32,006 nucleotides of DNA from contig JAHDWN010000017.1 of NCBI GenBank assembly GCA_023382675.1, positions 1 to 32,006 on the forward strand. Reading direction: 5' to 3'. The first letter of the stretch is position 1. Each line of letters begins with the position of its first letter. Source of the stretch: Anaerolineae bacterium (GTDB lineage Bacteria > Chloroflexota > Anaerolineae > Aggregatilineales > Phototrophicaceae). A program made the translations under genes and the position numbers. Positions 1 through 32,006 of this stretch are shown one piece after another. Under the pieces are notes generated by a model. It did not search any database, was not told the DNA's origin, and saw only the letters and a list, made by a program, of their open reading frames with translations.

Positions 1-180
1 GTTATGGAGTTGTTCGGTGTCCGGCGCGTTGGGCGCTACTCGCTGCGCGCGCTGGCCACCAAAGCGCTCACGGTCGAGTGGGCAGCCCGCATCCATCGGG
101 TGCCGCTGGACCAATTTCTCAAAATTCTGCGCCAGGCTGTCGCGGCTCAAACCCAGGAAGACCAGCCACCTATGCCATAA
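1..180 (+). CDS. C-terminal part of a DUF1858-like protein (5' truncated by window edge)
   Basis: Frame 1 is open from the first base to a TAA at 178-180 and gives about 59 residues. It has the look of the end of a DUF1858-type domain: a short FGVRRVGRYSLR stretch, then a helix with AARIHRVPLDQFLKILRQAV, close to the 'eqAArihgvdleelL..L' ending of that family. DUF1858 proteins are small helical domains often linked to redox or nitric-oxide-related proteins, but no cysteine is visible in this part. The start lies outside the window, so the length and any N-terminal domain are unknown. The family call is a recollection of pattern, not a search result. Confidence 0.45.
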   Translation, partial: VMELFGVRRVGRYSLRALATKALTVEWAARIHRVPLDQFLKILRQAVAAQTQEDQPPMP

Positions 181-201
181 GTGCGACTGCGCGCGGCAAT
201 G

Positions 202-557
202 TCATCGGCGCTCGAAGAAATGATTGATGGCATTCGCGATCTCGGCGGGGCGTGTCATCGTCGGCACGTGCCCCGCGCCCGCGAAGCTAATCAGAAACGA
301 ATTCGGGACCCGCGATGCCAGCCAGCGCGACGAATCGACCGGCAGGATGCAGTCTCGCTCGCCGTGCAGGATCAGCGTCGGCTGGGGATCTGGCTGACCT
401 GCGCGCGCAGATCGACGCCCAGCACGCATTCATCGAGCCGTATGGCCGCGGCCTGCGACGAGCGCGCCAGAATCTGCCGCCCCCAACCGTGGATGACTTC
501 GCTGTTCGGCTCAGGCACGCAGGTATCGACAAACTAGCTGATGGCGGCCTCGAACTG
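202..557 (-). pseudogene. Decayed alpha/beta-hydrolase (BioH/esterase-like), C-terminal remnant
   Basis: Reading the minus strand, the last 60 codons are a typical alpha/beta-hydrolase ending: PTLILHGERDCILPVDSS (strand plus catalytic Asp), then AGAGHVPTMTRPAEIANAINHFF with the catalytic His in GAGHVP. Upstream, the matching frame (VDTCVPEPNSEVIHGWGRQI ... VLGVDLRAQVSQIP) joins only by a one-base frameshift near 383-390. A TAG at 534-536 interrupts the frame further upstream. No lid domain or GxSxG nucleophile elbow can be found before it. The family is clear; I infer the gene is dead because it has a stop, a frameshift and no N-terminal half. A sequencing error could explain one lesion but not the missing half. 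Confidence 0.65.
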
Positions 558-689
558 ATGGTTAAGGCCGTGCAAGAATGGACTCGAACCCAGAGGGGGA
601 TAACCGTTTTCGCCCGTCCCAGGCGGCAAAGCTACGCCACATAGTCACCCAAGCTGTAGCTGTACTACCTGCCGCATGACGACCCACAG

Positions 690-2522
690 CTATTCAACAG
701 AGCGGACGCAGCGAAAACCGGTGTAATTGCTCTCGGAAAGCGGGTTGCTCCAGTCGCGAAGCGCACTGCGCAGGAAAGGGGCTGTATCGAGGAAACCACC
801 ACCCCGCACCACCTGGAGAGTATAGATTGGAATACGCGCCTCAAATTCTTCAACGGTCTCATCACGCTCACGGCCATCACTTGCGACATAGGGATACGGA
901 TATAGTCCCTGAAAATCAAATGACTGGCGGGAATAATCCAGGTCATCGTAGCGGGTGCTGGTCCATTCCCATACATTGCCCGCCATATCAATCGCGCCGA
1001 CCCAGGATGCTCCCTGCGGACGCAATGGCTCGCCATCCGCATCCATCACCGGCAGGTGACCAGCGCTTGGCGGACGATTGTAAACCGCGGCATCGCTGAT
1101 GAAAGTATTATCCCAGGGGTAAGTCAGGCTGTCCGGTCCCCGCGCGGCGTACTCCCATTCCCGCTCAGTCGGCAGGCGGGTAGTACGCATCTGACAAAAG
1201 TCGCGCGCATCGAACCAGGCGATGCTGTCTACCGGGTTAAGGTTATCCGCAAACTCGCTCGGCGGTTCCTCGCCATAAATCGCCCGATATTGTGCATTCG
1301 TCACCTCAAACTTGTCGATCCAGAACGGTTCATCAAAACATTGCAGGTGAGTGGGCTGTTCATCGCCACCAGCCACACTGCCCATATAGAAACATCCCGG
1401 CGGAACTTGCACCATCACAACGTTGAACTCGTCCGTCATTTCAACCGGTTCCCACGCATTCAACACCGCAACCTGTGTTAGCGTGGCGATATACGAGGTC
1501 GGTTCCGGGGTGCCAGTTCCTGGTGGCACGACAACCGCACCGGCAGCAAGTGTGCCCACACGCTGCTGTTGGAGGGCAAAAAACGCAACGTCGCCAGCGA
1601 GCTGTGTACTGCCTGCTTCAACCGTCTGGCCTCGATTCAATGCCTCACCTTGTGCCACAGTCGCTGTCAGTGCCAGATTCCCCGAATTGACCGCCTGATT
1701 CAGTGCCTCACCTTGTGCCACAGTCGCTGTCAGTGCCAGATTCCCCGAATTGACCGCCTGATTGAAGGCAGCCACCGTCGCCACGACCGCCAGTGCCCCA
1801 ATCAGCGCCAACACTGCCGCTGCCAGCTGGAACTGTCTGATTCTCTGCTCGCGTTCCACCGTCTGTCGCTTCAGTGCGTCTTCAACACGACGGCTTTCCT
1901 TGATATACGTCTGCTGGATGGCCGTCGCCTCCGGGATTCTGCCTGCACTCTGTGCCAGCCAGGACTCAGCGAACGCGAGATTGTCGCCGCTCATCAAGAA
2001 GCTTGGATTGCGGTTGCTTCGTTCCCACTCCAACGCGTCACTCTGGTAGCGAGTGTGCGCCTTGATGTACGGCTGGTCTTCCTCCAGTGCTTGCAGCAAG
2101 GCATCAAACTCTGCATTGAACCCGGCATCATCATCAAAGAATATCCAGTTCAGGTGGCTGATGTAATCCCAGTGATCGCGCGCAGTTTGCTCCCAGGGCA
2201 AATCCATCCAAGTGCCCTTCACCCGCTTTTCGATGTCATCTTCAATCCGCTGCCGAATGATGGGTAGTACACGCTTGTTGTTCTGCCGCGCTTGTAGGAG
2301 TTCGTTGTGGCAGATTTCGCTGGTGAGCCAGTGCTCGGAGATGACACAGATAAAAGCGTCTACATTCTCGATTCCTTGTTGGATTTCATGCCACCAATCC
2401 TCACCGCGCGGGATGCTCTGCCAATCTACCCATACGACACGATTCGCGCCAACAAAAGCGGTGTTCAAGCGTTGGACGAACTCGCTATCCCTGCGCGAAT
2501 AAGAGATAAACACATCCGCCAT
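690..2522 (-). CDS. TIR domain - transmembrane - FGE-sulfatase fold protein
   Basis: 610 residues. Residues 1-130 form a TIR domain: MADVFISYSRRDSEFV, VWVDWQSIPRGEDWW, then ISEHWLTSEICHNEL, whose Glu74 fits the NADase catalytic position. Residues 160-230 (SDALEWERSNRNPSFLMSG...) match a linker seen in bacterial TIR, caspase and WD40 conflict proteins. One membrane helix lies at 232-253. A 21-residue unit (NQAVNSGNLALTATVAQGEAL) follows twice at 254-295. Residues 362-608 are a formylglycine-generating-enzyme (FGE/SUMF1) fold: PPGCFYMGS, RLPTEREWEYAARG, DMAGNVWEWT, VVRGGGF and GFRCV. The C-terminal stretch lacks the Cys pair of true FGEs, so this domain is more likely a binding module. The start has AGGAG at 2530-2534, 7 bases upstream. 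A role in immunity or signalling is inference; no partner gene is adjacent. Confidence 0.88.
   Translation of the reverse strand: MADVFISYSRRDSEFVQRLNTAFVGANRVVWVDWQSIPRGEDWWHEIQQGIENVDAFICVISEHWLTSEICHNELLQARQNNKRVLPIIRQRIEDDIEKRVKGTWMDLPWEQTARDHWDYISHLNWIFFDDDAGFNAEFDALLQALEEDQPYIKAHTRYQSDALEWERSNRNPSFLMSGDNLAFAESWLAQSAGRIPEATAIQQTYIKESRRVEDALKRQTVEREQRIRQFQLAAAVLALIGALAVVATVAAFNQAVNSGNLALTATVAQGEALNQAVNSGNLALTATVAQGEALNRGQTVEAGSTQLAGDVAFFALQQQRVGTLAAGAVVVPPGTGTPEPTSYIATLTQVAVLNAWEPVEMTDEFNVVMVQVPPGCFYMGSVAGGDEQPTHLQCFDEPFWIDKFEVTNAQYRAIYGEEPPSEFADNLNPVDSIAWFDARDFCQMRTTRLPTEREWEYAARGPDSLTYPWDNTFISDAAVYNRPPSAGHLPVMDADGEPLRPQGASWVGAIDMAGNVWEWTSTRYDDLDYSRQSFDFQGLYPYPYVASDGRERDETVEEFEARIPIYTLQVVRGGGFLDTAPFLRSALRDWSNPLSESNYTGFRCVRSVE
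1634..1759. repeat. 63-bp tandem duplication inside the TIR-FGE gene
   Basis: Copies 1634-1696 and 1697-1759 differ at a single base (A1640 versus G1703, silent or nearly so). They encode the two 21-residue units just after the membrane helix. The near identity at DNA level points to a recent in-frame duplication. Confidence 0.93.
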
Positions 2523-2574
2523 CAGGTTTCTCCTGAATTCAACTGGGACTAGCTCAGTCTAGACTCTGAATTGA

Positions 2575-2828
2575 CGTTACGCACTTTGAGCTTGAGGGCA
2601 GTGGGCTAAAACCTCTGGCTGAGTATAAGTTCGAGTCGATCCGCGTAACATCAACTCTGAAGATAATGCACATCAAAATCGCCCCCGGTATAAGAAGCGT
2701 GACGCTGTTTCTACGTGGTATTGCCCAGTGTACGCGGATTCATCAATTTTGTTACGCCGCGTCGTTAGCCAGCCAAATCGAATGCCCGGCGGCGGCGGAT
2801 TGTGTTACGCTTAGGGGAGAACGTAACA
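2575..2828. promoter_or_regulatory. Gap upstream of the haemoglobin gene with repeated TGTTACGC words
   Basis: The 319-base gap 2523-2841 holds no gene. It contains the octamer TGTTACGC at 2750-2757 and 2803-2810, its exact reverse complement at 2643-2650, and one-mismatch relatives at 2575-2582 (CGTTACGC) and around 2822-2828. The last two, TGTTACG at 2803-2809 and CGTAACA at 2822-2828, form a 7-bp inverted repeat with 12 bases between the arms, ending 13 bases before the haemoglobin start. This pattern suggests binding sites for a dimeric regulator; which regulator is unknown. Confidence 0.4.
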
Positions 2829-2841
2829 GTGCAGGGCTTAC

Positions 2842-3237
2842 ATGGACGACAGCCAAATCAGTGTCTACGAATTCGCTGGCGGAGAGCCGATCTTTCGCCA
2901 GTTGGTCGATGTATTCTACGCGCGCGTCGAGCAGGATGACGTGCTGCGCCCACTGTTCCCGGACGACCTGGGGCCGGGCAAGCGCTGGCAGCTCCTGTTC
3001 CTGACGCAGTATTTCGGCGGGCCAGCCGACTACGCCAGTGAGCGCGGTCACCCGCGCCTGCGGATGCGGCACACGCCGTTCCCGATTGATGGCGAGGCGC
3101 GCGAACGCTGGCTGGGGCACATGCTGGCGGCCATCGATGCTGTCGGCATCGCCGAACCGGCGCGCGCGGTCATGCGCGATTATTTCGAGCGCGCATCAAT
3201 CGCGATGATCAACGTCTATTCTCACGGTAAGGAGTGA
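2842..3237 (+). CDS. Group II truncated haemoglobin (globin-like)
   Basis: 131 residues, the usual size for a 2-on-2 truncated haemoglobin. It reads YEFAGGEPIFRQLVDVFYARV at the A/B helices (Tyr26 near B10), LFLTQYFGGP in the E helix region, and RMRHTPFPI with His77 as proximal haem ligand. Trp90 in ERWLGHM fits the G8 Trp typical of group II (TrHbO) globins. The family binds O2 or NO in the cytoplasm and is often linked to oxidative or nitrosative stress. The ATG at 2842 is preceded by only a weak purine-rich stretch (AGGGGAGAA near 2813). The next gene starts 4 bases after the stop, so co-transcription with the membrane protein and lipoprotein is likely. Confidence 0.9.
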   Translation: MDDSQISVYEFAGGEPIFRQLVDVFYARVEQDDVLRPLFPDDLGPGKRWQLLFLTQYFGGPADYASERGHPRLRMRHTPFPIDGEARERWLGHMLAAIDAVGIAEPARAVMRDYFERASIAMINVYSHGKE

Positions 3238-3241
3238 CATC

Positions 3242-3670
3242 ATGGGGCGCAAACCCAACCCGCGACCGACACATGCAGGGATTCCGCTGCCTTACGTGCC
3301 TGAAATGGAACCGCCGCCCGCCCCAACGCTGGAAGAGCGTACGATTGCGCTCCCCCGGCTGGTGCGAATGCTGATCGCCGGGGTGTTTGCGCTGGCGGCG
3401 GCACTGCTGGTGACGCCGGTGGTGGACAACATCTATTTGGAGAACTTCTTCTCGATGGACACCCGGACGGTTCCGGCGCTCGTCTCTGCTGCGTTGGGCA
3501 TGGTCGTCTACGTGGTCGGCTGGCGACTGATCGTGGGCGTGGTCGGTTCACCGCCGCCAGCGCGCCCCGCCGTCCGCTACTACCTGATCTTTGGCGTGGC
3601 CCTGATCCTGTTCGTGATCGTGCTGATTGCTTTCGGTTTTTATTCGAACGTGCCGTTATTCGGCTTGTGA
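3242..3670 (+). CDS. Small membrane protein, three predicted helices
   Basis: 142 residues of no family I recognise. A proline-rich cytoplasmic head (residues 1-35, many Pro) is followed by hydrophobic segments near 40-60, 80-102 and 115-137. The Shine-Dalgarno AAGGAG at 3229-3234 sits over the end of the haemoglobin gene, 7 bases before the ATG, which fixes the start and argues for translation coupling. The stop codon overlaps the GAGG ribosome site of the following lipoprotein gene. Function unknown; an operon partner of the globin by spacing only. Confidence 0.75.
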   Translation: MGRKPNPRPTHAGIPLPYVPEMEPPPAPTLEERTIALPRLVRMLIAGVFALAAALLVTPVVDNIYLENFFSMDTRTVPALVSAALGMVVYVVGWRLIVGVVGSPPPARPAVRYYLIFGVALILFVIVLIAFGFYSNVPLFGL

Positions 3671-3677
3671 GGTCATC

Positions 3678-4244
3678 ATGCGGGTCAATATCGCGCTCAT
3701 CGTCGCTCTCTTTGCCCTGGCACTGGCCGCCTGTGCGCCTCAGGCTGCGCCGGCACCGACGCCATCGCCCGCCCCGCCCAGCGACACGCCAACGCCTGCA
3801 GAAAGCGCGACACGCGCGCCGACGATGACGCCGCTGGTGCGCCCGACGCTGCCGCCGACCTGGACGCCCGACTTCCAACCGACGGCGACCGCAATCGTCG
3901 GTACGCTGCGCCCGGATGCGACGAATGAGGCGCTGCGCGGTGAACCGACGCTGGCCGCCTGCGCGAGCTTCAGCGAAGACCGCGAGCGCACGCCGCGCAC
4001 ATTTAGCGCTGGCGAGCCGCTGACGATCTACTGGAATGCCGCGCGTGGGGCGAACCGCTACCGCGTAACACTTTATGACGCTTCATTCCAGGCGCTGCTG
4101 AGCGAGAATACGGATGAGACCTCGTTCACGTTTGCCGGCGATTTCTTCGAACTTGGCAGCTACTACGGTTGGGAAGTGCGCCCGTACAATGCGCTGAACG
4201 AGCAGTTGTGCCTGCCCATCGGTGGCGACGTGGAAGCGGGATAG
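3678..4244 (+). CDS. Secreted lipoprotein with Pro/Thr-rich linker
   Basis: 188 residues from the ATG at 3678. The start is chosen because it gives a textbook lipoprotein signal peptide (MRVNIALIVALFALALAAC, lipobox LAAC with Cys19) and has GAGG at 3669-3672. An in-frame ATG at 3627 would bury this signal. After Cys19 comes a long Pro/Thr/Ala-rich linker (about residues 20-95), typical of extracellular tethers. The C-terminal domain has ITYWN-like and YRVTLYD strands resembling a fibronectin/Ig-like sandwich, with two cysteines (in LAACASF and EQLCLPI) that could form a disulphide. Anchored on the outer face of the cytoplasmic membrane if the cell is a monoderm. No enzymatic motif seen. Confidence 0.8.
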   Translation: MRVNIALIVALFALALAACAPQAAPAPTPSPAPPSDTPTPAESATRAPTMTPLVRPTLPPTWTPDFQPTATAIVGTLRPDATNEALRGEPTLAACASFSEDRERTPRTFSAGEPLTIYWNAARGANRYRVTLYDASFQALLSENTDETSFTFAGDFFELGSYYGWEVRPYNALNEQLCLPIGGDVEAG

Positions 4245-4400
4245 AGGGAGCCATTAGCCTTTGGCCGATAGCCATTAACTGTTAGCTTATTGGGCGCGCA
4301 CAAGCTGCGGCTTGTTTGTTGTGCTGAGTGCTGAGTACAGAGTGCCGAGCACTGAGCACCGTGAGCCCAGAACTGAGTACCGAGTACTGAGCACCAAAAA
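4245..4400. repeat. Intergenic repeat block (GGCCGATAGCC and GAGTACTGAGCAC modules)
   Basis: The gap carries a GCCATTAGCC/GGCCGATAGCC/GCCATTAAC series at 4250-4285. After it, 4321-4395 is an imperfect tandem series built on GTGCTGAGTAC, GTGCCGAGCAC, ACTGAGTACC and GAGTACTGAGCACC. The units are about 8-10 bases and degenerate. The same word family flanks the IS5-type element at 5641-5664 and 6515-6530. Confidence 0.6.
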
Positions 4401-4817
4401 ATGACCGATCTCTCCTTCACCAACCTGATCGCCGGCTTGCTGGTCAGCTTTGTCGTGTCGCTGCCGCTGTTCGCGCTGGTCGGGCTGGCATCGCTCCAGT
4501 ATTTCTACCACGCCTACGAGTCGACGCCGGATCAGCTTGACCGCTTCCTGGCGCGCCAGGCGTTCCCGTTCAGCATCTACCGTGCGGGCTACGTCCAGCA
4601 GATGTTCAACGCTTTTCAGACGGCGCGCGCCTGGTATGTCGCCCGCACAGCGCTGCTCGTGATCGTCTTCTGGACGACGTTCGGCTGGGCGGTGTTCACG
4701 CTGGCGCAGCCGAACACGCCGCTGGCCGACTGGCTGATCCTGGGCGCGTTCTTTCTGATATACCTGATCATGAGCGCGATCCTGCTCGGCTTTGGCCGCG
4801 GCCTGGTCGAGGCGTGA
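4401..4817 (+). CDS. Hypothetical membrane protein, three predicted helices
   Basis: 138 residues; no family recognised. Hydrophobic segments lie near residues 8-33, 80-100 and 108-132. Between them is a loop with a recurrent aromatic/Arg pattern (YYFYHAYESTPDQLDRFLARQAF region). The ATG at 4401 follows a run of A residues rather than a clear Shine-Dalgarno. It stands 156 bases after the lipoprotein gene behind an intergenic repeat block, so it may be a separate transcription unit. Base composition resembles its neighbours. Confidence 0.7.
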   Translation: MTDLSFTNLIAGLLVSFVVSLPLFALVGLASLQYFYHAYESTPDQLDRFLARQAFPFSIYRAGYVQQMFNAFQTARAWYVARTALLVIVFWTTFGWAVFTLAQPNTPLADWLILGAFFLIYLIMSAILLGFGRGLVEA

Positions 4818-4883
4818 AGTTGGCTATCGGCGGTCGGCTATCGACTTTGTGCTCTGATCAGATAGGCCACCAACCACCGCCTC
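4818..4883. repeat. Intergenic repeat with GGCTATCGGCGGTCGGC module
   Basis: 4822-4843 reads as GGCTATCGGC, GGTCGGC and TATCG run together. The same word order appears at 30691-30714, and its complement at 30807-30840. Located between two convergent genes (membrane protein and thyX), where it may act in transcription termination; no T-tract is present. Confidence 0.6.
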
Positions 4884-5615
4884 TCACCCCTCGCGCTTGA
4901 GCACGTACTGCTCGAAGGCCTCTGCCGTCCAGGGCAGGGCGGCTTTGAAGAAGTGCTCGTAGATGGCCTGGGCGTACACGCGGATCTCGTACTGTGCGTC
5001 CGAGGCCATGCGCAGGCGCAGGAAGTGCATCAGATTGAGCGCATCGACCTTGATCACCCAGGTGTAGTAGACGCTGAAGCCGGGCAGGAACAGCCGCGCC
5101 ATCTCCCGCGCGACGCCCTGCGCCAGCGCCTCTTCGTAGAGCTTGTAGCCCTGCTCGTAGTGCGCCAGCAGCTTGCGCGTCATTTCTGCGTTGGCTGCCG
5201 GGTCGAGGTTATCGCCGCTGGCCTGCTTGTTGCTGACATGCTGCTGCCGCCATGCGCTCGGCACGTAAAAGTCGCTCTCTTCGAACTCGGTGTAGCGCCC
5301 GCTCTGCGCGTTGGCGCTTTGGTAGTGAAAGGTGCGATGGCGCACCCACTGCCAGTAGGTCACGAGCGGGGCACGGACGCGAAACTTGAACTCGACCATC
5401 TCGAACGGCGACGAATGCTCGTGGCGCAATAGATAGAAGAGCAGCTTCTTGTCCTTGTCGTCGCCTTTGCTTTCGCCCATGAACGAGACGCGCGCCGCCG
5501 AGACGATGGCGAGGTCGCCGCTGACGCCCATATCGGGGTGTGGCATCAGGTCAAGCAGCTCGATCCAGCCTTTGTCGAGCACGTCGATGCGTTTGCCGAT
5601 GAGTTCTTGGGTCAT
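4884..5615 (-). CDS. thyX: Flavin-dependent thymidylate synthase ThyX
   Basis: 243 residues, the normal ThyX size. ThyX makes dTMP from dUMP using methylene-tetrahydrofolate, FAD and NADPH. Visible landmarks are VSAARVSF (residues 38-45), LLRHEHSSPFEMVEF (62-76), WQWVRHR (88-94) and SANAQSGRYTEF (100-111). The usual motif is RHR followed after seven residues by the active-site Ser (RHRxxSxNxxSxRY). Here SxNxxSxRY is intact (S100, N102, S105, R107, Y108) but three extra residues separate it from RHR92-94. The ATG at 5613-5615 has no strong ribosome site. Downstream is an intergenic repeat; upstream are two mobile elements that separate it from the sufT-like gene on the same strand. Confidence 0.93.
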   Translation of the reverse strand: MTQELIGKRIDVLDKGWIELLDLMPHPDMGVSGDLAIVSAARVSFMGESKGDDKDKKLLFYLLRHEHSSPFEMVEFKFRVRAPLVTYWQWVRHRTFHYQSANAQSGRYTEFEESDFYVPSAWRQQHVSNKQASGDNLDPAANAEMTRKLLAHYEQGYKLYEEALAQGVAREMARLFLPGFSVYYTWVIKVDALNLMHFLRLRMASDAQYEIRVYAQAIYEHFFKAALPWTAEAFEQYVLKREG

Positions 5616-5664
5616 GGGATCGTTCTATCGCTCCTATCACTGGGTGCTGATTGCCGAGTACTGA

Positions 5665-6514
5665 GAGGGTAACTGCTAATAAATCTTAGGGGACAGTCGT
5701 CGTAAGAACAGGTGAATGAAGGCGATGTCGATGATGCCTTCACTGGCGAGTGGCGACTGCTCGTAGTCTTTGCTCAGGCGACGATCGCGACCGAACCAGG
5801 CAAAACCGCGTTCGATGACCCAACGCCCGTGCTGAACGACCAAGCCGCCCGCACGCGCATCCCGCGACGTCACGACGAGCCGGGCGTTCAAGTGTTGGTG
5901 ACACCAGGTCGCGAGTGGCGCGCTGCGATAGCCCTGGTCAGCGCGCATTTCGCGCAAGCGCGGATTGGGCGCGCGCCGTTGTAGACCATCCCATGCCCCC
6001 TGGCGTTCCTGGATATTGGCTGCTTGAACGACGACCCGCATCAACAAGCCTTGACTGTCGGTGACCATTTGCCGTTGGCGTCCTTTCACGCGCTTGTACG
6101 GGTCGAAGCCGCGCCGTCCCCTGTTTCGGTTGTCTTGCTGGCTTGACTATCCAGCAGCAGCACACTCGGTTGTGGGTCACCTCCCGCAGTGACTCGCACC
6201 TGCACGCGCCGTTGATCCGCGATCCCTTTCCACACCCCCTGGCGCTTCAACTCGCGCAACTAGTCATTGACCGTCTTGTAGGGCGGAACATCGTGTGGTA
6301 ACGCTTCCCACACAATCCCTTGCCGCACCCCATAGAAGCTGGCGTTCAGCAGTTCCCGCCGGCTGTGTTTCGCCTTCGCACCGCCCCGGTCACGCCGTGT
6401 CGGTCACAACGTTCATCCACGCCCACTCTTGCTCGCTGATGTCACTGGGATAGGCTTTTCGTGTTTTCATCCGCCTAGTCTATCACCGTCAGCATCATTC
6501 TAACAGTTACCCTC
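5665..6514 (-). mobile_element. IS5-family (IS427-like) insertion sequence, 850 bp, decayed
   Basis: The ends are inverted repeats: GAGGGTAACTGCTAA at 5665 and, on the other strand from 6514, GAGGGTAACTGTTAG. It is flanked by TGA at 5662-5664 and TGA at 6515-6517, a 3-bp duplication fitting the TNA target of the IS427 group. The transposase on the minus strand is broken. The target is one of the GAGTACTGAG intergenic repeats. Confidence 0.85.
5676..6470 (-). pseudogene. IS5-family transposase, broken by stops and frameshifts
   Basis: The start MKTRKAYPSDISEQEW at 6470 is a typical OrfA beginning. It stops at a TGA (6390-6392) after an early frameshift. The family resumes in another frame (AKAKHSRRELLNASFYGVRQ, then LPHDVPPYKTVND) and hits a TAG at 6260-6262. 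A further frame change near 6100 leads into the intact C-terminal half: GFDPYKRVKGRQRQMV, REMRADQGYRSAPL (second Asp), and GRWVIERGFAWFGRDRRLSKDYE with the catalytic Glu, ending LFLRRLSPKIY at 5676. Some IS427-type elements join two frames by programmed frameshifting, but at least three separate lesions and an in-frame stop make this copy non-functional. Confidence 0.85.
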
Positions 6515-6593
6515 TGAGCACCGAGTACTCTTCCTAGTGCAGGGCTGAGACACATAGTTTGAATAAAGTAGAGAAAAGGTATTAGATAGGAGG

Positions 6594-7865
6594 ATGAAAG
6601 CACTCCAAGTACGAGCAGTGACAAGTGGGGAGTACGAAGCGCTTCAGGCAGGTCTGCATTCGCCATCGGCCTTCACGGTTCGACGCTGCCAGATCGTGTT
6701 GATGAGCGCTGAAGAGGGTCTCAAGGCAGGTGATATTGGGCAACGGTTGCGTTGTAGCGACCAGTGTGTGCGCGATGCTATCCATGCGTTTGAGGCAGAA
6801 GGACTGCAATGTCTGCACGAGAAATCGCGAGCGCGACATAGTCCGCAGGCGACGTTCGCTGGAGCCGGTCGCGAGTGGTAAAAAAGCCTGATCCAGCAAT
6901 CACCGCGCAGCTTTGGCTATGACAGCAGCCTGTGGACGCTGGACTTGCTGGCAGAGTTGGCGCATCAGCAGGGCTACAGTGAGCGCGATGCTGTTGGCGA
7001 ATTAATCTTTCTCTCTTTTAACCCTCACCCCGTCGCTTTGCGCCGCCCCTCTCCCTGAGGGCCGAGGGGTTAATAGCGCGCTTACTCCCCTTCTCCATGA
7101 GGGAGAAGGGGCCGGGGGATGAGGGCAAGAAGTCATTTCATGAGTTCGCCAACAGCACCGAGCGCCAGGTTAACCCGGACACCGTTGGGCGGGCACTGGC
7201 ACAAGCGGGGATTGAGCGGAAACGAGCCAAGCAGCGCATCAACAGCCCGGATGCCGACTATGTGGGTAAAAAAAGCGACGCGACTGGCTGAAAGCCCAAG
7301 CACAGCAACACCCAGACTGGCTGTTATTCGATGAGGATGAATGCTGGTTTTCGCGCTTTGCGCAACCCACGGCTCATGCCTGGGCGCTACCGGGTGAAGC
7401 GGTGCAGATGGTGGAGCGCGACCCAAAACGGGGCGAAAAGGAGAAAGCACTGGCCTGCTTTGGCGCCAGACGACAGGACAATGGACACGTCTATCTGTAT
7501 TTCAGTTCTGGGCAACCCTATAATGAGCACCAGTGGGTCTTTATCATCGCCTTGTTAGCTTTGGCGCGGCAGGAAGGGAAACGCGTGGTCGTCCTCATTT
7601 GGGACAGCGCCAGTTGGCATCTGAGCCAGCGTCTCCGTCAGTGGATACGCGCCTACAACCGGGCCGCGAAAGCAGCGAACGAGCCACGCCTGTTGGTGCA
7701 CGGTTTACCCCTCAAAAGTCCCTGGCTTACTCCGATTGAACCCGATTGGGTTCATGCTAAGCGCGCCGTCTGCGAGCCGCATGGCACCTTAGCGCCGACC
7801 AAATTGCGCCGCGGCTATGTGCTCACTTCAATACCGGGCCCCTCGCCAATTCATTCCAACTATGA
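6594..7865 (+). pseudogene. IS630-family DDE transposase, interrupted
   Basis: The N-terminal HTH part is intact from ATG 6594: FTVRRCQIVLMSAEEG, DIGQRLRCSDQCVRDAIHAF. A TAA at 6881 interrupts the frame (REW*KSLIQQSPRSFGYD). The MITE at 6987-7159 splits GYSER from ERQVNPDTVGRALAQAGI. A frameshift at the A run near 7266-7272 separates it from the DDE core: LLFDEDECWFSRFAQP (first Asp), VVVLIWDSASWH (second Asp) and SPWLTPIEPDWVHAKR (Glu). One more frame change near 7790 leads to SADQIAPRLCAHFN and a TGA at 7863-7865. With four or more lesions the gene is dead. Confidence 0.85.
6987..7159. mobile_element. MITE-like element (173 bp) nested in the IS630 transposase
   Basis: The ends are inverted repeats GATGCTGTTGGCGAA (6987-7001) and, reverse-complemented from 7159, GGTGCTGTTGGCGAA: 14 of 15 match. 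The element is flanked by the direct repeat GAGCGC at 6981-6986 and 7160-7165. Removing it and one repeat restores a continuous transposase reading (GY-ERQVNPDTVGRAL), which supports the boundaries. Inside are nested palindromic arms (CCCTCACCCC, CCCCTCTCCCTGAGGG, CCCCTTCTCCATGAGGGAGA). It codes for nothing and must have moved in trans. Confidence 0.75.
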
Positions 7866-7879
7866 GCTGCATTCCTGCG

Positions 7880-8194
7880 CTAGAACAGCCCCCAATCGTC
7901 GGCAACGCCTTCTTCCATCATCGACGGATCCCACATCTCCATGCCCATCTCGATGGTCGTCGGGCGCTGGAGATAATCCTGCGCGCGGCGGCGCGTCTGC
8001 TCCAGAAGCTGCGGCGCATACGGGCAGAACGGAGTCGTCATGATCATGCGGATGTGCCCGCGCTCCGGCTCGATTTCGAGGCCGCGAATCAACCCCAGTT
8101 CGACCACGTTCATGCCAATTTCCGGGTCAACGACGACGCGCAGTGCTTCGAGCAGACCTGCTTCGGTTTTTTCATCTACGGGCTGGTCGGTCAT
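7880..8194 (-). CDS. SufT/MIP18-type (DUF59) iron-sulfur assembly protein
   Basis: 104 residues. It has the DUF59/MIP18 signature: LLEALRVVVDPEIGMNVVELGLI (DPE at 23-25, GLI at 34-36), the strand IRMIMTTPFCPYAP with Cys57, and LLEQT. The family helps mature Fe-S proteins (SufT, MIP18) or forms part of PaaD-like factors. A role in Fe-S assembly fits the suf operon 850 bases away on the other strand. The start at 8194 has AAGGAG 7 bases upstream. The TAG stop (7880-7882) is made of the TA target duplication plus the first base of the IS630 end. Before that insertion the gene would have lain about 68 bases upstream of thyX. The C-terminus (WDPSMMEEGVADDWGLF) is otherwise intact. Confidence 0.85.
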   Translation of the reverse strand: MTDQPVDEKTEAGLLEALRVVVDPEIGMNVVELGLIRGLEIEPERGHIRMIMTTPFCPYAPQLLEQTRRRAQDYLQRPTTIEMGMEMWDPSMMEEGVADDWGLF

Positions 8195-8351
8195 CCGCCG
8201 CTCCTTGGGCTAGTCACGCTTGCGATATGCGCCCATACTAGCACGAGCGGCGGGCAGCGTCAATTTCTCTGATCGCCATCTTGGAAACCTGACCGGCGCG
8301 GTCGTCCGCGGCAAAATCCGCCGTCCCGCGCCAGGCGCAATCGAGGCGGCA

Positions 8352-8729
8352 TCACTGCCAGAGCGCCATTTGATCGCGGAGAAGAACCGCAAGCGCAGCG
8401 TCAATGCTGCTCGCCATCTGCACCGGCGCGCCGCCCAGCAGTCTGTGGACGACAGCGGCCTGAACATCGGCAAAACGGGCGGCACCGATGACGACGTTGA
8501 GACCGCGATACAGGCCGCTCAACGCGCTGTTACCCGCCACCGGCACACCTGCCAGGGTGACTTCAGTCAACGACATGTCGAACACGGCATCGACCGCGCA
8601 ATCGCGTTGATTCATCCATAGAGTTGCAATCTCGTTGGCTGCGGAGAACTCTGCCTCAGTCCAGGGGTCATGAAAGACATAGTGGAGGATCGTCTCGTCC
8701 TCATCTAACCAGCACAAATCCACAGCCAT
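8352..8729 (-). CDS. Hypothetical protein, possible STAS/SpoIIAA-like fold
   Basis: 125 residues from ATG 8729, chosen because GAGAG lies 9 bases upstream. A TTG at 8753 and an ATG at 8738 are in frame but poorer. The first half has a short strand-helix pattern (LCWLDEDETILHYVFHDPWTEAEF) resembling the opening of the three paralogues at 26938-28450 (TTLWYHPDSRIVHHKWHKF). The middle part, AVDAVFDMSLTEVT, resembles the acceptor strand of STAS-type domains. The similarity is weak and by eye. It is transcribed divergently from the suf operon and shares the upstream region with it. Confidence 0.6.
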   Translation of the reverse strand: MAVDLCWLDEDETILHYVFHDPWTEAEFSAANEIATLWMNQRDCAVDAVFDMSLTEVTLAGVPVAGNSALSGLYRGLNVVIGAARFADVQAAVVHRLLGGAPVQMASSIDAALAVLLRDQMALWQ

Positions 8730-8899
8730 CGTTAACATCTCTCGCGTATACAATAAATCGTCAACTCTATTTTAATTCTATCAGGGTTACACGCCGCGTA
8801 AAGGTTTCTTCGGAGCAGTCGTCCCCTTCGGGCATAACATTCCCGTTTCACCATGCCAGGCTCGCACCCAAAGCTGGAGTATCTTGCCCTTGTTTAGCG

Positions 8900-8947
8900 G
8901 CGCATCAATTTTTATGATAGTGATCTTAGAAATAATTGACGATGCGC
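8900..8947. promoter_or_regulatory. Inverted repeat overlapping the suf promoter
   Basis: GCGCATC at 8900-8906 and GATGCGC at 8941-8947 are perfect arms, extended by AATTT/AATTA-like bases inward. The right arm lies right after the -35 box, where a bound protein would block RNA polymerase. It could be an operator for an Fe-S-sensing regulator, but it does not match a motif I know (not the SufR-type CAAC/GTTG). Confidence 0.35.
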
Positions 8948-8964
8948 TCCCCGCCTGCTATACT
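8936..8964 (+). promoter_or_regulatory. Sigma-70-type promoter of the suf operon
   Basis: TTGACG at 8936-8941, a 17-base spacer, and TATACT at 8959-8964. The expected start of transcription is near 8971, giving a leader of about 70 bases to sufC. No gene lies on the plus strand between it and sufC. The rest of the gap 8754-9041 shows no other gene. Confidence 0.65.
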
Positions 8965-9041
8965 GCCATCAGGTTTTTGTACGTAGGGTATGGATAAAAT
9001 TTAACCGCCCTTTTGATCCGCTAGAGGAGTAAACCGCCACG

Positions 9042-9821
9042 ATGACTTCCGCACTCGAAATCCGCAATCTGCACGTCCAGGTCGAAAATACCCCGATCCT
9101 GCGCGGCGTAAACCTGACCGTCAATCACGGCGAAATCCACGCGCTGATGGGGCCAAACGGCAGTGGCAAGAGCACGCTTGCCAACGTCATGCTCGGCAAC
9201 CCCGCCTACGAAGTCACCGACGGCGAGATCTGCTTCGCGGGTCAGAATATCCTCGAACTGGAGCCGGATGAGCGCGCGCGCCTTGGCCTGTTCCTGGCCT
9301 TCCAGTACCCGGTCGCCATCCCCGGCGTGACGCTGGCGAACTTCCTGCGCCTGGCGATCAATTCGCGCATGAAAGCGGATGACCCGGATAGCAAGGGCAT
9401 CTCGATCCCGGACTTCCGGCGGATGATGCGCGAGCGCATGGACTTCCTCAGCATCGATCACGCTTTTGCCGGGCGCTACCTGAACGAAGGCTTCAGCGGC
9501 GGCGAAAAGAAGCGCGCCGAAATCTTGCAGATGGCCGTCCTCAATCCGCAGATCGCCATCCTGGACGAAACGGACAGCGGCCTTGATATTGACGCGCTGC
9601 GCATCGTCAGCGACGGCGTCAACAAGCTGCATGAGGCCAGCCAGATGGGCGTGCTCGTCATCACGCACTACCAGCGGATGCTCAACTACATCAAACCGCA
9701 GTTCGTTCACGTCATGTTCCAGGGGCAAATCGTCGAAAGTGGCGGCGCCGATCTCGCGCTCACGCTCGAAGAACGTGGCTACGACTGGATTCGCGAGCGC
9801 CATGCGGCAGCGGCAAAATAG
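9042..9821 (+). CDS. sufC: Fe-S cluster assembly ATPase SufC
   Basis: 259 residues, normal SufC length. This is the cytoplasmic ABC-type ATPase of the SufBCD scaffold. Walker A is GPNGSGKST (37-45), the Q-loop is in LAFQYP, the signature is FSGGEKKR (151-158), and Walker B IAILDE ends with Glu176, followed by TDSGLDIDALRIV. VITHYQRML holds the switch His. FSGGEKKR and the ETDSGLDIDAL D-loop are diagnostic of SufC rather than a transporter ATPase. The start has AGAGGAG at 9023-9029, a slightly long 12-base spacing. First gene of sufC-sufB-sufD; 87 bases separate it from sufB, with nothing notable in between. Confidence 0.97.
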   Translation: MTSALEIRNLHVQVENTPILRGVNLTVNHGEIHALMGPNGSGKSTLANVMLGNPAYEVTDGEICFAGQNILELEPDERARLGLFLAFQYPVAIPGVTLANFLRLAINSRMKADDPDSKGISIPDFRRMMRERMDFLSIDHAFAGRYLNEGFSGGEKKRAEILQMAVLNPQIAILDETDSGLDIDALRIVSDGVNKLHEASQMGVLVITHYQRMLNYIKPQFVHVMFQGQIVESGGADLALTLEERGYDWIRERHAAAAK

Positions 9822-9908
9822 CACGACAGTGGCGAGTCGGCGCGGCACTTCGCACTGACGATCTCGCTGTTCCACCATCGCCCGATCTAAGTAGAGGGAC
9901 ACTTTCTC

Positions 9909-12581
9909 ATGACCGATTCACCGGTTCAGAGCGATAAGCAGCTCACCGAACACGAAGCCGCGCTCAAGGACATCAACGCCTCTTACGCCGAGAAGTACGG
10001 CTTTCACGACGACGTTCAATACGCCTTCCAGGGTAAAAAAGGTCTCACCGCCGAGATCGTCCGCCAGATCAGCGAGATGAAGAACGAGCCGGGCTGGATG
10101 ACCGAACTCCGCCTCAAGGCCTACGAAGAATTCATCCGCCGCCCGATGCCGACCTGGGGCGCGGATCTCAGCGGCATCGATTTCGACGACATCTATTACT
10201 TCGTCCGCGCGACCGACCGCCAGGGAAAATCCTGGGACGACATCCCCGAAGAGATCAAGCGCACCTTCGACCGCCTCGGCATCCCCGAAGCGGAGCAGAA
10301 GTATCTCCAGGGTGTGACCGCCCAGTACGAGAGCGAAGTCGTCTACCACAGCATCCGCAAGGATCTGGAGTCGAAGGGCGTCTACTTCACCGACATGGAC
10401 AGCGGCCTGCGCGAGCACCCGGAGATCGTGCGCGAATACTTCGGCACGATCATCCCCTACAGCGACAACAAGTTCGCGGCGCTCAACAGCGCAGTCTGGT
10501 CGGGCGGCTCGTTCGTCTACGTGCCTAAAGGCGTCCACATCGAGATGCCGCTGCAAGCCTACTTCCGCATCAACACGCAGAACATGGGCCAGTTCGAGCG
10601 CACGCTCATTATCGTGGAAGAGGGTGCGTATGTACATTACGTGGAAGGCTGTACCGCGCCCATTTATAGCTCAGACAGCCTGCACAGCGCCGTGGTCGAG
10701 ATCATGGTCAAGGATGGCGGACGCTGCCGCTACACGACGATCCAGAACTGGTCGCCCAATGTCTACAATCTCGTGACCAAGCGCGCCGTTGCCCAGAAAC
10801 GCGCAACAATGGAATGGGTCGACGCCAATCTCGGTTGCCTCGCTGAAGGCTCGACCGTGACCACGCCGAGCGGCATCAAGACGATTGAGTCGCTGGAAGC
10901 GGGCGATCAAGTTCTGTCCTACGATGACACTACCGGGAAGCTGGTCTTCCGCAAGGTGGTCGCCAAGAAGTTCTCCGGCTATCAGCCTGTGCATATGGTC
11001 TCGGCGAGCGAGCGCTCGCTTCAGGTGACGGCCAATCACCCGTTCTACTCATATGTTTACAACCCTGACGCGCCGAAGAAGCTGGGACGCTACCAGCTAG
11101 CCTATGTTCGTGCCGATCATTTGACAGAGGCTATCATCCCTCGTGTCTCGCTCGATTACGGCACGCCGCATCGTCTGCAACTGCCTGCGCTTGAGACACA
11201 GTTTGACTCCAAGAATCAGTATGCCGATGGCCTGACCATGAAGCGGACACGCAAGTCACGCATGGACTCACCTGAATATACGACCGACGATATCATGTGG
11301 TTGTTCGGCTATTGGATGGGTGATGGCAATATCGACGTTACGCCAGGAAAAACAGGCGGCGTGATGCGCTTCGCAAGAGTCGGTTTTTCGACACCGCGCA
11401 CAGACCGCGCCCGCAATCGCCTGACCGAAACGATGACTGCGCTCGTAGATGCAGAACCGTCAGAACGTGAGGATGGACATCATCTCGCGTGGAACAGCGT
11501 CGAATTGGTCCAGTTCTTCCAAGTCAACGGTTTCGAAGGCAAAGCGCGTGACAAGCGTGTTCCTGCCTGGGTCTGGTCACTGCCTCAATCACAGCGACTC
11601 GCTTTCATCGCCGGTTATCTTGATGCTGATGGAACGATCGTTGAGAGTAAGCGCCAATTCTCTGCGAAGTCGAGCAACCGCGCATTGCTCGACGATATGG
11701 CATCTCTACTTGTGACTCTTGGAATTACGCCGCGCATCTACACGGAATTCGACGAGCCGAAGCGAGTCGTCATCATGGGCAATGAATGCATCGCCCATGG
11801 TGCATATCGCCTGGAATTCGCCCTCGACGATCGGCTGTTCACGCATGTAAGCGCGACGTTGCGACAGAGAGCAGAGGCAGTTCCTACCGCAAAGACAATC
11901 TATAATCGTACCGTTGGACGTTCTCAGATCGAACTCAGCGAAGACGTGGAGATCGTCACCGTCCACGTGTCCGAACCCACGACAGAGGCGGTTCCCACCT
12001 GGGACATCGAGGTTGAAGGGACGGGCAACTTCGTCTCGCAGGGCTTCATCGTCCATAACTCCAAGCTCACGATGAAGTACCCGGCGGTGATCCTGGCGGG
12101 TGAAGGTGCGCATGGCGAGGTGCTCAGCATCGCCTTCGCCGGGCACGAGCAGCATCAGGACGCCGGTGCGAAGATCACGCACCTTGCGCCCAACACCAGC
12201 AGCCAGATCATCAGCAAGTCGATCAGCAAAGACGGCGGGCGCGCCAGCTATCGCGGCCTGCTCAAGATCGCGGAGGGCGCGGACAACGCCAAGAGCAACG
12301 TCGTCTGCGACGCACTGCTGCTCGATGCCAAGAGCCGCTCGGACACCTACCCGACGATTGAATGCGACGCCAAGAACGTCACCATGGGCCACGAAGCCTC
12401 CGTCAGCCGCGTCGGCGAAGATCAGCTCTTCTACGCCATGAGCCGCGGCATGACCGAGGACGAAGCCAATGCCATGATCGTTAACGGCTTCATCGAGCCG
12501 CTCGTCAAAGAGCTGCCGATGGAGTATGCACTCGAACTCAACCGCCTGATCCAGATCCAGCTTGAAGGGTCGATTGGGTAA
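9909..12581 (+). CDS. sufB: Fe-S scaffold protein SufB with an intein
   Basis: 890 residues as translated; 482 after removal of the intein (residues 310-717), the usual SufB size. The N-extein holds KYGFHDDVQYAFQGKKGLTAEIV, VYVPKGVHIEMPLQAYFRIN and EEGAYVHYVEGCTAP. The C-extein continues SKLTMKYPAVILAGEGAHGEVLSIAFAG, ISKDGGRASYRGLL, YPTIECDAKNVTMGHEASVS and GEDQLFYAMSRGM. The Cys in YPTIEC is at the position of the conserved functional Cys of E. coli SufB. SufB assembles the nascent cluster with SufC and SufD in the cytoplasm. The start has AGAGGGA about 10 bases upstream. Because the intein must splice out, Suf function here depends on splicing. Confidence 0.96.
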   Translation: MTDSPVQSDKQLTEHEAALKDINASYAEKYGFHDDVQYAFQGKKGLTAEIVRQISEMKNEPGWMTELRLKAYEEFIRRPMPTWGADLSGIDFDDIYYFVRATDRQGKSWDDIPEEIKRTFDRLGIPEAEQKYLQGVTAQYESEVVYHSIRKDLESKGVYFTDMDSGLREHPEIVREYFGTIIPYSDNKFAALNSAVWSGGSFVYVPKGVHIEMPLQAYFRINTQNMGQFERTLIIVEEGAYVHYVEGCTAPIYSSDSLHSAVVEIMVKDGGRCRYTTIQNWSPNVYNLVTKRAVAQKRATMEWVDANLGCLAEGSTVTTPSGIKTIESLEAGDQVLSYDDTTGKLVFRKVVAKKFSGYQPVHMVSASERSLQVTANHPFYSYVYNPDAPKKLGRYQLAYVRADHLTEAIIPRVSLDYGTPHRLQLPALETQFDSKNQYADGLTMKRTRKSRMDSPEYTTDDIMWLFGYWMGDGNIDVTPGKTGGVMRFARVGFSTPRTDRARNRLTETMTALVDAEPSEREDGHHLAWNSVELVQFFQVNGFEGKARDKRVPAWVWSLPQSQRLAFIAGYLDADGTIVESKRQFSAKSSNRALLDDMASLLVTLGITPRIYTEFDEPKRVVIMGNECIAHGAYRLEFALDDRLFTHVSATLRQRAEAVPTAKTIYNRTVGRSQIELSEDVEIVTVHVSEPTTEAVPTWDIEVEGTGNFVSQGFIVHNSKLTMKYPAVILAGEGAHGEVLSIAFAGHEQHQDAGAKITHLAPNTSSQIISKSISKDGGRASYRGLLKIAEGADNAKSNVVCDALLLDAKSRSDTYPTIECDAKNVTMGHEASVSRVGEDQLFYAMSRGMTEDEANAMIVNGFIEPLVKELPMEYALELNRLIQIQLEGSIG
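10836..12059 (+). other. Intein in SufB with LAGLIDADG homing endonuclease
   Basis: 408 residues, from Cys310 (CLAEGSTVTTPSGIKTIESL, block A) to Asn717 (WDIEVEGTGNFVSQGFIVHN, blocks F and G). The penultimate residue is His and the first C-extein residue is Ser718: a class 1 intein with all splicing residues present. Block B is VTANHPF with its His. Two LAGLIDADG-type motifs are seen, LFGYWMGDGNI (465-475) and FIAGYLDADG (566-575), each keeping its acidic residue, so the endonuclease may be active. Codons in the endonuclease part (for example 11640-11760) use more A/T at the third position than the exteins, a sign of transfer. The insertion point lies between NLG and SKLTMKYP, in a conserved part of SufB. 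Confidence 0.95.
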
Positions 12582-12585
12582 AGCA

Positions 12586-12697
12586 AATTAGCGGATTAGT
12601 CGATTAGCAAATCAGCTTCTGGCAATTCACAGTAACGGTGCGAACCGCCCGGAGCTAAAAGCTAATCCGCTAATTCGCTAACCTGCTAATTTGCTGC
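12586..12697. repeat. Intergenic GATTAGC/GCTAAT repeat between sufB and sufD
   Basis: The left side (12586-12618) reads AAATTAGCGGATTAGTCGATTAGC; the right side (12656-12695) carries GCTAATCCGCTAATTCGC and similar units in the opposite sense. The two sides can pair over long imperfect arms and make a large hairpin between two operon genes. This could lower sufD expression or protect the mRNA. Confidence 0.65.
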
Positions 12698-12718
12698 TCA
12701 AAGGAGAAAAATCACCGC

Positions 12719-14098
12719 ATGGTTGCCGCACGACAACGACGCACGATGGCCGAAGCGCCGCTCTACACCCAGGCGGATGTCGAAGCCCTCAGCGCCCGCA
12801 ACAATGAACCCCAGTGGCTGCGCGAAAGCCGCATCGCCGCCTGGGAACTCTACGAAATGCTGCCGATGCCCTCGCGCGAGATGGAAGAATGGCGACGCAC
12901 CGATTACCGCCATGTCCGCTGGGAAGAAGCCAGCCAGCTGCTCAACGGCGCACAGCCGACCTTCGACAACATCCCGGAGGCGATGCGCGAGCCGCTGATC
13001 GGTGAGGAGCAAGGCGGCATGATCGCCTTCGCCAATGGCAAGCTCGTCCGCCACGAACTCAACCAGTCGATGGCCGCGAAGGGCATCATCTTCACCGACC
13101 TGCTCACGGCCTGCCGGGAATACCCGCACCTCGTGCGCGAAAACCTGATGACCAAGGCCGTCCAGCCAGGCGACGGCAAGTTCGCGGCGCTGCACGCAGC
13201 CATGTGGACGCACGGCGTGTTCATGTACGTGCCGCGCGGGGTGGCTGCCGAACTGCCCTTCCACGTCGTCATGTACAACACCGACGACGGCGCGACCCTG
13301 GGGCACATGCTCGTCATCCTCGAAGAGGCCGCCGAAGCCAAAGTCCTGGTCGATTACCAATCGGCAGGCGGCGCGGCGCAGTCCAGCTACATCGGCGCGA
13401 CCGAGCTGATCATCGGCCCGGCAGCGAACCTGACTTACGTTGGCCTGCAAGATTGGAATCGCAGCACCTTCGAGTTCAGCCACCAGCGCGCCCGCGTCGG
13501 CAGCGATGGCAACCTCGACTGGATCGTCGGCACGATGGGCGGCGAACTGGTCAAATCGTTCATCGAGGTTGAACTTGACGGTCAGGGCGCGCACGGGCGC
13601 GTCAGCGGCATGTTCTTCGCCGATCACGAGCAGCTCTTCGACCACGACACGCAGCAGAATCACAACGCGCCGCTGACGACCAGCGACCTGCTCTTCAAGG
13701 GCGCGGCCAAGGACGAAGCCCGCTCCGTCTGGCAGGGCATGATCAAGTCGCTGCCGGATATGCAGAAGATTGACGGCTTCCAGGCCAGCCGCAACCTCGT
13801 CTTGAGCGAGGACGCGCGCATGGACGGCATCCCCGGCCTGGAGATCCAGGCGGATGATGTGCGCTGCACCCACGCCGCCACTTTCGGCACGCTCGAAGAA
13901 GAGCCGATCTTCTACCTCATGAGCCGCGGTGTGCCCCGCCCGGATGCGGAATTGATGGTGACGGAGGGCTTCTTCGACGAGCTGCTCGCCCGGATCCCGT
14001 TCGAGCGCGTCCGCGACCGCCTGCGCTACGCCCTCGATCTCAAGATCGTCGGCCATGCGCTCGACCACCGCGACGACGAGGCCGCCGCCGAATTCTAG
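12719..14098 (+). CDS. sufD: Fe-S cluster assembly protein SufD
   Basis: 459 residues, the SufB/SufD beta-helix family but lacking the N-terminal SufB hallmark regions. Landmarks are PQWLRESRIAAWELYEMLPMPS, EWRRTDYRHVRWEE, FMYVPRGVAAELPFHVV, GAHGRVSGMFFADHEQLFDHDTQQNH, DLLFKGAAKDEARSVWQGMI, ADDVRCTHAATFGTLEEEPIFYLMSRGV and AELMVTEGFFDELLARIP. The conserved HAA/RG core at the C-terminus supports SufD. It forms the SufB-SufC2-SufD complex. The ATG at 12719 has AAGGAG at 12701-12706 (12-base gap); a second ATG at 12746 is possible. It is followed by a strong terminator, so the operon seems to end here; no sufS or sufU follows. Confidence 0.95.
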   Translation: MVAARQRRTMAEAPLYTQADVEALSARNNEPQWLRESRIAAWELYEMLPMPSREMEEWRRTDYRHVRWEEASQLLNGAQPTFDNIPEAMREPLIGEEQGGMIAFANGKLVRHELNQSMAAKGIIFTDLLTACREYPHLVRENLMTKAVQPGDGKFAALHAAMWTHGVFMYVPRGVAAELPFHVVMYNTDDGATLGHMLVILEEAAEAKVLVDYQSAGGAAQSSYIGATELIIGPAANLTYVGLQDWNRSTFEFSHQRARVGSDGNLDWIVGTMGGELVKSFIEVELDGQGAHGRVSGMFFADHEQLFDHDTQQNHNAPLTTSDLLFKGAAKDEARSVWQGMIKSLPDMQKIDGFQASRNLVLSEDARMDGIPGLEIQADDVRCTHAATFGTLEEEPIFYLMSRGVPRPDAELMVTEGFFDELLARIPFERVRDRLRYALDLKIVGHALDHRDDEAAAEF

Positions 14099-14121
14099 CC
14101 CGATACGTCATTGGTCATTGT

Positions 14122-14150
14122 AGGGGTTTGGCGCTGGCAAACCCCTTTTT
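14122..14150 (+). terminator. Rho-independent terminator of the suf operon
   Basis: AGGGGTTTG at 14122-14130 pairs perfectly with CAAACCCCT at 14138-14146 around a 7-base loop, followed by a T run to 14150. A near-identical palindrome without the T run is found at 23037-23065. Confidence 0.9.
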
Positions 14151-14208
14151 GTTGCTGCCCTTCGTGTATGATAGAGGCGGTGGAAGATGATGTGGAGGCC
14201 ACCCCATC

Positions 14209-14454
14209 GTGAGCGCAGTGGAACAAGAAATCCTGGAAGCCGTCAGACGATTAGATCCGAAGCAGCAGCAGCGCGTGCTGGAGTTTGTTCGCACCATCAC
14301 GCCGAAAGGTGGGACAACGTTCGCAGAAATGCGTGAAATTGCCCGCGAAATCGCGTTTCCCAAAGAAGATCTGGATGAAATAGCGCGCATCATCGAGGAG
14401 GAGTTCGAGCAGGTACGCGGAGACGAGTTGGATGTCCCAGACCTTGATCCTTGA
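14209..14454 (+). CDS. Putative antitoxin of a type II toxin-antitoxin pair
   Basis: 81 residues from a GTG start with GGAGG at 14194-14198. The sequence is charged and helical: LEAVRRLDPKQQQRVLEFVRTI resembles the opening of DUF2281-type small antitoxins, and the Glu/Asp-rich tail (IARIIEEEFEQVRGDELDVPDLDP) could wrap the toxin. No typical DNA-binding fold is obvious. It overlaps the PIN-domain gene by 23 bases, as antitoxin and toxin usually do. A possible -10 box TATGAT sits at 14167-14172, with no good -35. Function is inferred mainly from the partner. Confidence 0.75.
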   Translation: MSAVEQEILEAVRRLDPKQQQRVLEFVRTITPKGGTTFAEMREIAREIAFPKEDLDEIARIIEEEFEQVRGDELDVPDLDP

Positions 14455-14809
14455 CACAGTCAGCGCCATCGCCACTCTCAACGGCAATCTGATACTGCCA
14501 GATGACACCATTCTCCATCTACCAATTATTGCGTTGGGCGAACTGTATGCGGGTGCCCAGCGATCAGCGCGAGCACATGAAAACGTTCGGCGTGCAGAAG
14601 TCCTGGCTGCACGTTATGCAATTCTTGTGTGCGATCACGATACCGCTCGGCAATATGGGCGCATCGTCGCGAGCCTGCGCAAGAAAGGCCGCCCGATTCC
14701 TCAGAACGATGTCTGGATCGCGGCGCTGGCTCTCCAGCACAATCTCGCCCTCCTGACTCGTGACGCACATTTCCAACACGTCGATGGTCTAGCGGTACAG
14801 GGATGGTGA
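14432..14809 (+). CDS. PIN-domain ribonuclease toxin (VapC-like)
   Basis: 125 residues, normal VapC size. PIN acidic residues are present: Asp8 in LILDTVSAI, Glu37 in ALGELYAGA, Asp93 in PIPQNDVWIAALA and Asp111 in LLTRDAHF. The usual LDTN has Val in place of Asn, which is tolerated in the family. VapC toxins are Mg-dependent RNases that cut tRNA or rRNA and are held by the antitoxin. The start lies inside the antitoxin gene (23-base overlap), so the two are translationally coupled. The pair sits directly behind the suf terminator, a spot where such modules often settle. Confidence 0.88.
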   Translation: MSQTLILDTVSAIATLNGNLILPDDTILHLPIIALGELYAGAQRSARAHENVRRAEVLAARYAILVCDHDTARQYGRIVASLRKKGRPIPQNDVWIAALALQHNLALLTRDAHFQHVDGLAVQGW

Positions 14810-14926
14810 CACCTATACCATTTCAGCAACCTGCCGTGTTTCTCCGCCCAGAACATTGAAGACACTGAAGTAAAATAGCCTGAATGCAGTTTTTTCCAGC
14901 GCCTTGAGTGCGCTTGATTTCGCCTG

Positions 14927-14948
14927 GCCGACGGGTTGACCCGTCGGC
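14927..14948. terminator. Perfect 9-bp hairpin in a convergent gap
   Basis: GCCGACGGG (14927-14935) and CCCGTCGGC (14940-14948) with a TTGA loop. It lies between the PIN toxin and the convergent DUF6544-like gene. There is no T-tract on either side, so a terminator role is uncertain. Confidence 0.4.
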
Positions 14949-14989
14949 GATCCAAAATGTTCCCTGCCCAACCATCTACACCGTGATCT

Positions 14990-15823
14990 CTAGCGCACAT
15001 CCCCGCCGAACTGCGCCAGCCGCGCCGACACGTCCACGTTATAGACCACCTGCTCGACCTCCCAGGTCGCCCACGGCGCATCGTCGTTCCACCACGTCTC
15101 CGAGAGCGCCGGCAGTTGTAGATCCCCCACCTGCGCCCAGGCCAGGACGCGGTTGCTCCAGCGCTCGCGCCTGCCCTGCTCGACATTGCCGTAGCGCATG
15201 GTCGTGATCGTCGAGAGCAGCCCGGTGTCCGGATCGAAGCCGACGGTGAAGGCTTCCATGTCATCGGCGTTCGGCAGGTACATGCGTGCTGTGGTCGCAT
15301 CGATAGCCTCCCAGCGCACACGCGGATCGTTGAAGACGATGGCGGGCACCCAGGCCAGCGTTTCCGACCAGTAGCCCTGGTTGGCGGCGGCATCCGTGAA
15401 CGGATCGTTCTCGACGCGCTCGCCCGGCAGATCGAGGATCGTCTGCCCATCCAGGTAGCGCTCAGTCACACGCAGCACCGGCAGCGTGAACCACGTCACC
15501 TGGAAGTCGTGATAGTGGCTCGTGCGCGCCGCGTCATAGTAGAGGCGCATCCGCGTCGGCAGCGCCAGCCCTTTGTTGATCAGCCGCCCGCGGCCAAACA
15601 CCTGCGCGCTGTGCACTTCGGGTATGGTCTCGCCGAAGAGCGTGCGCGCATAACGCAGCACCGGTTCAGGCAGATCGTCCGGCAGCGGCACACGATTGGG
15701 CGCAGCACCGGGCGGAACGGCGGGAAAGCTGGCGGCCTTGACCTGCAAGCCGAGCCAGCCAGCGGCGATCAGCAGGACGACAATCGACACAAGCGCAATG
15801 AGAATTCGGACGAGCATACGCAT
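14990..15823 (-). CDS. DUF6544-family-like membrane-anchored protein
   Basis: 277 residues from ATG 15823, chosen for GGAAAGG about 6 bases upstream; the TTG at 15838 is less likely. An N-terminal membrane anchor (residues 4-28) is followed by a soluble part outside the membrane. That part has DLPEPVLRYARTLFGE, then RMRLYYDAARTSHYHDFQVTWFTLP and repeated strand patterns such as TARMYLPNADDMEAFTVGFDP and DTGLLSTITTMRY. This layout is that of DUF6544 proteins, whose function is not known. It is the last gene of an operon headed by a TetR regulator and is separated from the middle gene by 46 bases. Confidence 0.75.
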   Translation of the reverse strand: MRMLVRILIALVSIVVLLIAAGWLGLQVKAASFPAVPPGAAPNRVPLPDDLPEPVLRYARTLFGETIPEVHSAQVFGRGRLINKGLALPTRMRLYYDAARTSHYHDFQVTWFTLPVLRVTERYLDGQTILDLPGERVENDPFTDAAANQGYWSETLAWVPAIVFNDPRVRWEAIDATTARMYLPNADDMEAFTVGFDPDTGLLSTITTMRYGNVEQGRRERWSNRVLAWAQVGDLQLPALSETWWNDDAPWATWEVEQVVYNVDVSARLAQFGGDVR

Positions 15824-15869
15824 TTCGCACCTTTCCAATCAGGCAATTGAGTTCATGGCGCAGACGGCT

Positions 15870-16268
15870 TTAGCCGGGTGAGATGAGGTTGGCAAGCTGA
15901 GGCCCGACGATCAGCAGCACGAGGATGGCGACATCGACGATGGCGCCGCGGAAGGCCGGTGCCCAATCGAGCGCGATCACGAACAGCGAGGCCACCGTCA
16001 CCGCGATCAGCAGCGGGCGCGCCCACTCCCGCCCGGAGACCAGCCCGAAACAGGCGGCGACAAAACCGATGGCGACGAGCAGCCAGATGACGCTGTACAG
16101 GCGCGTGCCCGCAGTGCCCAGGTTGAGCCGCCCGCCGAGAAACGTCGTCTTGTAGGTCAATTCAGGCACAGCGCGCAGCGGCCAGTAGGCGACGAAGCCC
16201 AGCAGGTGGATCAGACCGTGCAAGCCCAGGATGACGACGAGCACAAACGAAATCAGCGGCAGCATCAT
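15870..16268 (-). CDS. Small integral membrane protein, four predicted helices
   Basis: 132 residues, four hydrophobic segments near 3-28, 55-77, 86-105 and 108-128. The first contains LGLHGLIHLLGF, with two His that could matter for function; the third has ALDWAP. Similar small proteins are found beside TetR regulators in Chloroflexota and Actinobacteria, but I know no function. The start ATG overlaps the TetR stop by 4 bases (ATGA, 16265-16268), which shows tight coupling. AAGGAG lies 5-8 bases before the two possible ATG codons. Confidence 0.75.
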   Translation of the reverse strand: MMLPLISFVLVVILGLHGLIHLLGFVAYWPLRAVPELTYKTTFLGGRLNLGTAGTRLYSVIWLLVAIGFVAACFGLVSGREWARPLLIAVTVASLFVIALDWAPAFRGAIVDVAILVLLIVGPQLANLISPG

Positions 16269-16876
16269 GGTTCTCCTTGAGAGGCCACGGTGCCTCTCAC
16301 AAATAGATCGGCCAGCGACTCCAGCGTTTCAGCGCTCGGGATTACGGGCGCTGAGGCAGACCCCATCAGATTCGCAAACAAGACATAGGACGAGAACAGG
16401 CTGTCGAAGGCATTCGCCAGCACCAATGGATCGAAATCGGCGCGGATGACGCCCGCGGCAATCTGTTCGCGGAAGTAATCGGCAATCAGTGCGAGATTGC
16501 CGCCTGCGCCTGCCGCCAGCGACTCGCGCAGTTCCGGCACCGACTGCGCATCGCACAGCAGCAGGCGCAGGATTTCGAAATTCGCGGCCGTGTCCGCCAT
16601 TTCCAGCCGCGCCATCGTGCGGATGTCGGCCGCGTAGTCACCCGTCAACTGGTCGCGAAAGGTGGCGGCAAACCCGGCCTGATTGCCAGCGGCCACGCAG
16701 GCCGCCAGCAGATTCTGCTTGTTGCCGAAGTGCCGAAACAGCGTCACTTCGTTGACGCCCGCTCGCTCGGCAATCGCCCGCGTCGTCGCGCGGGTGTAGC
16801 CGATCTCGCCGAACAATTTGAGCGCGGCGTCGAGGATGCGCTGCCGAGTGTCGTCTGTTCCAGGATCGATGCTCAT
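16265..16876 (-). CDS. TetR-family transcriptional regulator
   Basis: 203 residues. The N-terminal helix-turn-helix is textbook TetR: RQRILDAALKLFGEIGYTRATTRAIAERAGVNEVTLFRHFGNKQNLL (about residues 12-58; Thr/Arg recognition helix around 35-45). The C-terminal ligand and dimer domain (60-200) is variable and gives no ligand clue. TetR regulators repress until a ligand binds. It heads a three-gene operon with a membrane protein and a DUF6544-like protein, and two 18-bp palindromes of one sequence type lie just upstream. It therefore probably represses its own operon. The ligand cannot be read from the sequence. Confidence 0.93.
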   Translation of the reverse strand: MSIDPGTDDTRQRILDAALKLFGEIGYTRATTRAIAERAGVNEVTLFRHFGNKQNLLAACVAAGNQAGFAATFRDQLTGDYAADIRTMARLEMADTAANFEILRLLLCDAQSVPELRESLAAGAGGNLALIADYFREQIAAGVIRADFDPLVLANAFDSLFSSYVLFANLMGSASAPVIPSAETLESLADLFVRGTVASQGEP

Positions 16877-16894
16877 GACTATCCCTCCACTGTA

Positions 16895-16912
16895 TGCAAG
16901 TGCTTACTTGCA
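16895..16912. promoter_or_regulatory. TetR operator 1 (predicted)
   Basis: TGCAAGTGCTTACTTGCA: 7-bp inverted arms TGCAAGT and ACTTGCA, 4 bases apart. It begins 19 bases upstream of the tetR start and shares its arms with operator 2. Confidence 0.7.
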
Positions 16913-16930
16913 CTATCAGCATAGGATAGA

Positions 16931-16966
16931 CACCCCATGCAAGCAAGTGATTACTTGCATGGGGTG
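16931..16966. promoter_or_regulatory. TetR operator 2 (predicted) within a longer inverted repeat
   Basis: The core GCAAGTGATTACTTGC (16943-16958) has the same arms as operator 1. It is nested in 13-bp perfect arms CACCCCATGCAAG (16931-16943) and CTTGCATGGGGTG (16954-16966). The two operator centres are 47 bases apart. Confidence 0.7.
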
Positions 16967-17151
16967 GGAGTGATCTTTGTCATATCCAGGAGAAGTGACG
17001 AGTAATGGGTAATGAGTGATGAGATTGGAGATGCGCATATGGGACACAATGCGGCAATTGTAGGGACGGGGCGCGCCCTGCCCGCGTACCGCCCTCGCCC
17101 GTCAATTTGACCGGTAAGGGCGATGAGAAACCGACATTGTTTGCTGCGCCT
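16967..17151. repeat. Gap with GAGTAATGAGTGATGAG-type tandem words
   Basis: 16994-17023 is an imperfect 8-9-base tandem series (GTGACGAGTAATGGGTAATG, GAGTGATGAG). Another part, 17086-17120, has nested short inverted arms (CGCCC/GGGCG and GTCA/TGAC). No gene is seen. Confidence 0.5.
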
Positions 17152-17535
17152 TTAATGGCCGTCAATCACCTTTTGCAGCGCCTCGATGAAGCTGGCCGTG
17201 CGCAGCGGCTTGGCGATCAGCGCGGCGAAACCGGCGCGCTCGGCATCGACAGCGACGCGGCTCGAATGGTGTGCGGTGATGGCAACAACCGGCAGATTCG
17301 CCCCGCCAGGCATGGCGCGGATCTTGTTGAGCAGGACCCAGCCATCGGGCCGGGGCATGGCGAGGTCGAGCAGGATCATCGTCGGCTCGACCGTTTGCAT
17401 GAGCTTATCGAATTCGGCTCCGTCGGCCGCGCAATAGACGGTCGCGCCCGCCTGCGTGAGCATGGCGTGGACAATCTGACGGCTGTCTGCCTCGTCGTCG
17501 ACGACGATCACTTTCCAGGTGTCAATGGGGGTCAT
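17152..17535 (-). CDS. Single-domain response regulator (receiver only)
   Basis: 127 residues, one CheY-like receiver and nothing else. Acid pocket VVDDE (11-15), phospho-acceptor Asp57 in LLDLAMP, Thr in AITAHH, and Lys in AKPLR. The start at 17535 is chosen for GAGAG 4-5 bases upstream; an ATG at 17550 is also in frame. No output domain is present, so it must act through protein contacts or pass phosphate on. It follows a second receiver and a kinase on the same strand, with a 24-base gap from the receiver before it, so all three are probably one operon. Confidence 0.9.
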   Translation of the reverse strand: MTPIDTWKVIVVDDEADSRQIVHAMLTQAGATVYCAADGAEFDKLMQTVEPTMILLDLAMPRPDGWVLLNKIRAMPGGANLPVVAITAHHSSRVAVDAERAGFAALIAKPLRTASFIEALQKVIDGH

Positions 17536-17559
17536 CAATCTCTCAACCATATTTCGCGC

Positions 17560-17979
17560 TCAACGCTTGCGCGTCTGAAACTGCTCGATTATCTTCTGGA
17601 TGCGCTGCGCTAACGTGCCGATTCGGTAAGGCTTGGTGATGTAGCCATCGAAGCCAGCATCCTGAACACGCACCTGCTCCGGCGGCATGACCAGCGCCGT
17701 CACAGCAATGATCGGCACGTCATCCAACGCTGGCCGCGCACGCAGGAGACGCTGAAGCTCCCACCCATCCATATCCGGCATCGAAAGATCGAGCAGAATC
17801 AGATTGGGTTGGAATGCATCCACGGCTTCCAGCCCTTTGCGACTGTCGTCCACACCTAGCGGATGCGCACCGTGAAGCTCCAGAAACGTGACCAACAGAT
17901 CGAGCGAATCTGGCTCATTCTCAACCACCAGGGCGCGCCAACTTTCGGGTGCGGCTGTAAGCTCCATAGATAAAGTCAT
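17560..17979 (-). CDS. Single-domain response regulator (receiver only)
   Basis: 139 residues with one receiver domain. Phospho-acceptor Asp64 is in LILLDLSMPDMDGW, the Thr in AVTALVMPPEQ and the Lys in ITKPYRI. The first acidic position differs from its relatives: VVENEPDS has Glu-Asn-Glu where a DD or ED pair is usual, which may weaken metal binding. A 12-residue N-terminal extension precedes the domain. The start ATG overlaps the kinase stop by 4 bases (ATGA at 17976-17979), so the two are coupled, and the partner kinase is very likely the 625-residue protein upstream. Confidence 0.9.
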   Translation of the reverse strand: MTLSMELTAAPESWRALVVENEPDSLDLLVTFLELHGAHPLGVDDSRKGLEAVDAFQPNLILLDLSMPDMDGWELQRLLRARPALDDVPIIAVTALVMPPEQVRVQDAGFDGYITKPYRIGTLAQRIQKIIEQFQTRKR

Positions 17980-19853
17980 TCTTCATGCAGTGGTTTTTTG
18001 GTCTCAAGATCAATAAGCTGCTTCAGCGGCAACCGGATCGTAAAAACGCTGCCTCGCCCCACTTCGCTCTCGACACTCACTTTGCCGTTCATGAGTAGAG
18101 CGAGTTTCTTGACAACTGCAAGTCCGAGACCGGTTCCGCCATGTTCACGCTGCGTTGAACCATCAACCTGCCGAAACTCGTCAAAGATGTATTCTAGCGC
18201 GTGTGCAGGGATGCCGACACCAGTATCCTTGACGTGGATCATCCAGGCTTCGTCGCCAGCACGCGCAAGCCGCACTTCGACCGACCCGGTTTCCGTGAAG
18301 CGGATGGCATTGCTGACAAGATTGGTCAAGATCTGTTCGAGGCGATGCTCATCGCCGATCAGCCGCTCCGGCAGGTCGGCATCCAGATAGGTCTTGAAGG
18401 TCAGCTTCTTCGCCTCAGCGATGGATTGCAGTTGTGATTGAATACGTTTGACCAATCCACTCGGCGAGAACGGTGCTTCGACAATTTCCAGCCGCCCCGC
18501 CTCGATCTTGGCGACATCGAGAATGTCGTTGATCAGCGCCAGCAGGCGTTCACTGTTGTTAAGGATGCGATTTATGTAGTCCACCTGCCGCTCGTTCAAT
18601 TCCCCGGTAACGCCGCCCATCATCAAATCCGAAAAACCGATGATGGCGTTCAGCGGCGTGCGCAGCTCATGAGACATGGTCGCCAGAAACTCGGTCTTCA
18701 GCCGGTTCGCTTCGGTCGCGGCTTTCTGCGCGCGTTCCAGGGCTTCGTTCGTCTTGATCAGCGTTTGGTTCTGGGCACGGATGCGCTCATTCGCGCGTTT
18801 CATGTCGGTGACATCATGGAGCACGATCACGCGACCGGTCAGATTGCCGCTGCGGTTATGCAGCGGCGAAATACGCATATCGTAAAAGCGCTGGTCGGCC
18901 AGCGTCTCGCCCAGCGAGATAACGTCCGAAGCTTCAGCGACGTTGGCGTACTTATCGGCCAGTCCCTCGTAGCTGCGCAGAACCAGGCGTGCGGGCTTGC
19001 CGATGATCGTATCTTTGCTCACGAGCGTGTCGTACTTTGAGCTGAGTGCCATGCGGGCAGCGGGATTAGCATCGACGATGCGCCCCTTGTTGTCGAGCAA
19101 CAGCATGGCATCGCTCATGCTCTCGATCACCAATTCACGGGCGACGGGCACGATGTCCATCAGCCGGTAGCGGAGCATGCTATAGGCGAAGGCCAGACCG
19201 CTGAGCGAAAACGCGACCGGCGTGAAATCGAACAACGGCAGCGGATTCAACTCGGTCACGTAGAGCAGATTTGCGATCCAGGGCGTGAACGCGCCAATGA
19301 GCATGGCGGCAAGCTGGCCGCGATAGATCTGTGGGGTGCGCCACAAACTCCGCAGCAGCAAAACTGTGGCCGTCAGAAGGACAACGTAAGCGTAGACCCA
19401 ATGTAGCCAGAAAGCCGGCCCTTTCTGCGTGATCATGATGGTGTAATCTGCTTCCGGTTGCAGGGTTACGCTCGTGTACAGGAGTGGGTGGTAGCGATTC
19501 GTGAGCGCAATCGTGATGATGATGACCGGCTCGACAAGCAGAAGCGTGAGATTGCGCTGCGTCAGCCACTTTTCGCGCCCGGTGTATTCGAGCACGAAGG
19601 CCAGCCAGCTCACGGGAATCAGGGTAATGGCGATGTATTGTATGCCCGCCAACAGCCGCTTGGATGCTTCGGCAGCGGCAGATATCTCGAAGTTGTAGGC
19701 AACGTTCCAGAGCATGATCAGGGCGAGAATTGCAACCAATGGGTAAACACCCGGGCCGGGTCGCCGCCGCCAGACAAGGAATGCAAGCCACGCGGAAATA
19801 CCCGCAGAGAGGATCAGGGGAATCGAATAGGGTGTGAGTGCGAGGGCTGGCAT
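17976..19853 (-). CDS. 7TM-PAS histidine kinase
   Basis: 625 residues. Seven hydrophobic segments (about 8-28, 34-54, 66-90, 100-120, 147-170, 181-200, 208-228) form a HisKA_7TM-type sensor region. A PAS domain follows (about 236-352: SMSDAMLLLDNKGRIVDANPAA, ending VIVLHDVTD). After a coiled coil comes HisKA with His395 in TMSHELRTPLNAIIGF, then HATPase_c with NLVSNAIRF (N box), VKDTGVGIP (G1) and GGTGLGLAVVKKL (G2). The ligand sensed by the 7TM part is unknown. It overlaps a receiver gene, and a second receiver follows. No clear ribosome site precedes ATG 19853. Confidence 0.94.
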   Translation of the reverse strand: MPALALTPYSIPLILSAGISAWLAFLVWRRRPGPGVYPLVAILALIMLWNVAYNFEISAAAEASKRLLAGIQYIAITLIPVSWLAFVLEYTGREKWLTQRNLTLLLVEPVIIITIALTNRYHPLLYTSVTLQPEADYTIMITQKGPAFWLHWVYAYVVLLTATVLLLRSLWRTPQIYRGQLAAMLIGAFTPWIANLLYVTELNPLPLFDFTPVAFSLSGLAFAYSMLRYRLMDIVPVARELVIESMSDAMLLLDNKGRIVDANPAARMALSSKYDTLVSKDTIIGKPARLVLRSYEGLADKYANVAEASDVISLGETLADQRFYDMRISPLHNRSGNLTGRVIVLHDVTDMKRANERIRAQNQTLIKTNEALERAQKAATEANRLKTEFLATMSHELRTPLNAIIGFSDLMMGGVTGELNERQVDYINRILNNSERLLALINDILDVAKIEAGRLEIVEAPFSPSGLVKRIQSQLQSIAEAKKLTFKTYLDADLPERLIGDEHRLEQILTNLVSNAIRFTETGSVEVRLARAGDEAWMIHVKDTGVGIPAHALEYIFDEFRQVDGSTQREHGGTGLGLAVVKKLALLMNGKVSVESEVGRGSVFTIRLPLKQLIDLETKKPLHEE

Positions 19854-20094
19854 GACATCACGGGTTTTTGAATTATATCTGCGTTGAGCATATCACCGAA
19901 TGGCGAACTGCGCCCTTGAAAGTCAGCGTCTTAGGTTGAAATTCACATTCTATGGTTGGCGACGATTGGATGGGCAGCCAATCGATAATCAGTCGCACCT
20001 TGCGAGGTGATTCGTTCCAGAGCGACGATGACACTGAACGCAGACGGCCAATCTTCACGCCAATTTTGCCCTACACACCCGGACACCCTCGTGC

Positions 20095-20100
20095 TATACT
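20095..20100 (+). promoter_or_regulatory. -10 element of the tRNA-His gene
   Basis: TATACT, 11 bases before the tRNA. The best -35 candidate, TACACA at 20072-20077, is 17 bases upstream and weak. The gap 19854-20094 otherwise holds nothing I recognise. Confidence 0.45.
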
Positions 20101-20111
20101 GGCACTTACCT

Positions 20112-20188
20112 GGTGGATGTAGCTCAATAGGCGGAGCAGCTGATTGTGGATCAGCAGGTTGAGGGTTCGAGCCCCTTCATCCACCCCA
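20112..20188 (+). tRNA. tRNA-His (anticodon GTG), CCA encoded
   Basis: The acceptor stem is GTGGATG/CATCCAC, with the extra G-1 at 20112 facing C73 at 20185, the identity mark of tRNA-His. The D arm is in GTAGCTCAATAGGCGGAGC. The anticodon stem is GCTGA/TCAGC around TTGTGGA, anticodon GTG. The T arm is GGTTCGAGCC. Unlike many bacterial tRNAs the 3' CCA is encoded (20186-20188). Confidence 0.96.
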
Positions 20189-20214
20189 CGCTACGATAAT
20201 GATAGACATGCCTG

Positions 20215-20242
20215 AAAAAGGACGCCCGCAAGCGTCTTTTTT
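20215..20242. terminator. Bidirectional terminator between tRNA-His and a histidine kinase
   Basis: AAAAAGGACGC (20215-20225) and GCGTCTTTTTT (20232-20242) form a stem with one G-T pair around a 6-base loop. The T run on the plus strand closes the tRNA transcript. The A run gives a T run on the minus strand, and the element overlaps the last bases of the minus-strand kinase gene. Confidence 0.8.
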
Positions 20243-21758
20243 AGTCCTCATCCATAAATTCCGAGTCCACGCTGGTATAGCCGGGCTGCTTGAGCGGCAG
20301 GCGGACGACAAACGTGGTTCCCCTGTCAGGCACGCTGTTAAAGTTGATCGTCCCGTGGTGCAAATCAATGACCATGCGGCAGTAGGCCAGGCCGACACCA
20401 GTGCCACTCAGATGCAAAGCGTTCTCCGCGCGCTCGAACATCTCGAAGACTCGCGCCTTGGCCGCCTCCGGGATACCGATGCCCTCATCCTTGACGTGGA
20501 TGACAGCATCAGCATCTTCCCAGTGTAATATCAGCGTCACCCGGCCACCGACAGGCGAATACTTGACCGCATTCGACATCAGGTTGTCCAGGACGCGCTT
20601 GATCAGGCGCATATCGCCTTCGATGATCTGCTTGTTATCAGGCACTTCACAGACGATGGGGTGGCGGTCGCCGATGATCCCCGTCCAATGATCGGACACG
20701 CGACAGCACAGGTCAGCCAGATCAAACGCGGTGATGACAGGCACCAGCTTGCCCAGACTCGCTTGATTGAGCGTGATCAAATCATCGACCAGATCGATCA
20801 GCGTCGTGATCTGAGTGTCAATCCGGTTGAGCGCATCGCGCACACGCGGCTTGTCAGTGGCGTGCCCCTGCTTGGCGATGATGTCGCGGTAGAGCTTGAT
20901 GGCGGTCAGCGGGGATTTGAACTCGTGTGCAACCATCGAGACGAGTTGATCGCGCAGGTCGGACATGCGAATCGCATCGGTCAGTTCGCTTTCGAGCAAT
21001 CGAGTGAGCAGCCGCTCTTCTTCCATATCCAGGCGCTCTTCAGCGTCGCGCATCACCCAGATAATCTTCTCCGGCACGCCTTGATCGTCGCGCAGGTACG
21101 ACACCGTCGTCAGCAGCGACAGATCTTCACCGGCCTTCGTCCGCACGAGCACGCTGTTGACCACGCGGCCATTCTTCGCCAACTGCCGCCACATGGCGCG
21201 GTAGATTTCGAAGTCGAAGTCCGGTGATTGCAGCGCGTCGATCTGGCTCCCAAGCATCTCTTCAGCGGAGAAGCCGAGCACAAATTCGCTCGCGGCCATC
21301 CAGTACAGGATCTGCCGGTCGAGATCGGTGATGATGATGGCGACCGGCAGCTGCTGCAAGATCTGGCGATCCAGCCGCAGGCGCTCTTCGGCGCGCCGTT
21401 GCAGCGTAATATCGGTCGCCATGACGAGCCGTGCCTTGTGATATTCGAACTCGACAGCGTGCGCGACGATCTCGACGTTGATCGGCGTGCCATCCTGCCT
21501 GAGATGAATCCATTCCGTCGCTTCATTCGTGGCTTGGGGTTCTTCCGGCTGGCGCGTTTCAGACACAGGTGTGCTTGCGTCTTCAGCCGGGCGCAAATCC
21601 CGTGGATTGAGCTTCAGGAAATCCTCGTGGCTGTAGCCATAGAGTTTGATCGCAGCCTCATTCACATCCAGGATGTGCATCGACTCCGGATCATAAATCC
21701 ACATTGGCGTCGGGTGGCTCACGAACAACATCCGATAACTCATCTCGTTGCGCTGCAT
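20241..21758 (-). CDS. PAS-PAS histidine kinase (soluble)
   Basis: 505 residues, no membrane helix. PAS1 (about 7-118: LFVSHPTPMWIYDPESMHIL, RQDGTPINVEI, ATDITL) and PAS2 (about 127-240: LPVAIIITDLDRQILYWMAAS, DLSLLTTVSYLRDD). HisKA has His278 in MVAHEFKSPLTAIKLY, and HATPase_c has NLMSNAVKYSP, DEGIGIP and GTGVGLAYCRMV. The H box EFKSPL differs from the ELRTPL of the other two kinases, so it belongs to a different kinase subgroup. AAGGA lies about 7 bases before ATG 21758. No receiver is adjacent; it may feed the stand-alone receivers nearby. Signal unknown. Confidence 0.93.
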   Translation of the reverse strand: MQRNEMSYRMLFVSHPTPMWIYDPESMHILDVNEAAIKLYGYSHEDFLKLNPRDLRPAEDASTPVSETRQPEEPQATNEATEWIHLRQDGTPINVEIVAHAVEFEYHKARLVMATDITLQRRAEERLRLDRQILQQLPVAIIITDLDRQILYWMAASEFVLGFSAEEMLGSQIDALQSPDFDFEIYRAMWRQLAKNGRVVNSVLVRTKAGEDLSLLTTVSYLRDDQGVPEKIIWVMRDAEERLDMEEERLLTRLLESELTDAIRMSDLRDQLVSMVAHEFKSPLTAIKLYRDIIAKQGHATDKPRVRDALNRIDTQITTLIDLVDDLITLNQASLGKLVPVITAFDLADLCCRVSDHWTGIIGDRHPIVCEVPDNKQIIEGDMRLIKRVLDNLMSNAVKYSPVGGRVTLILHWEDADAVIHVKDEGIGIPEAAKARVFEMFERAENALHLSGTGVGLAYCRMVIDLHHGTINFNSVPDRGTTFVVRLPLKQPGYTSVDSEFMDED

Positions 21759-21951
21759 TCACTATCCTTGGCAGTTAGGCGTCGTGGTGGCTCAATGCCG
21801 AATACGGGTCTCGCACTAAATCATAAAATGACTATTACATCAGCTTCCATTGTCGCAAACAAAAGATTGCGTAGCCAAAAAGGAATCGCGCTCAAAAAGA
21901 CCAATCTTCCCCATCAAACGTTAATGCTGCATATATTATCATTGAAGCTCC

Positions 21952-21978
21952 TTGCCGCGCATCCTCATTCCGTATAAT
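21952..21978 (+). promoter_or_regulatory. Promoter of the aldo/keto reductase (candidate)
   Basis: TTGCCG at 21952-21957 and TATAAT at 21973-21978, only 15 bases apart. The -10 is a perfect consensus. The gap 21759-22022 shows nothing else. Confidence 0.45.
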
Positions 21979-22022
21979 CTCTCCTCGAAATGCACGGAGT
22001 TTACGTCAGGAGAAGAACAAGC

Positions 22023-23006
22023 ATGGAGTACCGCGCGTTTGGACGCACTGGCTGGCAAGTATCAACGATCAGTCTGGGTGCATGGGCAATTGGTTCGGCG
22101 TGGGGGGCCGTCGACGACACCGAGTCACTGGCAGCCATGCACCGCGCGCTCGACCTGGGCGTCAACCTGATCGATACGGCGGATGTCTATGGCGATGGAC
22201 ACAGTGAGCGGATGATCGCACGCCTGCGCAAAGAGCGCAGCGATCCATTCTATGTCATTACCAAAGCTGGGCGGCGGCTTCCACAGCAGGTCGTTGACGG
22301 CTATACACGCGAAAACCTTACGGCCTGGATCGAGCGCAGCCTGCACAACCTCGACACCGACTGTCTGGATTTAGTTCAACTGCATTGTCCACCGACGGAA
22401 CTCTATTACCATCAGGAAGTGTTCGCCATCTTAGACGATCTCGTGCAGGCAGGCAAGATTCGGTTTTACGGTGTCAGCGTCGAAAAGGTCGAGGAAGCGC
22501 TGAAAGCCATCGAGTATCCGAACGTGCAGTCGGTGCAGATCATCTTCAATATGTTCCGCCACCGCCCTGCCGAGCTTTTCTTCGAGCAGGCACAGAAGCG
22601 CAAGGTCGGCATCCTGGCGCGCGTGCCCTTGGCGAGCGGGATGCTGACCGGCAAGCTGACGCCGACAAGTACGTTCGCAAGTGACGATCACCGCAGCTTC
22701 AACCGCCATGGCGAGTCCTTCGACATGGGCGAAACGTTCAGCGGTGTCGATTACGAGACAGGGCTGACAGCGGTCGAAGCGATCAAGGCGCTCGTGCCGG
22801 AGGGCGTGACACTGGCGCAGTTCGCGCTGCGCTGGATTCTGATGTTCCCGGCGGTGTCGTGCGCCATTCCCGGCGCGAAACGTCCGTCACAGGTGCAAGA
22901 CAACTGCGACGCGGCGGATTTGCCCCCGCTGACCGCCGAGCAGATGGACACCATCCAGCGCATCTACGACCAGTACATTCGCGGCCAGGTACACCAGCGC
23001 TGGTAG
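22023..23006 (+). CDS. Aldo/keto reductase
   Basis: 327 residues. A typical AKR TIM barrel using NADPH to reduce carbonyls. The catalytic tetrad is visible: Asp51 and Tyr56 in DTADVYGDG, Lys81 in ITKAG and His121 in QLHCP. The cofactor end has QFALRWILMFPAVSCAIPGAK. The start is taken at 22023, with AGGAGAA at about 22009-22015; an ATG at 21990 would add 11 poorly placed residues. The sequence opening MEYRAFGRTGWQVSTISLGAWAIGS is the common one of the bacterial Tas/YdjG-type subfamily. The substrate cannot be told. It stands alone behind its own promoter and faces a convergent gene. Confidence 0.93.
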   Translation: MEYRAFGRTGWQVSTISLGAWAIGSAWGAVDDTESLAAMHRALDLGVNLIDTADVYGDGHSERMIARLRKERSDPFYVITKAGRRLPQQVVDGYTRENLTAWIERSLHNLDTDCLDLVQLHCPPTELYYHQEVFAILDDLVQAGKIRFYGVSVEKVEEALKAIEYPNVQSVQIIFNMFRHRPAELFFEQAQKRKVGILARVPLASGMLTGKLTPTSTFASDDHRSFNRHGESFDMGETFSGVDYETGLTAVEAIKALVPEGVTLAQFALRWILMFPAVSCAIPGAKRPSQVQDNCDAADLPPLTAEQMDTIQRIYDQYIRGQVHQRW

Positions 23007-23036
23007 AATGCCTCGCGAACTGTAGGTGTTTATCTG

Positions 23037-23065
23037 GTAGGGGCTTGGCGGCGCCAAGCCCCTAC
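23037..23065. terminator. 13-bp palindrome between convergent genes
   Basis: GTAGGGGCTTGGC (23037-23049) and GCCAAGCCCCTAC (23053-23065) with a 3-base loop. No T-tract follows on either strand. The same arm sequence type forms the suf terminator stem at 14122-14146. Confidence 0.6.
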
Positions 23066-23086
23066 ATGAAGGTTGGTGGTTGCCGT

Positions 23087-24097
23087 CTACGCCGCCTTGA
23101 GCACCCGCAGCGCGCGCAGCGTCACCCATTTGTTCGGCTGATTTTTGTCGCCGAAATTGTTCCAGATCTTGCCCGCGTAGCTGTATTCGAGCGGCCAGCG
23201 CCCCTGGTCATCCTGCTTGTCGCGGATCAGCGCCAGCGCGTTCGCCAGCCGTGGATCGCGCGCATAGCCAAGCGCGACGAGCGCTTCGACAATTTGCAGC
23301 AGATCGGTCACGTAGAAGACGGGGAAGCCGAACTTCCACCAGTTGCCGCTCGGCTTATCAGCGAAGCGTGACGGGTACCTCGCCGTCGCCGGATCAACGC
23401 TGAACAGGAAATCGATACCCGTCTGGATCGCGCGCTCGATGGTCGGCGTCCGCCGCGCGGCCGGCAGCTTGCCCAACGCCAGCATGACCTTGACGCCGCC
23501 CCAGGCACACGACAGCCCGCCGTTCGAGCCACAGGCGAACAGCGGCCCGCACTTGCCCGCGTAGTAACGCACCGGCGCATCCTTCTGTTCCTTCGGCGCA
23601 ATACCTTCACCGGTGACGCTGCGCGCCATCCAGTCGAATGCGCTGTCCAGCCGGGGATCGTCGCAGCCGATCGCAAGCAGCGCCTCGCACAGATTGCCCT
23701 GCAAGCAGTCCGCCGTCGCGGATGGCGCGCCGGAGAGGCTGAACTGGCCGCCGTCCGTCAGCCCTTGATCGATCGCGTAGGCGCAGGCGCGGGCGATCCG
23801 CTCATCCTGCGCCGCCGACGCGCCTAACTGCGCCAGCGTGATCAGCGACCAGACCGTGCCTTGGTACTTGGGGTAATAGCCGGGGCCGGGCTTGACCCAG
23901 TGGCCATCTGGCTGCATAACCGCGAGGATGTGGGCGATCTCCCCATGGCGATGCGCCTGTGTGCGAGCAGCTTCCAGTTCGGGGTCATCGTCGGGGCAGT
24001 CCAGAAGATCGCGCAGCGCCAGGTAGCGGACGCCGGGAGTTTTCGCTTCCATCAGCCAATCCAGCGGATCGGCCTTGAGCTGCTGTCGCCATGACAT
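23087..24097 (-). CDS. Alpha/alpha-toroid (prenyltransferase/squalene-cyclase-like fold) protein
   Basis: 336 residues. It begins DPLDWLMEAKTPGVRYLALRDLLD and then shows repeated helix pairs with GxW and QGTVWSL motifs: MQPDGHWVKPGPGYYPKYQGTVWSLITL, SAFDWMARSVTGEG, PSGNWWKFGFPVFYVTDLL and DDQGRWPLEYSY. This is the terpene cyclase/prenyltransferase toroid pattern, but DxDD and DxD-type catalytic motifs are not obvious. Some databases name such proteins after nitrogen fixation with no support. The start has AGGAGG 8 bases upstream. It may be a binding protein; no pathway partner is adjacent. Confidence 0.75.
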   Translation of the reverse strand: MSWRQQLKADPLDWLMEAKTPGVRYLALRDLLDCPDDDPELEAARTQAHRHGEIAHILAVMQPDGHWVKPGPGYYPKYQGTVWSLITLAQLGASAAQDERIARACAYAIDQGLTDGGQFSLSGAPSATADCLQGNLCEALLAIGCDDPRLDSAFDWMARSVTGEGIAPKEQKDAPVRYYAGKCGPLFACGSNGGLSCAWGGVKVMLALGKLPAARRTPTIERAIQTGIDFLFSVDPATARYPSRFADKPSGNWWKFGFPVFYVTDLLQIVEALVALGYARDPRLANALALIRDKQDDQGRWPLEYSYAGKIWNNFGDKNQPNKWVTLRALRVLKAA

Positions 24098-24191
24098 TGC
24101 TTCGCCTCCTTTCTATACAGACGAAACATATGTGCTATTCTATTATACTGCGATTCCGTCGACCAAGTCTCGCGTACACACATCGAAAGCC

Positions 24192-24221
24192 AAAAAAAAG
24201 CCGATCACATTCGTGACCGGC
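24192..24221 (-). terminator. Rho-independent terminator of the kinase-receiver operon
   Basis: On the minus strand, GCCGGTCAC (24221-24213) pairs with GTGATCGGC (24208-24200) with one mismatch and a 4-base loop, followed by eight T (24199-24192). It ends the operon that runs 26574 to 24254. Confidence 0.88.
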
Positions 24222-24253
24222 TGAAAGCTATCAGCGCTTGGCTAACGACTGCA

Positions 24254-24643
24254 TCACACCGTTTCCCAGACCGGCTCGCCGTTGAAGATGCGCGCCAGCT
24301 GGGTGGGAAACTTATCCGGATTGAGCGGCTTGCCAAGGAAACCGTGGAAGCCAATATCATAGGCCACCTGAATCTCGCTGACATGTACAGTACAGGCAAC
24401 GATCGGTACGTTCGCCACCCTGGGGTCAGTTTTCAGAGAGTCCAGGACGTCGTAGCCGTTCAAACCGGGCATCTCCAGGTCGAGGAAGATCACATCGAGC
24501 CGTCCAATTGTGTCGAGCACATCGGGAAGCCGTGTTGGGTTTGTCACCTGGGTGCTGCTCACGCCTTCCATTTCAAGCAATCCGACGAGTACAGCTACGT
24601 TTCTGGCGTTGTCGTCGATGATCAGCGCATGGCGTTCACTCAT
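24254..24643 (-). CDS. Single-domain response regulator (receiver only)
   Basis: 129 residues, one receiver: IIDDN pocket (8-12), phospho-acceptor Asp55 in VIFLDLEMPG, Thr in ACTVHVSE and Lys in LGKPL. The tail after the Lys (NPDKFPTQLARIFNGEPVWETV) resembles that of the two receivers upstream in the operon (EQLARIIEGEQVWYGG; GDTLDLIVRGENVWRIFS). This indicates a local duplication series. The start has GGAG 7 bases upstream. The last gene of the operon, followed by a strong terminator. Confidence 0.9.
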   Translation of the reverse strand: MSERHALIIDDNARNVAVLVGLLEMEGVSSTQVTNPTRLPDVLDTIGRLDVIFLDLEMPGLNGYDVLDSLKTDPRVANVPIVACTVHVSEIQVAYDIGFHGFLGKPLNPDKFPTQLARIFNGEPVWETV

Positions 24644-24735
24644 TATTGTCTCCAGTTAGCATAGATATGTTGAAAGCGATACCGAACAGTGCTGCAGCCA
24701 GGTTTTTTCGCACCTCGGCTGCACCACATCATGGT

Positions 24736-25158
24736 TTAGGCCGTTACAAAGTGCTCGCCGCCGTACCAGACTTGCTCGCCCTCGATAATGCGCGCAAGCT
24801 GCTCGGGTAACAGGATCATGTCGATAGGCTTGGCGATGAAGCCGCTGAAGCCGTTCTCACGCGTTTCCTTGATCGCGGCCGATGGATCAGCGGCAGAGAT
24901 AGCGACGACAGGCACATTCTCAAAACCGGGCAGTTCGCGAATTCGCTTGAAAACATCGTAGCCGGTTATGCCGCCAGGCAGCATCAAGTCGAGAATGATC
25001 AGATCAAAGTGCTTGAAGCATTGCAGGTGCATTTCCGCTTGGCGTCCCCAACGATCGAATTCAAGCGTCGCGCCCTGAGTCATGAGCACCGTCTGGTAGA
25101 TGACGCGATTTTGAGCATTGTCTTCGACGATGAAGATATTCTTGCCTTTCAGAAGCAT
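24736..25158 (-). CDS. Single-domain response regulator (receiver only)
   Basis: 140 residues. Receiver with VEDN pocket (11-14), Asp57 in LIILDLMLPG, Ser in AISAAD and Lys in IAKPID. One extra residue follows the MLP motif (LPGGITGYDV), as found in some Ntr-like receivers. The tail EQLARIIEGEQVWYGGEHFVTA is related to its neighbours. It is 20 bases after the previous receiver and 92 before the next, all on the minus strand. It must signal by protein contact or phosphotransfer, as it has no output domain. Confidence 0.9.
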   Translation of the reverse strand: MLLKGKNIFIVEDNAQNRVIYQTVLMTQGATLEFDRWGRQAEMHLQCFKHFDLIILDLMLPGGITGYDVFKRIRELPGFENVPVVAISAADPSAAIKETRENGFSGFIAKPIDMILLPEQLARIIEGEQVWYGGEHFVTA

Positions 25159-25178
25159 GTCATGTCCCTGTTTCGACC

Positions 25179-25586
25179 CTAACTAAAGATGCGCCAGACA
25201 TTTTCACCGCGCACGATGAGATCGAGCGTATCACCGAAGGTCATCATGTCAATCGGCTTAGCAAGGCAGCCGTCGAAACCAGCAGTACGCAGTTGATCGA
25301 CTTCCTCATTCATGACGCTCGCCGTCATCGCCACGATCGGCACGCCCTGGAAGCGCGGTGACTGGCGCAGCATCGACAGCATTTCAAAGCCGTTATGTGG
25401 CTTGAGATGAATGTCGAGCAGCACTAGATCAGGACGCGGCTCGACGGCCTCGGCGCGCGCCAGAAAGTCGGTGCTGTCCTCGAAAATCGTCATGCCAGGC
25501 AGCTCGAGATAAGTGGCGACCATCTCCATGACGGTGCGGCTGCGCGGCTCATCTTCGACATACAAGATGTTGGGTTGGCTATTCAT
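25179..25586 (-). CDS. Single-domain response regulator (receiver only)
   Basis: 135 residues. Receiver with VEDE pocket (10-13), Asp58 in LVLLDIHLKPHNGF, Thr in AMTASVMNEE and Lys in LAKPID. The usual LxMPxxxG is LHLKPHNG here: Lys replaces the Pro at the fourth place after the Asp. The start overlaps the kinase stop by 8 bases (ATGAATAG), so the two are tightly coupled. It is probably the first receiver phosphorylated by the 331-residue kinase. Confidence 0.9.
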   Translation of the reverse strand: MNSQPNILYVEDEPRSRTVMEMVATYLELPGMTIFEDSTDFLARAEAVEPRPDLVLLDIHLKPHNGFEMLSMLRQSPRFQGVPIVAMTASVMNEEVDQLRTAGFDGCLAKPIDMMTFGDTLDLIVRGENVWRIFS

Positions 25587-26574
25587 GACTCCCCCCCTTC
25601 AGCATTCGCGTCACGGGTAGTTTGGCCTGATCCGGAGGCTGCGCCGGCAGCGCCACGTAGAACCGCGAACCCTTCTTCGGCTCGCTTTCCAGCCACATGC
25701 GCCCTCCATGAGCTTCGGCCAGACTGCGCGAAATCGGCATGCCCAGGCCTGTGCCACCGCCCTGCCGCAGCCCTGACGCGGTCTGGCGGAAGGCCTCGAA
25801 CACGGCGGCCTGGTCTTCAGGCTCGATACCGACGCCAGTGTCTTCGATGACGAAGACCACTTCGTCACCCTGGCGATTGGCGCGAAGTTCGACGTGGCCT
25901 TTTTCCGTGAATTTGCAGGCGTTCGACATGATGTTGAGCAAAATCTGGAATACGCGCTGGCGGTCGGCGCGGATGGCGGGCAGGTCGTCCGCAATCTTGG
26001 CGCGGAGCTCGATTGACTTTTCGCCGGTCAGGCCTTTGGCTGTCGACATGACCGACTCGACAATCGGCTTGAGATCGACGTTGTCGTCGAACAGCAGGTT
26101 GAGTGACCCGGACTCGATCTTCGACATATCCAGCACGTCGTTGATCAGCGTTAGCAGGTGGCGGGAGCTATCGATCACCTCATTGAGTGTGCTGGCCTGC
26201 TTCTCGTTGACCGGCCCCTGCACGCCGAGGGCGACAAAGCGCGTGAAGTTAATGATGGCGTTGAGCGGCGTGCGCAGTTCATGCGACATGCTCGCCAGGA
26301 AGGCAGACTTGACCTGATTGGCGCGCTCAAGGTCAGCCTTGGCGCGCTCGACCTCGGACTTGGCAAGCACGAATTCGTCAACCGTCGCTTGCAGCTCGAT
26401 GGCATCGTCTTCAATCTGCGTCTTGAGCCTCGTCACTTCTTTCTCCAGGCTCTCGACCTGGGTGCGAAGGCGAGCGATCTCACTCTCGGAGTCTGGCGAG
26501 CTGCCTTTTTGTGTACCCGGCGGCACAGACGGCTGAGATTCAATGGTTTTGACGTCTGCTAGGTTCATATCCAT
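25579..26574 (-). CDS. Soluble histidine kinase with coiled-coil N-terminus
   Basis: 331 residues from ATG 26574, with GGAGG 9-10 bases upstream; the GTG at 26592 would lie inside this ribosome site. No PAS or membrane part: residues 30-88 form a coiled coil (SESEIARLRTQVESLEKEV). HisKA follows with His98 in SMSHELRTPLNAIINF, then HATPase_c with NIMSNACKFT, IEDTGVGIE and GGGTGLGMPISRSLAEAHGG. Lacking a sensor, it probably receives its signal from another protein. It heads an operon of one kinase and three receivers. Confidence 0.93.
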   Translation of the reverse strand: MDMNLADVKTIESQPSVPPGTQKGSSPDSESEIARLRTQVESLEKEVTRLKTQIEDDAIELQATVDEFVLAKSEVERAKADLERANQVKSAFLASMSHELRTPLNAIINFTRFVALGVQGPVNEKQASTLNEVIDSSRHLLTLINDVLDMSKIESGSLNLLFDDNVDLKPIVESVMSTAKGLTGEKSIELRAKIADDLPAIRADRQRVFQILLNIMSNACKFTEKGHVELRANRQGDEVVFVIEDTGVGIEPEDQAAVFEAFRQTASGLRQGGGTGLGMPISRSLAEAHGGRMWLESEPKKGSRFYVALPAQPPDQAKLPVTRMLKGGSHE

Positions 26575-26937
26575 AAAGGGAATTCCTCCCACTGCCCGAA
26601 TTGTGGCCGCCCGCGCATGTTCTTTGACGTAAGAAGCCTGCGCAAACCACGGCCAGAATTACGCTGTCACACATTTCTATTCTAAGGTCACCTTACTGAA
26701 GATTACGTTGGGGTATTTTGTGAAGATTTTGTAAAAACCACGGCCTGAGCCGCGGATTCATTCGCGTGCATGACGCAGATCTGGCGTGTCCATGCCATCC
26801 TTAACTTGACTCTCGAACAGGCCAAATTAGAGTACAGATAATGATACGTAGTGCGGCCTAGCTCACCTTTGGTTACAACGCAACATAAGTGGACCGCGAG
26901 CAGTAGGTGATTTGCGAGCGAAGGAGTAAGCTTCATT
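26575..26937. other. Divergent intergenic region between kinase operon and triplicated genes
   Basis: No gene is seen in these 363 bases. On the minus strand a terminator-like hairpin (26755-26738, CCGCGGC/GCCGTGG with a CTGA-type loop and one mismatch) is followed by five T (26737-26733), about 160 bases upstream of the kinase start. If the kinase promoter lies beyond it, it could attenuate the operon. A candidate promoter for the plus-strand genes is at 26806-26833. Confidence 0.45.
26806..26833 (+). promoter_or_regulatory. Candidate promoter of the first paralogue
   Basis: TTGACT at 26806-26811, then 16 bases and TAGAGT at 26828-26833. The -10 is weak. The leader would be about 100 bases. 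Confidence 0.3.
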
Positions 26938-27339
26938 ATGAGTACGGAAACGATTATTGAGAATGAGTATACGACGCTCTGGTACCACCCCGATTCCAGG
27001 ATTGTCCATCACAAATGGCACAAGTTCATTCATGGTGAGCGGTTCCGCGAAGTCCTGGAGAAAGGGCTAGAAATCTTCCAGGAACGCGGCGCCAACAAGT
27101 GGCTCTCCGACGATCGCAACAATTCCACGCTGCCCGCCGCCGACTCGGAATGGGGCATCAAAGATTGGAATCCGCGAGTGATGGCGGCGGGTTGGAAATA
27201 CTGGGCGATTGTGATGCCGGACAAAGTTGTCGGCAAAATGAATATGCAGCGGTTTATCGACTTGTATGCCGAGCAAGGGCTCAACATCGACATCTTCGAC
27301 GATGCCGATGAGGCGTTGAAATGGCTTGAATCAGTCTGA
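26938..27339 (+). CDS. Paralogue 1 of a tandem triplet; STAS/SEC14-like small protein
   Basis: 133 residues. The three tandem proteins share the opening ET..E..Y.TLWY.P.S.IVHH..H.FIHGE.FREVL, then KWLSDDR.NS, W.....W.PRV...GWKYWA.V.PDKV.G.MN and a C-terminal DEA..WLESV. I read the pattern as an alpha/beta domain of the STAS type (strand at IVHHKWHKF, helix at FREVLEKGLEIF, strand at NKWLSDDR), but this is by eye. No catalytic motif is evident. The ribosome site AAGGAG is at 26921-26926. It is divergent from the kinase-receiver operon and may act with it. Confidence 0.8.
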   Translation: MSTETIIENEYTTLWYHPDSRIVHHKWHKFIHGERFREVLEKGLEIFQERGANKWLSDDRNNSTLPAADSEWGIKDWNPRVMAAGWKYWAIVMPDKVVGKMNMQRFIDLYAEQGLNIDIFDDADEALKWLESV

Positions 27340-27484
27340 TCGCGGTGGGGACGCAACCCAGATGAGTCATCTCAGACGATAGCGGATCTGCCGGATCGGC
27401 TCAAATTGGCACGGCCTTTCAACACATGCAGATGCTAAGGGCAATGTCTCGCAATGACCAACTTCAAGTGAAGGACAATCTGCA

Positions 27485-27886
27485 ATGAAACAAGAAATAA
27501 TTCTCGAAACCGATTACGCGACGCTGTGGTACTACCCCGAAGCCAAGATCATCCATCACAAATTCCACAAATTCATTCATGGGGAGAGGTTCCGCGAGGT
27601 GCTGTCGACGGGGCTTGAAATCTTTGAAAAGGACGGCGCGCAGAAATGGCTGTCCGACGACCGTAATAATTCCACGCTGACGGCTGCGGACTCGGATTGG
27701 GCCGTCAACGTCTGGACGCCACGCGTGCTGGCGGCGGGCTGGAAATATTGGGCAATTGTGCTGCCGGACAAGGTAGTCGGCAAGATGAACATGCAGCGCT
27801 ACATCGAACAGAATGCTGAATTGGGCGTCACCGTCGACATCTTCGACGATACCGACGAGGCATTGAAGTGGTTGGAGTCAGTTTGA
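27485..27886 (+). CDS. Paralogue 2 of a tandem triplet; STAS/SEC14-like small protein
   Basis: 133 residues, the same length as paralogue 1 and aligning without gaps: ETDYATLWYYPEAKIIHHKF, GERFREVLSTGLEIFEK, KWLSDDRNNSTLTAADSDW, WKYWAIVLPDKVVGKMNMQR, DEALKWLESV. It differs most in the loop after FEK (DGAQ) and around AVNVWTPRV. AAGGA precedes the start. The 60 bases before it resemble those before paralogue 3 (CAGATGCT.AGGGGCAATG), so leader and gene were probably duplicated together. Confidence 0.8.
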   Translation: MKQEIILETDYATLWYYPEAKIIHHKFHKFIHGERFREVLSTGLEIFEKDGAQKWLSDDRNNSTLTAADSDWAVNVWTPRVLAAGWKYWAIVLPDKVVGKMNMQRYIEQNAELGVTVDIFDDTDEALKWLESV

Positions 27887-27969
27887 AGCAAGCTGGCTCG
27901 AACTGAGCCGCAGCCAGATTTAGTACGATTTGTTTCAGGCCAACGCGAAATTGTTGGATCAGCATAGGT

Positions 27970-28013
27970 GGGTAATGCCCTTCAGCGCACACAGATGCTG
28001 AGGGGCAATGCCC
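27970..28013 (+). promoter_or_regulatory. Hairpin in the leader of paralogue 3
   Basis: GGGTAATGCCCTTCAGC (27970-27986) and GCTGAGGGGCAATGCCC (27997-28013) pair at 16 of 17 positions around a 10-base loop. It ends 35 bases before the start codon. Only the right arm is kept before paralogue 2. There is no T-tract, so a leader structure is more likely than a terminator. Confidence 0.5.
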
Positions 28014-28048
28014 TGTAATGATTGGCTGCGCTTGAAAGACAGGATGTC

Positions 28049-28450
28049 ATGAACAGAGAAACGATTCTCGAAACCGATTACGCGACGTTGTGGTACTACC
28101 CCGACTCCAGGATCGTCCATCACCAGTTCCACCGGTTCATTCATGGTGAGAAGTTCCGCGAGGTGCTGGAGACGGGGCTCAAAGTCTTCCGCGAGCGCGG
28201 CGCCAGCAAATGGCTCTCCGACGACCGCAAGAACTCCGCCCTGCCGCAGGCTGACGCAGAATGGGGACTGGGCGATTGGAATCCGCGCGTGTTCAAAGAG
28301 GGCTGGAAGTATTGGGCTGTGGTCATGCCGGACAAAGTCGCCGGGCAGATGAACCTCAACCGGCTCATGAAAGAGAACATCGATCTCGGCCTGACAGTCA
28401 AGGCGTTTGAAGATCCGGATGAAGCCATGGCCTGGCTCGAATCGGTCTGA
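28049..28450 (+). CDS. Paralogue 3 of a tandem triplet; STAS/SEC14-like small protein
   Basis: 133 residues from ATG 28049, chosen to match the paralogues and because AGGA lies about 6 bases upstream; a start at 28022 would add 9 residues. The core is the same as in the other two: ETDYATLWYYPDSRIVHHQF, FIHGEKFREVLETGLKVFRERGASKWLSDDR, WKYWAVVMPDKVAGQMNLNR, DEAMAWLESV. It is the most divergent at the C-terminal end (ENIDLGLTVKAFEDP). Followed by a GCCCTTCTCC hairpin. Three copies kept close in length and core suggest a dosage or heteromer role; function unknown. Confidence 0.8.
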   Translation: MNRETILETDYATLWYYPDSRIVHHQFHRFIHGEKFREVLETGLKVFRERGASKWLSDDRKNSALPQADAEWGLGDWNPRVFKEGWKYWAVVMPDKVAGQMNLNRLMKENIDLGLTVKAFEDPDEAMAWLESV

Positions 28451-28484
28451 GGCTATGCAGGCATAGCGCCTCCTGAAGCTCGCT

Positions 28485-28514
28485 GCCCTTCTCCTCGCGC
28501 CTGGGGAGAAGGGC
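28485..28514. terminator. 10-bp palindrome after the triplet
   Basis: GCCCTTCTCC (28485-28494) and GGAGAAGGGC (28505-28514) with a 10-base loop. No T-tract. The arms are the same words as inside the MITE at 6987-7159, so it is a dispersed palindrome. The rest of the gap 28515-28734 shows only small inverted repeats (CTCGC/GCGAG at 28565-28578, ATCACC/GGTGAT at 28583-28601). Confidence 0.5.
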
Positions 28515-28734
28515 GCGCGATTTCAATCCCCGCACATAAGCGCAAGCTGACCGCATTTCCCCCGCTCGCGAATGCGAGAAAAATCACCTTCCACGGGTGA
28601 TGAGTCGCACTATCTGCCGGGTACAGGCCGCCTTAAGGTGAACATAGGCATCCATGAGGCTGCCTGACTGGTAGCGCGGGCCGTCATCGTTCCCCGACTT
28701 CGCCGGCTACAGGCCCGCAAAAAGGGGACTTCAC

Positions 28735-30678
28735 ATGACCAGGACGCGCATTCTCCTCATTCTGCTCGTGACATTGTTGGCGCTCGCCTTGCTTCAGGCG
28801 GATACCCTGGCGCAGCCGACCTTCGAGGCCACGGCCTGCCCGTTCGACCTGCCGCCCGGCGCGATTGAGGGCGAGGATGTCGAATGCGGCTACGTGAGCG
28901 TGCCGGAAGATCATGCCAGCCCGGACGGTCGTCAAATCAAGCTGGCGGTCGCCATCATCCACCCACCCGGCGGCGCAACCCATCCCGATCCGATTGTCTA
29001 CCTCAGCGGCGGGCCGGGCGGCAGCCGTCTCATGCTGCTGAATCTCATGACCGATAGTTACCCGCCCATGTTCGCGCTCGAACGCGATCTGATCATCTTC
29101 GACCAGCGCGGCGTCGGTTACTCACAGCCGGCGCTCGTCTGCCCGGAGATGGTCGAGCTGTTGGCGGAACTCTTCGATTACGAATGGCAGGGCGAAGCGC
29201 TCGACGCCGAGGGCGTGCGCGAACTCAAGGTCGATACGCTGACAGCCTGCCGAAACGATCTGAGCGAGATCGCCGATCTGTCGCGGTACCACACGACGCA
29301 GAATGCCGCCGATGTGGCCGATCTGCGCGCCGCCATGGGCTACGATGAAATCAACCTGTACGGCAGTTCCTACGGCACGCTGCTGGCGCTGGAAGTCATG
29401 CGCAGCCATCCCGAAGGCATCCGCAGCGTCATCCTCGACGCGCCCTACACCCCGGCGGCGGATCTTTACCTGGCGCTGCCCGGCAACTTTGCCCGCGCGC
29501 TGGAGAGTATGTTCGTTGACTGCGCCGCCGAAGCCGCCTGCAATGCCGCCTATCCCGACCTGCGCGCAGTCTTCACCGACGTGCTCGATCAGCTTCGCAG
29601 CAGGCCCTACGAAACCAACGTCATTCACCCGTTCAACCGCACGCGCTATCCACTGCTGCTCAACGACGACATGTTCCTCTACCTGATGTTCCGCGGCCTT
29701 TACATCACCGAACTGCGCCCGCTGCTGCCGCAGATCATCTATGCTGCGCATGAGGGCACGTTCGACGTGATCACGCAGATCGCGCAGCGGGAACTGCTGC
29801 TCCACAGTGTCCAGTCCTGGGGCATGTACCTGTCGGTGCTCTGCCACGACGAGATCGCCTTCAGCACCGTCGAACAGTTTCGGGCTGCCGTTGCTGAGCA
29901 TCCCGAATACGAGGGTTTCTTCAGCCACTTCGAGGCAGGCGAACTGACCTACGCCATCTGCGAACGCTGGGGCGCGGGCGAAGCCGACGCCAGCGCCAAC
30001 GCGGATGTCATCAGCGACATTCCCACGCTGCTCTTCACTGGCGCGTCCGACCCGATTGTCGCGCCGAATTGGGGGCGTGACGCCGCCGCGCATCTCACCA
30101 ACGGCTACTATTTCTCGTTCCCCGGCTACGGGCACGGCGTCGGCGCGAGCCACGCATGCCCGCTCAGCATGATCATTGCCTTCGTCACTGATCCGACACA
30201 CACACCGGACGCCTCGTGCATGGACGAGATGGAGGTCGCCGCCTTTGCCCTGCCGGCTGAAGAGACTGTGGTCGAGATGGAGCCGTTCACTCAGGAAGAC
30301 ATGAGCATCAGCGGCCTCGCGCCTGTAGGCTGGACGGCTGCCGGCCCCGGCGCATTCGTGCGCGGTCGGGATGTCACCGACGTGACGGCGCTCATCCAGC
30401 AGCGCGCGCCGCTCTCTCTGGACGACGTGACCGCCCTGCTGGCGGCGCAGCTGGGTCTGGATGGGGTGCCCGAAAGCAGTGCCACCCGCGAAGCCAACGG
30501 CCAGACGTGGACGATCTATGCGCTCGAAGTCCAGGGCATCGCCGTCGATGCGGCGCTGGCGCAAGTCGGCGATACCACGCTCATCATCTTGATGAACAGC
30601 ACGATGCGCGAGCACGACGCGCTCTACGAACAGGTCTTCCTGCCCGCCGTCGATGCGCTCGTGCCGCTGGAGGAATAG
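28735..30678 (+). CDS. Secreted alpha/beta-hydrolase, peptidase S33/TAP-like
   Basis: 647 residues. A signal peptide covers about 1-26. The fold matches tripeptidyl-aminopeptidase/prolyl-iminopeptidase (S33): oxyanion loop YLSGGPGGS (89-97), DQRGVGYSQP (123-132), nucleophile elbow LYGSSYGT with Ser212, catalytic Asp439 in LLFTGASDPIV and His467 in GYGHGVG. Cysteines in the cap (CAAEAACN and others) suggest an extracellular enzyme. About 140 residues after 500 are extra, of unknown role. It likely removes N-terminal residues or peptides outside the cell; the true substrate is not known. AGGGGA lies 7 bases upstream of the ATG. Confidence 0.9.
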   Translation: MTRTRILLILLVTLLALALLQADTLAQPTFEATACPFDLPPGAIEGEDVECGYVSVPEDHASPDGRQIKLAVAIIHPPGGATHPDPIVYLSGGPGGSRLMLLNLMTDSYPPMFALERDLIIFDQRGVGYSQPALVCPEMVELLAELFDYEWQGEALDAEGVRELKVDTLTACRNDLSEIADLSRYHTTQNAADVADLRAAMGYDEINLYGSSYGTLLALEVMRSHPEGIRSVILDAPYTPAADLYLALPGNFARALESMFVDCAAEAACNAAYPDLRAVFTDVLDQLRSRPYETNVIHPFNRTRYPLLLNDDMFLYLMFRGLYITELRPLLPQIIYAAHEGTFDVITQIAQRELLLHSVQSWGMYLSVLCHDEIAFSTVEQFRAAVAEHPEYEGFFSHFEAGELTYAICERWGAGEADASANADVISDIPTLLFTGASDPIVAPNWGRDAAAHLTNGYYFSFPGYGHGVGASHACPLSMIIAFVTDPTHTPDASCMDEMEVAAFALPAEETVVEMEPFTQEDMSISGLAPVGWTAAGPGAFVRGRDVTDVTALIQQRAPLSLDDVTALLAAQLGLDGVPESSATREANGQTWTIYALEVQGIAVDAALAQVGDTTLIILMNSTMREHDALYEQVFLPAVDALVPLEE

Positions 30679-30845
30679 CGAAGGGCATTCGGCTATCGGC
30701 TTTCGGCGGTCGGCCTTTTACCATATGCTGTTAGCCGCGAGCTTTTTGGGGCGGGTAACTAGCCCAAGAGCAGATGGGTACGAAAGCCTCTAGATTCCGC
30801 AATCGAAAAGCCGATAGCCAATAGCCGACCGCCGACAGCCACTCC
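30679..30845. repeat. Intergenic repeat with permuted GGCTATCGGC modules
   Basis: GGCTATCGGCTTT (30691-30703) is the exact reverse complement of 30807-30819, and CGGCGGTCGGC (30704-30714) that of 30824-30834. The two modules have the same order on both sides rather than the mirrored order of one hairpin, so it is a modular repeat. It lies between convergent genes. Confidence 0.65.
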
Positions 30846-31472
30846 CTACCCAATCTCGCGCTGATACAGCCCGCCGCTGGTGGCCTCGGGCACCGGCGCG
30901 AAGCCCATGCGCTTGAGATAGGCGTGATGTTTCTCGCTGCCCGGCACGCTGTAGAGCGTGCGCACGCCCTTCTCCGGCAGCATGTGATCGAGTTCTTCAT
31001 AGAGGAACTTGCCCGGCTGAAGATCGCGATAGCCGGGGATGACGTAATCGAGGTTGATCAGCGAGCGCCCGGAGCGATCCCGCTCGGTGATGAACACACC
31101 CACGGGCATCAGATCACGCAGCACGAGGTAGACCAGATCGACCTGTTCCGGATCGTACTTGAACGACGGGAAAAACTTGCCGATGTCCGCCTGGTAGAAC
31201 TCGAGGAAGCTGCGCAGGTAGGCTGAACGGCGATCCACTTCCAGCAGTTTGAAATAGTGCTTTGCCGTAAACATCTGGAATAAGAAATAGACGTTGATGG
31301 CGATGATGATGCCATTGGTGACGTAGATCGGCGGCGCATTCAGCATTACGCCGTAGATGAACCACGCGACCGCGCCGACGAAGCTGATCAGGCGCAGGCG
31401 CAAGACCGACGTCATCACCAGCGAGACGATCACCAGCGCCGACGCAATGTAACCGATCAGTTCCGCGCTCAT
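30846..31472 (-). CDS. Membrane protein with a GNAT-like C-terminal domain
   Basis: 208 residues. Three hydrophobic segments near 5-24, 27-46 and 50-70 (IGYIASALVIVSLVM, LISFVGAVAWFIYGVML, VTNGIIIAINVYFLFQMF) resemble the YgjV-type small membrane domain. The rest, 75-208, has a GNAT-like arrangement: DLVYLVLRDLMPVGVFITERD, LINLDYVIPGYRDLQPGKFLYEEL and HAYLKRMGFAPVPEATSGGLY. The GFAP..... ending is GNAT-like, but no clear acetyl-CoA motif (QxxGxG/A) is present. Cytoplasmic membrane, C-terminal domain facing the cytoplasm. Its start is 74 bases from the divergent Rieske gene. Confidence 0.75.
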   Translation of the reverse strand: MSAELIGYIASALVIVSLVMTSVLRLRLISFVGAVAWFIYGVMLNAPPIYVTNGIIIAINVYFLFQMFTAKHYFKLLEVDRRSAYLRSFLEFYQADIGKFFPSFKYDPEQVDLVYLVLRDLMPVGVFITERDRSGRSLINLDYVIPGYRDLQPGKFLYEELDHMLPEKGVRTLYSVPGSEKHHAYLKRMGFAPVPEATSGGLYQREIG

Positions 31473-31476
31473 GGGT

Positions 31477-31506
31477 TTAGAAACCTCTCACGTTGCCGCG
31501 TATAAT
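31477..31506 (+). promoter_or_regulatory. Promoter of the Rieske protein gene (candidate)
   Basis: TTAGAA at 31477-31482, 18 bases, then TATAAT at 31501-31506. The -10 is a perfect consensus. A -10 box of the same sequence stands before the aldo/keto reductase (21973-21978). Confidence 0.5.
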
Positions 31507-31545
31507 CATCCACACATTGTACCTACCCACGAACAGGAGTACACG

Positions 31546-31869
31546 ATGTCGGACGCAGATCAGGAGTTCATCCCCGTCGCCAGGATCGCTGACATCCCGC
31601 CCGGCGAGCGCCTCGTCGTCGAACTGGGGCGCAAGTGGGTTGTCATCTTCAACGTCGATGGCGCGTTCTACGCCGTCGAGGACGAGTGTACGCACGAAGA
31701 AGTGCCGCTCTCGGAAGGCGCGCTCGACGGCTGTGAGATCGAGTGCCACAAGCACGGCGCGCGCTTCGATTTGCGCACGGGCGCGGTCACAGCGCCGCCA
31801 GCGGTCGTCCCGGTCAGGACCTTCCGCACGAAGGTCGAAGGCGATCAGCTTTTCATCGCCCGCAAATAG
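31546..31869 (+). CDS. Rieske [2Fe-2S] ferredoxin
   Basis: 107 residues from ATG 31546, chosen for AGGAG at about 31535-31539; a start at 31471 would add 25 residues with no family match. Rieske ligands are complete: Cys48 and His50 in ECTH, and Cys67 and His70 in ECHKHGARFD, i.e. CxH...CxxH. Such small Rieske proteins (NirD- or dioxygenase-ferredoxin type) carry electrons in the cytoplasm. The following gene begins 20 bases later and looks like a deazaflavin oxidoreductase, so the two may form an electron-transfer pair. Confidence 0.93.
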   Translation: MSDADQEFIPVARIADIPPGERLVVELGRKWVVIFNVDGAFYAVEDECTHEEVPLSEGALDGCEIECHKHGARFDLRTGAVTAPPAVVPVRTFRTKVEGDQLFIARK

Positions 31870-31889
31870 GCTGCGCACGGGAAGCGCAA

Positions 31890-32006
31890 ATGATCAAAGA
31901 CGCGGTACGCCAGTTCAACAAGCACGTCCTCAACCGTGGGATGCGCCGGTTGGCCCATCTGCGCTTCGGCCCGTTTGCCAACGTGCATCATGTCGGGCGC
32001 AAGAGC
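31890..32006 (+). CDS. F420-type nitroreductase family protein (3' truncated by window edge)
   Basis: The first 39 residues of a gene that runs off the window. MIKDAVRQFNKHVLNRGMRR, then LRFGPFANVHHVGRKS, fits the start of the deazaflavin (F420)-dependent nitroreductase (DDN-like) family, where FNK....N and HxGRKSG are conserved. The family reduces quinones or nitro compounds with F420H2. The full domain cannot be seen, so the call rests on the N-terminus only. GGAAGCG precedes the ATG by about 6 bases. Confidence 0.7.
   Translation, partial: MIKDAVRQFNKHVLNRGMRRLAHLRFGPFANVHHVGRKS

Follow-up and report, generated by a model that had tools for sequence, protein, structure and literature searches.

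The SufB (Pps1) intein of Mycobacterium tuberculosis is, according to the part of PMC8891592 that covers it, a class 1 intein with an endonuclease, which carries Cys1, a block-B His, a block-F Asp, a penultimate His and a terminal Asn, and which is flanked by an N-extein His-5 and by Cys+1. The intein in sufB of the window, that is of the whole analysed stretch of 32,006 nt, resembles it in all these internal features, but it differs in length (408 as compared to 359 aa), in its site and in its +1 residue, which is Ser. The M. tuberculosis site appears from sequence comparison to correspond to HYVEG/C, after residue 247 in the numbering used here. In the window SufB, HYVEG/CTAPIY is uninterrupted and the insertion is found after G309. 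The SufB intein of Mycobacterium leprae, which has 386 aa and is named SufB-b in a legend of PMC5050341, is described as probably inserted elsewhere in SufB than its M. tuberculosis counterpart. The question raised in a preliminary description of this DNA, namely whether the insertion site is shared with known SufB inteins, has a divided answer: the site is common to many other inteins, as detailed below, but it differs from that of M. tuberculosis. With respect to architecture, TliVMA (7qss, 7qsu) and PI-SceI likewise consist of a HINT domain with an inserted LAGLIDADG endonuclease (Z scores of 22-29), but they reside in other host proteins and share only ~20% sequence identity with the window intein. 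In the open-licence literature, our search found no paper on SufB inteins in Chloroflexi or on inteins in Anaerolineae; papers were returned for inteins and protein splicing in Chloroflexi at large.

The sufB frame of the window (9909-12581, + strand) is uninterrupted over 890 aa and contains an insert of 408 aa (residues 310-717), which is flanked by ...VDANLG and SKLTMKYP. Without the insert, which sits between G309 and Ser310, SufB has 482 residues and is otherwise intact. The features of the locus are as follows:

9042..9821, + strand: sufC, upstream neighbour (name inferred; ABC_tran match and place beside sufB)
9909..10835, + strand: SufB N-extein, residues 1-309 (TIGR01980 match; continuous alignment to intein-free SufBs)
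10836..12059, + strand: intein, 408 aa (junctions NLG/C and HN/S as defined by the empty alleles of 13 same-genus genomes and by 27 inteins at this site)
10836..10838, + strand: Cys1 codon, first splicing nucleophile (C in 27/27 aligned inteins)
11028..11039, + strand: block B T-A-N-H, residues 65-68 (T65, N67 and H68 in 27/27)
11166..11870, + strand: homing endonuclease domain, with approximate borders at residues 111 and 345 (LAGLIDADG_3; roughly the part missing from four short same-site inteins; GC3)
11301..11330, + strand: first LAGLIDADG motif LFGYWMGDGN, acid Asp163 (D in 22/23 and E in 1/23 full-length inteins)
11604..11633, + strand: second LAGLIDADG motif FIAGYLDADG, acid Asp265 (D in 23/23 full-length inteins)
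12003..12059, + strand: blocks F and G with Asp390, His407 and Asn408 (invariant in 27/27; TIGR01443)
12060..12581, + strand: SufB C-extein, from Ser+1 onward including the stop codon (SUFBD_core match)
12719..14098, + strand: sufD, downstream neighbour (name inferred from gene order; SUFBD_core, SufBD_N)

Further away in the window, a DDE_3 transposase-like frame (7402-8043) overlaps, on the opposite strand, a small FeS_assembly_P gene (7880-8194), and a PIN-domain protein, possibly a VapC-like toxin, is encoded downstream of sufD (14432-14809). No second SufB or further SUFBD_core gene was found in the genome, which is 96% complete; one NifU_N protein with a frame of 147 residues is present. 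Another gene of the same genome also bears inteins: the frame of a B12-dependent ribonucleotide reductase (G000:C9:93189-93842; L161:1308-7001), at least 1898 aa long, has three intein N-terminal matches and therefore probably contains three inteins.

Profile searches assigned the host protein to SufB (NCBIfam sufB TIGR01980, 700 bits, cut-off 346) and the insert to inteins with an endonuclease, as NCBIfam intein_Nterm (26.6, cut-off 24.5), NCBIfam intein_Cterm (23.5, cut-off 15.6) and Pfam LAGLIDADG_3 (60.7, cut-off 22.5) all scored above their thresholds. The Pfam Intein_splicing model remained below its cut-off (26.4 versus 35.8), which counts against an intein. The same holds for block F. 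A block-F His occurs in many inteins, and the blocks B, F and G are named here as is usual for inteins; the window intein reads TGNF at block F, without His at the usual place. The block names also follow those in the part of PMC8891592 mentioned above. The set of splicing residues is complete and invariant: Cys1, Thr65, Asn67 and His68 of block B, Asp390 of block F, His407, Asn408 and Ser+1 are present in the window intein and in 27/27 aligned same-site inteins, the window included. This alignment was compiled from searches of relatives and of the taxonomic class and comprises 23 inteins of 405-408 aa and four of 167-188 aa. In addition, both LAGLIDADG acids, Asp163 and Asp265, are kept.

Searching solved structures by sequence only returned one match, PI-PkoII (2cw7; E 0.00037). 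An AlphaFold model built from 44 sequences (pLDDT 90.1, pTM 0.89) matched TliVMA 7qsu best (Z 28.9 over 322 residues), followed by PI-PkoII 2cw7 (Z 25.6) and the PI-SceI entries (Z 21.7-23.4). The Ssp DnaB mini-intein 1mi8 gave a Z score of 19.5 with an rmsd of 1.4 over 132 residues (DnaB mini-inteins about 19), and I-DmoI 5a0w matched the middle of the model, residues 157-358 (Z 15.1). Accordingly, the model predicts a HINT fold as in class 1 inteins and, between its halves, an I-DmoI/PI-SceI-type fold as expected for an endonuclease with two acidic LAGLIDADG motifs. The further hallmarks of class 1, i.e. Cys1, the block-B TxxH, the penultimate His, the terminal Asn, the +1 nucleophile and a single frame shared with both exteins, are likewise present. 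Upon removal of the insert, the flanks align with 13 intein-free SufBs of the same genus in one continuous stretch at 84-94% identity. As judged from sequence, the insert is an intein and no chance insertion, because the flanks join into one SufB alignment in 13 genomes, the splicing residues are invariant in 27/27 inteins and the model matches known inteins. The preliminary description had placed the 408-residue element at 10836-12059 between NLG and SKLTMKYP, which is correct to the base; its lists of splicing residues and LAGLIDADG acids agree with ours, the flanks do match SufB without the insert, and the intein-free relatives it had suggested looking for exist in the form of these 13 genomes.

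We consider it very likely that the element in sufB after Gly309 is a class 1 intein equipped with a LAGLIDADG homing endonuclease of its own, which would splice and home and was probably gained horizontally. This reading is based on the intact frame, the catalytic residues, the confidently predicted fold, conservation within the family that shares this site, the low dN/dS of the endonuclease and the 13 empty alleles. The precursor would self-splice canonically, that is by an N-S shift at Cys1, transfer to Ser+1, cyclisation of Asn408 aided by His407 and an O-N shift, to yield the 482-residue SufB and the free intein. The latter would then cut intein-less sufB at the codons for NLG/SKxTMKYP and be copied in during repair. 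Following this scenario, the window lineage would have acquired the element by horizontal transfer once it had diverged from its closest sequenced relative, with another Chloroflexota lineage as the probable donor.

An alternative is that the intein is already decaying, with a dead endonuclease and retained splicing. Decay does occur in the family, as four of the 27 same-site inteins have lost the endonuclease, and the GC3 of the endonuclease part is low: it amounts to 0.583 over residues 111-350, as compared to 0.640 for the whole intein, 0.822 and 0.850 for the N- and C-exteins, and 0.815 and 0.856 for sufC and sufD, respectively, which bears out the lighter GC3 reported earlier. However, the window intein has full length, keeps both acids and shows neither a stop codon nor a frameshift, and its dN/dS relative to the nearest intein (L081) is low, namely 0.105, at a dS of 1.7 that is near saturation. 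Twelve pairs of inteins were chosen for this comparison, of which 11 were computable. Endonuclease dN/dS ranged from 0.068 to 0.191, close to the values of the splicing parts (0.055-0.255), although dS of the endonuclease exceeded 1 in three of the 11 pairs, the window pair included. These codon comparisons place the endonuclease part under purifying selection, and we regard a dead endonuclease as improbable.

The distribution of the element is patchy. Thirteen of the 14 further genomes in the genus have an empty site, including the nearest relative (G002), whose SufB is 94% identical; the remaining genome (G014, 78% complete) gave no sufB match. Within the taxonomic class, at least 25 of 396 genomes carry an intein at site 309 (22 full-length, three short), which is a lower bound since at most four candidates were scored per genome; partial or weak matches, among others in G169, G366, G318 and G404, were left unplaced at a site. 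Two further same-site inteins (G048, G050) came from the search of relatives, and two members of the window's own taxonomic family (G019, G016) carry one as well. Contigs of named genomes provided 67 loci (L081-L147), 23 of which are, judged by length, the same contigs as in our genome set. Site 309 is matched in 60 of them, in L145 only in part, six match after residue 141 (L135, L138, L140-L143), and L146 gave no SufB. According to their record titles, these 60 loci at site 309 belong to Chloroflexota (32), Actinomycetota (24, of which 14 Acidimicrobiia), Acidobacteria (2), Gottesmanbacteria (1) and Proteobacteria (1); odd titles should not be trusted, as bins may hold foreign contigs. A locus titled Candidatus Gottesmanbacteria (L101) has a same-site intein 62% identical to that of the window, which may reflect either long-range transfer or a misplaced contig. 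The inteins at these 60 loci share the junction (NLG or NIG/C ... HN/S) and the motifs with the window intein, and those matched over their length at >300 residues are 41-75% identical to it in the best segment. They differ in their hosts; in some the endonuclease is missing, and some have one or two additional SufB inteins as neighbours. Apart from the four short forms of 167-188 aa, a named locus (L144) has a short intein of 146 aa, also without endonuclease. One sufB, that of G122, is split over several frames in the assembly and was excluded from conclusions, while being kept as a 295-residue row in the extein tree. Thus, the window intein is a member of a widespread same-site family; it is real, largely ordinary and not unique.

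To trace its origin, we compared a SufB extein tree (94 rows) with an intein tree of 64 rows, from which 23 redundant named loci, L145 (a fragment), L146 (no SufB), and L138 and L140-L143 (other site) had been dropped. The exteins group the window with G002 (97), then with G013 (96) and G003 (97), all three of which are intein-free. By path in the intein tree, the nearest relatives are L081 (75% identity), G042 and L084, and only then the same-family G019; in the best tree, the closest partner of the window is G042 (94/84), followed by L081 (85/48). G042 belongs to another taxonomic family than the window, and in the extein tree the SufB of L081 groups with that of G042, outside the window's group. 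The ratio of intein to extein distance is 0.76 between window and L081 and 0.68 between window and G042, as compared to 1.97 for G019; among the 497 pairs with extein distances >0.2, the 5th percentile lies at 0.86. Moreover, the endonuclease dN between window and L081 (0.178) is below that of the C-extein (0.217), whereas the endonuclease dN is the higher one in nine of ten other computable pairs and between window and G019; in the exceptional pair (L087/L095), only 37 C-extein residues precede the contig end. AU tests on extein data rejected a clade of window and L081 (p 4e-5). On intein data, window with G019 was not rejected (p 0.193), and window and L081 as a pair were leaned against, albeit not rejected (p 0.07). 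Since the intein data reject neither grouping, no single donor is picked out. The extein data do not force window and G019 together, as L086 stands beside them (p 0.203).

It could be argued that the intein is old in the genus and was inherited vertically with repeated losses. This would account for its presence in G019 and G016 and agrees with the intein data on window and G019. However, several precise deletions would be required, as the site is unoccupied in the sister G002 and in 12 other genomes, and the distance ratios point to a donor outside the taxonomic family, which makes such a history unlikely. A co-conversion tract, as might accompany a gain, was not visible between window and G002 when polarised with G013 and G003, and this counts against a gain: within 60 bases of the site they differ by 15-18% versus 4-14% elsewhere, with too few sites and no consistent side. 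We also considered phages or plasmids as carriers and found no member of the intein family among them or among viral contigs. Viral contigs gave eight weak loci with the alignment query (23-33% identity) and one with the single protein (26%), the best 20 of 111 plasmid records had 23.5-24.0% identity, and the best of 29 phage records reached 27.3%. As none of the 13 same-genus genomes in which sufB was found has the site filled, the nearest relative included, we conclude that the intein is a sporadic mobile element that was probably gained recently.

If so, homing may have left traces in the flanking codons. The +1 serine codon (12060-12062) is TCC in the window, AGY in 11 of the 13 empty same-genus alleles and TCG in G013 and G003; a change between AGY and TCN takes two base changes. 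A simple rule that occupied sites have TCN failed, as 15 of 64 occupied sites have AGY (49 TCN), while empty loci have seven TCN and 25 AGY (32 loci matched by pattern, of 38 tried). Codon type and occupancy were associated over 87 tree rows (Fisher's p 0.0002), but a test on independent pairs, which takes kinship into account, gave no significance (median p 0.375). Across the class, an empty site with TCN occurs in 159 of 396 genomes and one with AGY in 101 of 396; the 25 occupied genomes of the class draw divide into 18 TCN and seven AGY. In a post hoc statistic, based on counts entered by hand, restricted to the nine families with both states and treating genomes that are related and not independent, the occupied codon differed from the family majority in 15 of 24 cases (shuffled mean 6.3, 0/20000 as high), and without family f11 in six of 15 (mean 1.8, 32/20000 as high), which is suggestive only.

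Three intein sites exist in SufB of these genomes, after residues 141 (AQYE/S), 247 (HYVEG/C) and 309 (NLG/S). The SufB precursor of G306 (L074), with 1,527 aa, has inteins at all three, and those of L127 and L142 apparently do so as well. Tentatively, and with considerable doubt, SufB could be viewed as an intein hot spot of long standing among Chloroflexota and Acidimicrobiia, in which three sites are used independently and are all filled in some genomes, where the element at site 309 still homes and leaves a synonymous footprint, the occupied +1 codon tending to the type (TCN or AGY) opposite to the one carried by empty alleles within that family. Such a footprint might have been copied in with the intein or might mark alleles resistant to cutting.

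Finally, a regulatory role has to be weighed. The switch reported for the M. tuberculosis SufB intein is a disulfide between Cys1 and Cys+1 (PMC8529194, citing Topilina 2015), and oxidants or zinc are described as splicing inhibitors for other inteins in SufB and DnaB (PMC8529194, PMC6195587; see also PMC7360933), with cysteine-based inhibition stated to be non-universal among inteins (PMC6195587). At site 309, Cys occupies +1 in 0/27 inteins and Ser in 27/27. The only other Cys of the window intein, C318, sits within the endonuclease domain without being conserved (C in 17/23 full-length inteins; the position is missing from the four short ones), and no Cys is present in VDANLG (-1 to -6). 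As conserved Cys partners, we dropped both C318 and C37, the latter being found in 17/23 full-length inteins and missing in the window. Hence, Ser+1 and the lack of a conserved second Cys rule out the M. tuberculosis mechanism here, and the earlier proposal that a redox or metal response carries over from other SufB inteins finds no support, the M. tuberculosis intein also occupying another site.

What could still be envisaged is that the intein has been retained because it switches SufB in response to redox state or metals, with Cys1 as the sensor. Cys1 is the sole splicing thiol, no second SufB gene was found, and the effects of oxidants and zinc on other inteins provide precedents; splicing may possibly respond to Cys1 by itself being oxidised or binding a metal. 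Nevertheless, besides the absence of a Cys1-Cys+1 disulfide, of a second conserved Cys among 23 full-length inteins and of Cys at -1 to -6, the intein is sporadic and missing from all 13 same-genus sufBs examined, the low endonuclease dN/dS argues for mobility, and inhibition through cysteines is not a general property of inteins. We therefore hold it very unlikely that conditional splicing maintains the intein, and a regulatory role is not needed to account for its presence.

Taken together, the mobile class 1 intein in the window belongs to a well-populated family of Ser+1 SufB inteins outside mycobacteria, which offers a dense natural series of full-length, endonuclease-less and empty alleles, with occupied and empty ones within one genus. 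As it resides in the same host protein but lacks Cys+1, the residue that the published switch depends on, this same-site family provides a natural control against which the claimed role of SufB inteins as redox sensors can be judged.
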